64,000 nucleotides of DNA from an uncultured bacterium (GCA_902761145.1 CACWJA010000002.1:215369-279368), one strand, 5' to 3'; shown: positions 1-64,000, counted from the first letter of the stretch. Translations and numbers: made by a program. Notes: generated by a model from the letters alone, not told the origin.

Positions 1-1
1 T

Positions 2-1171
2 ATTAGTAGTTTGAAGGATTTGCAAATCGGCAGAAATCAGTTGAGTGGGACGCTTGATGTAAGCAAGAATACTGGTCTAGAAATACTTTATGCACATACC
101 AATAAGTTGACTGGGTTAGACTTAGGCAATATTAGTAGTTTGAAGGATCTAGAGATCGGCTACAATCAATTGGCTGGAGTACTGGATGTGAGTAAGAATA
201 CCGGTCTAGAAATACTTTATGCACATTTTAATGAGCTCATTGATATTAATATGTCTAGCCTTAATAACCTAAAGAAGATCTCTATAGGTTATAATAATAT
301 TACAGACGAGACGAGGGTTGCTGACATAATGGGTGCGGCAACCAGTAATAAAGATCATCTAGAGGTGCTTTCTGTGGTAAATCTACCAATTGGGGAGATA
401 GACGCAAGTGTCTTTCCTAATCTTACCTTTCTTAATGTATCTGGATGCGGACTGTCGTCTTTGGACGTGAGCCACAACGCTAGCCTTCAGACTCTTGCCG
501 TGCGAAACAATAACTTATCTAGCTTAGATGTTACACATAACGCTGAATTATCCAGTCTTTCAACTGATAATATAATAGTTACTGCTGGAATAGAAGACGA
601 AAGCCTGGCTTCTGGCCAAAAGACTTTTGACTTGTCTAACCTGAAATTCATATCTGAAGATGGAAATACTACGATCCCAGATACGAGCTACTATACTTTT
701 GACAATACCAGCAAGTTATTAAGTGTAATGGACATCGCTAAAACTGGTGGCTTCGTACTGACTGCACCTATAGATAATACTATTGAAAATAGTGAGTATA
801 GGCGATATAAATTACAAATTGCAAAAATTGATCCTTCTACCCCTACTGACGATCCTACTGATGATCCAACCGACAACCCTACTGACGATCCTACTGATGA
901 TCCAACTGTTGACCCTACTATTGATCCCGCCGATGAAGGGGATGATTCTGATGAAACTATAGTACCAAATACATCTGGAGGAGACGAAACGGGCGAAACA
1001 GGAACTGGCGGCAAAGACGCCGCTGGCAAACCTGAGACTGGAGCATCAACAAACGACGGTAAGAGCGGTAGCTCTATAGGTATTAGCGTGTTGCCAATAA
1101 TCATAGTAGCACTAGCCATCTTGGGTGTGGCTGGGCGTAAATATGTATCCCGTAAGAGAATAAATTGGTAG
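2..1171 (+). CDS. Leucine-rich-repeat surface protein with sortase-like C-terminus (5' partial)
   Basis: The frame is open at the left edge (Ile-Ser-Ser precede the first possible TTG start at 11), so the gene begins outside the window. The first 215 or so residues are leucine-rich repeats; a 43-residue unit occurs twice almost unchanged (129-bp period, starting near 2 and 131). After a Ser/Thr-rich section comes an Asp-Pro-Thr spacer (DPTDDPTDNPT type, about residues 276-308). The end is GKPETG, a hydrophobic segment (about residues 354-375) and a basic tail SRKRINW. This is the layout of a sortase-anchored wall protein, although the Leu of LPXTG is not conserved. LRR surface proteins usually mediate binding to cells; the ligand here is unknown. 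A sortase is encoded at 44537. A terminator follows at 1189. Confidence 0.8.
   Translation: MSSLKDLQIGRNQLSGTLDVSKNTGLEILYAHTNKLTGLDLGNISSLKDLEIGYNQLAGVLDVSKNTGLEILYAHFNELIDINMSSLNNLKKISIGYNNITDETRVADIMGAATSNKDHLEVLSVVNLPIGEIDASVFPNLTFLNVSGCGLSSLDVSHNASLQTLAVRNNNLSSLDVTHNAELSSLSTDNIIVTAGIEDESLASGQKTFDLSNLKFISEDGNTTIPDTSYYTFDNTSKLLSVMDIAKTGGFVLTAPIDNTIENSEYRRYKLQIAKIDPSTPTDDPTDDPTDNPTDDPTDDPTVDPTIDPADEGDDSDETIVPNTSGGDETGETGTGGKDAAGKPETGASTNDGKSGSSIGISVLPIIIVALAILGVAGRKYVSRKRINW
838..935 (+). repeat. Tandem Asp-Pro-Thr coding repeats
   Basis: A 12-bp period (GAY CCT ACT GAY and variants) encodes about eight DPTD-type units. It forms a rigid acidic spacer between the LRR head and the wall anchor. 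Copy number could vary by slippage. Confidence 0.75.
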
Positions 1172-1188
1172 ATAATTACTAGTGCTGG

Positions 1189-1219
1189 ACTAGGCCACTT
1201 GAATAGTGGCCTAGTTTTT
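1189..1219 (+). terminator. Rho-independent terminator of LRR gene
   Basis: ACTAGGCCAC and GTGGCCTAGT form a 10-bp stem with a 7-nt loop, followed by TTTTT. It lies 18 bp after the stop at 1171. Confidence 0.9.
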
Positions 1220-1247
1220 GTGATCTTACTCGTGAAAAGAAAAATAG

Positions 1248-1256
1248 TGTTATAAT
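1248..1256 (+). promoter_or_regulatory. Extended -10 promoter of gatC operon
   Basis: TGTTATAAT, a perfect -10 with an upstream TG. Only 7 nt separate it from the gatC ATG at 1264, so the message is predicted to be leaderless. No good -35 is seen. Confidence 0.75.
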
Positions 1257-1263
1257 AGTACTT

Positions 1264-1551
1264 ATGGAGATAACACGCGAAGATATAGTACATTTGGCAG
1301 ATTTGTCAGATTTTGCACTATGTGATACCGAAATAGATTCCTTGGGGAGTGATCTGAAGGGAATTATAGGATATATTTCGCAGCTAGAGGAGCTAGATAC
1401 AGCCGTTATAGAGCCTACCTACCAGGTATTTGAGATGGAGAATGTTTGGAGAAGTGACGAAGCAATACCGCAGGATGCTAATAGAGAACAGCTACTTGCT
1501 CTAGCAAAAGAAGAGAAAGATAATCAAGTGAAGGTACCAAAAGTATTATGA
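1264..1551 (+). CDS. gatC: Asp/Glu-tRNA amidotransferase subunit C
   Basis: GatC is the small subunit of the GatCAB amidotransferase, which converts misacylated Glu-tRNA(Gln) or Asp-tRNA(Asn) to the correct amide; it stabilises GatA. The 95 residues have the family's usual length and layout: N-terminal helix ITREDIVHLADLSDFAL, central DLKGIIGYISQLEELDT and the extended tail with ...EPTYQV... and R-S-D-E-A. It is first in an operon with gatA (4-bp ATGA overlap), a small membrane protein and gatB. There is no Shine-Dalgarno sequence and the -10 box lies 7 nt upstream, so translation should start on a leaderless mRNA. Confidence 0.95.
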   Translation: MEITREDIVHLADLSDFALCDTEIDSLGSDLKGIIGYISQLEELDTAVIEPTYQVFEMENVWRSDEAIPQDANREQLLALAKEEKDNQVKVPKVL

Positions 1552-2930
1552 AAATAGCAGACAAAAATATAAGCGCAGAAAAAATGGTGCGTGAGGCTTT
1601 GGATAAAGCAAAGAAGTATTCCGGGTACAATATTTTTACTTTTTTAAATGAAGAAAATGCCATCAAAAAAGCACGTGAGATAGACGAAAAAATAGCCCGC
1701 GGCGAGGAAGTGGGGCGACTGGCCGGGGTGCCGTATGCCCTGAAGGATAACTTCTTAAGTCCAGATGGCCAAACTACAGCCAGCGCACATATCCTAGAGG
1801 GATTCGTATCGCCAGTGACGGCCACCGCAGTAAAGAAGCTGGAAGACGAAGGAGCCATCATGATAGGGCGCACGAATATGGACGCTTTTGCACACGGATC
1901 ATCTACCGAAAACTCCTACTACGGCCCTACGTCAAATGCTCATGATTGCGAACGAGTAGCTGGTGGATCGTCTGGAGGGTCTGCTGTGGCGGTAGCGCTA
2001 GGTATAGTGGAATTTGCTACCGGTACAGATACTGGTGGGTCGATACGCCAACCAGCATCATTTAACGGTGTGTATGGGCTGAAACCTACATATGGTACTA
2101 TTAGCCGCTACGGCGTAGTGGCGATGGCTTCGTCTACGGACTGCATTGGATTCTTCACTAAGACGCCAGACGATATGGACCTACTAATGGAGGTAACTAG
2201 CGGGCAAGACCCGAAAGATATGACTACATTGCCGGACTATTACAATAATACAAAAGGTATGCCGACTGAAGGCGCGAAGATAGGCGTAATCAAGGACTTC
2301 GATAACAACTCTGTGCACCCGGGAATCCGTAAGGCCTTGGCTCAAAAAGTGGAACTACTAAAGTCTAAGGGGCACGAGATAGTAGAGCTGACAATGCCGG
2401 TGTTAAAATACGCTCTAGCGGCATACTATATCATTGTGCCGGCAGAGATAGCTAGTAACTTGTCACGCTATGATGGGGTGCGATACGGATTCCGTGCTAA
2501 AGGTTCTGAAGATCTAGATGCACTCTATAAAAATACCCGTAGTGAAGGGTTCATGCCAGAAAACAAACGTAGAATAATGATAGGAAATTTCGTGTTATCT
2601 AGTGGTTTTTATGATGCATATTTTTTGAAAGCCGCTAAAGCACGCACGTTGATAGTGCAAGAATACGAAAAAGCTTTTGAAAGATGCGATTATATATTGT
2701 CACCAGTGACGCCAAATCCAGCATTTAAACTTGGCGAAAAAACTGATGATCCAGTAGATATGTACCTAGGTGATATAATGACAGTGCCACTTAATTTAGC
2801 CGGTATACCAGGACTAACAGTGCCAGCTGGCAAGACAGAGAGTGGGCTGGCTATAGGGCTGCAATTGGTAGGGCCCAGACGAAGCGATAAGAATTTAATA
2901 AGATTCTCTAAGGAGTTACAAGATGAGTAA
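1548..2930 (+). CDS. gatA: Asp/Glu-tRNA amidotransferase subunit A
   Basis: GatA is the amidase subunit of GatCAB; it releases ammonia from glutamine for transamidation on the tRNA. The amidase-signature triad is visible: Lys66 in PYALKDN, cis-Ser at about 141 in AGGSSGGS and nucleophile Ser165 in TGGSIRQPA, with the expected spacings of 75 and 24 residues. At 460 residues it is slightly shorter than the usual 480-490. The start overlaps the gatC stop (ATGA), indicating translational coupling. Saccharibacteria-like genomes generally lack GlnRS, so GatCAB together with GluRS (gltX, 48254) is expected to be the route to Gln-tRNA. Confidence 0.97.
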
Positions 2931-2984
2931 TTATCTTTTAATTATACCACATTTTTGTAAAAAAATCAACATGAGGTGCGACTA

Positions 2985-3404
2985 ATGGATGGTGGCGTGG
3001 TAATATTTATCTTGGCAATACTGATAGTAGCAGTATTTATATTTGTAGCAATACTTCTGACAGGGAAACGCGGACACCATTTCAATGTAGAAGCCTACCA
3101 GACTAGATTCTTGGAAATAGAAAACAAACTAAACAAAGATAATCCGGCAACATTTATAACTACAGTCATAGAGGCCGATAAGTTACTGGATAAAGCGATG
3201 ATAGAAGCCGGACTACCCGGTAAAACCATGGGGGATAGGCTCAAACGATCTGGTAGTAGATTCACCGAATTAAACGCAGTGTGGCGAGCACACAAGCTAC
3301 GTAACGCTATCGCACATGAGTCTGGGCTAGAGGTAGGGTACAAACAGGCGCATAACGCCCTCGCCATCTATAAGCAGGCATTAAAGGATTTAGGAGCAAT
3401 ATGA
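2985..3404 (+). CDS. Small membrane protein with HEPN-like R-x4-H motif
   Basis: The chosen start is ATG 2985 because GAGGTG lies at 2973-2978 at good spacing; an upstream in-frame GTG at 2976 overlaps that site. The product of 139 residues has one N-terminal membrane segment (about residues 4-27) and a soluble helical domain. That domain contains ...ADKLLDKAM... and LRNAIAHESG, giving R106-N-x3-H111, the R-x4-H motif of the HEPN fold (also found in DUF4145-type proteins). HEPN proteins are often RNases or RNA-binding modules. The gene sits between gatA and gatB, overlapping gatB by 4 bp, so it is made with the amidotransferase. The HEPN reading is inference; the protein could simply be a structural membrane protein. 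Confidence 0.6.
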   Translation: MDGGVVIFILAILIVAVFIFVAILLTGKRGHHFNVEAYQTRFLEIENKLNKDNPATFITTVIEADKLLDKAMIEAGLPGKTMGDRLKRSGSRFTELNAVWRAHKLRNAIAHESGLEVGYKQAHNALAIYKQALKDLGAI

Positions 3405-4816
3405 CAAAATACATTCCAACTATCGGCATTGAGTGCCATGTACAGTTGTCCACTAAGACAAAACTTTTTTCAGAGGTAGATAATGACGCTAGAGACAAAG
3501 AGCCAAATTCTTGTGTATCACCAGTAGACTATGCTTTGCCTGGGATGTTGCCAAGATTGAACGGTGAAGCCATTAAGTATGCTATATTGGCTGGAAAGGC
3601 AATGAACTGTAAGATTAATGCATATTCTAGGTTTGATCGTAAACATTATTTCTATCCAGATTCACCTAAAGGATATCAGATCACGCAGTTTTACCATCCC
3701 ATTATTGGCGAAGGTTATGTAGAATTACCATCTGGTACGAAGATTCGCATAGAGCATGCCCATCTGGAAGGTGATGCGGCTAAGTTGACGCATTTTGAGA
3801 GTTATTCGCTCGTAGATTTTAACCGAGTGGATACGCCGCTAATTGAGATTGTATCAATGCCCGATATACACTCAGCAGAGGATGCACATGATTATTGCAG
3901 AGAGTTGTGGAGATTGATGTGTTATGCCGGAGTGACAAATGGTGACCTCTATAATGGAAATATGCGTTTTGACGTAAACACATCTGTAGCGCCTGAGGGA
4001 GCGGAAAAATTAGGCACTAGAACAGAAGTGAAGAATTTGAACTCATTCAAGAGTGTAGAGCGAGCAGTGACTTACGAAATAGATAGACAATCTAAACTTT
4101 TAGACAAGGGTGAAGAAGTTATACAAGAAACTAGAGGGTGGAGTGACGCCACTGGCAAAACTACAGGGCAAAGGAGTAAGGAAGAAGCCAAAGATTATCG
4201 TTATATGCCAGAGCCAGATTTGCCGCCAATTAATTTAGCCGAGGATTACATAGAGGAAGAGTCCGCGAAATTACCATTAATGCCAATGAATTATCGCGAA
4301 AAATTTGGCAAGGTACTAAATACCGATATTTTAGAAATACTATTGGACTACCCGGTGCTGATGCAAAAATTAAACGAAATTAATGCCGAACATGTAGTAG
4401 CAGTTGCGAATTTGTTTGCATCGGTGCTACTGGCCGAAGAGAAGTCCGCAGAATATTTGAATGGTTTACCATCTGCTAAGAATCTAAATGTCTTGATTGA
4501 GATGAATAAAAACAAAGAATTGAGTTCTACCGCTACCAAAGAAGTATTCTTAAGGTTGTTTGATCCGCAAATGAAAAGTCGCGACACCAAGGCAATCGCA
4601 AAAGAGCTTGGGCTTATTCAGGAAAATGATCTGGGTACTCTAGAGGCTATTGTAGATACTGTACTCGCAAAGCCAGAGACTCAAAAAGCGCAGGATGATT
4701 ACCGAGCGGGCGAAGAAAAAGTAATAGGATTCTTGGTAGGACAGGTGATGAAAGAGTCTCACGGCAAGGCTAATCCGTCTTCGGTACAAGAAATTCTTAG
4801 GAAGAAATTAGCATAA
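3401..4816 (+). CDS. gatB: Asp/Glu-tRNA amidotransferase subunit B
   Basis: GatB binds the misacylated tRNA, activates the side-chain carboxylate and receives ammonia from GatA. The N-terminus has the family signature IGIECHVQL, followed by S-x-F-D-R-K-H-Y-F-Y-P-D-S-P-K-G-Y-Q-I-T-Q. Further on are R-T-E-V-K-N-L-N-S-F and the D-Y-R-Y-M-P-E-P-D-L-P-P segment, with the YqeY-like helical tail at the end (...VGQVMKESHGKANP...). Its 471 residues are normal. The ATG overlaps the stop of the preceding small membrane gene. It closes the gatC-gatA-x-gatB operon, and a separate promoter begins directly after its stop. Confidence 0.97.
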   Translation: MTKYIPTIGIECHVQLSTKTKLFSEVDNDARDKEPNSCVSPVDYALPGMLPRLNGEAIKYAILAGKAMNCKINAYSRFDRKHYFYPDSPKGYQITQFYHPIIGEGYVELPSGTKIRIEHAHLEGDAAKLTHFESYSLVDFNRVDTPLIEIVSMPDIHSAEDAHDYCRELWRLMCYAGVTNGDLYNGNMRFDVNTSVAPEGAEKLGTRTEVKNLNSFKSVERAVTYEIDRQSKLLDKGEEVIQETRGWSDATGKTTGQRSKEEAKDYRYMPEPDLPPINLAEDYIEEESAKLPLMPMNYREKFGKVLNTDILEILLDYPVLMQKLNEINAEHVVAVANLFASVLLAEEKSAEYLNGLPSAKNLNVLIEMNKNKELSSTATKEVFLRLFDPQMKSRDTKAIAKELGLIQENDLGTLEAIVDTVLAKPETQKAQDDYRAGEEKVIGFLVGQVMKESHGKANPSSVQEILRKKLA

Positions 4817-4820
4817 GCAT

Positions 4821-4849
4821 TTGACTTTTGGAAATGAACGCGGTAGAAT
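4821..4849 (+). promoter_or_regulatory. Sigma70-type promoter after gatB
   Basis: TTGACT (4821-4826), a 17-bp spacer and TAGAAT (4844-4849). It is one of the few clear -35/-10 pairs in the window. A start point near 4856 would begin the unit that ends at the terminator at 5469. Confidence 0.55.
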
Positions 4850-4855
4850 TAATGG

Positions 4856-5504
4856 TAGAGACGAGACATTTTGCTTTGTTCGTCTTGTGCTATTAAAACG
4901 ATCCATCCGAAAACATTTTTTATCAAGACACACTAAAAGGAGGGGTAGCGTTGATTATTGGGTTGCTTGCATTTCCTATGCCTATCGCAGAGATGGCGAC
5001 GGCGACGAATAGTCGCGCCAATCTTGGCATGTGGGCCGCAGTGCCAGACAACTTCACAATCGCCCCACCTACCTACGACATTAAGAAGTCGCATTTCCAG
5101 CAGCTCTTTTGCGCCTATTTTTATAAGGTGGCGCCAACTTAGCTCTGGAGGCTATCGAAACTTGCCTTGTGCGGCCCTTGGAAGTTCGGTAGGCTCGGTG
5201 GCAATCCACATGTTTTGCTTGCAGCGCTTTATGCGCGCGAGACGATAAGTATTATTAATCCTAGGCTCGACTACAGTACACATCGTTTAACACACACCAT
5301 TTTATTTTTATTTCGTTTTAATAGCACCATCCGCACATTAGCAGACACGTATTTTCATTATTTACGCCTATCCAGTACCCCTCTTATTTTCATATAGTCA
5401 TTGCTTTCGAATTTTTACGTTATTTGACTAATGGGAGGCGTTATAGCGTGTGTCTGCCAATTTAATATAGCCTCAGCGCAATAGTGCTGGGGCTTTCTTT
5501 TTTT
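4856..5504 (+). ncRNA. Candidate structured RNA between gatB and fusA
   Basis: This stretch of about 650 nt has its own promoter (4821) and a strong terminator (5469) but no convincing gene. Several short overlapping frames are open (63, 96 and 76 codons), with no recognisable protein. An early hairpin is visible near 4848-4908 (TTAATGG...AGACGAG against TTCGTCTTGTGCTATTAA). A GC-rich middle (about 4940-5250) contrasts with an AT-rich 3' part. One possible peptide starts at TTG 4951 behind a good AGGAGGGG site. I looked for tmRNA, RNase P and SRP RNA signatures and did not find them. It could be an unknown RNA, a divergent housekeeping RNA, or a leader plus small ORF. Confidence 0.35.
5469..5504 (+). 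terminator. Rho-independent terminator upstream of fusA
   Basis: An 11-bp stem AGCCTCAGCGC / GTGCTGGGGCT with AATA loop, followed by TTCTTTTTTT. It separates the upstream unit from fusA. Confidence 0.9.
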
Positions 5505-5524
5505 GCCGCATTATTAATAAGATG

Positions 5525-5533
5525 TGATATAAT
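5525..5533 (+). promoter_or_regulatory. Extended -10 promoter of fusA
   Basis: TGATATAAT; the predicted start near 5540 leaves a leader of about 60 nt containing an AAAGGAG ribosome site before ATG 5603. Confidence 0.75.
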
Positions 5534-5602
5534 TGTAAGGAAATGTCTTGTTTTTAATGTAAAATTAAGAAAGACCGAAAATAACTAATTATAAAGGAGC
5601 AT

Positions 5603-7699
5603 ATGGCTGAAGTAAAAGATTTAGCAAAACTGCGAAATATTGGGATTATTGCCCATATTGATGCAGGTAAAACTACAACCTCAGAGGCAATACTTTATCG
5701 CACTGGGCTAAAACACAAAATCGACTTAGTAAAAGGCGGTACTGGTGGTGCTGATACCGACTGGATGGAACAGGAAAAGGAGCGGGGTATTACTATTACC
5801 TCTGCTGCAGTAACCGTGTACTGGAAAGGCCATCAGATTAACATCATCGATACTCCGGGGCATATCGATTTCACGGCTGAGGTAGAGCGTTCGCTTCGCG
5901 TACTAGACGGTGCAGTGGTGGTATTTGACGGGAAAATGGGTGTAGAAGCTCAGTCTGAGACTGTATGGCGCCAGGCTACTAAATACGGCATCCCACGCAT
6001 CTGTTTTGTAAACAAGATTAATCAAATCGGTGGTGATTTTTACAAATCTCTTGATAGCATACACAAGCGCCTAAGTAAAAATGCTGTAGCTATACATTTG
6101 CCAATCGGCTTCGAGAAAGATATCTGCGGCGTAGTAGATTTGATTGATATGAAGGCTTATACTTACAAAGATTACACAGACCACGAGCTCACAGTAGGTG
6201 AGATTCCAGAAGATATGAAGGAGAAGGCCAAGAATGCTCGCTCTATGCTAATAGAGGAAGCTGTGCAGGCCGACGAAGAGCTAATGAATAAATTCTTCGA
6301 AGAAGGCGAAGACGCCATCACAACAGACGAGCTAAAAGCTGCTCTTCGCAAGCGTGTACTCGATGGCGACTTCTTCCTAGTGACTGGCGGTGACGGCCGT
6401 GGTGTGATAGTGGAGAAGGTACTGGATTTGATGACTGATTATCTGCCTAGTCCTCTAGATCGTGACCAAGGACAGACCATAGGTACAGATCCAAAGACTG
6501 GCGATCAGGTCGTACGTAAGGCTGATAATTCTGAGCCACTTACTGCACTAGCTTTCAAGATTGCTACAGATCCATTTGTGGGTAAGCTAATCTTTATCCG
6601 TGTGTACGCTGGCAAGCTAAAGTCTGGCGATACAGTGTACAATGCTACAACCGGTGACAAAGAACGTATCGGGCGCTTGGTGCGAATGCATGCTAATGAC
6701 CGTAAAGATATTAACGAAATTGGCGCGGGCGATATCGCTGCGGTGGTAGGACTAAAGAACTGTACCACCGGTACTACGCTTTGCGACCCCGCACATCCAA
6801 TATTGCTGGAGTCCATAGATTTCCCAGACCCACCAGTATCCATTGCCGTAGAGCCTAAGACTAAGGCCGACCAAGAAAAAATGGGCATCGGATTATCAAA
6901 GATGGCCGAGGAAGACCCGACCTTCCGTGTGCATACTGACGAAGAAACTGGACAAACTATTATTTCTGGTATGGGCGAGCTACATCTAGAGATCATCATC
7001 GACCGGCTTAAGCGTGAGCACAATGTGGAAGCCAATACAGGCGCTCCGCAAGTAGCATATCGTGAAACTATTCGTGGTACAGCAGAGGCGCAGGGTAAGC
7101 ACATCAAGCAGTCTGGTGGCCGCGGCCAATACGGTGATGTATGGATTAAGTTTGAACCAAACGAAGCAGGAAAGGGCTTTGAGTTTATTGATCAGATTAA
7201 AGGTGGCGTGGTACCACAAGAATATCGTAAACCAGTACAGAAGGGCGTGGAAGACACTCTTGCTGGTGGCGTAATTGCCGGGTATCCAGTAGTAGACGTC
7301 AAGGCTACGCTATATGATGGTAGCTATCACGATGTAGACTCAAGCGAGCTTGCCTTTACCCTAGCCGGCGCACTGGCTACACGCGAGGGTATCAAGCGTG
7401 CTAACCCAGTACTGCTAGAGCCAGTGATGAAGCTAGATATCACTACGCCGGAAGAATTCATGGGTGACGTAATTGGCGATATAAACTCTCGTCGTGGGCG
7501 CATAGACGAGATGGAAGATTTGAACGGTGGCGCCAAGCTGATCAAGGCATTTTGCCCACTAGCAAATCTATTTGGCTATACTGGTGACCTACGTGGTATG
7601 ACACAGGGCCGTGCAGCATCTAGCATGGAGCTATATGGCTACGAGGAAGTACCACCTAATGTGGCTAATGAGATCATAGAGAAGAGAAACTCTAAGTAG
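5603..7699 (+). CDS. fusA: Elongation factor G
   Basis: EF-G is the GTPase that drives ribosomal translocation and ribosome recycling. Its 698 residues match the family. The G1 motif AHIDAGKT is at residues 17-24, the switch region has ERGITITSAA, G3 is DTPGHIDF and G4 is NKI in CFVNKINQ (the usual D is Q, a variant of NKxD). Domains II-V follow, with the RGQYGDV and GYPVVDVKATLYDG segments of domain IV/V. The start is ATG 5603 behind AAAGGAG. It is a single-gene unit bounded by terminators at 5469 and 7714. In many bacteria fusA is followed by tuf and then rpsJ; the same order is kept here but with unrelated genes inserted. Confidence 0.97.
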   Translation: MAEVKDLAKLRNIGIIAHIDAGKTTTSEAILYRTGLKHKIDLVKGGTGGADTDWMEQEKERGITITSAAVTVYWKGHQINIIDTPGHIDFTAEVERSLRVLDGAVVVFDGKMGVEAQSETVWRQATKYGIPRICFVNKINQIGGDFYKSLDSIHKRLSKNAVAIHLPIGFEKDICGVVDLIDMKAYTYKDYTDHELTVGEIPEDMKEKAKNARSMLIEEAVQADEELMNKFFEEGEDAITTDELKAALRKRVLDGDFFLVTGGDGRGVIVEKVLDLMTDYLPSPLDRDQGQTIGTDPKTGDQVVRKADNSEPLTALAFKIATDPFVGKLIFIRVYAGKLKSGDTVYNATTGDKERIGRLVRMHANDRKDINEIGAGDIAAVVGLKNCTTGTTLCDPAHPILLESIDFPDPPVSIAVEPKTKADQEKMGIGLSKMAEEDPTFRVHTDEETGQTIISGMGELHLEIIIDRLKREHNVEANTGAPQVAYRETIRGTAEAQGKHIKQSGGRGQYGDVWIKFEPNEAGKGFEFIDQIKGGVVPQEYRKPVQKGVEDTLAGGVIAGYPVVDVKATLYDGSYHDVDSSELAFTLAGALATREGIKRANPVLLEPVMKLDITTPEEFMGDVIGDINSRRGRIDEMEDLNGGAKLIKAFCPLANLFGYTGDLRGMTQGRAASSMELYGYEEVPPNVANEIIEKRNSK

Positions 7700-7713
7700 C
7701 TCTAGATGATACG

Positions 7714-7742
7714 AAAAAGTCGGGCCTAGCGCCCGACTTTTT
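7714..7742 (+). terminator. Bidirectional terminator after fusA
   Basis: AAAAAGTCGGGC and GCCCGACTTTTT form a near-perfect stem with A/T tracts on both sides. Confidence 0.92.
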
Positions 7743-7755
7743 GTAGACAAGGGAA

Positions 7756-7781
7756 ACCCCCGCCTCAATAGAAGCGGGGGT
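7756..7781 (-). terminator. Hairpin downstream of purC
   Basis: ACCCCCGC / GCGGGGGT, an 8-bp GC-rich stem. On the minus strand it is followed by TTCCCTTG, a weak U tract; it lies 39 bp past the purC stop. Confidence 0.6.
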
Positions 7782-7819
7782 CGTAAGGGGGGAGCGATAG
7801 TAATGTCATGTCGTGAATT

Positions 7820-8755
7820 TTATAATGTACAGCGGGTAAGTCTTTCGATAAGAGCAGCATAGGCGCGCGCCGTGGCTTCAATCACCTCTGGTACAAGCTC
7901 GGGATGTTCGGTGCCAAGAGCTTTTTGCTCGGCGATAAAGTCTCTAATGATCTGCTTATCCAGAGACTTGAACATCTCGCGACCAGAAGCGTCTTTGGTC
8001 TTGTACATATACCGCGACGAGTCCGGTGTAAGTAGCTCGTCGCCGAATCTGATAGTACCATACCGGTCAACGCCAAGCTCAAACTTAGTATCCATTAGTA
8101 TGAGGCCGCACTGGGCGACATATTTGTATGCATCCTTGTAGAGGCCGAGACATAACTCACGAACGGTCTCGGCTGTATCGGCCGAGTGACCTTCGGCGCG
8201 GAGGATGTCGGCGAATTCATCGAAGGTGATGTTTTCGTCGTGTTGGCCCTGAGGCGCTTTGGTGGTCGGCGTAAAGATGGGTTCGTGCGATTTGTCACCC
8301 TCGTTTAAAAATTTGTCGCCCTCGTTTAAACCTTCCGGTAGATGGACACCACAGAACTCGCGTGCGCCTTTTTGGTACTCTTTCCAGAGGCTACCATAGA
8401 TATGTCCGCGAACGATGCATTCTACGGGAAACATACGGAGTTTCTCCATTTTGGTGCATCTGCCCGCAAACTCTTTGGTGTTGAACTCCGGGTCGTCAAG
8501 CTTTCCGTACGGATTGATAAGCGGAATCGTGTCTACATTGCAGCAGTAATATGCCGTATCATAGCCTTTACTTTCCGCCCAGACAGACCAGAATGCCGAT
8601 ATAGCGGTCAGATATTTACCTTTGCCAGGGATAACTGCTTTCAATATTTTATCGAATGCGGACACCCTGTCGGTAGCACACAATATAAGTTTGGTGCCGT
8701 CTTCACTTTCGTATACATTTCGGACTTTGCCCGAGAACCTAAGGTCATATTTCAA
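7820..8755 (-). CDS. purC: SAICAR synthetase (PurC), isolated
   Basis: PurC ligates aspartate to CAIR in purine biosynthesis, using ATP. Family features include the N-terminal FSGKVRNVYE, ATDRVSAFD, VECIVRGHIYGS, FTPTTKA and L-I-L-M-D-T-K-F-E-F-like LMDTKFELG; 311 residues is normal for the long type. Translation probably starts at TTG 8755, preceded by AAGGAG on the minus strand, with a -10 TACAAT further up. A seven-residue unit is duplicated in tandem (LNEGDKF LNEGDKS, near 8290-8330), lengthening the loop before EPIFTP. No other purine gene is in the window, and its codons (many CTC, GTC and CCG) differ from the CTA/GTA-rich neighbours, suggesting acquisition. Confidence 0.93.
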   Translation of the reverse strand: MKYDLRFSGKVRNVYESEDGTKLILCATDRVSAFDKILKAVIPGKGKYLTAISAFWSVWAESKGYDTAYYCCNVDTIPLINPYGKLDDPEFNTKEFAGRCTKMEKLRMFPVECIVRGHIYGSLWKEYQKGAREFCGVHLPEGLNEGDKFLNEGDKSHEPIFTPTTKAPQGQHDENITFDEFADILRAEGHSADTAETVRELCLGLYKDAYKYVAQCGLILMDTKFELGVDRYGTIRFGDELLTPDSSRYMYKTKDASGREMFKSLDKQIIRDFIAEQKALGTEHPELVPEVIEATARAYAALIERLTRCTL

Positions 8756-8919
8756 AAAATCACTCCTTTATATAAATGTGCTCCCTTTATAATTGTACCA
8801 TATTTTCGTGACAAAGTCAATGTTCACTCCTGTTGACGAGATGCTTAGATTGACTTAGTATAGAAACCTGAGCACAAAAATAGCCAGCAATATAACTGGC
8901 TATTTGGAGCGCTATATTA

Positions 8920-10914
8920 TTATCTTCTGCTCATAAATCGTTTCTTGGCTGTAGCCCTTGTCACGAGGTAGCCTCCGACTCCTATCACTGATACACCTGC
9001 GGCCGCCAACACTAGGATGTTTATACCGCCAGTGGTGCTAGATGCGCTGCCTGTAAACATACCAGTTTCCGGAGCTTTGTCTACTATCTTGATAGTTTGA
9101 CCTTCGTCGTCTAGATCCTCATGGGATGCTATGGTGTCATAGTCGTCTGTGGTGGAATTTAAAATCAATGCTTTTTCAAATACTACTACATCGGTACCGC
9201 CAAGGCCAGTTGTATCAAACTTGAATTCCATATCTACTTCGCCGCAGTCTTCCTCTGGAGTAATTGTGATAGACTTGGACACAACTTCATTGTTGGACTT
9301 AATTGGTTCACCAGTTGACTTGTTCATAAGAGTACCTATGATGGTATATTCTTTGCCAGCCACTAGGCAGTACTTAATACGGTCATTTATAGTAGCCTCC
9401 CCATCCGCGATGATAGTCTTATCGCCATCGCTAGCATCTGTAGCCGTAGTGCCTAAGGAGACTACTCTGATAGTCTGGTCTGGATCATCTATCTCCTCAT
9501 GCGAGGTAATAAGCTCATTGTCAAGATAGAGAGATTCAAATACAACTAGATCTTTGCCACCGAGTTCACTGCCGTCAAACTCAAAAGTCATTTCTGCAGT
9601 ACCACAGCTTGTGGTAGGGGTGAAGGTTACTTCGCTTGTGACTGGCTCTCCTCCGATGAGAAGCTCTTTACCCGTAGATTTATCCATGAGCTTACCTTTG
9701 ATTGTATATTCCTTGTTAGGGACGACACAATATTCTACAACATCTTTGATGTATGAAGTGGTACCTGCCTGGACGAACTTGTCACCGTCTTCTGCATCGG
9801 TAGCGGTAGTGTCTAGGGAGACACCTTTATTGTTAAATGTTAAGTGCCCTGTGCCACCATTTCGGTCAAGTGTAATCGTTTTTGAGGTAGGTGGAGTAAG
9901 TATATAATAATTATTGGTGCCAGACTCTACTATCTTGTATTCAACCCCCAGTGGAAGATTACTAAATGTAACCTTGCCGGTACCGCCAGTTATTGTTGCC
10001 TCTAGCATGGGGTCATTTGCGTTGAAGAATGTTCCACCGTTAATACCTGCAGCATAGATGCGGCGACCAGAGTTGTTGTAAAGTTTGAAGGTAATGCCAT
10101 CGAATTCTGCACCAGAACATTTTTTGCCAGTGCTATCGCATTTTTTGACTTCGATATTAGCAGACTGCGGTGCAAGTTTAATCCAAACCATTTGCTGCGT
10201 TTGTGTGCTTATAGTATATAAGGCGGAGTTTTGCGCTATAAGCCAGGCGTCGCTCGAGCTCGTTACCAAACTCTGCAGTGCAGGGGCTATCGTGTCGGTT
10301 ATCAAACTCCTGTGCCCTGAAGTTAGCCCGACCATTATGTCGTCTTCGGAGTCTTCAGGAGGATAAACTTGACCATATAGGTACCCAATAACCGCATGAA
10401 CGTATGCATACCTTAGTTCTTTTTCACTCTCGCTACCATAGCCCCCACCTAGGTCGTTGAAATGAAGAGTATTATTCATGATATCGGCCGAGTTGACTGG
10501 GGTTGTCTGTCCAGCATCTGCAGTATCTGCAAGGTAGATAAGTAATTTAATGGCATTTAGCTCGACCCTACCATTGTTGCCAGGTGGGGCGATTTCCTCT
10601 ACTTGAGACATCTCTCCTGTGGGAGTATCTTCATAAGGCTGTGCGCAGTATGCCCTTTGCCACGTGCTACTTCCTTTATAACTGATTTCAAAATTTCTTG
10701 TAAGCCAATTATCATAGTTTATAGTTTTGCTCCATCTTATATTAACTTCTTCGCCAGTTAATGCTCCCACCTCGTCTTCTTCGATTTCTGCTGCGTTGAC
10801 GTGAAATGTTTTGACCATCTTGGCTGCGAAAAAGGCTCCGCCCAGCAGAAACGCTAAACTAAGCACAGACAGCATGGCACGTTTGAATATTTTGATTTTT
10901 GATAGTTTTATCAT
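8920..10914 (-). CDS. Thioester-domain / VaFE-repeat surface adhesin
   Basis: Start ATG 10914 is preferred because AAAAGGA lies just upstream; an in-frame ATG 20 codons earlier overlaps the promoter. After a signal/TM segment (MLSVLSLAFLLGGAFFAAK) comes a probable thioester domain: Cys90 in RAYCAQP and Gln240 in TQQMVW fit the [Y]C and TQxxxW motifs that form an internal Cys-Gln bond used to capture host surfaces covalently. Then follow a SpaA-like domain (roughly residues 253-345) and two VaFE repeats (each starting TTATDAxDGDK). The C-terminus is APETG, a hydrophobic helix and a basic tail KKRFMSRR. At 664 residues it is a complete, sortase-anchored adhesin candidate. The thioester assignment is inference from motifs. 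Confidence 0.8.
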   Translation of the reverse strand: MIKLSKIKIFKRAMLSVLSLAFLLGGAFFAAKMVKTFHVNAAEIEEDEVGALTGEEVNIRWSKTINYDNWLTRNFEISYKGSSTWQRAYCAQPYEDTPTGEMSQVEEIAPPGNNGRVELNAIKLLIYLADTADAGQTTPVNSADIMNNTLHFNDLGGGYGSESEKELRYAYVHAVIGYLYGQVYPPEDSEDDIMVGLTSGHRSLITDTIAPALQSLVTSSSDAWLIAQNSALYTISTQTQQMVWIKLAPQSANIEVKKCDSTGKKCSGAEFDGITFKLYNNSGRRIYAAGINGGTFFNANDPMLEATITGGTGKVTFSNLPLGVEYKIVESGTNNYYILTPPTSKTITLDRNGGTGHLTFNNKGVSLDTTATDAEDGDKFVQAGTTSYIKDVVEYCVVPNKEYTIKGKLMDKSTGKELLIGGEPVTSEVTFTPTTSCGTAEMTFEFDGSELGGKDLVVFESLYLDNELITSHEEIDDPDQTIRVVSLGTTATDASDGDKTIIADGEATINDRIKYCLVAGKEYTIIGTLMNKSTGEPIKSNNEVVSKSITITPEEDCGEVDMEFKFDTTGLGGTDVVVFEKALILNSTTDDYDTIASHEDLDDEGQTIKIVDKAPETGMFTGSASSTTGGINILVLAAAGVSVIGVGGYLVTRATAKKRFMSRR

Positions 10915-11196
10915 GTGTGTCCTTTTTTGTATTAATTTTTGTGTTAGACCTTTTGTACTCCTTATTATATACATAAACTTTTTATTGTCAAGTACTTTTT
11001 TGGATTTTTTTTATAATTTTTAAAAATACAAAAAAATAGGTATTATATGTTACATAGCGCGTTGTTGTCCGTATAGCTAAACAAGAAAAATACTCTTTAC
11101 AACTTTACAAAAATAGTCTAAAATAACAGTATAGAGTCTTGGAGCTGGTTTAATATTAGCGCTCCGACCGTAATATATAATAAAAAGGAGATAAGG

Positions 11197-12381
11197 ATGG
11201 CGAATTTTGACCGTTCAAAGCCGCATATTAATGTCGGCACCATGGGTCACGTAGACCATGGAAAAACTACTTTAACTGCTGCGATTACCAACGTACTCGC
11301 AAAGCGTCTGCCAAGTGATGTTAACAAGGCAGTTGCTTATGATCAGATTGACAACGCCCCTGAGGAAAAGGCACGTGGTATCACTATTGCTACTTCTCAT
11401 CAGGAATATGAATCTGAGAAGCGTCACTACGCGCACGTAGACATGCCAGGGCACGCAGATTATATTAAGAACATGATCACCGGTGCTGCTCAGGTAGATG
11501 GTGCTATTCTAGTGGTAGCTGCCAATGATGGTCCTTTGCCACAGACACGTGAGCACGTACTACTTGCTCACCAGGTAAACGTGCCGAAGATCATCGTATT
11601 CCTAAACAAAATGGACTTAGCCGATCCAGAGCTAGTAGAGCTAGTAGAAATGGATGTACGCGATCTACTTAACAAGTATGGGTTCGATGGTGACAACGCT
11701 CCTATCATCAAGGGCTCTGCTACTAAAGCTCTTGAGGGCGACAAAGAAAACGAAGACGCAGTCATGGAGCTCGTCAAAGCTATGGATGAGTACTTCGATG
11801 TGCCAGAACACGATCTGGATAAGCCATTCTTGATGCCTATTGAGGACGTATTCTCTATCAAAGGTCGTGGTACCGTAGCTACTGGCCGTATCGAGCAGGG
11901 CGTAGTAAAGCTAAATGATGAAGTAGAAATCGTAGGTCTTAAGGATACTCAGAAGTCCGTAGTGACCGGTATCGAGGCCTTCCATAAGACTTTGGATCAG
12001 GGTCAGGCTGGTGACAACGCAGGTTTATTGCTTCGTGGTATCGAACGCGACCAGATCGAGCGTGGTCAGGTAATTGCCAAACCAGGCACCATCACCCCAC
12101 ACACCGAATTTGAAGCACAGGTTTACATCTTGAAGAAAGAGGAAGGTGGACGCCACACTCCATTCTCCAAGGGCTATAAGCCACAGTTCTATTTCCGCAC
12201 CACTGACGTGACTGGTGAGGTAGAGCTTCCTGCGGACAAGGAAATCGTAATGCCTGGTGACCAGGTAACCTTCAAGGTAAAGCTCTTAGCTCCAGTAGCT
12301 ATGAACGAACAGGATCGTTTCGCTATCCGTGAAGGTGGCAAGACCGTAGGTTCTGGTGTGATCACCAAGGTTATAAAGTAG
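11197..12381 (+). CDS. tuf: Elongation factor Tu
   Basis: EF-Tu carries aminoacyl-tRNA to the ribosome as a GTP complex. G1 GHVDHGKT is at residues 17-24, switch I ends [11 protein letters not shown]3 is [13 protein letters not shown]4 is NKMD, and all three domains are present (394 residues). The start is ATG 11197 after AAAAAGGAG. The upstream 280 bp hold a leader with a GGAGC...GCTCC hairpin near 11141-11165. It is transcribed alone, ending at a terminator at 12418. Confidence 0.98.
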
Positions 12382-12417
12382 CTTAATACTAGTCTTCCTA
12401 GTAAAGCAAGACGAAAA

Positions 12418-12447
12418 AGAGTTGGAGATTGCCTCTGGCTCTTTTTT
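12418..12447 (+). terminator. Terminator after tuf
   Basis: AGAGTTGGAG pairs with CTCTGGCTCT (10 bp including G-U pairs), followed by TTTTTT. Confidence 0.8.
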
Positions 12448-12538
12448 GTTACAAGAGTACTATATATCTATACTATATTTTACTTGGTCATCCCTTTATG
12501 TTAGAATTATATTAATGCATTATTCTGGAGGTGATTGG

Positions 12539-13060
12539 ATGCATATATCTATTGTGATGGCAGTGTTTGCAGCTTCCGTAATAGCCATACTGATAATCCG
12601 TTCGTCATACAGAAAGCGTAGCACCTTGAAAAGCGTTTTGTTTGCCTTGTCCACTTCAACTCTCGTAATATCTGGCGTACTTGCTATAGGATTTGAATGG
12701 CGTGCAGAAAAAATTTACACGCAAACTTCTTCCGTACCATCAAAAGCAACTACCCTGGCGAAAATTAAGAATACTAGCTGTTACCTTATCTTAGATGATG
12801 ATGAGTACAAATTTCTGTGTAAAGATAGTAATGGAGAAGATAAGAGCCAAAGGGTCGAGAAAAATAACTGTGAGGTGACTTTCGGCAACGAAGCTCCCAA
12901 AATAATCTCTAAGGAAGTCGTGAAGAACTGCCGCGAAGAATGGCTATTTTTGATCGGAGAAGTCAAACAGGAAAAGGAAGTTGCATACGAACTTGTAGTC
13001 CCGAGTGAAGAGAGTATATTGGATACGAGCAGACTAAAACGCGCACCAGCCGGGCCATAA
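12539..13060 (+). CDS. Small membrane protein of unknown function
   Basis: I do not recognise this family. ATG 12539 is chosen because GGAGGTG lies 5 nt upstream, and a TAGAAT -10 box is near 12502; the frame extends further upstream but into the tuf terminator. The product of 173 residues has two N-terminal membrane helices (about residues 2-20 and 30-48) and then an extracytoplasmic or cytoplasmic domain of about 120 residues. That domain contains four Cys residues (TSCYL, KFLCKD, NNCEV, KNCREE) that could form two disulfides if exported. It sits alone between tuf and rpsJ, with its stop codon inside the terminator hairpin. Confidence 0.7.
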   Translation: MHISIVMAVFAASVIAILIIRSSYRKRSTLKSVLFALSTSTLVISGVLAIGFEWRAEKIYTQTSSVPSKATTLAKIKNTSCYLILDDDEYKFLCKDSNGEDKSQRVEKNNCEVTFGNEAPKIISKEVVKNCREEWLFLIGEVKQEKEVAYELVVPSEESILDTSRLKRAPAGP

Positions 13061-13076
13061 TGCCCGGCTTTATCTT
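13048..13076 (+). terminator. Terminator overlapping stop of small membrane gene
   Basis: AGCCGGGC / GCCCGGCT stem with CATAAT loop (containing the stop codon), then a T-rich run. Confidence 0.85.
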
Positions 13077-13094
13077 GATTTTTATGACAAAGTG

Positions 13095-13103
13095 TGGTAT
13101 AAT
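13095..13103 (+). promoter_or_regulatory. Extended -10 promoter of rpsJ
   Basis: TGGTATAAT; the predicted start near 13110 leaves an approximately 85-nt leader. Confidence 0.75.
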
Positions 13104-13129
13104 GGTGTTATTAGATTAATTAATGATTT

Positions 13130-13186
13130 ACCTCTAAAAACTTATCGACAAGCCATCTAAGTGCTTATCTAAGGTTATAGAGGAAG
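13130..13186 (+). promoter_or_regulatory. Structured rpsJ leader (candidate)
   Basis: CCTCTA (near 13131) pairs with TAGAGG (near 13178), enclosing AAGC...GCTT, just upstream of the ribosome site and ATG 13197. Ribosomal protein operons are often autoregulated through such leaders; this instance is inferred only. Confidence 0.35.
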
Positions 13187-13196
13187 AAAGGACAAA

Positions 13197-13523
13197 ATGG
13201 CAGAAGCCAAGAAAAACGAAGGATTGAAGATCCGTATCAGACTAAAGGCCTACGATCATCGCGTGATTGACCAGAGCGCACGGCAGATTGTAGATACCGC
13301 AATCCGCACTGGTGCCAGCGTAAGTGGCCCAATACCACTACCTACCAAGCGCAGTACTTTTACCGTAGTAAAATCACCACACGTATACAAAACTGGCGGT
13401 GAGGCTTTTGAAATGAAAGTACACAAGCGTTTGATCGATATTTCCAATGCTACGCCAAAGACAATAGAGAGTTTGCAAAATCTCTCCTTGCCGGCCGGTG
13501 TAGACGCCGAAATAAAAATGTAA
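13197..13523 (+). CDS. rpsJ: Ribosomal protein uS10
   Basis: S10 is a small-subunit head protein. Signature stretches are [21 protein letters not shown] and KRLIDI; the 108 residues include a short N-terminal extension (MAEAKKNEG). AGAGGAAGAAAGG precedes ATG 13197. S10 normally heads the large S10 operon (rplC, rplD and so on); here no ribosomal gene follows and the unit ends in a large hairpin. Confidence 0.97.
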
Positions 13524-13533
13524 AAATCTTGTT

Positions 13534-13617
13534 AAGTCCCATCATCTCGGTACTTTCTTCGCTTGCTCGTCCAGCAGACGCGCTTCGCTCGGAGAAAATA
13601 CCGACCTGGTGGGCCTT
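13534..13617. repeat. Long imperfect inverted repeat after rpsJ
   Basis: The outer arms AAGTCCCATCATCTCGGTA and TACCGACCTGGTGGGCCTT pair imperfectly, enclosing a CG-rich core (CGTC/GACG hairpin and TCGCTTGCTCG / GCTTCGCTCGG). It lacks an immediate U tract. Function unknown: a terminator, processing signal or small palindromic element. Confidence 0.6.
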
Positions 13618-13726
13618 ATTCAAAATTTTTATTGCATTATAATGGTCTATTGATGAGCCTTGCCTGGGAGTTTTATCGGAAGTTCTGATTTGTTGTATCT
13701 GTGACATAGGTAAGTTTGTCGCTTTG

Positions 13727-13735
13727 TGCTATAAT
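13727..13735 (+). promoter_or_regulatory. Extended -10 promoter of cell-wall operon
   Basis: TGCTATAAT, with only 7 nt to ATG 13743: predicted leaderless. Confidence 0.75.
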
Positions 13736-13742
13736 ATGATGT

Positions 13743-15014
13743 ATGAGCAAAATTGCTAAGCTAAAGAAGCGATTTTATTTCGTTGCTGCGAGGTATTTTC
13801 GACATTTTGCAGATAAGGCATTGAGACGTTGGCGTCCACGTGTAATTGCAGTGACGGGCTCGGCCGGTAAGACCACTATGCTTAATTTGATTGAGCATGA
13901 AATGGGCGCAAAAGCACATTATTCGCACGATGCGAACAGTGCTTTTGGGGTGAGTTTTGATATTTTGGGGCTAAAAGGAGTGCGCGGGTCGAAATTACGT
14001 TGGCTGCACCTGTTTATAGCTGCACCATTAAAAGCTATTTTCTCACGCCGTAAAGAAAAATTCTATGTGGTAGAGATAGACGGCGAGCGTCCACATGAGA
14101 CAGAGTTCTTGGCTGAGTGGTTAAAGCCGGAGGTGACTATATGGGTATCTATTGGACGTTCGCACGCGGCGCAATTCGAAAAAGAAGTGCAGGAAGGACG
14201 TTTTGCTAGCTTAGACGAGGCTATAGCGGCAGAATTTGCCAACTTGCCACAAAATACCACTAAGAGAGTATATATAGATGCGGATTCTAAGGTGATGAAG
14301 ACGGCAACCAAGGATATTAAGGCTAAGGTAATTCCTATTAAAAAGACTATTATTAAAAAATACGTCGTTTACCCAGATTCAACAGATTTTACCTATGGTG
14401 ACACTACTTTTCATTTTAATCACCCTGAACCTAAGGATATCGCGTTCAATCTACTAGTATTACAAGATCTAATGAAATATCTAAAAATGCCTTTTGAGCC
14501 TGATTTTTCCGGTATGCGAATAGCGCCGGGGAGAAGCTCTTATTTTAAGGGTAAAAAAGGCATAGAGATAGTAGATAGTAGCTATAATGCACATATGATT
14601 TCGATGGCATCGGTGCTAGACATGGCGCGTAGGATGCACGCCGAGAAGAAATGGCTCGTAATAGGCGATATTGTAGACCAAGGATCTACTGAGGCGGAAG
14701 AACATAAAAAATTAGCGCACCTGATAGCCGATGTATCCCCAGACAAAGTAATCCTGGTAGGCAAGCGCACCAAGAAGTACACCGTACCAGAGTTAAGGGA
14801 ACTCGGTATCTCGGCTGTGGCTACCACCGACCCCAGAAAGGCCCTTGAGTATATAGAGAAAAAAATACGCGGCAATGAAACTATCATTTTTAAAGGTAGC
14901 CAGTATTTAGAGTGGATAATAGAGAAATTACTCGCTAACCCAGACGACGCAAAAAAACTATGCCGTCGGGAAAAAGCTGCAGTGCAGCGTCGTAAAAGCT
15001 GGGGGCTAGACTGA
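13743..15014 (+). CDS. Short Mur ligase family protein (MurF-like, lacks N-terminal UDP-binding domain)
   Basis: Mur ligases join amino acids or peptides to a carboxylate using ATP. The P-loop TGSAGKTT is at residues 38-45, only about 40 residues from the start, whereas in MurE and MurF it follows a domain of about 100 residues that binds the UDP-sugar. The central domain (EIDGERPHE, WVSIGRSHAAQF) and the C-terminal domain (SSYNAH, VIGDIVDQG, FKGSQ) are present in 423 residues. The missing domain suggests an unusual acceptor, as in MurT or other amide ligases. It is first in an operon with a hydrolase, a DegT aminotransferase and two FemAB proteins, so peptidoglycan peptide or cross-bridge chemistry is likely. 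Confidence 0.85.
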   Translation: MSKIAKLKKRFYFVAARYFRHFADKALRRWRPRVIAVTGSAGKTTMLNLIEHEMGAKAHYSHDANSAFGVSFDILGLKGVRGSKLRWLHLFIAAPLKAIFSRRKEKFYVVEIDGERPHETEFLAEWLKPEVTIWVSIGRSHAAQFEKEVQEGRFASLDEAIAAEFANLPQNTTKRVYIDADSKVMKTATKDIKAKVIPIKKTIIKKYVVYPDSTDFTYGDTTFHFNHPEPKDIAFNLLVLQDLMKYLKMPFEPDFSGMRIAPGRSSYFKGKKGIEIVDSSYNAHMISMASVLDMARRMHAEKKWLVIGDIVDQGSTEAEEHKKLAHLIADVSPDKVILVGKRTKKYTVPELRELGISAVATTDPRKALEYIEKKIRGNETIIFKGSQYLEWIIEKLLANPDDAKKLCRREKAAVQRRKSWGLD

Positions 15015-15057
15015 TGCATAAGATCTTTAAAAAAAATGGAACGAATGGAGGTAACTA

Positions 15058-15738
15058 GTGGTAGATTTATACTTGATTCATGGATGGACATATACAGTGG
15101 AACCATGGAAAACAACTTTAGCAATACTTAGAGATAACGGCATAAGCGTAAAAATGCTACATGTGCCTGGGTTGACAGAAAAGTCAAGCAAAGTCTATAC
15201 TATTGAGGACTACATGGAATGGGCAGATGAGAATATACCGGACGGCGCAGTGGCACTCGGGCACTCCAATGGCGGGAGGATACTGCTTAATCTTTGTGCT
15301 GATAACCCAAAGAAACTGCGTTATATGATACTCCTAGATGCAGCTGGTATATACGAGCCATCAGCACGTAAAAAAATCGTGGAAAAGGTGGCTAAACTGG
15401 GTAAACCTTTAAAAAAGGTTCCTCTTATGGATAAGGCTTTTCATAAGATTACTGGGTCTACAGATTACTCAAGAGCGCCAGCAAATATGAAGCAAACTCT
15501 TACAAATATGCTAGAGTCAGATAAAAAACTCGACTTTAGTAAGATTACTACAAAAACATTTATCCTATGGGGAAAGAAAGATACTACTACTCCGCCACGG
15601 CAGGCTACCGCGATGTATGAGAAATTACCAAATGCTGAATTGAAATTTTATGCAAATTGGACGCACGCTCCGTATATTTCTGACCCTGATGGGCTAGCAA
15701 GGGCACTCACTACACTAGTCAAAAGGATAAAAAAGTGA
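15058..15738 (+). CDS. Alpha/beta hydrolase
   Basis: A 226-residue alpha/beta-hydrolase-fold protein. The start is GTG 15058 behind GGAGGT. The oxyanion region LIHGWTYT is at the N-terminus, the nucleophile elbow is GHSNGG, the acid is in WGKKDTTTPP and the catalytic His is in NWTHAPY, so the triad is complete. The substrate is unknown; an ester, thioester or peptide bond is possible. It ends in the GTGA overlap with the DegT gene, inside the cell-wall operon. Confidence 0.85.
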   Translation: MVDLYLIHGWTYTVEPWKTTLAILRDNGISVKMLHVPGLTEKSSKVYTIEDYMEWADENIPDGAVALGHSNGGRILLNLCADNPKKLRYMILLDAAGIYEPSARKKIVEKVAKLGKPLKKVPLMDKAFHKITGSTDYSRAPANMKQTLTNMLESDKKLDFSKITTKTFILWGKKDTTTPPRQATAMYEKLPNAELKFYANWTHAPYISDPDGLARALTTLVKRIKK

Positions 15739-16856
15739 GGCATTATTATTTAGGATTGGCGGCAAATTATAGTGGAGGACATCTGCTAAGGCATACTTTT
15801 GCGATAGGAAGAGAACGCGATAGGACCATCTTACAACAATATCTTGCGCAAAAGTATAATGGGGATGCATTACTGACAAAAAATGGCAGATCCGCACTAA
15901 CATTAGCACTCAAAGCTTATTTCAAGCCAGGTGATGGAATAGTTGTGAACGGTTTTACTTGTTATGCCGTATATGAGGCAATAAAAGCAGCCAAGATGGT
16001 ACCTATCTGGGCGGACATCAATAAGGACAATTTGAATTTTGACACAAAGACGCTTAGTAAGGCAATAAGTAATAATAACCAAAATCGAGGCGTGCCCATA
16101 AGGGGATTAATCATCCAAAACTCACTCGGGAATGTTGTGAATATTTCGGAAATAGAGAATTTTACAAAAAAGCATAATTTAACAATCATCGAAGATCTAG
16201 CGCATTGTGTTGGGGCAAAATACGCGGACGGCCGTGAAGTTGGCACTATAGGGGCCGCGGCGGCACTTTCCTTTGGCAAAGAGAAGTCTATTGATACGAT
16301 ATCTGGCGGAGCGGTAGTCCTGCATCACCCCTATTATTCCAAGATTGAAGTGCCTGGTAAACTTCCGAAAATATCCGATACTTTGAGGGCTAGGTTTTAT
16401 CCCGTGTTTGGTGCGGTAGCACGAGGTTTGTCACATATATATCTTGGCGGCATCTGGATGAGGATATTAGTGAAAATACATTGGGTAGAAAAATCAGCCG
16501 ACAACAAACTTGATCTTACACGGAAAATCGCTAAGTTCGAGGCAAAAATGGCGTTAGACCAACTTAAAAACCTACGGGAGCATAACAAGGTTCCTTTAAG
16601 AACGTATCGTCTAGTAGAAGACAGGCCCCAAGTGCTGAGCACGCTACGTAGCAAGGGATTTTACTTTGACGGACTGTGGTACGAAAAGCCAGTTTCACCA
16701 GAAAGATATTACAAGAAAGTACGGTTCCCAGAAAGTGATTGTCCGGTAGCAGTAGAGGTAGCAAGCAAAATAATAAACTTACCGACTTATTATAATAAAA
16801 AAGATCTAGTGCCAGCAGAAGAAGTGATTAAAAAGTATAGAGAGGAGCAAAAATGA
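15735..16856 (+). CDS. DegT/DnrJ/EryC1-family PLP aminotransferase
   Basis: This family forms amino sugars or transaminates related substrates with PLP. The start is GTG 15735, overlapping the previous stop. Family features are TKNGRSALTLAL (PLP phosphate site), EDLAHCVGA with the PLP-ring Asp, and LSFGKEKSIDTISGGAV, in which Lys184 aligns with the PLP Schiff-base lysine. At 373 residues it is complete. Such enzymes usually act on nucleotide-linked keto-sugars, but the neighbours (Mur ligase, FemAB) suggest a wall precursor as substrate; that is inference. It overlaps the first FemAB gene by 4 bp. Confidence 0.85.
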   Translation: MRHYYLGLAANYSGGHLLRHTFAIGRERDRTILQQYLAQKYNGDALLTKNGRSALTLALKAYFKPGDGIVVNGFTCYAVYEAIKAAKMVPIWADINKDNLNFDTKTLSKAISNNNQNRGVPIRGLIIQNSLGNVVNISEIENFTKKHNLTIIEDLAHCVGAKYADGREVGTIGAAAALSFGKEKSIDTISGGAVVLHHPYYSKIEVPGKLPKISDTLRARFYPVFGAVARGLSHIYLGGIWMRILVKIHWVEKSADNKLDLTRKIAKFEAKMALDQLKNLREHNKVPLRTYRLVEDRPQVLSTLRSKGFYFDGLWYEKPVSPERYYKKVRFPESDCPVAVEVASKIINLPTYYNKKDLVPAEEVIKKYREEQK

Positions 16857-17827
16857 ATTGGGAAGAAATAGTTGAAAAATATCCTGAAGCGAATTTTCTT
16901 CAATCACCAGGATATGAGAAGATGAACGAACTGCTTGGCGACAAAGCGATAAAAGAAGATTTTGCTGGATCTGGACATGCTTTAATGATAGTGCGAGATG
17001 CCAAGCGCGGTAGGTATCTAGAAATACCGTGCGGTCCGTTGATAGATTGGAATGATAAGGCGGCAATCAAGGCGGCTTTTAAACAAATTAGCAAGATAGC
17101 GGAGCGTGAGAAGTGTGTATTTGTGAGGGTGCGTCCACAACTGCTTAGTGCACCCGAGAATATGAAGATTCTGACCGATTTAGGCCTCAAGAAATCTCCC
17201 ATGCATTTGGCGGCAGAACACACCGTAATGATAAATTTGTGCAAATCTACAGATGAACTACTGGCAGATATGCGACGGCAAACTCGCTACGAAGTGCGCC
17301 GGTCTGGTAAGTTGAAAATCGAAGTTGAAAAGTATAATTCTGATGAGATTTTTAGAGAATTCCACAAAGTGCAGGCCGACACGGCAAAAAGGCAGAATTT
17401 TGTACCGCCCAATCTTAAGACTTTACTGGCAGAGAAAAACGCTTTTGGTAAAAATATCAATATATACGTAGCGAAGACGCCAGAAGGAGCCCCTATAGCG
17501 TACGGCATGATTATCAAAGCCGGCAAAGAGGGCGATTATTACGAAGCTGCGTCTACGGAGCTCAATAGAAAATTGCCAGGAGCCTATGCCTTACTGTGGC
17601 AGGTAATGCAGGATCTTAAAGATGAAGGCTATGAGAGATTCAATCTTTGGGGTATAGCGCCGGCTGGTCAGCCCAATCATCGCTATGCTGGAGTTACTAC
17701 TTTTAAGACCGGTTTTGGTGGCGAAGTAGTAGAATACGTACCAGCACACGACATGGTAATAAATAAGCTTGGCTATATGAAAGATCTTATCGTAGAAACA
17801 GCACGCAAGAAAAGGAGACATCTATGA
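16853..17827 (+). CDS. FemAB-family aminoacyl transferase (first copy)
   Basis: FemX/FemAB proteins add amino acids from aminoacyl-tRNA to the peptide stem of lipid II, building the cross-bridge. The 324 residues show the double GNAT-like layout: EANFLQSPGYEKM near the N-terminus, a RGRYLEIPCGPLIDW core, FVRVRPQL, DMRRQTRYEVRRS before the second domain, and AAYGM-like IAYGMIIKAG...YYEAAST, and LWGIAP near the end. It is about 80 residues shorter than staphylococcal FemA because no long coiled-coil arm is seen. The next gene is a paralogue overlapping by 4 bp; two transferases suggest a bridge of at least two residues or a hetero-pair. Confidence 0.9.
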   Translation: MNWEEIVEKYPEANFLQSPGYEKMNELLGDKAIKEDFAGSGHALMIVRDAKRGRYLEIPCGPLIDWNDKAAIKAAFKQISKIAEREKCVFVRVRPQLLSAPENMKILTDLGLKKSPMHLAAEHTVMINLCKSTDELLADMRRQTRYEVRRSGKLKIEVEKYNSDEIFREFHKVQADTAKRQNFVPPNLKTLLAEKNAFGKNINIYVAKTPEGAPIAYGMIIKAGKEGDYYEAASTELNRKLPGAYALLWQVMQDLKDEGYERFNLWGIAPAGQPNHRYAGVTTFKTGFGGEVVEYVPAHDMVINKLGYMKDLIVETARKKRRHL

Positions 17828-18846
17828 AAATCATCGATATAACCGAGCGGAGCCAATGGGATGATTTTATCACCTCACATGAAGAAGCAAATTTTCTGCA
17901 GTCATGGGATTTTTATGAATTTCATAAAGCACGTGGCAAGACAGTAGTAAGACGTGCAATCGTAGAGGATGAGGATAATAGCATCATAGCTGCCTATGCT
18001 GGAGTAGTAGAGACAGCAAAGCGCGGTAAATATATGGCCATAGCTGGGGGACCTATACTAGATTGGGATAACAAGGAAGTAGTCAATGAGATTTTTGCTG
18101 ACATCCGACGCGCCGGACAGAAGACTGGATGCGTGTTCGTAAGAGTAAGGCCACAACTGCCATTATCTGATAAATCCATACAACTAATGAGGACGCTGGG
18201 TCTAAAAAAAGCTCCAATGTATCTTTCGGTAGAATATGCTGGTATATTAGATCTGACGAAGACAAAAGAGGAGATACTTGCAGAAGCATCACAAGGGTTT
18301 AGGCGAAAATTAAGGAAGGCCGAGAAGGCCGATATAGAAGTTTCGGCAAATGCCAAAAAACGGTCTATCGAGGAGTTTTGCAAGCTAGAAAAAAAGCATG
18401 CAGAACGTCAAAAATACGTGGCTTTTTCGGACAGTTTTTTGACCAAACAGTTCGAGGCGTTCGCAAAGAATGATGAAGTACTAATCTATACAGCAAAGAA
18501 AGATGGAGAGATACTGGCACAAAATTTCATAATATTCTACGGTGCAGAAGCAAGCTATCATTACGGCGTATCATCTCAGCTCGGAACAAAATATTCCGCG
18601 GCGCCGCTACTGCATATGGAAGCCATGGATGAAGCACGAAAGCGTGGATGTACAAGATACAATCTGTGGGGGATCGTAGAACCATGCGAGAAAACACATA
18701 GATTTTATGGCGTGAGCGAGTTTAAGCGTTCATTTGGCTGCGAAGAGCTAAGATATACGCCTGCGCACGATATGATCTTAAGCCCCATAAAATACCAGAT
18801 TACAAAAATAGTTGAAACAGCTCGTAAAAAAATCCGCCATGTGTAG
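17824..18846 (+). CDS. FemAB-family aminoacyl transferase (second copy)
   Basis: Paralogue of the preceding gene with the same landmarks: EANFLQSWDFYEFH, KRGKYMAIAGGPILDW, CVFVRVRPQLP, GFRRKLRKAEKADIEV, SYHYGVSS, YNLWGIVEP and the closing KIVETARKK-R, all in 340 residues. It probably adds a successive residue to the same bridge. Its ATG overlaps the previous stop, and it ends the operon at the terminator at 18873. Acceptor and donor amino acids cannot be read from sequence. Confidence 0.9.
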   Translation: MKIIDITERSQWDDFITSHEEANFLQSWDFYEFHKARGKTVVRRAIVEDEDNSIIAAYAGVVETAKRGKYMAIAGGPILDWDNKEVVNEIFADIRRAGQKTGCVFVRVRPQLPLSDKSIQLMRTLGLKKAPMYLSVEYAGILDLTKTKEEILAEASQGFRRKLRKAEKADIEVSANAKKRSIEEFCKLEKKHAERQKYVAFSDSFLTKQFEAFAKNDEVLIYTAKKDGEILAQNFIIFYGAEASYHYGVSSQLGTKYSAAPLLHMEAMDEARKRGCTRYNLWGIVEPCEKTHRFYGVSEFKRSFGCEELRYTPAHDMILSPIKYQITKIVETARKKIRHV

Positions 18847-18872
18847 TGGGTGATGGCACCTATAATAATAGT

Positions 18873-18901
18873 AAAAGCCCCGGCGTGGAACCAGGGCTTT
18901 T
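18873..18901. terminator. Bidirectional terminator between femAB operon and hppA
   Basis: AAAAGCCC / GGGCTTTT arms flank a 13-nt loop; it serves both convergent units. Confidence 0.85.
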
Positions 18902-18923
18902 AGTTGAGCTAAGTATTTTTAGC

Positions 18924-21020
18924 TTAGAAAATGTGGAATGATGCAAATAATGGCGCCAATGTATTGGCGACTGTTGACATAGTCTTTATAAAAATATCCA
19001 GCGCCACGCCTACCACGTCTTTACGAGTGTCGCCTACTGTGTCGCCCACTACTGTAGCTTTATGCGCTGGCGAGCCTTTCACATGACCTTTCAGGAAACC
19101 AGATTCTACCAACTTCTTGGCATTATCAAATGCACCACCGGAATTACCCATAAAGATAGCTCTGGGGATCGCTACAACGGTAGCGCCAATTAGTATACCG
19201 CCGACAAATTGCGGGCCGAACAGGATTCCGCCTATAACTGGGATCAGAAGCGCCAATACTGACGGTATGAGCATCTTCTTAAGTGCTTGCTCTGTTGCCA
19301 TTTTGATGCACTTATTATAGTCTGGTTCTCTGGTGCCTTCCAGAACGCCTGGTATAGACAGCTGCCTATCGCCTTCGTCGGCCATAAGATGAGCAGATTC
19401 GATAGTATTGTCCGTCAGCAAGGCAGAGAAGAACTCGACCAAAGCACCGCCGATAACACACCCAGCTACTACCGTAAAGCTAGCGATATTAAGCACTGGC
19501 TCTACTGCGCTAGAATAGCTTCGAACATAGGCAAATATTAGCGATACCGTAGCAAAAGCTGCAGAGCCTATAGCGAAGCCTTTGCCTATAGCGGCAGTAG
19601 TGTTACCTACAGCGTCAAGTCGATCTGTGATGGCACGGATGTCTGGACCTAGCCTACAAGATTCGGCAATGCCGCCAGCGTTATCTGCGATAGGACCAAA
19701 AGCATCGATAGATACTGTAGTTGCAACAAAAGACAGCATTCCAAGCGCGGCGATTGCGATGCCGTATGCTCCGCAAAGTTTGCCTGCTACAAAGAGCGAC
19801 ACGCCAATAACGAGAATCGGCAGTAGGCAAGATTTGGATCCTACCGCGTCGCCTTTTGTTACTACAAAAGCCTCTCCTTCTACAGAAATATTTGCTATGC
19901 TTTTAACCGACTTATACTTGGTAGAGGTGTACAGCTCAGTGATCTTGCCGATGGCTACGCCACTGATAATTCCCAAAATAGAGGAAACCCAAGGTGAAGC
20001 CCAGCCAAGGATAAAATCTTCATGAAGTTCCATATCGCGAAAAACAAAGAAAGCGGACGCTCCGCCTACCAACAGGACTACGGCGGCGGAGATATAGGTT
20101 GCGAGATTTAGCTCTTTGCTAGGATCCTTGCCAGGCTTATGTTTCAAAACATAAAAGAGTCCGACAATGCAGCCAAATAAGCCTCCGCTAGCTAAGATGA
20201 TAGGGTAGGCAATCGTAGCTTTGAGAAGTACTTGGTTTTTGTCAAAAATAGAGACTGCAATCAAAATACTTGCAACAATGGTAGCTACGAAGCTCTCCAG
20301 TAAGTCCGAACAATTGCCAGCGATGTCGTTAACATTGTCACCGATAAAGTCCGCTATGGTATTAGGCATACGACTGTCGTCCTCTGGCATGCTATGGCGA
20401 ACTTTCGCTACTATATCCGCAGAGATATCGGCAGCTTTTGTATAATTACCGCCAGCAACACGATTGAACATAGCTACCAGGGAGCATCCTAGCGAATAAG
20501 TAGTAAGTCGCATTATGGTAGGATTCGTATGCAATAATGGGATGAAACCTGTACCAGTGATGTCGGCGTTTATGCCGCCGGTAAAGACGGCTATCAGCAC
20601 TAAACCCAGCAATCCAAACGCTTGCACGGATAAGCCGCTAATACTACCGCCCATGAGTGCAACTTTGACCGTATCGCCTATGGACCTAGTATTCCGGGCT
20701 TGATTAGTAGTGCGGACATTGGCGTAAGTAGCACTCTTCATACCTAACAGGCAAGCTGCGCTGCTCATACATGCTCCGAGTATAAAAGTGATACCGGAGC
20801 TTTTTTCGACGAACAACGCAAAAATGATAGCTATCACAAGTACCACCACAAAAATGGTTTTGTATTCCGCCCACATGAAAGTATTCGCCCCGTCGCGGAT
20901 GATCTTGGCAATGTTTACCATTTTGGGGTCACCTTCACCTAGTTTCTTAAGGCTATGATAATTTAGCACTAAAAAAACAATGGCTACTGCGATGACTATC
21001 AACGCAATAATGTGTACCAT
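18924..21020 (-). CDS. hppA: Membrane-bound ion-pumping pyrophosphatase
   Basis: It hydrolyses pyrophosphate and pumps H+ or Na+ across the membrane through about 16 helices. ATG 21020 is chosen because AAGGAG lies 8 nt upstream; the GTG nine bases earlier overlaps that site. Key segments are present but divergent: ADISADIVAKV, PEDDSRMPNTIADFIGDNV, DAFGPIADNAGGIAE and VVGDTVGDTRKDVVG (usually GDPFKDT). GNTTAAIGKG has Ala where K+-independent enzymes have Lys, which by family knowledge indicates the K+-dependent class. Length (698) is normal. A GAGGCG...CGCCTC hairpin lies in the leader near 21059-21075. For an organism with limited respiration this would recover energy from biosynthetic PPi. 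Confidence 0.93.
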   Translation of the reverse strand: MVHIIALIVIAVAIVFLVLNYHSLKKLGEGDPKMVNIAKIIRDGANTFMWAEYKTIFVVVLVIAIIFALFVEKSSGITFILGACMSSAACLLGMKSATYANVRTTNQARNTRSIGDTVKVALMGGSISGLSVQAFGLLGLVLIAVFTGGINADITGTGFIPLLHTNPTIMRLTTYSLGCSLVAMFNRVAGGNYTKAADISADIVAKVRHSMPEDDSRMPNTIADFIGDNVNDIAGNCSDLLESFVATIVASILIAVSIFDKNQVLLKATIAYPIILASGGLFGCIVGLFYVLKHKPGKDPSKELNLATYISAAVVLLVGGASAFFVFRDMELHEDFILGWASPWVSSILGIISGVAIGKITELYTSTKYKSVKSIANISVEGEAFVVTKGDAVGSKSCLLPILVIGVSLFVAGKLCGAYGIAIAALGMLSFVATTVSIDAFGPIADNAGGIAESCRLGPDIRAITDRLDAVGNTTAAIGKGFAIGSAAFATVSLIFAYVRSYSSAVEPVLNIASFTVVAGCVIGGALVEFFSALLTDNTIESAHLMADEGDRQLSIPGVLEGTREPDYNKCIKMATEQALKKMLIPSVLALLIPVIGGILFGPQFVGGILIGATVVAIPRAIFMGNSGGAFDNAKKLVESGFLKGHVKGSPAHKATVVGDTVGDTRKDVVGVALDIFIKTMSTVANTLAPLFASFHIF

Positions 21021-21192
21021 ATTTATCACTCCTTTTAAAGTACAGCATATTAAATTAGAGGCGTTGGCGCCTCCATCTGCGTGCCACTATTGTAACAAAA
21101 TGTTAGGCAAAAAACAACATCTAATATCTTAAAGAGACATGCGTTGTATTGTCTATATATGCTATAATAAACATAAGTAAAAAGGATAAGAT

Positions 21193-21792
21193 ATGGCAAA
21201 AATTAATCGTAAATATATAGATAAGCACTGGGTAGTATTTATTCTAAGAGGAATACTGGCTGGGACATTTGGTTTTTTGCTGCTATTTAGCAAAATGGAA
21301 GGCATAGAAAATATGGATAGTGTTATTACCGAGATAAGCGTGTTTCTGCTATTAATAGGCATAGTTGACTCAGTAAGTGCACTATATAATTCTTCCAAAA
21401 AACATGGCTGGATCAACTCAGTGATAGACGCAGCTATTGATGTAGTGACGGCAGTAATATTATTATTCTTTGCTAAGGGCGATCTGGCCAACAGTGTGGC
21501 AATACTGTCTGTATATACTATATTGTCTGGAATAGTCGATCTATTCCATGGATTCGTATCTACTGTAGATCCTACAGATAGATTTATACGTGTACTGACT
21601 GGTGCATGCGGCTGCGTAATAGGTGCAGTGATACTAAATGCAGGTGGCTTTGAGCTAGCTACATTTGCCAGATTCTTCGGAGCTTATCTCTTAATAGTAG
21701 GCGTGACTAGCGCAATATACGGAGTTCATAACCGTTCTCAAAACATAGAAGATAAGATAGCTCGAAGGCAGGCCAAGAAAACCCGCAAATAA
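21193..21792 (+). CDS. DUF308/HdeD-like membrane protein
   Basis: A 199-residue protein with about six membrane helices in pairs, starting VVFILRGILAGTFGFLLLF and containing the HdeD-like pattern of repeated GI-D/L-x-G segments (LSGIVDLFHGFV). Function unknown; HdeD is linked to acid stress in enterics, but that cannot be transferred here. ATG 21193 follows AAGGAT; a TGCTATAAT -10 lies near 21160. The tail is strongly basic (RRQAKKTRK). Confidence 0.7.
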   Translation: MAKINRKYIDKHWVVFILRGILAGTFGFLLLFSKMEGIENMDSVITEISVFLLLIGIVDSVSALYNSSKKHGWINSVIDAAIDVVTAVILLFFAKGDLANSVAILSVYTILSGIVDLFHGFVSTVDPTDRFIRVLTGACGCVIGAVILNAGGFELATFARFFGAYLLIVGVTSAIYGVHNRSQNIEDKIARRQAKKTRK

Positions 21793-21830
21793 TATTATTT
21801 CTATGATATAATGTGGGCAAAAGGAGGAAA

Positions 21831-22706
21831 ATGACAACTGTTAAAAAAGCTATAATCACAGATGCTGGATTTGCCAGTAGGTATCTACCCATCACTAAAA
21901 CTATCCCAAAGGCGATGGTACCGATAGGAGCTAAGCCAGTGATGCAACTTTGCGTGGAAGAATGCGTAGAAGCGGGTATAGAGGAAATAATTATCGTGGC
22001 TACGCCAAATACAAAATCAAAGGAAATATATGATGATTATTTCCATAATAAAGCGGACAACGTAAAAACTTTATTAGACAAACAAGGTAAGTCTGATAGA
22101 TTTAAGTCTGTGGCGGAAGTACTGGATTTTCCAAAAATCACAGTAATAGAGCAAGACCCGAATTTGCCATATGGAAATGGGTCACCAATAGTATCTGCTA
22201 AAGATTACGTCAAAGACGAAGATGCATTCGTAGTACTATATAGCGATGACCTTATTCTAGGAGAAAGTGACATAAAGGTCCTTATAGAAGATTACGAAAA
22301 GGCACCCGATGCGAAAGCCGTGATTGCAGCACAGGAGATGCCGGAAGAAGCATGGCACAAATATGGTATGATAGCACTAAAAGATAACGGCACGTTAAGC
22401 CACATTGTAGAAAAGCCGAAAACACCAGACCTTGCGCCGAGTAATCTCACCAGCTACGGTAGGTATTTGCTGACGCCAGAAGTGTTTGACTATCTTGTAC
22501 CGTCAAACACCGGGCTAGATGGGGAATTATGGACAGTAGACGCTATCACCAAGCTTGCAGAACACGGAGATGTAATCGTGGCGAAAAGTCGTGGTAAGTG
22601 GATTACTACGGGCGATCCTAAGAATTATTTCCTCGCGCATTTAGAATATGTACTTAGAAATGCGGATTATGCAGAAGACGTGCGAAAGATAGTGGCCAAT
22701 TCATAG
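21831..22706 (+). CDS. galU: UTP--glucose-1-phosphate uridylyltransferase
   Basis: It makes UDP-glucose for glycolipid, wall or capsule glycosylation. ATG 21831 follows AAGGAGG; a frame extension of six codons upstream is not needed. The nucleotidyltransferase signature reads DAGFASRYLPITKTIPKAM: the usual GxGTR is GFASR, but Arg and the downstream Lys are kept. VLYSDDLI holds the metal Asp, and VEKPKTPDLAPSNL and GLDGELWTVDAI match GalU. Length of 291 residues is typical. A TGATATAAT box lies near 21805. Confidence 0.9.
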   Translation: MTTVKKAIITDAGFASRYLPITKTIPKAMVPIGAKPVMQLCVEECVEAGIEEIIIVATPNTKSKEIYDDYFHNKADNVKTLLDKQGKSDRFKSVAEVLDFPKITVIEQDPNLPYGNGSPIVSAKDYVKDEDAFVVLYSDDLILGESDIKVLIEDYEKAPDAKAVIAAQEMPEEAWHKYGMIALKDNGTLSHIVEKPKTPDLAPSNLTSYGRYLLTPEVFDYLVPSNTGLDGELWTVDAITKLAEHGDVIVAKSRGKWITTGDPKNYFLAHLEYVLRNADYAEDVRKIVANS

Positions 22707-22736
22707 TTGATGATATAATAGTATAAAGGAGATAAT

Positions 22737-23036
22737 ATGAATACAGCAGAATGGATATTAGTGGTAATTCTTAGCGTCACTTTATTTGTATTTTTAATAG
22801 TAGGTATTGTACTGTTAGTAAAACTAATCGGGCTTAGTAAAGAAGTACGCAAGGTGGTAGTAGAAGGCCAAGATATCGCCAAAAATGCGAATGGGATAGT
22901 ATCCAACGTTAAAGGTATGACATCTATCGGTGGTACTATGGAAATGGTAGTAGACAACTACATTACGCCTAAAATAAAAGAGAAGATCAAAGATTCAAAA
23001 GGAAAGGAGAAATCCAAAAATGGTGGCGAAAAATAG
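22737..23036 (+). CDS. Small single-pass membrane protein
   Basis: The 99 residues have one N-terminal helix (about residues 5-27), a middle helix (VRKVVVEGQDIAKNANGIVSNV) and a Lys/Glu-rich tail. It resembles DUF948-type small membrane proteins often paired with YtxH proteins, as here: the next gene overlaps by 17 bp. It has an AAAGGAG ribosome site and a TGATATAAT promoter near 22712. Function unknown. Confidence 0.65.
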   Translation: MNTAEWILVVILSVTLFVFLIVGIVLLVKLIGLSKEVRKVVVEGQDIAKNANGIVSNVKGMTSIGGTMEMVVDNYITPKIKEKIKDSKGKEKSKNGGEK

Positions 23037-23415
23037 CAAGAAAGGTAAAGATGCAAAGAGCGGTGCCGGCAAGTTCTTTTTGGGTGCAGCGCTAGGCGCT
23101 GCGGCTGGAGCAATAGCTGGAATTTTTACTTCAAAAAAAATAGAAGAGAATCAAGACAAGATCGAAGAGAAACTTGACGAGATAGAAGACGACATTACCG
23201 ATTTTGGCGAAGACGTCAAAGAGGAAGTAAAAGAAAAAAAAGATAATCTAGAACAAACTGCCGCTGAGATCAAGAATGAGTTACGAGGCAAAGCTAGCGA
23301 CACTAAAAAGAAAGCGGAAAAGGCGGAGAAGGCCATAGAAAAAGGGGCCAAAAAAGTAGGTCACACTGTGGCAAAAGAAGCCAAAAAAGTGGAAAAGACC
23401 ATAAAGCATGCCTGA
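23020..23415 (+). CDS. YtxH-like membrane protein with charged helical tail
   Basis: Residues 15-36 (GAGKFFLGAALGAAAGAIAGI) form the Gly/Ala-rich YtxH-type membrane hairpin. The remaining 95 residues are an almost unbroken Lys/Glu helix likely to form a coiled coil (DKIEEKLDEIEDD...AEKAEKAIEKG). YtxH proteins are general-stress or envelope proteins of unknown mechanism. It is paired with the previous small membrane gene, and overlaps the dnaE start by 8 bp. Confidence 0.7.
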   Translation: MVAKNSKKGKDAKSGAGKFFLGAALGAAAGAIAGIFTSKKIEENQDKIEEKLDEIEDDITDFGEDVKEEVKEKKDNLEQTAAEIKNELRGKASDTKKKAEKAEKAIEKGAKKVGHTVAKEAKKVEKTIKHA

Positions 23416-26400
23416 GCCAAAGCTACAACCAAGTGATTTTGTACACTTACATAATCACACGCATTATTCTTTGCTGGATGGACTCACCAAGATACCAGAG
23501 TTAGTGCAATTCGTAAAGAGCGAGGGTATGGAAGCTGTAGCCGTAACGGACCACGGTACCATGAGTGGCCTGGTAGAACTCTACAAAGAATGTAATGCGG
23601 CAGGAATTAAGCCTCTACTTGGATTAGAGGCTTATGTGGCTGCGCGTAAAATGACAGATAAAGACCCGGCACATGATAAACAAAGATTCCATATCACCTT
23701 GATCGCCATGAACAACAAGGGCTTTGAAAACCTTTGCCGTATCATGAGTAATGCTGAGGTACATGGCAAGTATTACAAGCCGCGTACGGACCATGACGAG
23801 CTAGCCAAATACAGTGAAGGTGTAATATGCTTGTCTGGCTGTATGGGGTCGGAAATCAGCGAAGCGATACGGGCTGGCGACGATAAGCGCGCGTATGAGC
23901 TGATAGATTGGTACAGAAATATCTACAAAGACAGATTTTACCTAGAGATGCAGGATCACGGTCATCCTAGGTCTACTACTCACTCAGCCGAGCAGAAAAA
24001 GGTCAATGACTGGCATATGGCGCATGCCAAAGAATTAGGACTACCACTAGTAGTAACATGTGATGCGCACTATCTCACCAAAGAAGACCAAGACACGCAT
24101 GAAGTACTACTATGCATCGGTACCGCTGCGAATTTGTCCGACACCAAACGCATGACGCTAAAGGATTACGACCTACACGTGATACCGGCCGAAGAAATTA
24201 TCTCACACTGGCAAGGCACCTGCCCAGAAGCAGTGCTCAACACCAAGCGGATAGCCGAACGCTGTAATGTAGATCTGCAGCTAGGGCGAATATTGATACC
24301 AAAATTCCCAGTGCCAGATGGCGAAGATGAAAAAACGTACCTAGACAAACTAGTATTTCAGGGTCTAGTATATAGATACGCTGGCAAAAAACTTGAAGAA
24401 ACTACAGATCTAAGTGTAGAAACTTGCCGCAAGATGCTGGAAGAAGTAGACAAAGACCGTGACGAGGCACACAAGGTTCTACCACGCATAGATTACGAGC
24501 TATCAGTAGTAGATAAAATGGGCTACAACGGGTATTTCTTAATAGTGCAAGATTTTATCAACTGGGGCAAATCGCAACGTATAGTATATGGGCCAGGGCG
24601 TGGCTCAGCGGCTGGGTCCATACTAGCATATGCACTGCGTATTACCGAGCTAGACCCGCTAAGATATGATTTACTCTTTGAGCGATTTTTGAATCCAGAC
24701 CGTATTAGTATGCCGGATATTGATACGGATATCCAGGATACCAGGCGGGACGAAGTGATAGAATATTGCTCCCGTAAATATGGGTTTGATAGGGTATCAA
24801 ACATAGCTACCTTTGGTAAAATGATGGCCAAAAACGCCGTACGTGATGTAGCGCGTGTGCTAGAGGTACCATACGCCGAAGCGGATAGGCTTGCCAAGAT
24901 GGTGCCGGACCCAGTGATGGGTCATCATGTCCACTTAGCTGATGCTATCAAAGATGTACCAGACCTCAAACAAGAATATGAAACCAACCCCACGTCTAAA
25001 GAGGTAATAGATTTTGCTTCTAGACTAGAGGGCACTATTCGCAACCACGGCGTACATGCCTGCGGCGTAATCATTGCTCCAGATGATTTGGTCAACTTTT
25101 TGCCGCTAGAAGTATCCGCCAAGGGCCCGATCGCTGCGCAGTTCCCAATGGGCCAGGTAGAAGAGCTAGGGCTACTTAAGATGGACTTCTTGGGGCTATC
25201 TAACTTATCCGTGATTAACAACGCCCTCCGGATGATTCGTAAGGTATACCACAATGATATAGACTTGTCTGCTTTACCACTAGACGACCCAGAAACATAT
25301 GCTTTACTACAGCGCGCAGAGACTACTGGCGTATTCCAGCTAGAATCTGCCGGCATGAAGCGATATCTGCGCGACCTCAAGGCGTCTACTTTTGAAGACA
25401 TCATCGCTATGGTAGCCCTGTATCGCCCGGGGCCAATGCAGTTTATCGATTCATTCATTAAGCGTAAGCACGGAGAAGAGCCTATCACGTATTTACATCC
25501 TGGGTTAGAGAATTCTCTCAAAAATACCTACGGAATAATGATCTACCAAGAGCAGTTCATGCAGATTAGCAAGGAATGGTGTGGATTTACTGGTGGACAG
25601 GCGGATACCCTGCGTAAAGCTGTAGGTAAGAAAAAAATAGACCTCATGAAAAAAGTGAAGCCAGAGTTTATCGAGGGGGCCATCAAAATAGGTGGTGCTA
25701 CGGAGGAAATAGCCGAGACGTTTTGGAGCCAGCTACTGGACTTTGCTAACTACTGTTTTAATAAATCCCATGCAGCGTGCTATGCTCTAATAGCCTACTG
25801 GACTGCTTATCTCAAGGCTCACTATCCAGATGCATTTATGGCAGCATTAATGACAGCCGATATGCGCTGGACTGACCGCCTAGCAATAGAAATATCCGAA
25901 TGTAAGCGCATGGGGCTAAAAGTCCTGGGGCCAGACATCAATCAGTCTTACGGTGACTTTGGTATCGTAGGCGGCGAGAAGACGATACGCTTTGGGCTAT
26001 CTGGTATCAAAAGCATGGGCAAGGCTCTAGTAGAAGAATATGTCATACCAGAGCGGGACAAAAACGGGCCGTTTAAATCTATCTGTGATTTTGCTAAGCG
26101 CGTAGATAGCACGAAGTTTAACAAAAAGTCCTGGGAGGCAGCCATCAAGACTGGAGCGTTTGACAGATTTGGCTCGTCGCGGTCCGACCTATTATTCAAC
26201 CTAGAGTCTATTCAAGCCTACGGAGCTAAGATCCAAAAAGATGTTGGCTCTGGGCAGACAGATCTTTTTGGCATGATGGGGTCTGCCGGGGAAGTACCAG
26301 AGGTAGAGATAAAGCCAGCCCCAGTGCAATATCCAGAAAAAGAGCAGCTCTTATGGGAGCGCGACCTGATGGGCCTGTATCTCTCTGCGCATCCGCTAGA

Positions 26401-27154
26401 CAAATACGACACTTATTTCGAAGAGCAGACTCACCCGATGACCTTAATTACAGCAGAGAATAACAACAAGCTGGTAACTATAGGTGGCATCATCACTGCC
26501 ATTCGTACCATCCTTACCAAAAAAGGCGATAAAATGGCCTTCGTTAAAATGGAGAATAAGTCCGACGAAGTAGAATTTATCGTATTCCCCAGTACGTTTG
26601 CCGAGCATGGGGCTAAGCTAGTGGTAGACAATGTAGTACGCGTGCAAGGCAAGGTCAATGCCACCGACAAAGACGGCAATATCACCTCCGACGTAAAGCT
26701 CCTAGCCGAAAAAGTAGAGCTAGTATCCGACGACGTACTGGAGAATTATCAGCCTACCGGCACCAAGCTAGCCGCACCAGGGCTAGCGCCCAGCTCCCCA
26801 CGTGGGCGGCGCAGCAAAACCTCCGCCGATAAGGTATACAACAGGGGTGGTAGCAGCATGGGAGCGCCTAGCTCCGCTCCGGCCATAGACGTGCCGCGCG
26901 TACTCAAAACTCCCCCCAAAGACCCTCGCAAAGAGCGACTCTATATACTAATAGAAGACATCAATAACACTGATACTCTTACCGCCATAAGGCGCCTGGC
27001 AGACCTCAATCCAGGCTTCCAGGACGTAGTACTAGTACTACGTGATGGCGAGCGTAAACGCCCGCTCCGAATGCCATTCAAGGTAGAAGCAAACGAAGAT
27101 TTGCTTGCGAAGCTAAAGGAACTAGTAGGCGATGAGAAAGTAAAGATTAACTAA
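23408..27154 (+). CDS. dnaE: DNA polymerase III alpha subunit
   Basis: The replicative polymerase, DnaE1 type, 1248 residues. The PHP domain begins with HLHNHTHYSLLDG (residues 13-25). The palm carries the catalytic Asp pair in PDIDTDIQD (about residues 435-443) and the third Asp in LLKMDFLGLSNL (about 590). GPGRGSAAGS and YNKSHA-like CFNKSHAACYA are present. An OB-fold lies near residues 1015-1090, followed by a Ser/Pro/Arg-rich linker and a short C-terminal domain that could bind the clamp loader. ATG 23408 overlaps the upstream gene by 8 bp. No intein or frameshift is seen. Confidence 0.97.
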   Translation: MPEPKLQPSDFVHLHNHTHYSLLDGLTKIPELVQFVKSEGMEAVAVTDHGTMSGLVELYKECNAAGIKPLLGLEAYVAARKMTDKDPAHDKQRFHITLIAMNNKGFENLCRIMSNAEVHGKYYKPRTDHDELAKYSEGVICLSGCMGSEISEAIRAGDDKRAYELIDWYRNIYKDRFYLEMQDHGHPRSTTHSAEQKKVNDWHMAHAKELGLPLVVTCDAHYLTKEDQDTHEVLLCIGTAANLSDTKRMTLKDYDLHVIPAEEIISHWQGTCPEAVLNTKRIAERCNVDLQLGRILIPKFPVPDGEDEKTYLDKLVFQGLVYRYAGKKLEETTDLSVETCRKMLEEVDKDRDEAHKVLPRIDYELSVVDKMGYNGYFLIVQDFINWGKSQRIVYGPGRGSAAGSILAYALRITELDPLRYDLLFERFLNPDRISMPDIDTDIQDTRRDEVIEYCSRKYGFDRVSNIATFGKMMAKNAVRDVARVLEVPYAEADRLAKMVPDPVMGHHVHLADAIKDVPDLKQEYETNPTSKEVIDFASRLEGTIRNHGVHACGVIIAPDDLVNFLPLEVSAKGPIAAQFPMGQVEELGLLKMDFLGLSNLSVINNALRMIRKVYHNDIDLSALPLDDPETYALLQRAETTGVFQLESAGMKRYLRDLKASTFEDIIAMVALYRPGPMQFIDSFIKRKHGEEPITYLHPGLENSLKNTYGIMIYQEQFMQISKEWCGFTGGQADTLRKAVGKKKIDLMKKVKPEFIEGAIKIGGATEEIAETFWSQLLDFANYCFNKSHAACYALIAYWTAYLKAHYPDAFMAALMTADMRWTDRLAIEISECKRMGLKVLGPDINQSYGDFGIVGGEKTIRFGLSGIKSMGKALVEEYVIPERDKNGPFKSICDFAKRVDSTKFNKKSWEAAIKTGAFDRFGSSRSDLLFNLESIQAYGAKIQKDVGSGQTDLFGMMGSAGEVPEVEIKPAPVQYPEKEQLLWERDLMGLYLSAHPLDKYDTYFEEQTHPMTLITAENNNKLVTIGGIITAIRTILTKKGDKMAFVKMENKSDEVEFIVFPSTFAEHGAKLVVDNVVRVQGKVNATDKDGNITSDVKLLAEKVELVSDDVLENYQPTGTKLAAPGLAPSSPRGRRSKTSADKVYNRGGSSMGAPSSAPAIDVPRVLKTPPKDPRKERLYILIEDINNTDTLTAIRRLADLNPGFQDVVLVLRDGERKRPLRMPFKVEANEDLLAKLKELVGDEKVKIN

Positions 27155-27167
27155 CTAGAAGATATTT

Positions 27168-27175
27168 GATACAAT
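27168..27175 (+). promoter_or_regulatory. -10 promoter of adk-like gene
   Basis: TGATACAAT type box, 6 nt before ATG 27182: predicted leaderless. Confidence 0.6.
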
Positions 27176-27181
27176 AATATC

Positions 27182-27784
27182 ATGATTACGCTTTTTGGAG
27201 CACCTGGTGCAGGCAAAACGTTACAAGGCCAACTACTGGCACGGAAATACGGCTGGAAGTGGGTATCTTATCGCGATCTATTGATGAGCCTTAAAGATAA
27301 AGACATACGCTTTGCCCTGGAGCATGGTATGTTTATAGATGACGCAAAAGCCGTAAAGGTAATACAGCAAACTTTGCGTGAGCTAAAATCTTTTACAGCT
27401 GTACGATTCGCTTCGGATAAGCATCCACGTAAGATAATACTAGATGGATTTCCGGCAGACTATCGTCAGCTAAAATGGCTAATAGAAAATAAAGAGATAA
27501 ATGACCTAGAAGGTGCCATAATATTGCGTGTGCCTCGTGGAGAACTATGGCGGAGACTAGTAGAGAGGAAGCGCGTAGATGACACCCGTGCTGCCATAGA
27601 ACGTCGCCAGGACGCCTATGACCGCAATATCACTGGCATGATCCGCGCCCTCACCATGAACGGCATACCAGTACGCGAAGTAGATGGGGATAATAGCCCA
27701 GAGGATGTACTAGCTCGCATAGAATATGTGCTCGCCGACTGGAATATGATACCGAAAAAGCAGTACGCCAGAATTGAAGCATAA
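27182..27784 (+). CDS. adk: Adenylate kinase-like nucleoside monophosphate kinase
   Basis: It interconverts AMP, ADP and ATP. Walker A GAPGAGKT is at residues 6-13, the AMP-site segment is LDGFPAD, and the lid Arg-Asp elements are in RKRVDDTRAAIERR followed by YDRN. The lid is of the short type without a zinc insertion (200 residues in all). Some canonical AMP-binding residues differ, so another NMP substrate is possible. The stop codon lies inside a palindromic terminator. Confidence 0.85.
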   Translation: MITLFGAPGAGKTLQGQLLARKYGWKWVSYRDLLMSLKDKDIRFALEHGMFIDDAKAVKVIQQTLRELKSFTAVRFASDKHPRKIILDGFPADYRQLKWLIENKEINDLEGAIILRVPRGELWRRLVERKRVDDTRAAIERRQDAYDRNITGMIRALTMNGIPVREVDGDNSPEDVLARIEYVLADWNMIPKKQYARIEA

Positions 27785-27810
27785 AATAAGGGCCTAGGCC
27801 CTTATTTTAT
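27781..27810. terminator. Palindromic bidirectional terminator
   Basis: A perfect palindrome with arms ATAAAATAAGGGCC and GGCCCTTATTTTAT, flanked by A/T on both sides; it serves convergent adk and the SPFH gene. Confidence 0.9.
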
Positions 27811-27825
27811 GATTCGTAGTCTAGA

Positions 27826-28572
27826 TTAGCGGCTGAGCTTGTTAAATAGGTCGCTCGGCATCATGATGACAGTCTTTTGGGATGGATCAGATGAAATCTT
27901 CTCTAGAGTTTGCAAAGTACGAATATTCAGACCACCCGGTGTGCGAGCTAATAGATTGGCTGCCTCTGCCACGGCATTGGCGGCGGATTTTTCGCCTTCC
28001 GCAGAAATAATGGCGGCGCGGCGTTCACGTTCGGCTTCGGCTTGTTTAGCCATGGCGCGCTTCATGTCTGCTGGAAGCTCTATGTTTTGTAGCTTCACGT
28101 TTTCAATATCTATACCCCATTTATCTGTCTGTACGTCTACAATTTCGCGAATTTTTTCGGAAATCTCATCGCGTTTGCTAAGAATCTCATCGAGATCAAA
28201 GTTACCAGTGACATCGCGCAAGGCCGTCTGAGCAAAGGTGCTGGTAGCATATGTATAATTAGTGGTCTCTAGCACGGCTTTTTCGGCGTTTAATACTTTA
28301 AAATATACGATAGCATCCACATTCACAGTGACGTTGTCTCGCGTGATAACTTCTTGCTTCGGTATGTCCATAGGTGTAGTGCGTACGTCTACCTTAGTCA
28401 TTTTATCCAAATATGGTATTATTACGCGCAAACCAGGATTAAGGGTGCGAGAATATTTACCGAGCCTTAGCACTATGCCGCGCTCGTATTGATTTACTAC
28501 GCGAATCCCCGGCAAGATGACAAAGAATAAGATTAGCAATACTATAACGATGCCTGTAGTGGCAATTTCCAT
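27826..28572 (-). CDS. SPFH/band-7 (stomatin-like) membrane protein
   Basis: The 248 residues begin with one membrane helix (about 5-24), then NQYERGIVLRLGKYSRTLNPGL, typical of stomatin/slipin proteins, the band-7 domain (VDVRTTPMDIPKQEVITRDNV) and the coiled-coil stretch AMAKQAEAERERRAAII before the C-terminal oligomerisation segment. Such proteins form membrane microdomain scaffolds or regulate proteases. The usual NfeD partner is not adjacent. The start is ATG 28572 after AAAGGAG; TATAAT boxes lie upstream on the minus strand. Confidence 0.9.
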   Translation of the reverse strand: MEIATTGIVIVLLILFFVILPGIRVVNQYERGIVLRLGKYSRTLNPGLRVIIPYLDKMTKVDVRTTPMDIPKQEVITRDNVTVNVDAIVYFKVLNAEKAVLETTNYTYATSTFAQTALRDVTGNFDLDEILSKRDEISEKIREIVDVQTDKWGIDIENVKLQNIELPADMKRAMAKQAEAERERRAAIISAEGEKSAANAVAEAANLLARTPGGLNIRTLQTLEKISSDPSQKTVIMMPSDLFNKLSR

Positions 28573-28716
28573 AAAAACTCCTTTATTATATTACTTATGA
28601 TTATACACGTAGTTTATTATTTTTCAAGAATGTTTGCCTTTTATACTACAAAGGTTGGGGGCTGAAGATTTAAAGGCTTGCAAAGTTAAGGAATCAACGA
28701 CGTTTGCAAGATTCGG

Positions 28717-30486
28717 CTAGGGGGCGGGGACGACCCACGGGTCGGTAGCGGTACCAGAGCCAGATTCAGCGACGATGCCAGCCCTGAGAGAAATAACTGG
28801 GCGCGTACCAAAACCATTATAAACAGGTTTACCTACGACTCTATTCTCAGCCAGGACGTAATAAGTCTGTGCATTACCGGCTTCCGTTACTGAGGTAATT
28901 CTGCCGCTAGGAGATAGAAGTTTCCAATAATATGAAGTCCCTAGCCACTTCATATTATTATACCACCCGTCCAAACCAGCGAGATATGCCTCATTTTTGG
29001 TGAGATGTGCAATTGGGTATTTTAATTGTTTGTTGCCATTTTCTGCAGAAGGCGTAGTGTATAAATCTACCTTATCTCTAGGACAACCTAATTTATAATC
29101 AGAATAGGCTGACCCAAAAGAGAGGAGGTATTGGCCTGTGTCGATAGAAATATATTGCGGCGTAGAAAAAGAATCATTTTGCAAAACCCCAGAATCATAT
29201 ACGGTGCGATCACTACAATAACCAGCGCTGGGCTCAAGGATATTGTTATAGCCAGTTAAATTGGCGGCATACCAATTTTCGGTAGCGGTTTTAATTGTAG
29301 AATCGGTAGTGTTTCTATTATAGCTATTGGTCCCAAAGAGGTTTGCCAGCGTTACGCTGGTAGTAGAGTTTCTGGCGTAATTACTATTATAGGTATAGCC
29401 CACGAGGACAATTTGCTTCGTCGTGTTTTTCGTGCCATTAAAGGAGGAGCTCGAAGAGCCAGTTTCGAGTTGTTGAACAACACAGGTAGAACCATTCCAG
29501 ACACCGCTATAGATTATCTTTACGCCACCAGAACCAGTGGTACGAACAATACGCCAACAAGTATCGTTATCCAATTTTACATAATTTGGGTAGGTAGTAG
29601 CATTTCCCGAAGAGCCATATTGCAAATAATCTGGCTCAAGTTTTCCGCGATAATAATAGATCTTATTGTTATTATTCGCATCACTAGATTCGCCAAAGAT
29701 GGCACTATTATATTCATAGACGCCGGATGTTGAAGTATCCTCACGGTAGTCCGTAGAAGTAGGGGTACTGCTGCTGGCCTGAAGTTGCACTTCTGTCTGG
29801 GTTCCTTTGCTCATTTTTGCAACTTCTTCGTAAAGGGTGAGTGGCTTTGGTTTTCCCACCGCATAGAAGGTAATGATGTTGTTGTAAGTGCCACTGGCTT
29901 GGGTGGTGGAGGATTTGGCAGCTATTTTGAAGTCTATAGTGCTTGGCTGCGCTGGGTCACTTATGTCTAGTAATGGTTTGGCTGTTGCACTAGATAGACC
30001 TGAATAGGTGCTCCAGGTAGTGCCATTGTCTAGTGAGGTAGAGTAGCCCCAAGTGTTGTCCGTAGTAAGATTTGTTAGATTAGCACTAGTATCTATGCTA
30101 GTGAAAGCGTTATTTACTGTACTGTCTTCATGCACTAGGTTTGATGTATTGTAGTAGGCACTTGTACTATCACTACTACCTACACTAGCTGATAATACAT
30201 AGCCATATGGAGTATTAGAAGATACTGTTACTTTAACACTATTACTATCACTAGTATTACCTGGTACTAGATTGCCTATATTAAGTGAGTCTGTAGATAA
30301 GCCTATGGATAATGTAGGTGCAAAGGTAAAGGAGACGTCAGATGAAGTACTATAGGAGAGGGCGGAAGTGGAGATGCTGCTTGTGGCAGCTATGCTTGCA
30401 ATACCAATAATACCAGCTACTCCGCATATAGTACCTAGAGTCAGTCTTATTTTAGACTTCTTATTCGATTGGTTCTTGTACTTCAT
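28717..30486 (-). CDS. Modular exported surface protein (shared N-terminal module, unique tip)
   Basis: The 589-residue protein starts with a basic N-terminus and a signal/TM segment (about residues 13-40). Residues 41 to about 215 form a module shared with the genes at 56519 and, more distantly, 49765: FTFAPTLSIGLSTDSLNIGNLVPG, TPYGYVLSASVG, NTWGYSTS, DFKIAAKS and SGTYNNIITFYAVGKP. The C-terminal half differs completely from its relatives: NYVKLDNDTCWRIVRT followed by several Trp/Tyr-rich segments and TRPVISLRAG, a type seen in Firmicutes surface proteins. No LPXTG is present. At the DNA level the module is close to that at 57700-57870, implying recent duplication or exchange. The tip is probably a ligand-binding domain. 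Confidence 0.75.
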   Translation of the reverse strand: MKYKNQSNKKSKIRLTLGTICGVAGIIGIASIAATSSISTSALSYSTSSDVSFTFAPTLSIGLSTDSLNIGNLVPGNTSDSNSVKVTVSSNTPYGYVLSASVGSSDSTSAYYNTSNLVHEDSTVNNAFTSIDTSANLTNLTTDNTWGYSTSLDNGTTWSTYSGLSSATAKPLLDISDPAQPSTIDFKIAAKSSTTQASGTYNNIITFYAVGKPKPLTLYEEVAKMSKGTQTEVQLQASSSTPTSTDYREDTSTSGVYEYNSAIFGESSDANNNNKIYYYRGKLEPDYLQYGSSGNATTYPNYVKLDNDTCWRIVRTTGSGGVKIIYSGVWNGSTCVVQQLETGSSSSSFNGTKNTTKQIVLVGYTYNSNYARNSTTSVTLANLFGTNSYNRNTTDSTIKTATENWYAANLTGYNNILEPSAGYCSDRTVYDSGVLQNDSFSTPQYISIDTGQYLLSFGSAYSDYKLGCPRDKVDLYTTPSAENGNKQLKYPIAHLTKNEAYLAGLDGWYNNMKWLGTSYYWKLLSPSGRITSVTEAGNAQTYYVLAENRVVGKPVYNGFGTRPVISLRAGIVAESGSGTATDPWVVPAP

Positions 30487-30579
30487 CTTAAACTATTCTT
30501 ACTATATCAAAATTATTACGTTTACTATTATAGTATAGCATATACACTACATCTGTGCTAAAAATCATAAATAATCGTA

Positions 30580-30588
30580 TGCTATAAT
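30580..30588 (+). promoter_or_regulatory. Extended -10 promoter of smpB operon
   Basis: TGCTATAAT, 7 nt before ATG 30596: predicted leaderless. Confidence 0.7.
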
Positions 30589-30595
30589 ATATGGT

Positions 30596-31012
30596 ATGAA
30601 AAGAAAAAAGACCCCAGATATGGTAACGATGAATCGTAAAGCGCGATATGACTACACACTGGGCGACGAGCTAACTGCCGGTATGGCGCTAGCAGGGCCA
30701 GAAGTGCGTGCTATTCGCGATCATCATGTGCAGCTAAAGGGGGCTTTTGTAACTATTCGGGCCGGAGAGTTGTGGCTAAATAATCTTACTCTTGGCGCCG
30801 AGACGGCGCGCAATATTAAGCTACTGGCCACACGCAAGCAGATAGCGGCGCTAGAACGCGAAAAAGTGGCTGGGTCTACTATAGTGCCAGTACGGCTACT
30901 CGGCGGGAATAGACATATCAAGTTAGTGATAGCAGTTGGTAAGGGTAAGAAAAAATACGACAAACGCGAAACTATAAAAAAACGTGATATAGAGCGAGGC
31001 CGCTATGCTTAA
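30596..31012 (+). CDS. smpB: SsrA-binding protein
   Basis: SmpB binds tmRNA and rescues stalled ribosomes. Family marks: N-terminal NRKARYDY, GMALAGPEVRAIRDHHVQLKG (usually GTEVKSLR), R-K-L-L-x-x-R-x-E replaced by KLLATRKQIAALE, and the C-terminal basic segment GKGKKKYDKRETIKKRD. The 138 residues are slightly short at the C-tail. It overlaps xth by 8 bp. Confidence 0.93.
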   Translation: MKRKKTPDMVTMNRKARYDYTLGDELTAGMALAGPEVRAIRDHHVQLKGAFVTIRAGELWLNNLTLGAETARNIKLLATRKQIAALEREKVAGSTIVPVRLLGGNRHIKLVIAVGKGKKKYDKRETIKKRDIERGRYA

Positions 31013-31790
31013 AATATACTCATGGAATGTAAATGGACTAAGAGCCGTACTAAATAAGGGTGCGCTGCAAGAGTTTATCGCGGCTGAGCAGCCAGATATA
31101 TTGTGCTTGCAGGAAACTAAAGCCAAGCCTGGCCAAGCAGAAGTAGATCTACCAGAATACGAAGAGCTATGGAACTCGGCCGAGCGGCCAGGGTATAGTG
31201 GTACAGCAATATTTACCAAGGTAAAACCGCTGTCGGTAGCGAATGTTTTGCCAGTAGAAGCAGACTTCGCTGATCAATATGGCGACCCTCTTACCGAAGG
31301 CAGGGTGCAGACGGCAGAATATGATAAATTTTACTTAATAAATATCTACACGCCGAACTCCAAGAGGGGCCTGGAGAGGCTAGGCTTGCGCGAAAAGCTG
31401 TGGGACCCAGCAGTGCGGAAATATCTCAAAAAGCTAGAGGAGACCAAGCCAGTAGTAGTGTGTGGGGATTTCAACGCTGCACATACAGAGATAGACCTAG
31501 CGCGGCCGACTGCAAACCGCCACAATGCTGGATTCACCGATGAAGAACGGCAGGGAATTACGAATTTACTTGATGCTGGGCTAGTGGATACATTTCGTGC
31601 ATTTCACCCCAGTGAGCAGCGGTATACGTGGTGGAGTCACTGGGGCCACGCACGCGAAAACAACGTAGGGTGGCGGATAGATTATTTCTTTGTATCGGAA
31701 AGTTTGCAGGACAAAATAAAATCTGCTGAGATATATGAAAACTATATGGGCTCCGACCACTGCCCTATATCTATAATGCTGGACGTATAA
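31005..31790 (+). CDS. xth: Exodeoxyribonuclease III (AP endonuclease)
   Basis: It cleaves abasic sites in base-excision repair and has 3' exonuclease activity. Motifs in order: SWNVNGLRA, LQETKA (metal Glu), YSGTAIF, VCGDFNAAH (catalytic Asp-Asn), and GSDHCPI (catalytic Asp-His). Length of 261 residues is typical. Its start overlaps smpB and its stop abuts the next ATG, so the three genes form an operon. Confidence 0.95.
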   Translation: MLKIYSWNVNGLRAVLNKGALQEFIAAEQPDILCLQETKAKPGQAEVDLPEYEELWNSAERPGYSGTAIFTKVKPLSVANVLPVEADFADQYGDPLTEGRVQTAEYDKFYLINIYTPNSKRGLERLGLREKLWDPAVRKYLKKLEETKPVVVCGDFNAAHTEIDLARPTANRHNAGFTDEERQGITNLLDAGLVDTFRAFHPSEQRYTWWSHWGHARENNVGWRIDYFFVSESLQDKIKSAEIYENYMGSDHCPISIMLDV

Positions 31791-32576
31791 ATGAATACTT
31801 ATTTCGAGAAGATAGATACCGCACCTACGGATGATCTACTGTGGAACTTACCTGAGCAAAAACAAGGTATAGTAAACATTATTGGCGGGAATGCGCAAAA
31901 TTTTCGTACTTCGACAAGGGTAGGGGAATACTTGGCAGATAAATACCCGATAAAGACCGTAAACTTAGTACTACCAGACGCACTTAAAGACAAGCTACCG
32001 CCACTGGAGAATTTCGTGTTCTTACCGTCTACCGAGGCTGGGTCTCTAGCCGGGAAAGGCCTAGCCGAGGCAATGGCTGCTGCGGAATATAATCTAGTAA
32101 TAGGAGATTTGTCTAAAAATGCCATTACTGGCAAAGCTGTAGTAAGCGCGTGTGAAAGTTCCGATCAACCTCTGTTAGTTACGCGTGATAGCGTGGACCT
32201 GGTAGCCGAAAATGGACCAGAAAGATTACTAATGAATGAGAAGTTGATTATAATGGGTTCGCTAGCGCAGCTACAAAAAATACTGCGTGCGGTATACTAC
32301 CCCAAGATGTTATTACTGTCGCAATCTTTAGTGCAAGTAGCTGAAGTATTACATAAGTTTGCCCTGAGCTACCCAGTAAAAATAGTGACCTTACATAGCG
32401 GCCAGATATTAGTAGCCACAAATGGTGTAGTAAAAGCAGTGCCACTAGAAAAGTCTGGTTATTCGCCTATCATGATATGGAGCGGGGAGCTGGCCGCGAA
32501 GATAGTAGCGGTGAATATGTTTAGCCCAGACAGGTTTATAGACGCCACTATGACGGCGATATTCCAGAAACTATGA
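31791..32576 (+). CDS. Degenerate NAD(P)H-hydrate dehydratase (NnrD)-like protein
   Basis: The 261 residues follow the layout of the ribokinase-like NnrD/YjeF C-terminal domain: GIVNIIGGN near the N-terminus, YNLVIGDLSKNA where the family has a Gly-rich turn, LLVTRDSVDLVAE (compare VLDADALNLLA), VKIVTLHSGQILVATNGVV (compare LKGAxTVIAxPDG) and WSGELAAKIVAVN (compare GxGDVLAGIIA). The catalytic Asp of GxGD is replaced by Glu in SGE, and the usual Gly residues are lost, so activity is doubtful. The family call is inference from pattern alone. It starts immediately after the xth stop. Confidence 0.45.
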   Translation: MNTYFEKIDTAPTDDLLWNLPEQKQGIVNIIGGNAQNFRTSTRVGEYLADKYPIKTVNLVLPDALKDKLPPLENFVFLPSTEAGSLAGKGLAEAMAAAEYNLVIGDLSKNAITGKAVVSACESSDQPLLVTRDSVDLVAENGPERLLMNEKLIIMGSLAQLQKILRAVYYPKMLLLSQSLVQVAEVLHKFALSYPVKIVTLHSGQILVATNGVVKAVPLEKSGYSPIMIWSGELAAKIVAVNMFSPDRFIDATMTAIFQKL

Positions 32577-32582
32577 TATTAT
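32577..32582 (+). promoter_or_regulatory. -10 promoter of first DUF2207 gene
   Basis: TGATATTAT type box, overlapping the upstream stop codon, 6 nt before ATG 32589. Confidence 0.5.
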
Positions 32583-32588
32583 AAAGAC

Positions 32589-34562
32589 ATGAAACTTAAA
32601 CATTTTCTACTAGGCGCGGCGACGGTGCTGGCATTTATTCCGTCTACTGACGCCTTTGCTACAACTAGCAGCAATACTCATTCCAGCCAATATGCAACTG
32701 GTGTTTTAGACACTGACGATTTTTATTTTGAAGATTTTACTGCTGATTATTATCTAACAAAGCTAGACGATGGCACCAGTAATCTGCATGTAAAAGAGGT
32801 GCTGACGGCCGTATTTCCAGAGATAGACCAAAATCACGGGATCACACGAGATATACCATATGTCAATCAGGGAGGAAAAAACATTACAGTAGCAAATGAG
32901 GACGCCTTAAATTTGACAGTATTAAGAAATGGCAAGCCAGAAAATGTTAACAAGATCGTAAATAATGACGATTATTATACTGTGTATATAGGTAGCGCAA
33001 GTGAATACGTACACGATGTGCAAGTTTACACACTGGAGTATGACTATACAGACGTAATCACTGAATTCGATGCCGATGGCAATAATGTGAGTGGGAAAGA
33101 AGGCGTAGAAAAACTCTTACAAGAATTGTATTGGGACACCAATGGTACTGGCTGGAATCAAAGTTTTGAACACTTAACAGCAAATCTACATACTACGAAG
33201 GATATCTATAAAAATATGGATACAACTGCGTGGTGTTATGTAGGTAGTTATGGAGAAAAAGGCCAAGATAAATGCACGATCACGCCGACTAGTGATGGAT
33301 TTAGCTTTACAACTGGTTATTTGGAAGAGCGAGAAAATTTAACTTTTGTCGTACAGTTTAAGCCAGATACTTTTTATGTATTATTAGAGAAAAACTATAT
33401 TTTAGTAATACTTTTATCCATAGAGATAGCAATTATGGCGTTTCTTATAATTCGTAGAATAATTAAATGGCGAAAGTGCGGTAAGGATATGAAGGTATTA
33501 TACAAATCGCTTTTTACTACACCGCAATACCAACCCCCTGAGGATACATGTATATGCACGGCGGAAGGCGAACAAATATATTTGCAAAAAACTAAATCAT
33601 CATATGTGGCGACGCTATTAGAGCTTGCCGTAAGTAAGAAAATTACAGTAAAGAAAGTGGAAAATGAGAGAAAGTACGACTGGGCAGTAATACTGAATGT
33701 AGAGCCAGATGAATTAACTGGACCACAAAAACAAATGATGAATATATTGTCCGGTAATGGCGGCCTAGCGAAGGGCGACGAAATTCCGATTAAAAAACAT
33801 ACAGCCACAAGATACTTAGCAAACTGCGCAGAAAGGTACAAAGATGATGCAGTTGACACACTGAAGCGCCGGAGCTATCTGAGAGAGGATGATACTAAGG
33901 AGACAAGCACCATTCGGTTTTTGTTGACGTATATACTAATATTTTTCTTTGTTATACCTATAGCAGTAGTGTTACTTGTTAGAGAAGGAGAGACAACGCT
34001 AATGCTGAATGCGGAAATAGTTGGAGAGAAGGTTATACCTGCAGTGTTTGTAATAATATTAATAGTTGGGATTGTGGTATTGGGTATACTTAACGGTCAA
34101 ATTAGAAAATATAGTAAATATACAGAGTCGGGGATAAAGCTAGCTAAGTATCTGGAAGGGCTAGAATTATACATAAAAATGGCGGAGGCAGATAGGCTTA
34201 AATTCTTACAATCTGTAGAAGGTGCCGACACGTCTGAAGCAGGAATAGTAAAACTCTACGAAAGATTATTGCCATGGGCAAGCCTATTTGGTGCAGAAGA
34301 GAGCTGGGTAAAAGAGCTCGCGAAATATTATGAGGTAGGAAATGTAGACGAGGCAATAAGCTCGGACGTATTACATGGAATAATCGCGGCAAACATAGCA
34401 CACGATGTGAGCCGTGCTATTACTTCATCTACAAATTACCATGAGCCAAGCAGTAGCGGCGGGTCGTGGTCTTCTAGTAGCAGCGGTGGAGGAAGCTTCT
34501 CTAGCGGTGGGGGTGGATTCTCCGGCGGGGGCGGCGGCGGAGGTGGCGGCGGAGGCTGGTAA
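32589..34562 (+). CDS. DUF2207 membrane protein with Gly-rich tail (copy 1)
   Basis: The 657 residues have a signal peptide (about 1-25), the extracytoplasmic DUF2207 beta domain (DYYLTKLDDGTSNLHVKEVL, IDQNHGITRDIPY, LYWDTNGTGWNQSF), a membrane helix near 265-285, a cytoplasmic domain, two further helices near 440-510, and a soluble region ending in a Ser/Gly-rich tail of repeated GGG finishing in Trp. This is the YciQ-like architecture; the function of DUF2207 is unknown. The next gene is a tandem paralogue. The message looks leaderless. Confidence 0.85.
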   Translation: MKLKHFLLGAATVLAFIPSTDAFATTSSNTHSSQYATGVLDTDDFYFEDFTADYYLTKLDDGTSNLHVKEVLTAVFPEIDQNHGITRDIPYVNQGGKNITVANEDALNLTVLRNGKPENVNKIVNNDDYYTVYIGSASEYVHDVQVYTLEYDYTDVITEFDADGNNVSGKEGVEKLLQELYWDTNGTGWNQSFEHLTANLHTTKDIYKNMDTTAWCYVGSYGEKGQDKCTITPTSDGFSFTTGYLEERENLTFVVQFKPDTFYVLLEKNYILVILLSIEIAIMAFLIIRRIIKWRKCGKDMKVLYKSLFTTPQYQPPEDTCICTAEGEQIYLQKTKSSYVATLLELAVSKKITVKKVENERKYDWAVILNVEPDELTGPQKQMMNILSGNGGLAKGDEIPIKKHTATRYLANCAERYKDDAVDTLKRRSYLREDDTKETSTIRFLLTYILIFFFVIPIAVVLLVREGETTLMLNAEIVGEKVIPAVFVIILIVGIVVLGILNGQIRKYSKYTESGIKLAKYLEGLELYIKMAEADRLKFLQSVEGADTSEAGIVKLYERLLPWASLFGAEESWVKELAKYYEVGNVDEAISSDVLHGIIAANIAHDVSRAITSSTNYHEPSSSGGSWSSSSSGGGSFSSGGGGFSGGGGGGGGGGGW

Positions 34563-34578
34563 AGCCTCTGAATTCCTG

Positions 34579-34584
34579 TATAAT
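34579..34584 (+). promoter_or_regulatory. -10 promoter of second DUF2207 gene
   Basis: TGTATAAT, 7 nt before ATG 34592. Confidence 0.65.
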
Positions 34585-34591
34585 AATAAGC

Positions 34592-36535
34592 ATGAGAATA
34601 TTAAAAACTATTATTATAGGTATGGGGTTACTTCTGAGTTTTGCCCCAGCCGATGTAATTTTTGCCGACGTAAATGATTTTTACTTTAAATCTGCTACTT
34701 TTGACTATTACTTAAGCAGGACAGAGGATGGAAGCTCTGAGATGCAAGTGGTTGAGGAGCTTGCGGCCGTATTTCCAGATAGTGATCAAAATCATGGAAT
34801 TGAACGCTGTTTACCAACTAGCTATAATGGCGGAGCAATTCTAGACGACAGTAATTTTAACGTTACCAGAAACGGCGAGATTGAGAATTATACAGCCTAT
34901 AATAATGGTGGTCGGGTGTGCCTGAGGATTGGCAACAGTGACTCTTTCGTACATGGTGAACAAAATTATAATATATCTTATAAAAATATTAACGTTATTA
35001 CCGATTCGAATGATTCTACTTATCAAAAATTGTATTGGAACACAAATGGTACTGGGTGGAGCCAAAAGTTCGATAGCGTTACAGCTAGCGTACACCTACA
35101 GGACGAAGTAAAAGATTATTTTATTGATGGTACAAGCTGTTATGTGGGTACATATGGGACTGCCGGAGAGGAAGCCACCTCCCGCTGCAACATTTCAAAG
35201 GCGGACGATAATACGGTAATATTTGAGGCTAACGATCTACTAGCTGGAGAGACTTTGACTTTTGTTATGCAATTCCAGCCAGATAGCTTTGTAATCAATG
35301 CTAATTCTACTGACTTAGACTCGCGAGGCAATCGGAGTCCACAAGATGACCAATCTACACAGTCAAAACATTCATCAGAAAGCAAACAGATCATTCCTCC
35401 GGTTGTTGACATATGTCTTACAGCAACCGTGGTGTCAATAGCATCTATATTTATCGGTGTGTATATTTATTATTATGTAAAGTATCGGCAAAAAATACCA
35501 AGACTAACTGAAAAAACTTGCCCTGTTCAGTATACTCCGCCCAAAAATCTAACAGCAGAAGAAACAGCTTTGATAGATAGCGGTTTGAATGCTTATAGTA
35601 ATACTGCTACTGTTATCGAAATGGTATTGCAGCACAAAATAGCGCTGGAAAAAGTTGCATGGAGAAAAAAACGGTTCTTAAGTAGCCGCGATGATACTTT
35701 TATTAACTGGAAGATTCATATAAAAGATGTTGAGAGTATGACCCCGTATCAATGCGCTGTCTTAATGGTACTAAATAAAAACCAGTTACCAAAAAACGGT
35801 GATACTATATCTCTCGACCTTGATATTAATAATAGCGATTACAAATTGCGCAAGGGCATAATGGAAGGTGCCGTAGATGACGAAATAGATACACTAAAAA
35901 GAAAGAAAATGCTTACAAAAGATGCAAAAACGGAAAATGCATCCGTGGGATTACAAGCATTTCGCACTCTAGGATTACTATTGTTTACGTTAGCGCTCTT
36001 CTTGTGCTTCACAATATGTACTAATATGGGGGGTATTTGGAGGTTGTTGCTTTTGGCGCTAGGGTTTTTGGTACTATATCTTCATAAACATATATCAGAA
36101 TATAAAAGCGTAGCGAAATATTATACCGATGCTGGTATAAATGCCAAGTTGTATTTAATTGGACTAAAAAAATACATGAGCTTAGCTGAGAAAGAACGCA
36201 TAGAACTACTGCAGAGTGTAGATGGTGCAGATGTTTCTAGTGATGGGATAGTAAAACTTTACGAAAAGTTATTGCCATATGCGATAATATTTAGATTGGA
36301 GAAATCCTGGATAGAAGAGCTAAAAAAATATTATGAGGCCTCAAATATGCTAGGTCCAGACTGGGCATTTGATGGCACTATGATCGATGCTTCTGATCTT
36401 GATAATTTTTCGTTGGCCTTAGGCATGTATACCGGTAGTGGAAGTGGAGATAGCGGATACGATGGTGGCGACTTTGGCGGTGGTGGTGATTTCTCCGGCG
36501 GGGGCGGTGGCGGAGGTGGCGGCGGAGGCTGGTAA
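34592..36535 (+). CDS. DUF2207 membrane protein with Gly-rich tail (copy 2)
   Basis: A 647-residue paralogue of the preceding gene with the same order: signal peptide, DUF2207 domain (SRTEDGSSEMQVVEELAAVFP, SDQNHGIERCLP, LYWNTNGTGWSQKF), a helix near 275-295, a cytoplasmic region, paired helices near 450-490, then LLQSVDGADVSSDGIVKLYEKLLP (nearly identical to copy 1) and a Gly-rich tail ending in Trp. It has its own promoter rather than being co-transcribed. The Gly-rich ends are almost identical at the DNA level, suggesting gene conversion. A GCGGAGG/CCTCCGC hairpin spans the stop. Confidence 0.85.
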   Translation: MRILKTIIIGMGLLLSFAPADVIFADVNDFYFKSATFDYYLSRTEDGSSEMQVVEELAAVFPDSDQNHGIERCLPTSYNGGAILDDSNFNVTRNGEIENYTAYNNGGRVCLRIGNSDSFVHGEQNYNISYKNINVITDSNDSTYQKLYWNTNGTGWSQKFDSVTASVHLQDEVKDYFIDGTSCYVGTYGTAGEEATSRCNISKADDNTVIFEANDLLAGETLTFVMQFQPDSFVINANSTDLDSRGNRSPQDDQSTQSKHSSESKQIIPPVVDICLTATVVSIASIFIGVYIYYYVKYRQKIPRLTEKTCPVQYTPPKNLTAEETALIDSGLNAYSNTATVIEMVLQHKIALEKVAWRKKRFLSSRDDTFINWKIHIKDVESMTPYQCAVLMVLNKNQLPKNGDTISLDLDINNSDYKLRKGIMEGAVDDEIDTLKRKKMLTKDAKTENASVGLQAFRTLGLLLFTLALFLCFTICTNMGGIWRLLLLALGFLVLYLHKHISEYKSVAKYYTDAGINAKLYLIGLKKYMSLAEKERIELLQSVDGADVSSDGIVKLYEKLLPYAIIFRLEKSWIEELKKYYEASNMLGPDWAFDGTMIDASDLDNFSLALGMYTGSGSGDSGYDGGDFGGGGDFSGGGGGGGGGGGW

Positions 36536-36554
36536 CCTCCGCACTGTTCCTAGT

Positions 36555-37199
36555 CTAGCTATTCTTTTTAGCTTTATTGGATAGTGCTTTTTCGATATCC
36601 ACGGCATCACGAGAGATGTTTTTGCGACGCTGACGTAAGAAAAACCAGACAAATACAAATATAGAACAGCCAAATACAAATAGTCCGTATTTAACTGGAT
36701 CTGGCCAATTGGTTGCAAAAAGGATAAAAGCATTAGCTATGCCAAGACAGATGGTATACAGATATCTACGCGCAAGAACTATCTTCTTAGCGAGAGGAAA
36801 GTTTTTCTTAGTGAGGGAATTTGGAGTGCAGTTATCTGGATGGCCGAGAAATTTGCCGTATACGACAAGCTCTATGGCTGGGCAAATTATCACATAGTAG
36901 ACAATAATTGCAATACCAGCTACTAAATTAACCTGGAGAGTAAGGAATAGCACTTGGGCTGCCGCTAATAGCACATCGGACACCATATCAAATTGAGCGG
37001 CATACTTGCGGTATTTGGGAGTTTTATTCTTAGGAAAAGGCCATTTACGTGCACATGTGCCATCAAATGTATCAGTGAATTCGGCCGCGAGAAAGATAAT
37101 AAATGCATTTTCTGCTGGGCTACCGACAAACGCCAGCACTAGTAAGATTATACTTAAAATAAATCTTGTTGACGTTAAAATATCTGCTAAGTATCTCAT
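36555..37199 (-). CDS. CDP-alcohol phosphatidyltransferase (PgsA-like) with altered motif
   Basis: It transfers a phosphatidyl group from CDP-diacylglycerol to an alcohol such as glycerol-3-phosphate. The motif D-x2-D-G-x2-A-R is intact (DTFDGTCAR), but the second half reads AAQFDMVSD: the Gly before D-x3-D is Ala, and about 16 residues separate it from AR instead of 8. Several membrane helices fill the 214 residues. The altered spacing may affect substrate or activity. It overlaps the upstream glycosyltransferase by 4 bp, so the two form a membrane lipid/glycolipid operon. Confidence 0.8.
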   Translation of the reverse strand: MRYLADILTSTRFILSIILLVLAFVGSPAENAFIIFLAAEFTDTFDGTCARKWPFPKNKTPKYRKYAAQFDMVSDVLLAAAQVLFLTLQVNLVAGIAIIVYYVIICPAIELVVYGKFLGHPDNCTPNSLTKKNFPLAKKIVLARRYLYTICLGIANAFILFATNWPDPVKYGLFVFGCSIFVFVWFFLRQRRKNISRDAVDIEKALSNKAKKNS

Positions 37200-38428
37200 T
37201 TTTTCATTATATCATTAAATATTTTTTCTAGTTGTTTTATGCGTTTAGACATTAGTACTTCGGACCGTTTTTGCAACATCACTTCAGACATTTTATGGAT
37301 TATGTCTGGGTGATCTACAATCCTGCATAGAGCTTGAGCCATTGCTAATGAAGTTTCGTTCTCGGATATAACGAAGCTACCCTCTGGTATGATTTCTTGC
37401 ATATCTGGATCACAGAAAAAGACTGGAGTAGCAAATGCTTCGGCTTCTATGAGCGTCATGCCGAAAGTGTCATAATCGTAAGAAACCAGAACGTCTAAAT
37501 GCGCTCTATCGATTGCCTTCTTTAAGACTCCGAAATCTACATTACCGTGAAAGTAGGTATTTAGGTGATGTCTTTTTGCGTATCTTTTTGCTTTTTTCAA
37601 ATCGTTGCCATCACCATATATGTCAAGGCGATATTTATGAGCAATACGCGTAAGCGCGCGCAAAAATGGAAGTATGCGTTTTTCTCCAGAAACGCGCGAG
37701 TGCCAAATAATGCGAAGTTCGTCATTTGGACGTAATGTCTTTATAATAGGAGCCGATGGAAATAATGTGTCCGCAAATCCATTTGCAAAGACTTTTATTT
37801 CTTTTTTTACACCGTAATGAATTAGCTTTTTACGAAAATGTTCGGATGGAGTAAGAACAAGATCAGCATAATTGGCGTGGTTCACCATCATGGTCCACAT
37901 TTTGGCTTTAGCTAAAGTGTCTGCCAGGTAATTATCGCGCCGTATCGTAGTGATATGCGGTAGGTACCAGGAATGAAACGTATTTAGTAGTGTAGCCACT
38001 GTAGTACGAAATCCAAACGGAATAATTCCAGCGAGACCCATGTCTTCGCGCCCGTGCATGACTTGGATAGATGGAATGCCAAGCTTTTTCGCGAGGCGAA
38101 GCCCTGCTATGCTACAACCGCTTTCATAATGCACGTAAAAAATGTCAAAATCTTTTATCTCGGGATGATTATCTAGCAGCCATTTTTCTATGATACTAGG
38201 GCGCCGAGATACCGGTGTAATACCACGAAAAAAAATACGACAAGACGGGACGGGGAAAATATTGTTCTTACAAAACTCTTGAATTTGATCTGGTGTTTTC
38301 GGATAACTAGTGCTGAAAATGTATACAATATGGCCATCTTTTTCTAAGGCAGCCTTTTGCGCCTTAATAGAACTAACAATACCTCCAGTAAGATCTAGAT
38401 AACAATCTGAAAAAATAGCGATTTTCAT
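37196..38428 (-). CDS. GT4-family glycosyltransferase
   Basis: ATG 38428 is preferred (MKIAIFSDCYLDLTGGIVSSI); a frame extension of six codons upstream runs into the promoter. The 410 residues show the GT-B fold: N-terminal domain with the Gly-rich loop TGG, IIWHSRVSGEKRILPFLRAL at the start of the nucleotide-binding domain, and the E-x7-E-type YDTFGMTLIEAEAFATPV near the end. Placement with a CDP-alcohol transferase suggests glycosylation of a lipid, as for mannosyl- or glucosyl-diacylglycerol synthases. Donor unknown. Confidence 0.85.
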   Translation of the reverse strand: MKIAIFSDCYLDLTGGIVSSIKAQKAALEKDGHIVYIFSTSYPKTPDQIQEFCKNNIFPVPSCRIFFRGITPVSRRPSIIEKWLLDNHPEIKDFDIFYVHYESGCSIAGLRLAKKLGIPSIQVMHGREDMGLAGIIPFGFRTTVATLLNTFHSWYLPHITTIRRDNYLADTLAKAKMWTMMVNHANYADLVLTPSEHFRKKLIHYGVKKEIKVFANGFADTLFPSAPIIKTLRPNDELRIIWHSRVSGEKRILPFLRALTRIAHKYRLDIYGDGNDLKKAKRYAKRHHLNTYFHGNVDFGVLKKAIDRAHLDVLVSYDYDTFGMTLIEAEAFATPVFFCDPDMQEIIPEGSFVISENETSLAMAQALCRIVDHPDIIHKMSEVMLQKRSEVLMSKRIKQLEKIFNDIMKK

Positions 38429-38429
38429 A

Positions 38430-38445
38430 TGGTATAATAATAGCA
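38430..38445. promoter_or_regulatory. Overlapping divergent -10 boxes (glycosyltransferase / metK)
   Basis: On the plus strand TGGTATAAT (38430-38438); on the minus strand TGCTATTAT (38445-38437). The two boxes overlap by 2 bp in a 37-bp intergenic gap. The minus box lies 8 nt from its ATG. Confidence 0.6.
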
Positions 38446-38465
38446 TAAGTAAGTGGAGATATAAT

Positions 38466-39428
38466 ATGTTTTACAAAACTGCGGAGAGCGTTTCTCCGAA
38501 ACACCCAGACAAGCTTTGCGACCAAATCAGTGATGCTATATTGGATGCATACCTGGCTGAAGACCCAAATGCACGCGTAGCGGCTGAGGCTTGTGGCGGG
38601 CACGGAGTAGTATTTGTAACTGGCGAGATTACGTCTACTGCTGACGTTGATATTCCGGCCATAGTAAAGCGCATCGCTGGAGACAATGTGGAAGTGCATA
38701 CTAAAATAGTCAAACAATCACCAGAGATAGCTCAAGGTGTAGATACCGGCGGGGCTGGCGATCAGGGTATAATGATAGGGTATGCTTGCGACGAAACCCC
38801 AGAAATGCTGCCGCGGGAAGTGGTACTAGCGCGCAGGCTTAATCAATACATTTATGATAAGTTTCCTTATGACGGAAAGACACAGATCACAATTGCGCCT
38901 GATGGCACTATAGATTCAATCGTTGCGAGTTTCCAGAACGCACCGAAAGATAAGCTGGAAGGGCTAGTTAAAGAATTTGTAAGTAAGGAGAATTTGGAAG
39001 GCAAACTAGAGTTACATATCAATCCTGCAGGCGACTGGCAACAAGGTGGATTTGACGCCGACACTGGCCTAACTGGCAGGAAGCTTATAGTAGATAACTA
39101 TGGTCCTCGCGTAGCTATAGGTGGCGGATGCTATTCTGGCAAAGACCCATCCAAGGTAGATAGGTCAGCAGCATATATGGCACGCAAAATTGCGGTGGAT
39201 TATTTAAGAAAGCGCGATGCACATGACGTGTTGGTACGGCTTGCTTACGCTATCGGATATGCCGAACCACTAGAAAAGACTGTAATTATCGACGGAAAGG
39301 CAGAGGAAATTACCGGATACGATCTTACACCTAATGGTATTATTAAATTTTTGGACTTGAAACGCCCTATATATGAAGCTACAGCACGCTGGGGGCACTA
39401 TGGCGAGGGATTTGACTGGGACAAATAG
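38466..39428 (+). CDS. metK: Compact S-adenosylmethionine synthase
   Basis: It makes SAM from ATP and methionine. ESVSPKHPDKLCDQISDA, the GAGDQG loop, GGGCYSGKDPSKVDRSAAY and the final RWGHYGEGFDWDK are all present, so the active site looks intact. At 320 residues it is 60-70 residues shorter than the usual enzyme; shortening is in loops of the first domain (between GVVFVTGEI and QGVDTGGAGDQG) and in the middle domain. GTGGAG precedes ATG 38466. It is transcribed alone and divergently from the glycosyltransferase. Confidence 0.93.
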   Translation: MFYKTAESVSPKHPDKLCDQISDAILDAYLAEDPNARVAAEACGGHGVVFVTGEITSTADVDIPAIVKRIAGDNVEVHTKIVKQSPEIAQGVDTGGAGDQGIMIGYACDETPEMLPREVVLARRLNQYIYDKFPYDGKTQITIAPDGTIDSIVASFQNAPKDKLEGLVKEFVSKENLEGKLELHINPAGDWQQGGFDADTGLTGRKLIVDNYGPRVAIGGGCYSGKDPSKVDRSAAYMARKIAVDYLRKRDAHDVLVRLAYAIGYAEPLEKTVIIDGKAEEITGYDLTPNGIIKFLDLKRPIYEATARWGHYGEGFDWDK

Positions 39429-39554
39429 TTCAACACTGCCGCACAATTAAAGTCTTGCAGATAAGCATTATCGTGATATAATTGACTAAAGTCAGTATTA
39501 TATTGTATGTACTGCTAAAAAATAAAATCAGGCCTCAGTGCCGAAAGGAAAAAA

Positions 39555-39851
39555 ATGCAAGATCCATTAGATAGATATCTATCGGAGTTGATAGCCACAA
39601 AGGGCATCAGTGATACTCCGGAGGCGCGTGAAGCCTTGGCAAACGAAGTAAATAATGCCTTAGACCAGGCACTGATTGAGGCTTTACCCTTGACTCAATT
39701 AGACAAGCTAGAAAATGCCACTAAGGATGGCGGTGAGTTGCCAGATGGTTTTATAGAACAATTACTGAACGAAGCGGGTATAGACCCTAATGTTATCATT
39801 GGTAAGGCTTTGCAGGAATTTCGCAAAAATTATGCAATAGGGAGGGAATGA
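39555..39851 (+). CDS. Small helical hypothetical protein (DUF5663-like)
   Basis: The 98 residues are acidic and all-helical by composition (DPLDRYLSELIATKGI, LDQALIEALPLTQLDKLE, FIEQLLNEAGIDPNVIIGKALQEFR). This resembles the small DUF5663-type domain seen in Patescibacteria; the call is tentative. GAAAGGA precedes ATG 39555 and a TGATATAAT box lies near 39475, giving a leader of about 75 nt. It overlaps the next gene, so the two are coupled. Confidence 0.55.
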   Translation: MQDPLDRYLSELIATKGISDTPEAREALANEVNNALDQALIEALPLTQLDKLENATKDGGELPDGFIEQLLNEAGIDPNVIIGKALQEFRKNYAIGRE

Positions 39852-41185
39852 TGGAAAAAATTGATTTTGTACCAACCACGCAAGAAGAAACATCCGACAC
39901 TGGTAAGGATGAAACAATGGCAAACGCAGGCGGCTCGACGACCTTTCAAGATTTGGCTAATCAGGTAGAGTTTGCAGGTGGGACTAGTTCCGAGGCAGAT
40001 GAGGCGTCAGAAGATTGGTTCAGGCTCGCCCCAGAAGAGGCTGAGCGCATGACAGCAGATTATTCGCAGGAGAGCGAAGCTGGATCGTCGCAGGGACATG
40101 GTCAAGAAGCGGTAGACGTTACTGAGACAGAAGAGGAAGGAGATGGGGGAGGAGAGAAGCCAAATGGAGGGTTTATTGATATAAATAGATTTGCTACGAG
40201 TAGAGGCGAAGATATTGAGGATGAAAAGAAGAAAACCACTGAGAGAGAAAAGACTCACGCAGAGAAACGCCTCGAATCAGTACAGCAAAAACTTGCAGAA
40301 ATAGAGGCTCAGATAGCAGAGGTCAATGAGGACAATGCTAGACTCGAAGAGAAAATTTCGGAATGCGAAACTGCGCTTGATAATAATGCCGAGACTCATA
40401 GTCAGCTTACTGAGAAAGTAGATCAGCTGCGCGACAGAGTCAATAAGACAAAACGTAGTATATTAAGCGGCTTTGCTGATGGTTTAAAAATAGTGAAGAA
40501 TCTAGCGCTTGGCAAGCACCAGGAAGTACGAGACATAATAAATGGCATTACAAACAACGTCAACGAAAACGAGCAGGCGATGAAATCGAAAGCACAAGCG
40601 GAGCAGCAGTTGAGAGTAAATGAAGCGGAGAAGAAGACACTTAGCAATGAGCGTGCCGATGCGATAGATATACAAAACTCCAATAATAAGAAGCTGGCCA
40701 ATTTGAAAAAGTGGCGTGCTGACTTACAAAAGCAAGAGTCATTACTTCAAGATAAGGTAGCAGAAGATAATAGCAAGCGAGCCTGGGAAGACGCCCGGGA
40801 GGCCATAAAGGCCGAAATGGGAACAGACGACATGAAGGCGTTTCGAAAAAAACTAATTCAAAAAAGAGAGGAATTAGAAGAAAGTTATTTGGCGGATATG
40901 GACGAGTTGGACGGTATTCGAAAACCTTCTAGGATTCAAAGGATGATGCGCACTGAGCAAGAGTTAAGAGAAGAAGCCGAGCGAGCCGACAGGATTGAGG
41001 CAAGGCTAACAGCAGAACATGACCGAGAAGTAGCTGAAATTGAGGAGAAACTAGCAAAGGTGGAAGAGTATTTCCCGACTTGGGGAGAGCGAGTTGCTAG
41101 GTCTCGTGAAAATCCTTCCACAAAACGTGGTCTAGCGGCAATTAAGCGTAAGGTCTTGTTGCGCATGTATAACGTCGCTGCTTAG
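39848..41185 (+). CDS. Cytoplasmic coiled-coil protein
   Basis: I do not recognise a family. Two consecutive ATGs (39848, 39851) follow GGGAGGGAATG. The first 115 or so residues are acidic and low-complexity (Glu, Ser, Gly); residues about 125-400 are a long heptad-rich coiled coil (EKRLESVQQKLAEIEAQI, LTEKVDQLRDRVNK, EIEEKLAKVEEYF), and the last 40 are basic. There is no signal peptide or membrane helix in the 445 residues. It could be a cytoskeletal or scaffolding protein; the paired helical protein upstream may be its partner. Confidence 0.65.
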   Translation: MMEKIDFVPTTQEETSDTGKDETMANAGGSTTFQDLANQVEFAGGTSSEADEASEDWFRLAPEEAERMTADYSQESEAGSSQGHGQEAVDVTETEEEGDGGGEKPNGGFIDINRFATSRGEDIEDEKKKTTEREKTHAEKRLESVQQKLAEIEAQIAEVNEDNARLEEKISECETALDNNAETHSQLTEKVDQLRDRVNKTKRSILSGFADGLKIVKNLALGKHQEVRDIINGITNNVNENEQAMKSKAQAEQQLRVNEAEKKTLSNERADAIDIQNSNNKKLANLKKWRADLQKQESLLQDKVAEDNSKRAWEDAREAIKAEMGTDDMKAFRKKLIQKREELEESYLADMDELDGIRKPSRIQRMMRTEQELREEAERADRIEARLTAEHDREVAEIEEKLAKVEEYFPTWGERVARSRENPSTKRGLAAIKRKVLLRMYNVAA

Positions 41186-41194
41186 ATTGTCAGG

Positions 41195-41229
41195 AACACT
41201 CGGTATTACAAATACTGAGTGTTTTTTTG
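41195..41229 (+). terminator. Terminator after coiled-coil gene
   Basis: AACACTCGGTATT and AATACTGAGTGTT pair with one mismatch across a 2-4-nt loop, followed by seven T. Confidence 0.9.
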
Positions 41230-41341
41230 TGTCAAAAAATCCCGAGGCAGAGAGTGTTATTAGACATATTCGTTGTTTACTTTTAAGGTTTGTTTAAGAT
41301 TCCTCATATATCATGTTTATAAAATAAGAAGAAAGGAAGTA

Positions 41342-42823
41342 ATGTTTATATTAAAAAATGCACTAATTTCTATCGCTAGAAACAAAGGACGAAATATCCT
41401 GATTGGAATAATAATTTTAGTGATTGCATGCGCTAGTACAATTGCGCTAGCAATCAATAATACAGCATCCGACCTGATCGACTCCTATCAAAGCACGTAT
41501 GATAAAGAATTAACAATTACTTTCAATCGCGAAAATATGATAAAAGATTTTGATTTCTCAAACCGTGAAAAGATGGAAGACATGAAGAATAAATTTGACA
41601 ATGTATCTTCTTACACTATCTCTGACGTAGAGAAATTCGGCAATAGTGATTATATAGAGAGTTATTATTACACCTATAATGTTTCGCTGAATGGTAACAA
41701 TATAGACAAGGCAGAGAGTGAAGTATCGAATAATTCTTTTAATATGCCGGGGCCGCCAGGTAGCGATAAGGGCATGAGGTCTAGTAAGACATCTTATGAT
41801 TTTACTCTAAATGGCTATAGTTCTCTTGACGCGATGAGTGAGTTTATTGAGGGTACCTACAAGATGGTAGAAATTACGGATGGCGCATGGGATAAAGCTT
41901 TTGATGGTAACTATATCTTTATCAACGAAGAGCTTGCTTCTTATAATAATATTAAAATAAACGATACTGTAAAATTTGAAGACGAGAGTGGCAACATTTA
42001 TAAATTTACAGTTATTGGCATATACAAGGAAAACGAGTCTAATAGTTCTGGCCCATCAGGTTTATTTGCTAACTCCGCTAATACTATCATTACAAACGCT
42101 GATGCTTTGATTGCGATTACAAAAGCTCATAGCAGCGTAAACGGCTTTGTCGATCCTACGTTTATCATTAATGATTATGCAGACAAGGATAAAATCCAGG
42201 CTGAATTTTACGACAAAGGCTTAGACGAGAGTTATGCAGTGGAGACCAATGAGGAAGTTGCAACGGCGGGACTTTCGTCCATCAAAAATGTACAATCCTT
42301 TGCTACAACATTCCTCATCATAACTTTAGTCATCGGGGGTGTTGTGTTATTCGTTATTAACGCGATAAATATACGCGAGAGGAAATATGAAATTGGCGTA
42401 CTTCGTACTATTGGAATAAGTAAGTCGAAACTCACCATACAATTCGTTTCCGAACTCCTAATAGTAGGCTTCGTAGCGCTACTTGCTGGAGCCGGCATTG
42501 GTGCAGCCATGTCTAAGGATGTCAGCAATTCATTGCTCGCCAGCGAAATAAATAGCACCAAGGAATCATCCGAGCAGATTAAAGGTAATTTTGGTGGACC
42601 TGGTGGATTCGGGCCGATGGAAGGTAACAGCCCGGCAAAGGATTTTGCTGAGAAAGGCAGACCTAAAGTAGAAGCTTATGAATCAATTGATGCAGTAGTT
42701 AATATCGGTGTATTGCTTGAATTACTTGGCATTGGTTTAACATTAATTCTTATTAGTAGCCTTGCGTCAATGATAAGTATTCAAAGGTTCACGCCACTAG
42801 CAATTCTAAAAGAGAGATCATAA
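41342..42823 (+). CDS. FtsX/MacB-type ABC transporter permease
   Basis: ATG 41342 is chosen because AAAGGAAG lies directly upstream; the frame extends 23 codons further but without a ribosome site. The 493 residues have an N-terminal helix (about 16-40), a large exported domain rich in Ser/Gly/Asn (about 41-325), and three C-terminal helices with the FtsX signature (NAINIRERKYEIGVLRTIGISK). A Gly/Pro-rich loop (GGPGGFGPMEG) lies between the second and third of these. With the ATPase just downstream it should form a mechanotransmission-type exporter or lipoprotein/peptide transporter. Confidence 0.88.
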   Translation: MFILKNALISIARNKGRNILIGIIILVIACASTIALAINNTASDLIDSYQSTYDKELTITFNRENMIKDFDFSNREKMEDMKNKFDNVSSYTISDVEKFGNSDYIESYYYTYNVSLNGNNIDKAESEVSNNSFNMPGPPGSDKGMRSSKTSYDFTLNGYSSLDAMSEFIEGTYKMVEITDGAWDKAFDGNYIFINEELASYNNIKINDTVKFEDESGNIYKFTVIGIYKENESNSSGPSGLFANSANTIITNADALIAITKAHSSVNGFVDPTFIINDYADKDKIQAEFYDKGLDESYAVETNEEVATAGLSSIKNVQSFATTFLIITLVIGGVVLFVINAINIRERKYEIGVLRTIGISKSKLTIQFVSELLIVGFVALLAGAGIGAAMSKDVSNSLLASEINSTKESSEQIKGNFGGPGGFGPMEGNSPAKDFAEKGRPKVEAYESIDAVVNIGVLLELLGIGLTLILISSLASMISIQRFTPLAILKERS

Positions 42824-42833
42824 AGGAGATACT

Positions 42834-43505
42834 ATGAAAAAGAATAACAAAATACTACTTTCAATTAAAAACGCCAGTTATCAATATAACGATGCAGAAG
42901 AAGGTGAATACGCGTTAAAAAACGTTAGTTTCGACTTTGAGAAAGGTAAAATATATGCAATCCGTGGCAGAAGCGGTACCGGCAAAACAACACTCTTATC
43001 ATTGATCAGTGGGCTGGAACGATGCACCGAAGGAGACATTATCTTTGACGGTAAAAATTTGAAAGATGTTAATCTTGACTATTATCGCAGTCATGATATT
43101 GGGATTGTTTTTCAAAGCTATAACCTGCTACCATTTATGACGGCAAGTGAGAATATTATCCTATCTATGGATGCCAGCGGTCTAAAAGTTCCCAATAAAA
43201 GAACAACGACCCTGGAGCTCATGAAGAGCGTAGGACTCAAAGAGTCCTACGCGAATCGTAAAGTATTGAGATTGTCGGGTGGTGAACAACAAAGGGTGGC
43301 AATAGCGAGAAGTCTTTCGTACGACCCAAAGATGATAGTAGCAGATGAACCAACTGGAAATCTAGATAAACAGACCGAAGAAGAGATCCTTGACATCTTT
43401 AAAAATTTAGCCCACAAAGAGGGGAAGTGCGTCATCATAGTGACGCACTCCGCAAATGTATGCGATCAAGCCGATATAGTTTACAACCTCAAGAAAGTAG
43501 CATAG
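42834..43505 (+). CDS. ABC transporter ATP-binding protein (LolD/MacB type)
   Basis: Walker A GRSGTGKTT, Q-loop in IVFQSYNLLPFMTASEN, signature LSGGEQQRVAIARSL, Walker B MIVADEPTGNLD and the H-loop IVTHS are all intact in 223 residues. The LLPFMTASEN and DEPTGNLD segments are typical of the LolD/MacB/FtsE group that pairs with FtsX-type permeases. AAAGGAG precedes ATG 42834, 10 bp after the permease stop. Confidence 0.95.
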   Translation: MKKNNKILLSIKNASYQYNDAEEGEYALKNVSFDFEKGKIYAIRGRSGTGKTTLLSLISGLERCTEGDIIFDGKNLKDVNLDYYRSHDIGIVFQSYNLLPFMTASENIILSMDASGLKVPNKRTTTLELMKSVGLKESYANRKVLRLSGGEQQRVAIARSLSYDPKMIVADEPTGNLDKQTEEEILDIFKNLAHKEGKCVIIVTHSANVCDQADIVYNLKKVA

Positions 43506-43575
43506 TAGTTTACAGGAGAGACATCTAGACAACTATACAAATGTTATTTTCTAATTGTTTATGCGGCGAAAGCAC

Positions 43576-43599
43576 AAAAAGCACCCATTACTGGGTGCT
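43576..43599 (-). terminator. Terminator of orphan gene
   Basis: AGCACCCA / TGGGTGCT stem whose loop holds the stop codon; on the minus strand it is followed by TTTTT. Confidence 0.85.
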
Positions 43600-44127
43600 A
43601 CGGCCAAATAGCCGCGCGAAGAAGCCTAGCTTCTTCTGAGGTTTGCTGGTAAAAGTGGTTTTGCCCCGATACTCATCCGGGAAGATGAATTTGACATTGC
43701 CCTTACGGAACCCGACGAGGTGTTCGAGCGAAACAATTTTGTGTCCAAGCTTATTAAGATTATCTTTCTGCGTGTCAAAATGCATTTTCCTATAAGCCCC
43801 ATCTTTGGCGTTGAAACCGTCGATACTCTCAGAGTGCTCTACCTTGAGGCGCTCGCAAAGCGACTCCAACTCAGCAAGCGGCATCTTGGCATATTCGTCA
43901 TAATCAACGATCCAATCCTGTTCCATGAGCCATTTGACATCTATGGGGTCTTTGTAGATGCACTTGAACTGGAAGCCGTCGGCAGGGCCGTTCATGATGA
44001 AGGCCTTGCATTGATTGTCATCAAACGTTTCGTTGAGAACACCGCTCGGAAAGGCCTTCAGATCATGTAAGATATAAGCAACATCATACTTCTGCAAATA
44101 TACCTTATCGCCAATTTTAAGTTTCAT
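43588..44127 (-). CDS. Orphan hypothetical protein with atypical codon use
   Basis: No family recognised. The 179 residues are soluble; the N-terminus MKLKIGDKVYLQKYDVAYIL looks like a small beta-barrel (a hypothetical nucleic-acid or tandem beta-strand fold), the centre is mixed (MNGPADGFQFKCIYKDPIDVKWLMEQDWIVDYDEY) and the end is basic (PQKKLGFFARLFGRSTQ), possibly an amphipathic membrane-binding helix. AAGGAGGG precedes ATG 44127, and a TGTTACAAT box lies near 44195. Its codons favour CTC, GTC, GGC and CGC, unlike the CTA/GTA/ATA-rich neighbours, so it may be acquired. Convergent with the ABC transporter. Confidence 0.65.
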   Translation of the reverse strand: MKLKIGDKVYLQKYDVAYILHDLKAFPSGVLNETFDDNQCKAFIMNGPADGFQFKCIYKDPIDVKWLMEQDWIVDYDEYAKMPLAELESLCERLKVEHSESIDGFNAKDGAYRKMHFDTQKDNLNKLGHKIVSLEHLVGFRKGNVKFIFPDEYRGKTTFTSKPQKKLGFFARLFGRSTQ

Positions 44128-44245
44128 ACCTAATCCCTCCTTGGTATAGTGATGACCAGCAATAAAAAGAGCGTAGTTTGTCTACTCTATTATTGTAACA
44201 TATTTTTACTAAAAAAGCAATACCACTACGCTGGGCGTTATCTCA

Positions 44246-44273
44246 AGAAGTTCAAAATCGATTTTGAACTTCT
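44246..44273. repeat. Perfect 28-bp palindrome
   Basis: Arms AGAAGTTCAAAATC and GATTTTGAACTTCT meet with no loop, centred on ATCGAT. Weaker outer arms CTGGGCGT (near 44231) and ACGCTCAG (near 44288) extend the symmetry. It could be a binding site, a cruciform or a terminator-like element beyond the tRNA-Leu gene. Confidence 0.8.
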
Positions 44274-44317
44274 AATCGTCTTCTGCGACGCTCAGGCCTA
44301 CAAGTTACATCCTCTAT

Positions 44318-44370
44318 GCCCACCAGAGAAAAGGCAGAGTATTATACTCTCTGCCTTTTCTCTGGTGGGC
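44318..44370. repeat. 22-bp inverted repeat containing the tRNA-Leu 3' end
   Basis: Left arm 44318-44339 and right arm 44349-44370 are perfect reverse complements (22 bp, 9-nt loop). The right arm is the 3' end of tRNA-Leu (GCCCACCA on the minus strand) plus 14 nt downstream, so the left arm is an inverted copy of it. The loop contains TATAAT on the minus strand. Confidence 0.9.
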
Positions 44371-44449
44371 GAGAAGGGACTTGAACCCTTACGACCTTAC
44401 GATCACAAGATTTTGAGTCTAGCGCGTCTACCAGTTCCGCCACTCGCCC
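44363..44449 (-). tRNA. tRNA-Leu (anticodon CAA)
   Basis: Reading the minus strand: acceptor GGGCGAG pairs with CTCGCCC, followed by discriminator A and an encoded CCA. D-arm sequence GGCGGAACTGGTAGACGC is typical of class II tRNA-Leu; anticodon loop CTCAAAA gives CAA (codon UUG); a long variable arm (TGATCGTAAGGTCG) and T-arm GGGTTCAAGTCCC follow. Length 87 nt. A TGTTAAAAT -10 lies about 50 bp upstream, and a TAGCTAGAT/ATCTAGCTA hairpin lies in the leader near 44462-44490. Confidence 0.95.
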
Positions 44450-44521
44450 GTATTAGCGATAGCTAGATCTATAGGTAATCTAGCTACCACTGGTCTTATT
44501 TTAACATATTTTGCGGAATTA

Positions 44522-44530
44522 TGCTATAAT
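44522..44530 (+). promoter_or_regulatory. Extended -10 promoter of sortase gene
   Basis: TGCTATAAT, 6 nt before ATG 44537: predicted leaderless. Confidence 0.7.
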
Positions 44531-44536
44531 TTTGAT

Positions 44537-45754
44537 ATGGATTCAGATACAGGTGGGCAATCTTCGAAAGATATACAGAGGCAAACTGCCGCCCAGATCG
44601 CTAGAAAACGTGTTCTAGCGGCCTATGATAAGTCTGCCCAGAAAGATAGCGCCACACAATCTGATACTGCTTCACATATCAAGAATGAGCCCATTTCTCC
44701 CAAAATCAATTCTGAGTCATGGAAAAAATATCATTCCGCATGGCAGGATTACTACAGAAAGTATTACAGTGATTATTATTCAAAAGCTGCAATAAACTAC
44801 ATCGAAAAGGAGCGTTTGAAAGACGCACGTGAGAGAGCCGAGGAAGAAGAAATCCTAAGTTCCCTAACACGAGCCAGTAAACATGGAGACAGAAAAACTG
44901 GTTTGTCTATGACTAAGCACGCCAGCAAAGCCGAAGATCAGGCAAGTTCCATCCATACACCTGACGACGTTAGTGGACAGCTTAAGAAAAGGATTCGCAA
45001 AAAAGCTACTGATGATGCAAAGAAATCTCGTCGTAGGCGGCACTTAATCCCAATAGTAGCCGGAGTAGCTGTGGTTCTATTGGTATTATTCCTGCAATAC
45101 AATCGCCTGATTTTTGCCCCTATAATGGCGTATGTTTCGCCAGGCAATGCTCCAGCGAATGGGATCGAAGCGATAGACCCCACAGTGACACAAGCTGTAT
45201 CTGCCGACCCAAGATTACTAATCCCAAAGTTAAATATTGACGTGCCGATACATTTTGGCATCCCGCTAGACGACGTAATGTCTGCGATGGAAAACGGAGT
45301 GGCACATTATCGGATAGCTGGCGCTAGTGCCTTTCCGGGAGAAATAGGCAATCTAGTGATAACTGGCCATTCCGCAGGAGATATCTATAGTTCTAATCCT
45401 TACAAATATATTTTTTCCGGGCTAGAAAGATTAGATGATGGTGATTTGATCTACGTAAATTATAACTCCGTTCGCTATACCTACAAGGTCGTGAAAAAAG
45501 AAGTAATAGAGCCTTCTAATGTGGCGGCTCTTGTGGTAGAGACGGACAAACCATTGGTCACCTTGGTGACTTGTACTCCTTTGGGCACATCTAGATATCG
45601 ACTATTGGTTACTGGCGAGCAGATATCACCAAGCTATGATGAAGCCGAAAAATCAAATGACGCACTCAATGTAGATGAAAATACCGAAGAGTCTTTACCG
45701 GCTAATGAGCCGTCCTTCATAGAAGGCATCTGGAACTGGCTAACTGGGAACTAA
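44537..45754 (+). CDS. Sortase with long cytoplasmic N-terminus
   Basis: Sortases cleave LPXTG-like signals and link the protein to the cell wall or pilins to each other. The catalytic residues are in order: His278 (TGHSAG), Cys346 (VTCTPLGT) and Arg353 or Arg355 (TSRYR). One membrane helix near 172-193 (IPIVAGVAVVLLVLFL) makes it a signal-anchor protein. The 170 residues before it are charged, Ser-rich and probably disordered, unusually long for a sortase. TLVTCTP-G is typical of classes D and E. Likely substrates in this window are the two PETG proteins (2-1171 and 8920-10914). Confidence 0.9.
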   Translation: MDSDTGGQSSKDIQRQTAAQIARKRVLAAYDKSAQKDSATQSDTASHIKNEPISPKINSESWKKYHSAWQDYYRKYYSDYYSKAAINYIEKERLKDARERAEEEEILSSLTRASKHGDRKTGLSMTKHASKAEDQASSIHTPDDVSGQLKKRIRKKATDDAKKSRRRRHLIPIVAGVAVVLLVLFLQYNRLIFAPIMAYVSPGNAPANGIEAIDPTVTQAVSADPRLLIPKLNIDVPIHFGIPLDDVMSAMENGVAHYRIAGASAFPGEIGNLVITGHSAGDIYSSNPYKYIFSGLERLDDGDLIYVNYNSVRYTYKVVKKEVIEPSNVAALVVETDKPLVTLVTCTPLGTSRYRLLVTGEQISPSYDEAEKSNDALNVDENTEESLPANEPSFIEGIWNWLTGN

Positions 45755-47154
45755 TCTGCTATTGCTTTGCGCATTAGAAAGTTGTCTTTAAAGAAATATA
45801 GCCACTTATCATTGACGATAGCGGCTGGCGCTCCGGTGGCAGCATCCCGAGCTATAACGCGTCGATTTAGGCCATCATAATCATAAACGACGAGACCGTT
45901 TTTTTCTGTCTCATAGATCATATCACTATCTATCCAATCAAAATTATCAGAGTCAGTATGCCACTCGGTGATGGATTTCGATTCCATATCTAGGGTTGCG
46001 ATATTGTTATCGGAATACACAACGATAAACTCGCCGTTATGCCCGACTTTAAGGGCATCTGGCGTAAAATTTAATTCATAGTCTTGTTTGTCATCACGTT
46101 TTTCATAGTTGTAAAGACTAAGGAAGTTATCTTGTAAAACAATGAAGTATTTGTCGTCGTAAAATTTGCTGATTGCGGCTTGCGCTGGGGCATCCGTATT
46201 GATCAGTTTCTCAATTTTATTATCGCTCAGCCTGAGTGTAGCTACGTAATATTCAGAGGTCTTACCAGACTCAGTACTGGCAGCAGACAAGATGACATCG
46301 TTAGCCTCATAATGATCATAATAAAAAACGTCGTTAGCCATGATCGACGACAAGGAGCGACCTGACACGTCTATTTTATATAGGGATTTGTCGATCAAGG
46401 CAAGGAGATTATTAGCTGAATGGTCGAGGATTTGGACTTGGGAAAGCTCACTCTTGAATGTTTCCGTGAGATTGATGCTTTTATCTATATCTCTGGTATC
46501 TACCAGTATCCATTCCGTAGCGTCGCCTACTTGTACAGATATAAGAACGTGACTGCCGTCTTGGTCCCAATCAAGACTAATTATATTGGCCATAATTTGA
46601 CTTGAAGTCTGGTCTAAATTGCTGGGAAATAAACCCGAAACATCTAAGGAGGTCGTTTTAACAACTTGATCATTTAGTTCTATGAGCTGCCAGGCTGTAG
46701 TTCCGTTAATCAGTAGTAGTCTACTACCATCCGGGGAAAAACTCCTATATGTCACATTATCTACATTAAGTATTTCTTCGGCGGTCGTACCTTGGAGGAA
46801 TAAACGTGGGTAATGTAGCCTATATAATAAACCTTCCGATATGTTAATATTGCGAGTCCAGGAGTCATATCCATCTTTAGTAAGGGTGACTGTATGTTCT
46901 CCGGCGGAAAGTACCTTGGAAGTATTGGTGCGTTGTAGCCAAGATGAATCGCCATCTATATAAACATCAGCTCCGCTAGGAGTAGATGATACTTGTAACA
47001 AACCTTGGCGCTCAACTTTAAAATCGGAATTAATCCAATACCCAGACACCAAAAAAGCCAAGATAACCACCATAAGGACAACAGATAAGACCATAATTGT
47101 TTCTGAAATGATAATTCTTAGACTTTGACGACGCTTCAACCTGTCTGGATCCAT
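45751..47154 (-). CDS. PEGA-domain membrane protein
   Basis: The 467 residues begin with a cytoplasmic basic stretch, a membrane helix (about 16-38) and then a PEGA domain (VSSTPSGADVYIDGDSSWLQRTNTSKVLSAGEHTVTLTKDGY, about residues 53-95). The rest has repeated WDQDGSHVLI, FSPDGSRLLLING and EFIVVYSDNN motifs consistent with a beta-propeller. PEGA domains are linked to S-layer or wall binding. It is convergent with the sortase, overlapping it by 4 bp. The start is ATG 47154. Confidence 0.8.
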   Translation of the reverse strand: MDPDRLKRRQSLRIIISETIMVLSVVLMVVILAFLVSGYWINSDFKVERQGLLQVSSTPSGADVYIDGDSSWLQRTNTSKVLSAGEHTVTLTKDGYDSWTRNINISEGLLYRLHYPRLFLQGTTAEEILNVDNVTYRSFSPDGSRLLLINGTTAWQLIELNDQVVKTTSLDVSGLFPSNLDQTSSQIMANIISLDWDQDGSHVLISVQVGDATEWILVDTRDIDKSINLTETFKSELSQVQILDHSANNLLALIDKSLYKIDVSGRSLSSIMANDVFYYDHYEANDVILSAASTESGKTSEYYVATLRLSDNKIEKLINTDAPAQAAISKFYDDKYFIVLQDNFLSLYNYEKRDDKQDYELNFTPDALKVGHNGEFIVVYSDNNIATLDMESKSITEWHTDSDNFDWIDSDMIYETEKNGLVVYDYDGLNRRVIARDAATGAPAAIVNDKWLYFFKDNFLMRKAIAD

Positions 47155-47314
47155 ATTACATATTATACCATTTATGGCTAGACAAAAACAAGTTAACGCG
47201 ACAAAATAATTCTGGTTATTGATATAATTCAGCTATAATAAAATTTGGGAGAAATAGCTCTTGCGTTTTGTAAAAAGAAAGGGTATTATTGGAGTAAGAA
47301 TAAGCGAGGTAATA

Positions 47315-48208
47315 ATGCAAAAATCCAATGATACGCAGCAGCCAATGAAAGCACATCGTCAGATACAGAGTTCTACTACTCTGAACCGTAAGTACGTTAG
47401 GCGGCCAGCTAGGAGCGTAGCCACCACTACTACTACAACAATAAAAAGAAGTCCTAAAATACAACGTTTTGCTCAATCTGCGGTTGTTTCTCAACCAAGG
47501 GCTCAACAGCAAAGGGCGCAACAGCAATTAGTGCAACAGCAACGAATATCGCCGGCACAGACTCATCCTATGCAAAGCGCGGCAAACGCTGGGGTGAGGG
47601 CTCGTTCAAATGCTTCCGCAACAAGCAGCACAGCTAAGCCAACCGCAAAGCAGCTGAAGGATCAGGCTATCCAAAAGGCGCTGGCAGCAGCGGCCGCTAC
47701 GAGCAGCCAAGAAAACAATAAACAATCAGATAAGTCTAAGCATCATTTTGGCATAGGCCGTGTAGTATTAGCATTGTCATGTGCAGCAGCAGCAGTATTC
47801 GCCATCGTGTATTTTGTCAATCTTAATATGCCAGATATTTCATTGAAAGTGGCCGCTATACAGACTGGCATAGAGGCTACTTACCCTAGCTATACTCCTA
47901 GAGATTTTAGTTTATCCGGCATAGTATCAGAAGACGGCAAGATAACGCTGAATTTTGCGAATGGCTCTACTGGCGACGCATATTCTTTGACAGAGGAAAA
48001 ATCTTCTTGGGATTCGAACGCTTTACTCACCAATTATGTCAAAGAGCAATATGACGAAAATTACACCGTAGTGCGCGAGCAAGGTCTAACTATATATATA
48101 AGTGGTAGCGATGCTTCCTGGGCAAATGGTGGCATAGTATACAAGCTAAGTACCACTTCTGGGTCACTCACAAAAAAGCAAATTACTTCTATCGCTACGT
48201 CTTTATAG
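47315..48208 (+). CDS. Membrane protein with Gln-rich N-terminus
   Basis: ATG 47315 follows GAGGT; an upstream TTG at 47261 lacks a site. The first 140 residues are low-complexity (Gln, Ala, Arg, Thr, with RAQQQRAQQQLVQQQR) and presumably cytoplasmic. A helix (RVVLALSCAAAAVFAIVYFV, about residues 150-170) is followed by a 130-residue exported domain (DISLKVAAIQTGIEATYPSYTP...) resembling DUF4367-type folds. Function unknown. TATAAT boxes lie near 47235. Confidence 0.6.
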   Translation: MQKSNDTQQPMKAHRQIQSSTTLNRKYVRRPARSVATTTTTTIKRSPKIQRFAQSAVVSQPRAQQQRAQQQLVQQQRISPAQTHPMQSAANAGVRARSNASATSSTAKPTAKQLKDQAIQKALAAAAATSSQENNKQSDKSKHHFGIGRVVLALSCAAAAVFAIVYFVNLNMPDISLKVAAIQTGIEATYPSYTPRDFSLSGIVSEDGKITLNFANGSTGDAYSLTEEKSSWDSNALLTNYVKEQYDENYTVVREQGLTIYISGSDASWANGGIVYKLSTTSGSLTKKQITSIATSL

Positions 48209-48213
48209 CAACA

Positions 48214-48247
48214 AAAAAACACGGTCTTATGATAATCCGTGTTTTTT
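48214..48247. terminator. Bidirectional terminator
   Basis: AAAAAACACGG / CCGTGTTTTTT, an 11-bp stem with a 12-nt loop between convergent genes. Confidence 0.9.
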
Positions 48248-48253
48248 GCGATA

Positions 48254-49693
48254 TTAAATATTTCTAGCTACTGTATTGAGTCGAGCCAGCGACGTGTCTC
48301 GCCCGAGAATGGAGAGGGTAAGATGCAATGCAGGACTAAATGGCGCAAAACTAACAGCGATGCGAATTAGGCTAAATAGTTCAGCTGGTTTTTTACCTGT
48401 ATCCGCGAGGAGTTCGTTGAGTGCATTTTGTATACTATCTGCATCCCATGATTCTAGATCGGTAAGTTTAGCGATAGTTAGTTTTAACAATCCTTCCATC
48501 TCTGACTCAGATAGTTTTTTTAGATATTTGTTATTTATCAGCATATCTAAATCTAAACGTGGATCGGAAAAAAAGTAGGCGGTCATATCACGTAAGTCAG
48601 ATAGGGTCTTGAGGCGGTCATAGATAATAGAAAGCACCTGGAGCTTATATTTGTCAGTAGCAGAAGCTGCTATGTCTGGCCAGAAGCCATCAGTACGAGC
48701 ATACAATGCATCTGCGCCCTGTTCGGTGAAAATCTTGCGAATCCATTGACCGTTAAGCCATAGAAGCTTTGTCTCGTCATAGCGTGCGCCAGAAGACTGG
48801 ATGCGATCTAATGAAAATTTTTGAATCAGCTCTGATTTGGTATATATCTCTTGCTCAGTGCCATCATTCCATCCTAGACATGCCAGGTAATTGAGCATAG
48901 CTTCGGCAAGCACTCCGTCGTCTCGATATTCCGTAACGGATTTTGCGCCATCACGTTTGCCGAGTTTTTTATTGCCATTAGGGGCCAAGATGTGCGGTAA
49001 GGATACAAATTTGGGATGTTCTAGGCCTAGTGCTTCGTATAGTGCTAGATAGTTGGGGGTACTAGAGAGATATTCGACGCCGCGCATTACATGTGTTACT
49101 CCCATCTCGGCATCATCTACAATATGCGCAAAGTTATACGTAGGATAGCCATCTTTTTTAATGAGAATAATATCATCTAGGACTTCTGGTCCAGCGTGCA
49201 TATCACCCATTACTTCATCGTGCCATGAATATTCCTTTGGTTCTGTCTTAAACCTGAGAGGAATACCTGGTTCCCACTCTGGGGTATTTTCGGGACGATA
49301 GTTACGGTAAAGGAATGGGGTTTTCGCTTTGTTGCATTCTTCACGGTACTTGGCTATTTCTTCTGGTGTAGTAGGGTCAGCATAAGCACGACCGGACGCT
49401 ATCAATTTGCGAGCCCATGCATGGTAGATATCTTTGCGTTCACTCTGAAAATACGGACCATTGGGACCACCCACGATGGGGCCCTCATCCCAATTAAGTC
49501 CTAGCCACTCTAAAGTATCTTCTATAAGCTCTGTAGCGCCCTCTACGTACCGGGCACGATCAGTGTCCTCTATGCGAAGAATCATTTCGCCCTCCGACTG
49601 GTGCGCTAGGAGATACGGATAAATAGCCGAACGAACATTGCCAATGTGGATATATCCAGTAGGGCTAGGAGCAAATCTAGTAACTATATTCAT
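48254..49693 (-). CDS. gltX: Glutamyl-tRNA synthetase
   Basis: It charges tRNA-Glu, and with GatCAB in the genome probably also tRNA-Gln (non-discriminating). The HIGH motif is HIGN at residues 16-19 (FAPSPTGYIHIGNVRSA); KMSKS is KLGKR near 243-247. LRIEDTDR and DDAEMGVTHVMRG are typical of GluRS. The 479 residues end in the helical anticodon-binding cage. The AT-rich gap upstream holds TATAAT-like boxes on the minus strand. Confidence 0.96.
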   Translation of the reverse strand: MNIVTRFAPSPTGYIHIGNVRSAIYPYLLAHQSEGEMILRIEDTDRARYVEGATELIEDTLEWLGLNWDEGPIVGGPNGPYFQSERKDIYHAWARKLIASGRAYADPTTPEEIAKYREECNKAKTPFLYRNYRPENTPEWEPGIPLRFKTEPKEYSWHDEVMGDMHAGPEVLDDIILIKKDGYPTYNFAHIVDDAEMGVTHVMRGVEYLSSTPNYLALYEALGLEHPKFVSLPHILAPNGNKKLGKRDGAKSVTEYRDDGVLAEAMLNYLACLGWNDGTEQEIYTKSELIQKFSLDRIQSSGARYDETKLLWLNGQWIRKIFTEQGADALYARTDGFWPDIAASATDKYKLQVLSIIYDRLKTLSDLRDMTAYFFSDPRLDLDMLINNKYLKKLSESEMEGLLKLTIAKLTDLESWDADSIQNALNELLADTGKKPAELFSLIRIAVSFAPFSPALHLTLSILGRDTSLARLNTVARNI

Positions 49694-49722
49694 AAAACAT
49701 ATTATAACATATTCTACTGTAA

Positions 49723-49746
49723 AATCCCCCGTGCGAACGGGGGATT
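49723..49746 (-). terminator. Terminator of surface protein gene
   Basis: AATCCCCCG / CGGGGGATT, a 9-bp stem, followed on the minus strand by TTTTAC. Confidence 0.85.
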
Positions 49747-49764
49747 AGCTGCTATACTTTGGTA

Positions 49765-50751
49765 CTATTCGTCGTCTTTTTTACGTTTGGCCAAGATGAA
49801 GAATAGAGTACCTGCGCCAGCAGCGACGGCGGCTGTTGTAGCCAAAGCTGCGGTAAGCACAGTATTATTAGTGTTATCATCAGACCCATTACCATCAGTA
49901 GACTTCTTTGAAGTGTCTTTGACGCCATGTGGCCTCTCATAAGAGCTGATTACGTCACCTTCGTTGATATTTGTGGTAGTGGTGGACTCTCCAGAACCAG
50001 TAGTGGTATATGTATAGGCCGTACGATCGTAAGTGGTACTGTAGCTAGGATTAGCCGCCTGATCAGATGCGCCAGGATTAGACTCTGGAGTGACTGGATC
50101 GTTAGGGATAACCGGATTGTTATTCGGATCAGTAGGATCATCGGGCGTGGTAATACCACTCACTACACTAATAACCACCGTCTTTGAGTATGTCCCGGCA
50201 ACTTTTGCGGTGCTCGCTTTAGCACCAAAATAGATATCACGAGAGGTGATCGGATTGTCAGCATCAATGCTGTCAGTACGAGAGATTAGCGTAATTGGAC
50301 CGCTGCCTTTGGCAACCAAGGGGGAGTATGTGCCATTTTCTTCGTTATCGTTGATAGAATAACCCCAGAAATCAGTAGTAGTAGTATCAGAGCGAGTCCA
50401 GTTCGATTGCAGTGTGTTAATCTTGAGATTATCGCTGTCGGGCTCAACAGTGGTGTGAGCTAGATAAGTATTTTCGTCGTCGGTAGTCATAGATGCAGTG
50501 AATCCGTCTGCATTATTGGAATGGACATTTAATATGACTTTGTTACGTAGTAGAGTATCTATATCGCCGCTAGCCCAATCTTCTGGTACCGTGATGGATA
50601 CAGATAGAGCCTCTTTTACATTAGCTTTGAAATTAATGTTCTCGGGGTCTGGGTTACTCGCGAAAGCTGGCGATAAATTAATATTGGCTAATACGGCCAG
50701 GGCACCTACACCCAATATCGACACCGCGGCTCTTGATACTTTACTTAACAT
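49765..50751 (-). CDS. Exported surface protein with shared stalk-like module and C-terminal anchor
   Basis: Start ATG 50751 lies 6 nt after a TATAAT box on the minus strand; an extension of six codons runs into that box. The 328 residues have a signal peptide cleaved near SPAFAS, then a 180-residue module: VKEALSVSITVP, SNNADGFTASM, DFWGYSIND, REIYFGAKAS-like RDIYFGAKAS and AGTYSKTVVISVVSG. This matches the order of landmarks in the modules at 28717 and 56519, though at low identity. A Pro/Asn/Thr spacer, a Tyr/Thr-rich part and a C-terminal helix (LTAALATTAAVAAGAGTLFFIL) with KRKKDDE follow. No PETG is present, so it is probably held by the helix alone. Confidence 0.75.
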   Translation of the reverse strand: MLSKVSRAAVSILGVGALAVLANINLSPAFASNPDPENINFKANVKEALSVSITVPEDWASGDIDTLLRNKVILNVHSNNADGFTASMTTDDENTYLAHTTVEPDSDNLKINTLQSNWTRSDTTTTDFWGYSINDNEENGTYSPLVAKGSGPITLISRTDSIDADNPITSRDIYFGAKASTAKVAGTYSKTVVISVVSGITTPDDPTDPNNNPVIPNDPVTPESNPGASDQAANPSYSTTYDRTAYTYTTTGSGESTTTTNINEGDVISSYERPHGVKDTSKKSTDGNGSDDNTNNTVLTAALATTAAVAAGAGTLFFILAKRKKDDE

Positions 50752-50757
50752 AAGTAC

Positions 50758-50766
50758 ATTATAACA
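50758..50766 (-). promoter_or_regulatory. Extended -10 promoter of surface protein gene
   Basis: TGTTATAAT on the minus strand, 6 nt before ATG 50751. Confidence 0.65.
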
Positions 50767-50820
50767 CAAACATAAATATTTTGTGTTAAAATTAATAATA
50801 TATTAATCAATGGATTTATT

Positions 50821-52119
50821 ATGGAATTAAAAAAATCTCCAAACAACAAAAAAATAAAAATAGAAGATGCTAGACTGAAAGCGTCTGTAGACCGCACATT
50901 AGACGATGTTGATGATGAGTTATTCGTGAAGAAAAACAAGAAGCACTCCAGTAACACTGGATTCGATAAGAAGTCTATCGCTTTCTTAACGACTGGTATT
51001 GTTGGATTGATTGGCGGTATAGCATGTCTAGTGACTGGCATTATGCTGCCACAGGGAAGCACAGCGAGTTTGGAATTTACCAGGACATCACAGGGCGCGC
51101 AAGATAATTCCACATATAGTATTTTGACTGGCGAACCCCTAGCGGATAGCTCGTTAAGAAATGCCCCTGTATATTGTATGCAAACCCCCAATGGCACCGA
51201 TGGTGCGCGCCCACAGGCTGGCCTAACCGAGGCCGGGGTGGTCTTTGAGGCCATAGCAGAAGCTGGCATTACACGGTTCGCAGCTATTTATCAAAATCCA
51301 TCTTCTTCAGTAATCGGGCCTATACGTTCGCTTAGAATCTATTTTCTTGACTGGGATACGCCGTTTGACTGCACTATAGTACACGCTGGTGGTGCGGACG
51401 ATGCGCTAGCTGCGGTATCATCTGGCGGGTACAAAGATCTGTCTGAAGATTATGCTTATATGTATCGTGGTACGTACGGTTCTAGATTATGGAATAATCT
51501 CTTCACCACCTCAGCATACTTACAGAAATATAGTACAGATCATGGATATACTACATCCGACATCAAGGGGTTTGCCAGGATGACGCCAGCAGAATCAACT
51601 AAAGCCAAAGTAGATGCTGGGGCGGTAGAGAAGCTAAATATCACTCAAGCAACCAGTGTCAATACTTCAGAGATCAAACCCACCGTTGATGCTATCGCAA
51701 TAAATATGGGTGGATTTGCCGACTTTAATATTAATTATCGGTATAATCCTTCTACCAATACTTATGACAGAAGCTATGCTTCTGGTGCGGCCCACGAGGT
51801 ATACAAATGTGGGGCAGAAGACCTAGGAGAGAAGAATCCAGAAGATGTATGCGAGCTGACACAGATTTCGCCTTCAGTGGTCGTAGCAATGATCGTACAA
51901 GAGGGAATAAGCGCTGATGGCTATCACGAGAGTATTGGCACAACTGGGACTGATGATGCATATATATTCCAAAATGGCACAGCTATAAAGGGCTCCTGGA
52001 GCAAAGCATCGAAGAATGAGCAGATAAAATTCTTTGACGAGAGCGGCAGAGAGATAGCCTTGGCACCGGGTCAGACTTTTGTGACAGCGGTGCCGGCCTA
52101 TGGCAGTGTTGAATATTAG
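50821..52119 (+). CDS. DUF3048 membrane-anchored protein
   Basis: The 432 residues have a charged cytoplasmic N-terminus, one helix (about residues 58-82, LTTGIVGLIGGIACLVTGIML) and the exported DUF3048 domain: LRNAPVYCMQTPNGTDGARPQAGLTEAGVVFEA, GITRFAAIYQN, IGPIRSLR and HAGGADDAL are the family hallmarks. YerB of Bacillus belongs to this family; function unknown, with a wall-associated role suggested. Translation starts at ATG 50821 without a clear ribosome site, in a 69-bp divergent gap. Confidence 0.88.
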   Translation: MELKKSPNNKKIKIEDARLKASVDRTLDDVDDELFVKKNKKHSSNTGFDKKSIAFLTTGIVGLIGGIACLVTGIMLPQGSTASLEFTRTSQGAQDNSTYSILTGEPLADSSLRNAPVYCMQTPNGTDGARPQAGLTEAGVVFEAIAEAGITRFAAIYQNPSSSVIGPIRSLRIYFLDWDTPFDCTIVHAGGADDALAAVSSGGYKDLSEDYAYMYRGTYGSRLWNNLFTTSAYLQKYSTDHGYTTSDIKGFARMTPAESTKAKVDAGAVEKLNITQATSVNTSEIKPTVDAIAINMGGFADFNINYRYNPSTNTYDRSYASGAAHEVYKCGAEDLGEKNPEDVCELTQISPSVVVAMIVQEGISADGYHESIGTTGTDDAYIFQNGTAIKGSWSKASKNEQIKFFDESGREIALAPGQTFVTAVPAYGSVEY

Positions 52120-52128
52120 GCATTTTTG

Positions 52129-52137
52129 TGATATAAT
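52129..52137 (+). promoter_or_regulatory. Extended -10 promoter of tRNA-Glu
   Basis: TGATATAAT; predicted start near 52144, 3 nt before the tRNA. Confidence 0.75.
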
Positions 52138-52146
52138 TAGGGTAGT

Positions 52147-52223
52147 GGCTCCTTCGTCTAGTGGTCCAGGACGTCTGGTTCTCATCCAGAAAATCGCGGG
52201 TTCGACTCCCGCAGGAGTCACCA
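52147..52223 (+). tRNA. tRNA-Glu (anticodon CTC)
   Basis: Acceptor GGCTCCT pairs with AGGAGTC (one G-U), anticodon stem CTGG/CCAG encloses TTCTCAT (anticodon CTC, codon GAG), T-arm GCGGG-TTCGACT-CCCGC; CCA is encoded. Length 77 nt. Confidence 0.95.
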
Positions 52224-52266
52224 AAAGACAAAGAAGAATCCCGCAGGGGTTCTTATTTTGTCTTTT
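52224..52266 (+). terminator. Terminator of tRNA-Glu
   Basis: A long stem (AAAGACAAAGAAGAATCCC with GGGGTTCTTATTTTGTCTTT) across a 3-nt loop, followed by TTTTT. The apex repeats CCCGCAGG of the tRNA T-arm. Confidence 0.85.
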
Positions 52267-52274
52267 TAGACGAC

Positions 52275-52307
52275 GCCCGGGAGATTATCTCCCGCAGGAG
52301 TCACCAA
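52275..52307 (+). pseudogene. Duplicated tRNA-Glu 3' end (tRNA fragment)
   Basis: The 19-bp tRNA 3' end (52206-52224, T-stem, acceptor strand, CCA) recurs exactly at 52289-52307. In front of it CGGGAGATTATCTCCCG forms a degenerate T-arm-like hairpin. This resembles the attachment-site duplication left by tRNA-targeted integration, or a decayed second tRNA. Confidence 0.75.
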
Positions 52308-52405
52308 GATCACGAAATAACCTTTTAGTCGTTTTTTTTATTTTAGATAACTCTATAAAAACCGAGCCAGCGAAGCGAGTTCGTGTTGAATCCTCTCTGT
52401 TGTAC

Positions 52406-52466
52406 TTGACTATTCTGCTATAATGCGATATAATTTAAGTATGTAGGGCTATTACCCTATCTTTTT
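52406..52466 (+). promoter_or_regulatory. Promoter followed at once by a small terminator-like hairpin
   Basis: TTGACT (52406) - 17 bp - TATAAT (52429), then a start-stop ATGTAG at 52441 and TAGGG/CCCTA hairpin with TCTTTTTT to 52466. Any transcript would be about 25 nt unless read through into der. Confidence 0.45.
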
Positions 52467-52476
52467 TATGAATTTA

Positions 52477-52485
52477 TGGTATAAT
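52477..52485 (+). promoter_or_regulatory. Extended -10 promoter of der
   Basis: TGGTATAAT, 6 nt before ATG 52492: predicted leaderless. Confidence 0.7.
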
Positions 52486-52491
52486 ATTGAT

Positions 52492-53841
52492 ATGAAAAAG
52501 TTACCAATAGCAGCACTTGTAGGTCAGACAAATGCCGGAAAGTCCAGCATATTAAATAGAATGGCGCACAAAAATATCGCCATAGTGGCTCGCGAAGAGG
52601 GCACTACACGCGACAACGTCATGGCTACTATTGATGATTCTTTTATGCTGATAGATACTGCGGGACTTAAGGACCCAAACGATGACTTTGAGGCGTCTAT
52701 CCAGGATCAAATTACCGATGCTATTGACGCGGCAGACGTGATACTAGTAACACTGGACTCTGCAAAATATTTTGATCACCGCGATGCCCAGATAGCTAAG
52801 AGCGCGCTACGCTCTGGTAAGCCGGTATATTTGATACTAAACAAAGCTGATCTTGGAGAATCTTTGCCTATTACCGAATTTCGCGCACTAGGGATAGCGC
52901 CTGAAAATACTTTTTATGTATCTGCCACTACTGGACATGGAATAGCTAAATTAAAATCTACGCTGCCGAAAGGCAAAGCCGAGAAGAAAACTGATATACT
53001 CAAAATTGCCCTGATAGGGCGACCAAATGTAGGTAAATCTAGCTTGTTTAACTCACTAGCCAAGAAGCAACAGGCAGTAGTATCTAGCCGGCAAGGTACT
53101 ACACGAGATATTAATCGTGTACAGATAAAATATAAGGGAAGGGAGCTGGAGATACTAGACACAGCGGGATTGCGCAAGCCAGGCAAACGTGAAGTGGGGA
53201 TAGAAAAGTTCAGTGCTATTCGTACTTTGGCTGCCATAGAGGAAGCCGACGTCTGTGCGCTGCTGATAGATTCTACGGAGCCGCATAGTAAGCTAGACCA
53301 GTCCCTCGCTGGGCAAATCGTAGAGGCTGGAAAGGGAATAGTAATGGTGGTGACAAAGTCTGACCTGCTAGCCGACGCCACCCCTACGAATTATTTTGGC
53401 GAAGAAAATGTAAAAAACCGTACTGCGGCGGACTTTTTGATAGATAGTCTAGAAAAAGATTTTGACTTTTTGCCGTATGCACCAGTGCTGATTACTAGCG
53501 CAGAAACAGGGGAGAACGTAACGCAGCTTTTCGAGCTAGCATTAGAGATAGATCAAAATCGTCATCTTGAGATCAAAACATCTGAGTTAAACAAGATACT
53601 AAGCGAAGCTATAGTAGCACATCCGCCAGCAGGGCTTAAGAATGCTCGACCAAAGCCAAAATATATCGTGCAGACAGATACCTGCCCGCCATGGTTTGTA
53701 GTGCATGGGCACGAGCTCGGGCTACTGCACTGGTCGTGGAAGAGATTTCTGGAGCGGAAGATCCGCGAAAAATATCCTTTTATGGGTACCCCGATAATGT
53801 TTTCATACCGAAGTGACAACAGCAAAGACAGAAATAGCTAG
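52492..53841 (+). CDS. der: Ribosome-assembly GTPase Der (EngA)
   Basis: Der has two tandem GTPase domains and a KH-like domain and acts in 50S assembly. Domain 1: GQTNAGKSS (residues 10-18; the usual GRPNVGKS is altered), DTAGL, NKAD. Domain 2: GRPNVGKSS near 180, DTAGLRKPGKR, TKSD. The KH-like end has P-K-P-K-Y and a positively charged tail. ATG 52492 is chosen over an in-frame ATG eight codons upstream because the latter lies within the promoter. 449 residues is normal. Confidence 0.95.
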   Translation: MKKLPIAALVGQTNAGKSSILNRMAHKNIAIVAREEGTTRDNVMATIDDSFMLIDTAGLKDPNDDFEASIQDQITDAIDAADVILVTLDSAKYFDHRDAQIAKSALRSGKPVYLILNKADLGESLPITEFRALGIAPENTFYVSATTGHGIAKLKSTLPKGKAEKKTDILKIALIGRPNVGKSSLFNSLAKKQQAVVSSRQGTTRDINRVQIKYKGRELEILDTAGLRKPGKREVGIEKFSAIRTLAAIEEADVCALLIDSTEPHSKLDQSLAGQIVEAGKGIVMVVTKSDLLADATPTNYFGEENVKNRTAADFLIDSLEKDFDFLPYAPVLITSAETGENVTQLFELALEIDQNRHLEIKTSELNKILSEAIVAHPPAGLKNARPKPKYIVQTDTCPPWFVVHGHELGLLHWSWKRFLERKIREKYPFMGTPIMFSYRSDNSKDRNS

Positions 53842-53854
53842 CGCTGGTCTAGTA

Positions 53855-53863
53855 TGATATAAT
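53855..53863 (+). promoter_or_regulatory. Extended -10 promoter of PIN-PhoH gene
   Basis: TGATATAAT, giving a leader of about 75 nt that holds a five-codon frame (ATG 53888, TAG 53905). Confidence 0.7.
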
Positions 53864-53944
53864 ATAGATAAGGTGGGAGTAGTTTAGATGCTCTCATTTT
53901 TGTAGGCAGGAGACCTAAGTACTTTTACAAAGGAGGAATCGAAA

Positions 53945-55537
53945 ATGACTGACGATCGGAAATATTATGTAATTGATACGAATATTTTGATCGACTATCC
54001 GGACCTTATACCGCAGCTGGACGGCACGGTAGTAGAGTTGGACTCGCCCACGATTGATCTGACTGGGGCGCACCTGGTGATACCGTCAGTGGTAATCCGC
54101 GAGCTCTCGAACTTCAAAAAAGAAAAGAGCGACCGAGGAAAAGTGGCCAGGGCGGTGCTGAAGCGTCTCTGTACGCTGCTCAGGACAAGCGAGAAGGTAA
54201 ATAGAAGAGGCAATTCTCACACCGTATATGCTTCTTCGTATCATCTGAATGCCGCTATTAGGATAGAACAAAGGCAACAGCTGCTCTCGGTCTTACCAAT
54301 AGCAAAGGACTTCGTCACATCAGAGAATCTGCCTTTTGCTCCGGCTAGCAACGACATGGATGGACAAATCATACTGGCGGCGTTGGCCGTAGCAAGCAAG
54401 CTTGGCAACAAAGATATAGACAAGGGCTTAGAACAAGTCGCTATTTTGTCCAATGATAATGGTCTGGCAATAAGGGCTGCCATCCGCGGTATTTTTACGA
54501 GCGGCTATGGCTACAGGTATTCTGAGCCTTATACCGGCAGAAGAGAAGTAGTAGTCCCAAGAGACTTACTCAGCTATTTTATGGCGGCAGGCAGGATAGA
54601 GCTAGACGATTGGCAAGAATACATGCCGCATCAGCCTGAGCTTGTCGCAAATGAATTTGTGGTGATGCACCCAAGTGAGCCCCTAAAGGACTACGACCCA
54701 GATCACGATCCGTATTTTTCAAACATCGGCAGGTATGACGTCAAGGAGCGAGCCATCGTGCGGCTGAGACACGTGCGTGAGTTCCCGGTTACGCCCAAGA
54801 ATCCTGGCCAGGCCATCTACGCCGAAGCTTTGGCGGAGCCGAGCATCGCGGCTATAGTATGCACCGGCCCAGCAGGATCTGGCAAAACTTACATGGCGAC
54901 CATCTATGGCTATGAAGCCTGCCGACGCAATGAATATATCGGCGTAACCGTAGTGCCATGCGAAGATCACGGTAATACTGGTGCATTACCCGGAGACTTG
55001 GACGAAAAAATGGATCCAGATGTACGGCCGCTCAAGAATGCCCTGAGGGATTATCTCATCAAGACCGACAAGAGCATCCGTAAAGATATGGCTTCTATCG
55101 GAAAGACTAGCAAGACGCGTGACATGCTAGATGAAGGATATGAGGGTCATTCTGTAAAGAATAGGCTCAGCAACCAGATAAAGCTAATTTGGTCAAACTG
55201 GTTTGCCAGCATCCCGATAGACAAGGCGCGCGGACTGACGTTTTCTTACGAAGTCGCTATCTATGATGAGTTCCAAGACCAAAACGCCATTCAGGCTGAT
55301 ACCCTGATAAAACGCATCGGCGAAGACGGCAAAATGATCTTGACTGGCGACGTAGAGCAAATCCACGTACCGTGGCTGGACCAGACAAACAATGGTCTAA
55401 TCTACGCTTCGCGGCTACTCAAAGACAATTCTATGGTAGCCCAAGTGCACTTTACTGAAGAAGAAGTCGTGCGCCACGCTCTAGTAAAAGAGATCACCAA
55501 GCGCCAGGCCGCCCAAAAACAACAGTCCCGAGGATAA
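53945..55537 (+). CDS. PIN-PhoH fusion (RNase/ATPase)
   Basis: The 530 residues join an N-terminal PIN domain (VIDTNILIDYPDLI near residue 9, with acidic NDMDGQIILAAL and ILSNDNGLAIRA completing the metal site) to a PhoH ATPase with Walker A GPAGSGKTY near residue 304 and Walker B in VAIYDEFQD. PIN-PhoH proteins act as unwinding ribonucleases. AAAGGAGGA precedes ATG 53945. It is transcribed alone and ends at the terminator at 55576. Confidence 0.93.
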   Translation: MTDDRKYYVIDTNILIDYPDLIPQLDGTVVELDSPTIDLTGAHLVIPSVVIRELSNFKKEKSDRGKVARAVLKRLCTLLRTSEKVNRRGNSHTVYASSYHLNAAIRIEQRQQLLSVLPIAKDFVTSENLPFAPASNDMDGQIILAALAVASKLGNKDIDKGLEQVAILSNDNGLAIRAAIRGIFTSGYGYRYSEPYTGRREVVVPRDLLSYFMAAGRIELDDWQEYMPHQPELVANEFVVMHPSEPLKDYDPDHDPYFSNIGRYDVKERAIVRLRHVREFPVTPKNPGQAIYAEALAEPSIAAIVCTGPAGSGKTYMATIYGYEACRRNEYIGVTVVPCEDHGNTGALPGDLDEKMDPDVRPLKNALRDYLIKTDKSIRKDMASIGKTSKTRDMLDEGYEGHSVKNRLSNQIKLIWSNWFASIPIDKARGLTFSYEVAIYDEFQDQNAIQADTLIKRIGEDGKMILTGDVEQIHVPWLDQTNNGLIYASRLLKDNSMVAQVHFTEEEVVRHALVKEITKRQAAQKQQSRG

Positions 55538-55575
55538 ACAAGCACCTCGTTTGTCCTATTTCTTTCTTTCCTCTT

Positions 55576-55600
55576 TAGCCCCGCTTCGGCGGGGCTATTT
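55576..55600 (+). terminator. Terminator after PIN-PhoH gene
   Basis: TAGCCCCGC-TTCG-GCGGGGCTA, a 9-bp stem with stable UUCG loop, then TTTC. Confidence 0.85.
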
Positions 55601-55612
55601 CTATGAGAAATT

Positions 55613-55621
55613 TGATATAAT
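55613..55621 (+). promoter_or_regulatory. Extended -10 promoter of pth
   Basis: TGATATAAT, 6 nt before ATG 55628: predicted leaderless. Confidence 0.7.
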
Positions 55622-55627
55622 ATAGCT

Positions 55628-56152
55628 ATGAAATTGGTAGTAGGGCTAGGGAATCCTGGCAACAGATACAATTTTACTCGGCATAATTCGGGCTTTTTGG
55701 CGCTAGATTTCTACTTTAAGCTACATAACCTTACTTGGGGGACAAAACCGCGCTACGGGGCTGTGTGGGGCCGCAGGGGCGATATTATCTTTATCAAACC
55801 GCAAGATTACTACAATGAGAGTGGGCGCGCCACTCTAGAATTCATGAATTTCTACAAGATACCTGCCTCTGGTATACTGGTAGTTTGTGATGATTTTAAT
55901 CTAGAGTTTGGCAAGCTGCGCTATCGTGCACAGGGGTCAGCAGGGGGGAATAACGGGTTAAAATCTATCATTTCTACTCTCGGTACAGATGAATTCCCTA
56001 GGCTACGCATTGGTACAGGGAATGATACTCTTAGGCGCCAGATGGGGGATATGGATTTTGTGCTATCTAAATTCACTCCAGAAGAGAAGCTACAGTTGCC
56101 AGAAGTATTATCAGAGGTGGCGAGTAGGATAGATGAATATACCGCAGGGTAA
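55628..56152 (+). CDS. pth: Peptidyl-tRNA hydrolase
   Basis: It releases tRNA from peptidyl-tRNA that drops off the ribosome. VVGLGNPGNRYNFTRHNSGF carries the catalytic Asn-His (N10 and H20 region), FIKPQDYYNESG the second Asn, CDDFNLEFGKLRYRAQGSAGGNNGLKS the third. The 174 residues are slightly shorter than the usual 190 at the C-terminus. Confidence 0.95.
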   Translation: MKLVVGLGNPGNRYNFTRHNSGFLALDFYFKLHNLTWGTKPRYGAVWGRRGDIIFIKPQDYYNESGRATLEFMNFYKIPASGILVVCDDFNLEFGKLRYRAQGSAGGNNGLKSIISTLGTDEFPRLRIGTGNDTLRRQMGDMDFVLSKFTPEEKLQLPEVLSEVASRIDEYTAG

Positions 56153-56191
56153 TTTAAGCTATCTTGTAGTATCGATTGCTGTATTTTTAGG

Positions 56192-56370
56192 TTTTCCAAA
56201 CCATAATTTTTATTCGCTCTACGCTGCACGCGGGGATAAATTTTTATAGATTTTTTAACGGAAAATTTGCGGTCTCACGCCGGATGGGGGTCTCGCTCGT
56301 CAAATTTTCCTAAAATCTATAAAAATTTTCTCCGGTTTGCTTTATGCTTATAAAAATTAGGTTTGGAAAA
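56192..56370. repeat. Palindromic repeat element, copy 1
   Basis: A 179-bp nested inverted repeat. Outer arms TTTTCCAAACCATAATTTTT and AAAAATTAGGTTTGGAAAA; inner arms AAATTTTTATAGATTTT... and its complement; GC-rich centre with CTCACGCCGG and TCTCGCTCGTC. It matches the element at 62862-63035 with about three substitutions and in the same orientation. It lies between pth and the 3' end of a FISUMP gene and encodes no protein. Nothing else is seen in the 56153-56518 gap. Confidence 0.92.
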
Positions 56371-56518
56371 CTCCGAGACCTGGGTGAGTCAGGGAAGGGG
56401 TTATTTCTGATTGCCATTATTCGAATAGCCCAAATCTATTTGATGTTTCTAGAATAAGGGTGATTGAAGAGCTTTCGCGAGCATTAATTAGTGGTGGGAG
56501 GTCGGGGCGGCGGGGCGG

Positions 56519-58015
56519 CTATTTTACCAGGCAGCGGACCGAGAACCCGACCCTACGATTGCCGTCACTGGCGGAATCCACGTACGACGAATTGATGTAC
56601 AGATTCCTGGCGCTACTGCTATTACCGAGGGAAGTAGAGGACCAGCAGCGGCCGTCGCTGCCTCCATCGCCGAACGAACCATAGTTGTAGAGGCCCGCGA
56701 GCAGAAAGTTCGGAACAGTACCAGGCCCAGCCTGCGTATAAAATCCATCGTCACTTTCCGAAGTAGACGTAGTACTATCTAGACCATACTTATGCGCTAA
56801 TACATAGAAATCTGACTCAGTCTGCCAATTAGCAGCAGAAGTTGTTCTAGAAGTCGGCAATTTCCACCCTTTCGGACAAATACTGTATGGTGCATCTGTA
56901 TTTTCCGTACTAATACCCCTACCGGATCCTAGTGTAGCTGCATCCCACGAATAATACGAATAACAACCCGGGCTGGAACAATTGCTAGTGTTTTTGCCAG
57001 TATTATAAACAAATGAATAGTTATTAGAGTTAAAACCTGCCTTAACAGAAGCTGGTAGTTTTATAGTATTATTCTCCTTAGTTAAGTTATTGCTAGTAGA
57101 GAAACTGCTAATATAACTACTATCTACATCCGTAGAATCCGCCGAGAGTGCAGTACCACCGGCCAAGTTTAGGTTCTTCGTCATCCAGATTTTGCCATCT
57201 TTTAGCTTGGCTATAGTATAATCTTGGTTATCACGCTGGTCTTTCAAAGTATATGTGACTTCGGTAGGCGTAGCGTCTATCATTGCTTGCTTGTCCGTGT
57301 CTGATAAACTAGCGAAATCTTGTAGATATGTGAGATCGTCTATCTTAGGTACATATGGTTTCCCCACCGCATAGAAGGTAATGACATTGTTATAAGTACC
57401 ACTGGCTTGGGTGGAGGCTGAGCGAGCAGCTATCTTGAAGTCTATAGTACTAGGAGTAGCTGGGTCGCTTATATCTAGTAGTGGCTTCGTTTCTGTATGC
57501 GATAAACCTGAGTAGGTACTCCAGCTAGTACCACCATCTGTGGAAGTACTGTAGCCCCAGGTATTGTCTGCGGTGAGATTGGCTAGACTAGCAGATGTAG
57601 ATATACTACTAAATTTGTTAGCTGTAGGTACTTCTGTAGTAGTATTATCATGTACTAAGTCTGATGTATTGTAGTATGGTGCTGCAGGGTCTACACTGCC
57701 TACTCCAGCTGATAATACATAGCCATATGGAGTATTAGATGCTACTGTGACTGTAACTGCATTACTATCACTAGTAGTACCTGGCACTAGATTGTCTATA
57801 GTGAGAGAATCTGTAGATAAGCCTATGGATAATGTAGGAGCAAAGGTGAAGGAGATATCGTTACTGGTACTATAGGATAATGCATTTGCATTATTAGTAT
57901 TTACTATATTAGTAGCGTTATATATTCCTACTCCAAAAACAGTAGCAATACCTAATGTAGTTATTACGCTTGGTATTAGATAGTTTTTGTTGATAGATTC
58001 GTTACGAATCTTCAT
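56519..58015 (-). CDS. FISUMP-domain surface protein with shared N-terminal module
   Basis: ATG 58015 follows AAAAGGAG; an extension of 15 codons upstream overlaps a TATAAT box. The 498 residues have a signal/TM (about 11-35), the shared module (FTFAPTLSIGLSTDSLTIDNLVPG to FYAVGKP, about residues 40-228) and a C-terminal FISUMP domain (Fibrobacter succinogenes major paralogous domain, C-type-lectin-like): YTLKDQRDNQDYTIAKL, IWMTKNLN, YSWDAATLG, ICPKGWKLPT, GRCWSSTSL and VGFSVRCLVK. The tip probably binds a ligand, perhaps carbohydrate. It is related to 28717 in the N-terminal part only, and to the partial gene at 63445 in the C-terminal part. Confidence 0.85.
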   Translation of the reverse strand: MKIRNESINKNYLIPSVITTLGIATVFGVGIYNATNIVNTNNANALSYSTSNDISFTFAPTLSIGLSTDSLTIDNLVPGTTSDSNAVTVTVASNTPYGYVLSAGVGSVDPAAPYYNTSDLVHDNTTTEVPTANKFSSISTSASLANLTADNTWGYSTSTDGGTSWSTYSGLSHTETKPLLDISDPATPSTIDFKIAARSASTQASGTYNNVITFYAVGKPYVPKIDDLTYLQDFASLSDTDKQAMIDATPTEVTYTLKDQRDNQDYTIAKLKDGKIWMTKNLNLAGGTALSADSTDVDSSYISSFSTSNNLTKENNTIKLPASVKAGFNSNNYSFVYNTGKNTSNCSSPGCYSYYSWDAATLGSGRGISTENTDAPYSICPKGWKLPTSRTTSAANWQTESDFYVLAHKYGLDSTTSTSESDDGFYTQAGPGTVPNFLLAGLYNYGSFGDGGSDGRCWSSTSLGNSSSARNLYINSSYVDSASDGNRRVGFSVRCLVK

Positions 58016-58077
58016 GTATGCTCCTTTTATTATATTATTGAGTGATACTACATTATTCATTTACTAATCCCTCTCAT

Positions 58078-58135
58078 GGTGCCATTTTTGTTTGTAAAAT
58101 TAAAACCAGATGAAAATAATGGCAAAAATGGCACC
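58078..58135. repeat. 13-bp inverted repeat
   Basis: GGTGCCATTTTTG (58078-58090) and CAAAAATGGCACC (58123-58135) are perfect complements across a 32-nt loop, in the 387-bp gap between divergent genes. Possibly an operator pair, or a terminator/antiterminator. A TTGACA-TATAAT promoter and several TATAAT-like boxes fill the rest of the gap. Confidence 0.7.
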
Positions 58136-58327
58136 GAGTGAGGTGCTACCTATATAATACATTTGTAATGTTGTACCCTCCCCCGAGGGAAGAGTCAAGG
58201 GTTGAAATATTACGGTATCATGGTGTAATATGTGCATATTAGGAGATGATAATGTTTATGTCTACACTTTTTTTCATAATTGTAAAAAATATGCTACAAT
58301 AATACAAGAAAATGCTGGGAATCGTAG

Positions 58328-58356
58328 TTGACATTGCTTTGATACTATGATATAAT
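58328..58356 (+). promoter_or_regulatory. Consensus sigma70 promoter of sigma-like regulator
   Basis: TTGACA (58328-58333), 17-bp spacer, TATAAT (58351-58356): the best promoter in the window. The leader is about 40 nt with AAGGGAG before ATG 58403. Confidence 0.85.
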
Positions 58357-58402
58357 AGGCAAAATTGACAATATTAACAGTAGTGAGACAAGGGAGAATT
58401 AA

Positions 58403-59431
58403 ATGAATAAAAATGCGGAAATCCTTAAAAAAGCAATCTCGAGCAGTCTTGATATTATCGAGCAAGACCGTGAGAGGGAGATTATTTCTCGACGCTTTGG
58501 ATTAACCGGACACAAAGAAACATTAGAGCAAATCGGCGAAACACTTTCTATCACTAGAGAGCGCGTGCGCCAGCTAGAAAAGGCCATTCTTATTCGTCTC
58601 CAAATTTCCGCAGAGGAAGACGAAATCCCAGAGCTCGCCGCAGCTGACAAAATATTAGTTCGCTATCTTATCGAGTCAGGTCGGATCGCTAAAATTTCTG
58701 ACCTCGCTGACAAAGTCTATGGACGAAAAGCTACTGCATCCGAAAAGGCAGGCATTTATTTTATTGCGACATTTTCAAATAACCTTACCGTAGTAGAAGA
58801 GAACGATCGTTACTATGCCGCGATAGGTATTGCAGAATACGGCAATAGCGCAGCTATCAGAGAGAGAGTAGACGAAATAGTTAGCGTACTCAAGGCCAAC
58901 AAAAAACCTATGTCACTTGAAGAACTTGACAGCAAGTTGGATTATGCTCATCCAGACTATATTGTAGCCATGGCGTCAATATCCAAGCAAATAGCTACGT
59001 TAAACGGCGTGTGGGGGCTAGCCAAGTGGCCAGCAGTGAATCCTCGCAATATTCGTGACAAGATTTTCGTAATACTGGAGAATAAGAAAGAACCAATGCA
59101 TTTTAGCGATATCGCCAAAGAGATATCCGAGTCTAATTTCAAACGCAAAAATGTTACCGTACAGGCCATACACAACGAACTCATCAAGGACGACAGATTT
59201 GTGCTGATAGGTCGCGGTATCTATGCGCTTAGTTCGTGGGGGTACAAAAAGGGAACTATCTCAGATATAATCAAATCTATCTTAGCAAAATCAGACAAGC
59301 CACTCTCGCGTGAGGAAATCGTAAAACAAGTGCTAAAAGTACGCAAAGTTAAGGAGACTACTATACTGCTAAATTTACAGAATAAAGCCTTATTCAAGAA
59401 GATAGACAAAAATTCGTATACTTTAGCGTAA
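58403..59431 (+). CDS. Sigma-region-4-like / HARE-HTH regulator
   Basis: Residues 1-75 resemble sigma70 region 4: ISRRFGLTGHKETLEQIGETLSITRERVRQLEKAIL, where TRERVRQLE is the -35-recognition helix. No region 2 is present, so it cannot act as a normal sigma factor. The rest (about 150-342) holds winged-helix domains of the HARE-HTH/RpoE-delta type: KKEPMHFSDIAKEI...FVLIGRGIYALSSWGY and a similar preceding repeat (KPMSLEELDSKL...GVWGLAKW). This suggests a DNA-binding regulator or RNA-polymerase accessory. It is driven by the strongest promoter here and lies 17 bp before a TraG-like ATPase gene that has its own -10. Confidence 0.8.
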   Translation: MNKNAEILKKAISSSLDIIEQDREREIISRRFGLTGHKETLEQIGETLSITRERVRQLEKAILIRLQISAEEDEIPELAAADKILVRYLIESGRIAKISDLADKVYGRKATASEKAGIYFIATFSNNLTVVEENDRYYAAIGIAEYGNSAAIRERVDEIVSVLKANKKPMSLEELDSKLDYAHPDYIVAMASISKQIATLNGVWGLAKWPAVNPRNIRDKIFVILENKKEPMHFSDIAKEISESNFKRKNVTVQAIHNELIKDDRFVLIGRGIYALSSWGYKKGTISDIIKSILAKSDKPLSREEIVKQVLKVRKVKETTILLNLQNKALFKKIDKNSYTLA

Positions 59432-59433
59432 TA

Positions 59434-59442
59434 TGTTAGAAT
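59434..59442 (+). promoter_or_regulatory. -10 promoter of TraG-like gene
   Basis: TGTTAGAAT, 6 nt before ATG 59449. Confidence 0.5.
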
Positions 59443-59448
59443 ATTTAT

Positions 59449-62400
59449 ATGGAACAAGTCATACATTTTATTTTAATGCCGATCTTTTGGATTCCCGTGG
59501 TGGTGATATTGGCATTTTTAACTTATCGCAATTATAAAAAACTCAATCAGCTAAAAGTCCTAAATGTAGATTCAGTGCTTTTGATGCTAGAGATACCTCG
59601 TACCAACGACAAGAAAGAGCTGGCAGCAGAACAACTATTTGCATCCCTGCATGGGATCTTGCGCGACAAAGGGGAATTAAAAAACAGTGGCGGTGTGCAA
59701 GAGCATTTATCATTCGAGATAGTATCTACGGCAGGGCAAATACGTTTCTACGTGTGGGTACCAAAGGTACTACAAAGCTTCGTAGAAGGGCAGATATATT
59801 CTCAGTATCCTACGGTACAAATTTACAAGATGAACGAGGATTATGTAGATGACCGTACTAAATATCCAGTAAATTACTCTGCGGAGCTAGGCTTAGTAGA
59901 GAATGAGGCTTTGCCTATAAAAACTTTCGATAACTTCGAGGTGGATCCACTAGCTGGTATTACTGGTACACTAGCCAAGCTCGATCCGGACCACTCTGAA
60001 GAAATGTGGATCCAAATATTGGCTCGGCCGATACCAGATGACTGGCACAAAAATACTACGGATAAGTGGGTAAAACGAGTGAAGTCTGGTAAGAAGCTCT
60101 TCCTAGGTGACTTTGGTATAGACTGGACTTGGATATCGGAGGTGGCATTAGCCCTATTTAGACCGCCGGCAGGAGGGACTGGATCCGAGACAACGATCGA
60201 GCTGTCCGAACGAGATAAGAATCGCATCGCCAAGGCCGAGGAGAAGGCTACCAAGCTAGGATACGAAGTAAAAATTCGCCTAGCGTATCTAGGTCAGGAT
60301 CAGGTCGACGCCAAACTCAATATGCAGGCATTGGTCGGCACCTTTAAGCAATATAATTCTACAAATCTAAACGGTTTCAAGCAAATAGGCGGGAGCTTTA
60401 ATCCATCTGATCTCGATGCCTATAAAATGCGACAATTCTCTAGTCGTGGATTCATCTTAAACATATCTGAGTTGGCTAGCGTATATCATTTGCCACATAC
60501 GTCAGTGGAAACCCCTAATATAGTATGGGCTTCATCCAAGACCGCCGAGCCACCAGCTAAGCTACCCGTGCTTACTGGCGACCCAGTGCACGATGAGCAG
60601 ATATCGGCTTTTGGGCTGACAAACTTCCGTGGTATTAATCACCAGTTTGGTTTGCTAAGACGAGATCGCTCACGTCATATGTATATAATAGGGCAAACTG
60701 GGGCAGGTAAAAGCGGTATGCTAGAGCTCTTGGCGCTATCCGATGTATTTTATAATCAGGGATATTGTATTATTGACCCACATGGGGATTTTGCCATAGA
60801 TAATCTTCGTTTCGTGCCAGAGTCCCGCATCAAAGACGTGGTGTATTTTAACCCTGCTGACACTGCGTTCCCGGTGGCGTTTAACCCGCTTGAAGTATCA
60901 GACCCCAGTCGCAAGCCCAATATCTGTTCGGAAGTAATAGGCGTACTAAAGCGTATGTTCGGTGACTCATGGGGGCCTAGGCTAGAGCATATTCTGCGCT
61001 ACACTTTACTAGCCTTATTAGATCGTCCGGAGACTACCCTACTAGATATCTCTAGGCTTCTGACTGACAAAGATTTCCGCAAAGAGACTCTGGAGTATTG
61101 TAAAGATGTAACAGTACTGCAATTTTGGAAACACGAGTTTGGACAATGGAACGACAAGCAGGTGAACGAATCCATTGCGCCAGTACTCAATAAGGTAGGG
61201 GCATTTACTGCTAACCCTATTATTCGCAATATTATCGGCCAGCCAAAGTCTTCATTCGATATACGCAAAATTATGGATGAAGGTAAGATATTGGTAGTAA
61301 ACCTATCCAAAGGCTTAATCGGTGAAGACAATGCTGGCATTTTGGGGTCTTTCCTGGTGACTAAAGTACAGCTGGCTGCTATGTCTAGATCTGACATACC
61401 ACTAATAGAAGATAGGCGACCGTTTTATCTATATGTAGACGAGTTCCAGAACTTTGCTACAGATTCTTTCTCAGTGATATTATCCGAGGCTCGCAAATAT
61501 GGCCTAAATCTTACTGTGGCTAACCAATACGTAGCTCAGATGACGGATACCGTGCGTGATGCGGTATTTGGCAACGTAGGTACCACTATTTCCTTCCGTG
61601 TATCTGCAGACGATGCGCCTATATTAGTAAAGCAATTTGAGCCTACCTTTGAAGAGTCCGATATTATACAACTAAATAATCGTAATTTTGTAATATCTAT
61701 GATCATAAATGGTGAGAAGGTACCAGCATTCTCTGCTACTACCCTCTCGATCCCAGACACGCCTAAGGACAATTTCGACGCCATAGTAGCTCATTCGCGA
61801 GAATATTATGCTAGACCACGTCTAGAAGTAGAGGCTGAGATCCGTGAGACCATAGAACAATCAGAAAAATACAAGAAAGAGCTGTCTGATTCTGGCCGAC
61901 AGGAGGAGCCAAAAATGGTGATAAATACCAATAGTAAGCCTGTATTTAGGCCTGTATCTACGCCGAGTAATTCTGCATCGCAACGCCCTGCTAGGCCTTT
62001 TACTAAATCCGTTGCTAATGCCGAACAAAAACCGAACTTAAGGTATCAACCTACTCCTCAGGCAGATTTCCGCCGTCAGAATATCAGCCCCAACGCTGCC
62101 GAAGGCAAAGAGCGGATGGGATTAAAAGACTTAGCTAAATTAATAGCGGAAGACAAGGAAAACACCGAGACGACAGGAAAGGAAATTACGAAGGAGCCAG
62201 TGCGCATTGAAAAAGAACAGCCAAAGAAGGGAAAAACGCAGAAAAATCGTAACCGTAAGAAGGGAAATAAGAAGTCCGAAAAAGACCCTCAGAAGAAGAC
62301 CAGAGGTGACAAGATTTTGACCGCCACCGGTAATGCAAAATCCACCCCAGTGAAACCAGAGGTAGAGTACCAAGAGAAATCAGTGGTAGAGATACGTCCA

Positions 62401-62499
62401 TCTCATAATTCTCTACCCCTGTCTACCCCTGTTAAAAACACTGATAATTATGCTTCAAAAGATAATTCGGTGGACGGAATATTATCTATCAAACATTAA
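59449..62499 (+). CDS. TraG/VirD4/HerA-like type IV secretion ATPase
   Basis: The 1016 residues start with a membrane helix (about 5-25), a 380-residue N-terminal region, then a RecA-like motor: Walker A GQTGAGKSG near residues 414-422, CIIDPHGDF, PVAFNPLEVSD, Walker B FYLYVDEFQNF near 660, and QYVAQMTDTVRDAVFGNVGT. This matches conjugative coupling proteins and HerA-like ATPases that move DNA or proteins through an envelope channel. The last 170 residues are a Lys/Arg/Pro-rich tail (KKGKTQKNRNRKKGNKK), possibly binding nucleic acid. No other secretion gene is in the window. Confidence 0.9.
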   Translation: MEQVIHFILMPIFWIPVVVILAFLTYRNYKKLNQLKVLNVDSVLLMLEIPRTNDKKELAAEQLFASLHGILRDKGELKNSGGVQEHLSFEIVSTAGQIRFYVWVPKVLQSFVEGQIYSQYPTVQIYKMNEDYVDDRTKYPVNYSAELGLVENEALPIKTFDNFEVDPLAGITGTLAKLDPDHSEEMWIQILARPIPDDWHKNTTDKWVKRVKSGKKLFLGDFGIDWTWISEVALALFRPPAGGTGSETTIELSERDKNRIAKAEEKATKLGYEVKIRLAYLGQDQVDAKLNMQALVGTFKQYNSTNLNGFKQIGGSFNPSDLDAYKMRQFSSRGFILNISELASVYHLPHTSVETPNIVWASSKTAEPPAKLPVLTGDPVHDEQISAFGLTNFRGINHQFGLLRRDRSRHMYIIGQTGAGKSGMLELLALSDVFYNQGYCIIDPHGDFAIDNLRFVPESRIKDVVYFNPADTAFPVAFNPLEVSDPSRKPNICSEVIGVLKRMFGDSWGPRLEHILRYTLLALLDRPETTLLDISRLLTDKDFRKETLEYCKDVTVLQFWKHEFGQWNDKQVNESIAPVLNKVGAFTANPIIRNIIGQPKSSFDIRKIMDEGKILVVNLSKGLIGEDNAGILGSFLVTKVQLAAMSRSDIPLIEDRRPFYLYVDEFQNFATDSFSVILSEARKYGLNLTVANQYVAQMTDTVRDAVFGNVGTTISFRVSADDAPILVKQFEPTFEESDIIQLNNRNFVISMIINGEKVPAFSATTLSIPDTPKDNFDAIVAHSREYYARPRLEVEAEIRETIEQSEKYKKELSDSGRQEEPKMVINTNSKPVFRPVSTPSNSASQRPARPFTKSVANAEQKPNLRYQPTPQADFRRQNISPNAAEGKERMGLKDLAKLIAEDKENTETTGKEITKEPVRIEKEQPKKGKTQKNRNRKKGNKKSEKDPQKKTRGDKILTATGNAKSTPVKPEVEYQEKSVVEIRPSHNSLPLSTPVKNTDNYASKDNSVDGILSIKH

Positions 62500-62548
62500 T
62501 TATTTAGATTTTCAGCCGAAGAGAAACTGATAAAAGGAATAAGCCCTG

Positions 62549-62585
62549 AATCCGAGCTAGAAGCACAAGTCTTAGCTCGGATTTA
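62549..62585 (+). terminator. Terminator after TraG-like gene
   Basis: AATCCGAGCTA / TAGCTCGGATT, an 11-bp stem with a 13-nt loop, followed by TT-A-TT. Confidence 0.8.
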
Positions 62586-62861
62586 TTAATATATATGAAA
62601 AATCGATGAATTTTGATGGAATGCTTGATTGACTTTTCTGTATAGTTTTAATGTCGCACAATACAGATTTTACGACATTGAGGTTTGGGATTTGAGACGG
62701 TTAAGTTATCGTCTATTATAGATAGTTTTCCGCTGGCGAGCGGGAATTATGACAGGAATCGATTCCTAAGCATAGGCGGGATCTTTCATTTAGCTTCTTT
62801 TGTAGCTACAAGTATTAACCCTAGCTATGGATTCAATATATCGAGGGTGAGTCTTGAGGTC

Positions 62862-63035
62862 TTCCAAACTATAATTTTTATTCGCTCTACGCTGCACGCG
62901 GGGATAAATTTTTATAGATTTTTTAACGTAAAATTTGCGGTCTCACGCCGGATGGGGGTCTCGCTCGTCAAATTTTCCTAAAATCTATAAAAATTTTCTC
63001 CGGTTTGCTTTATGCTCATAAAAATTAGGTTTGGA
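62862..63035. repeat. Palindromic repeat element, copy 2
   Basis: A 174-bp element nearly identical (about three substitutions) to 56192-56370 and in direct orientation. It lies in a 945-bp gap between the TraG-like gene and the 3' end of the second FISUMP gene. The rest of that gap is AT-rich: 62586-62861 holds nothing I can support, and 63036-63338 holds a 16-bp palindrome (AAATTTGGCCAAATTT, 63102-63117) and CCGAACA repeats. Confidence 0.92.
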
Positions 63036-63223
63036 AGCCCCTTCAATGCAGCTTCGATTTAGGATTTGGCGGATTTTGGTGAATTTTACGGATTTTTGGC
63101 TAAATTTGGCCAAATTTGCAGATTTTTATCAATTTGATAATTCCCTTTGCTTGTTTCCCTTTTTTATAGTTTTCCCTGTTATTTTTACTATTGCTGTGAG
63201 AATCGACATATGTAAGGCCTAAA

Positions 63224-63293
63224 TTCCCCGAACATATACCGAACAAGAATAGGAAATTATAGAATCGCCCACTTCCCGAACAAATACCGAACA
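63224..63293. repeat. Two pairs of CCGAACA repeats
   Basis: CCGAACA recurs four times, as two pairs with an 11-bp period (63228-63245 and 63276-63293), the pairs 48 bp apart. One-turn spacing suggests protein-binding sites; no protein can be named. Confidence 0.6.
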
Positions 63294-63338
63294 TTTCCCT
63301 ATTAATTGCTGGTAAAGTCAGGCTCACTCCGAGGGTGG

Positions 63339-63367
63339 AAAATAAGCGGCGGGGAGCCGCTTATTTT
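63339..63367 (-). terminator. Terminator of right-edge FISUMP gene
   Basis: AAAATAAGCGGC / GCCGCTTATTTT, a perfect 12-bp stem with a 5-nt loop and A/T flanks on both sides. Confidence 0.85.
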
Positions 63368-63444
63368 ATGATTTATTTACTGCACTTTTTTTTAAAAAGT
63401 GTCCTTCCTCATGTATCGTATATTTTCGGCTGTATTCCTATAAA

Positions 63445-63999
63445 CTATCGAGCAACACATCGCAATAAGTAGCCAGTGGACTTACTGCCATCACCCTGGG
63501 GGTAGAGACCGTTGACCGTATCAAAATAGAAGTAATACGCAGTGCTACTACTTTTAGCCACGCTGGACCAGTAGGCCCCGCGACCGCCAATTTGGTAATG
63601 ACTACCAGTCCAACTACCGCTGTAGACAAAATAGGTGGGACTATTCTGGACATTACCACTAGTGCCAGCAGTAAGGTTTTGTGTATTTACTAGGTTTTGA
63701 TAAGATTTATCGCCGCTATAGGCAGGCATTCTCCATCCGGCTGGACAAATGGATTGGTTCATATCGCCACTATTCTTGCCACTAGAACTGTTCATAGCTA
63801 TAGCAGCAGTCCAATTATAGAAGTTGCCAATGTGGTAGTGGGTACCGCCGGAAGTAGTAGACGATTCAGTAACCGTACTACTATCAATGGTGTCATTAGC
63901 AGTAGTTATATTGCCATCCCAGTAAAGATTACCTGGGTCATAAGATTCTGGAGCGACTTTAGTCCCAATCCAGCTAGAGATAGTACTGGTAGATGCACT
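63445..63999 (-). CDS. FISUMP-domain surface protein (5' partial, runs off right edge)
   Basis: The frame is open to the window edge, and no start is included. The visible 184 residues are a FISUMP domain: YWDGNITTANDT, HYHIGNFYNWTAAIAMNSSSG, ICPAGWRMPAYSG, GRGAYWSSVAKSS and the C-terminal GYLLRCVAR. It resembles the tip of the protein at 56519 in domain type but not closely in sequence. By analogy its N-terminal part should carry the shared module; that lies outside the window. The terminator is at 63339. Confidence 0.85.
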   Translation of the reverse strand, partial: SASTSTISSWIGTKVAPESYDPGNLYWDGNITTANDTIDSSTVTESSTTSGGTHYHIGNFYNWTAAIAMNSSSGKNSGDMNQSICPAGWRMPAYSGDKSYQNLVNTQNLTAGTSGNVQNSPTYFVYSGSWTGSHYQIGGRGAYWSSVAKSSSTAYYFYFDTVNGLYPQGDGSKSTGYLLRCVAR

Positions 64000-64000
64000 A

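Follow-up and report, generated by a model that had tools for sequence, protein, structure and literature searches.

Most of what is known about small mobile palindromes comes from proteobacteria and pneumococcus, and no description of such elements in Saccharibacteria or other CPR bacteria was found in the open literature. ERIC sequences (IRU, RU-1) are intergenic imperfect palindromes of about 127 bp, i.e. small, multi-copy mobile repeats; their short terminal repeats are fixed and include TA, and target duplications occur (PMC2229807). YPAL (RU-2) of Yersinia is an intergenic palindrome of about 168 bp with internal inverted repeats and without TA ends; empty and filled sites occur, the targets are near dyad symmetry and duplications of 3-26 bp are made (PMC2229807). 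MITEs such as Correia/NEMIS and RUP are small, non-autonomous dispersed repeats with a long stem, which have terminal inverted repeats in common with a transposase-bearing relative and generate target duplications (PMC2229807). REPs, which go with RAYT, are extragenic palindromes of 20-40 bp downstream of genes and carry a GTAG or CGTC tag (PMC3733652). Integron attC sites have conserved R''/R' boxes at the hairpin base and are served by the IntI recombinase. Here we report on R1, a family of small mobile DNA hairpins that has not been described before and is restricted to one genus. R1 elements are ERIC/YPAL-like mobile palindromes of unusual build, in which a constant core is flanked by arms that are site-specific but matched.

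The window analyzed was a stretch of 64,000 nucleotides from an uncultured bacterium. The source genome, G000, has 872 kb in 11 contigs; its nearest relative is G078. A preliminary description of the window had pointed out near-identical elements at 56192-56370 and 62862-63035, nested inverted repeats in direct orientation and 6.7 kb apart, with the stops of FISUMP surface genes 150 and 410 bp away. All of this was confirmed. The first copy, W1, is about 185 bp long (56189..56373, plus strand; core 56203-56359) and is located between the 3' ends of pth and of a FISUMP gene. W2, of the same length (62857..63041, plus strand; core 62871-63027), is in the convergent gap between TraG and FtsQ; the name of the latter rests on its neighbors murG and ftsW, and Pfam gave no family. 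The two FISUMP genes stop at 56519 and 63445, and the elements are 6.67 kb apart. In BLAST W1 and W2 were 97.3% identical across 183 bp, and the spans as first described matched at 98%. Within the common unit 'AGG...CTC' they differ by four substitutions and a divergent right tip. Each is a nested imperfect palindrome with outer arms of about 20 bp, a perfect 17-bp inner arm pair and a central hairpin. In W1 the outer arms at 56191..56210 and 56352..56371 pair with each other, as do the inner arms at 56238..56254 and 56312..56328 (no strand assigned); the outer arms are common to all five copies of G000 and G078. The predicted fold had a minimum free energy of -72.9 kcal/mol (z = -9.75), far stabler than shuffled sequences (0 of 200 were equally low).

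A search of the source genome added one full copy and one arm relic. The third full copy (C4:41074-41253), 98% identical to W1 as is W2, is located between rsmA and a FISUMP gene; the relic, a left arm, is at C4:89092 beside pheT. All four adjoin FISUMP-type genes. The third copy, however, is upstream of its FISUMP neighbor, thus a location downstream of such genes, as initially noted, is no rule. The three copies reside at unrelated loci and their flanks beyond 'AGG...CTC' are unrelated. An ortholog of the third copy (C4a) is present in G078. At pheT this relative has a full R1 copy, of which the left arm is all that remains in G000; another repeat family comes after it. The relic is evidence for loss of R1. 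W2 is absent from G078, in which the regulator gene is 93% identical and a different palindromic repeat occupies the same interval.

The R1 family was defined by a covariance model of 158 positions and 39 pairs, with which W1 scored 163 and W2 157 bits. With strict filters and a limit on the number of candidates scored, R1 was detected in one Saccharibacteria genus, where at least 69 of 174 genomes have it at numbers of at least 1-15 copies per genome. This genus is Nanosyncoccus-like and from ruminant gut; the regulator gene also occurs in named records, all from Saccharibacteria of rumen or gut and including Candidatus Nanosyncoccus alces. None of 148 other genera sampled was positive, and all 24 positives among 345 genomes of the order belonged to the same genus. 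The unit of about 180-260 bp consists of the conserved core of about 158 bp and variable, complementary outer arms. Flank searches uncovered orthologous element-free loci for the copies at L094, L073, L068, L072, L097, L069 and L077. For L094 the empty allele was in a close relative with flanks about 98% identical; the L073 site was empty in five species, the L068 site in three and the L097 site in three, G000 among them. This demonstrated that R1 inserts as a unit. In the cases read, the empty alleles lacked the core and both outer arms. Hence, the arms are either brought in by the element or made once it has inserted, and an origin of the arms from the target by inverted flank duplication was rejected. 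Target-site duplications, which the preliminary description had proposed to look for, were not consistently present in the filled/empty alignments; a single 7-bp AT-rich candidate was at L077. A tree of 71 copies grouped them by genome (13 label changes versus 32.7 after shuffling, minimum 28), indicating copying or homogenization within genomes. The same positions were filled in several species at pilM, glyA-folA and TraG-FtsQ, a pattern that is also compatible with a functional role. A comparison of L097 with L157 (G000:C2:120670-121260) showed that the insertion parts two genes which are directly adjoining elsewhere in the species compared; between the element and the downstream start, close to the latter, is a TATAAT-like box.

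Probably, then, W1 and W2 belong to a non-autonomous mobile palindromic repeat whose copies multiply inside the genomes of a single Saccharibacteria genus and come to rest between genes, next to gene ends, and the regulator-TraG segment between the two elements is a bystander. In this explanation we regard dispersal, insertion, clustering by genome, loss and restriction to the genus as established. R1 resembles YPAL in size and intergenic location; both have internal inverted repeats, lack TA ends, occur at sites that are filled or empty and have targets near dyad symmetry. It differs in that no consistent target duplication is made, in its outer arms, which are unique to the site yet complementary, in being A+T-rich and in belonging to another phylum. 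With ERIC it shares the intergenic imperfect palindrome and the nature of a small multi-copy mobile repeat, yet its termini vary by site. The general characteristics of the ERIC/YPAL type, an imperfect palindrome of 100-260 bp, intergenic, multi-copy, recently mobile and without known transposase, are all present in R1. Sequence homology of R1 to either is unlikely because R1 is restricted to one genus. Among the three ideas of the preliminary description, MITE-like elements, recombination sites for surface-gene cassettes and structured RNAs, the first turned out to be the best, as a mobile unit is revealed by the dispersal of nearly identical copies, by the empty sites and by the clustering of copies within genomes. 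Like MITEs, R1 is a small, dispersed, non-coding, non-autonomous repeat with a long stem. The resemblance ends at the termini: inverted repeats at the ends are shared only among recent copies (AGTTTTCC) and are site-unique across the family, and neither target duplications nor an autonomous partner with the same ends were found. Similar to REPs, R1 is an extragenic palindrome downstream of genes; at about 180 bp it is far longer, has no constant foot tag and is not accompanied by a Y1 transposase gene. As opposed to attC sites, the base of the R1 stem is its variable part.

Which machinery might mobilize R1? Y1 transposases (PF01797) were absent from all 14 element-bearing genomes searched and were detected in control genomes; accordingly, mobilization by an IS605/RAYT system was rejected. 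G000 codes for a single tyrosine recombinase, of a kind carried by all 15 genomes searched. In G000 the R1 end pattern, with up to one mismatch, did not occur beyond the four known places, i.e. a longer partner with R1 ends was not detected. No transposase was linked to R1 in a search which covered Y1 transposases and tyrosine recombinases. Reverse transcriptases (RVT_1) were encoded in 9 of 14 genomes, yet in none of the contigs of G000, and a link to reverse transcription or diversity-generating retroelements was dismissed. The RVT_1 proteins, mostly about 380-440 amino acids long (G007, G023, G068, G084, G176, G079, G164, G174 and G115), possibly belong to diversity-generating retroelements that act on FISUMP-like domains. 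Carriage by phages or plasmids was discarded because similar DNA is absent from phage and plasmid collections; a single exact 19-mer match in viral contigs, located in a phage contig without R1 match, looks like chance. Possibly, a putative trans-acting function recognizes the folded hairpin and moves R1, and we propose that such a mover may recognize the internal loops of the core, which are conserved.

The stem of R1 is almost fully paired even though its sequence turns over. Across the 71 different cores, 95.4% of the cells were paired. Changes on both sides occurred in 32 of 39 pairs, amounting to 547 such cells compared to at most 86 when the partners were slid. Beyond the core the outer arms formed a stem with a median of 28 bp and 86% complementarity, and 92% of the copies exceeded the 95th percentile of arm pairs mixed from different copies. 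The outer 20-30 bp of the arms were unique per site, even at the orthologous glyA-folA and pilM positions. Recent copies, three in G000 and two in G078, had common arms, and single uncompensated arm changes occurred between close copies. If a single RNA strand were under selection, G-U should exceed A-C on that strand. Arm mismatches were G-T in 55 and A-C in 61 instances. A surplus of G-T in the core originated from three positions, one of them a nearly fixed G-T pair; at all others the counts were 29 and 32. Orientation by the read-through strand yielded 60 versus 45 (p = 0.17), i.e. no significant excess of wobble pairs. With symmetric mismatches and no wobble bias, pairing appears to be kept at the level of DNA. 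Judged from the sequences, arm complementarity thus points to homogenization of DNA by replication template switching and not to RNA selection. Template switching during replication is reported to homogenize the arms of inverted repeats and to invert the spacer (PMC8604942), and also to create and mend stems and keep them paired (PMC8794818). Core orientation at the TraG-FtsQ site is not uniform: G000, G068 and G151 have one direction, G140, G162 and G189 the opposite. Template switching fits these opposed orientations as well as the symmetric mismatches. After insertion the outer arms would diverge from site to site, template switching between them during replication would maintain complementarity, and it could also flip the core as at TraG-FtsQ. 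R1 is a natural test of the way in which long stems keep their pairing as the sequence changes. With about 70 copies, many of which have orthologous or empty counterparts, near-full pairing and symmetric mismatches help to separate DNA homogenization from RNA selection. R1 also is a warning that strong covariation by itself is no proof of a structured RNA.

Could a single larger tandem duplication instead have the two elements as its ends? Their direct orientation at a distance of 6.7 kb is compatible with it. However, the similarity of W1, W2 and the third copy ends at the element boundaries and the third copy is on a different contig; hence the copies are not parts of a larger duplication and this explanation, which would have left mobility unsupported, is next to impossible. 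The second idea was that the elements are recombination sites that shuffle FISUMP surface-gene cassettes. In its favor, every G000 copy including the relic is beside a FISUMP-type gene, and of the approximately 70 copies in the genus the 15 directly adjacent to such a gene all have it on the right of the element. The adjacency label required 10 changes on the tree (13.8 after shuffling), at least five of them forced by well-supported branches; with 5 to 10 independent gains a sign test for the side gave p of about 0.06 to 0.002. On the other hand, some 55 of 70 copies are not adjacent. Further, the direction of the FISUMP gene relative to the element is not fixed, and the three FISUMP sides lack similarity beyond the element end. 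Nor does the intervening segment behave like a cassette. It comprises a FISUMP gene (56519..58060, minus strand; PF09603, Fib_succ_major, nearly full length and below the curated cut-off), a Sigma70 region 4/HARE-HTH regulator (58403..59431, plus strand), which is a core gene in 164 of 170 genomes of the genus, and a TraG/TrwB-like coupling ATPase (59449..62499, plus strand), also a core gene, which adjoins the regulator in all loci examined. In 20 of 20 loci read from relatives regulator and TraG were adjacent, never inverted or absent. The flanking FISUMP genes come and go and the slot at 56519 differs between species. Therefore, the 6.7 kb are an old core dicistron with variable neighbors. 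In G078 a FISUMP gene occupies the first site and the second element is missing. Swapping of surface cassettes is largely refuted and very improbable; R1 is not a surface-gene switch. At the W1 site of G078 (L122:590-810) a different palindrome, very stable with -91.6 kcal/mol across 220 nt and weakly similar to R1 (27.9 bits), precedes the FISUMP gene.

A cis-acting structured RNA or bidirectional terminator, spread by chance and retained for its role at gene ends, would account for the strong core covariation, for the filling of the same slots in different species and for the 59 of 69 copies with two called neighbors in which at least one gene 3' end faces the element. Yet the wobble bias is missing on both strands and on the read-through strand, no Rfam match was obtained and with strict model filters R1 was not detected in over half of the genomes of the genus. 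The mix of neighbor-gene orientations (24/18/17/10) was close to that of gaps of similar size (30/33/33/25); convergent gaps were not clearly in excess and a terminator role could not be derived from gene orientation. Thus, of the structured-RNA idea the covarying stem stood, the expected wobble intermediates on a transcribed strand did not, and we consider this explanation rather unlikely. The crowded TraG-FtsQ gap raises another question. Left of W2, outside of the element, is a conserved non-coding block (62628..62767, plus strand; AATGTCGCACAATAYAGATTTTARGACATT ... AGACGGTTAAGTTATCGTCT), which was aligned in 19 species and marks the equivalent site; repeated CCGAACAAAAACCGAACA-like motifs follow at about 63150-63310 in the same species. 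Two short hairpins without compensatory changes and without Rfam match were predicted in these blocks. Between the two blocks 15 of 19 species had a strong palindrome (score at least 15, shuffles at most 12). Six are of the R1 type and the remainder belongs to at least three other sequence types, i.e. at least four families; in G078 the slot of W2 holds a palindrome of the 'GAGGAACATTAAG' family. The simplest account is that palindromes insert, decay and are replaced at a site which tolerates them; alternatively, selection for a palindrome or shape-guided replacement may be involved. A recombination that recognizes palindromes and swaps them whole at preferred sites, families replacing one another, would be in line with this crowding and with the pheT site, where the R1 copy of G078 corresponds in G000 to the arm relic followed by the 'GAGGAACATTAAG' family. 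But repeated insertion, divergence and deletion yield the same pattern and no enzyme was found, which renders swapping quite unlikely. A bolder proposal, which we deem unlikely, is that the ultra-small Saccharibacteria have a transposase-independent system in which unrelated long-palindrome families would compete for and replace each other at fixed chromosomal slots by hairpin shape, the core loops being the recognition code and template switching rewriting the arms at each site. Spread of R1 as a mobile repeat thus remains the explanation we prefer.

The second intergenic palindrome family, with the core 'GAGGAACATTAAG...CTTCCGAGATG', has about 8-9 copies in G000, many of them near FISUMP genes (L105:2657-2796, L110:338-480, L111:5103-5249, L117:2009-2146, L119:5185-5316, L120:12300-12404 and L121:5552-5655). 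Six copies, as judged by comparison, have a conserved core and variable complementary arms. The FISUMP genes themselves are numerous, with 27 domain matches in the 872 kb of G000 (loci L102-L121) and mosaic similarity among paralogs. Those at L111 and L120 are 89% identical over 822 bp in one part and diverge in others. Such mosaics suggest recombination among surface genes. A 'CCCGCCAAAAT' motif was located beside FISUMP loci in several species and at few intergenic places in G000.
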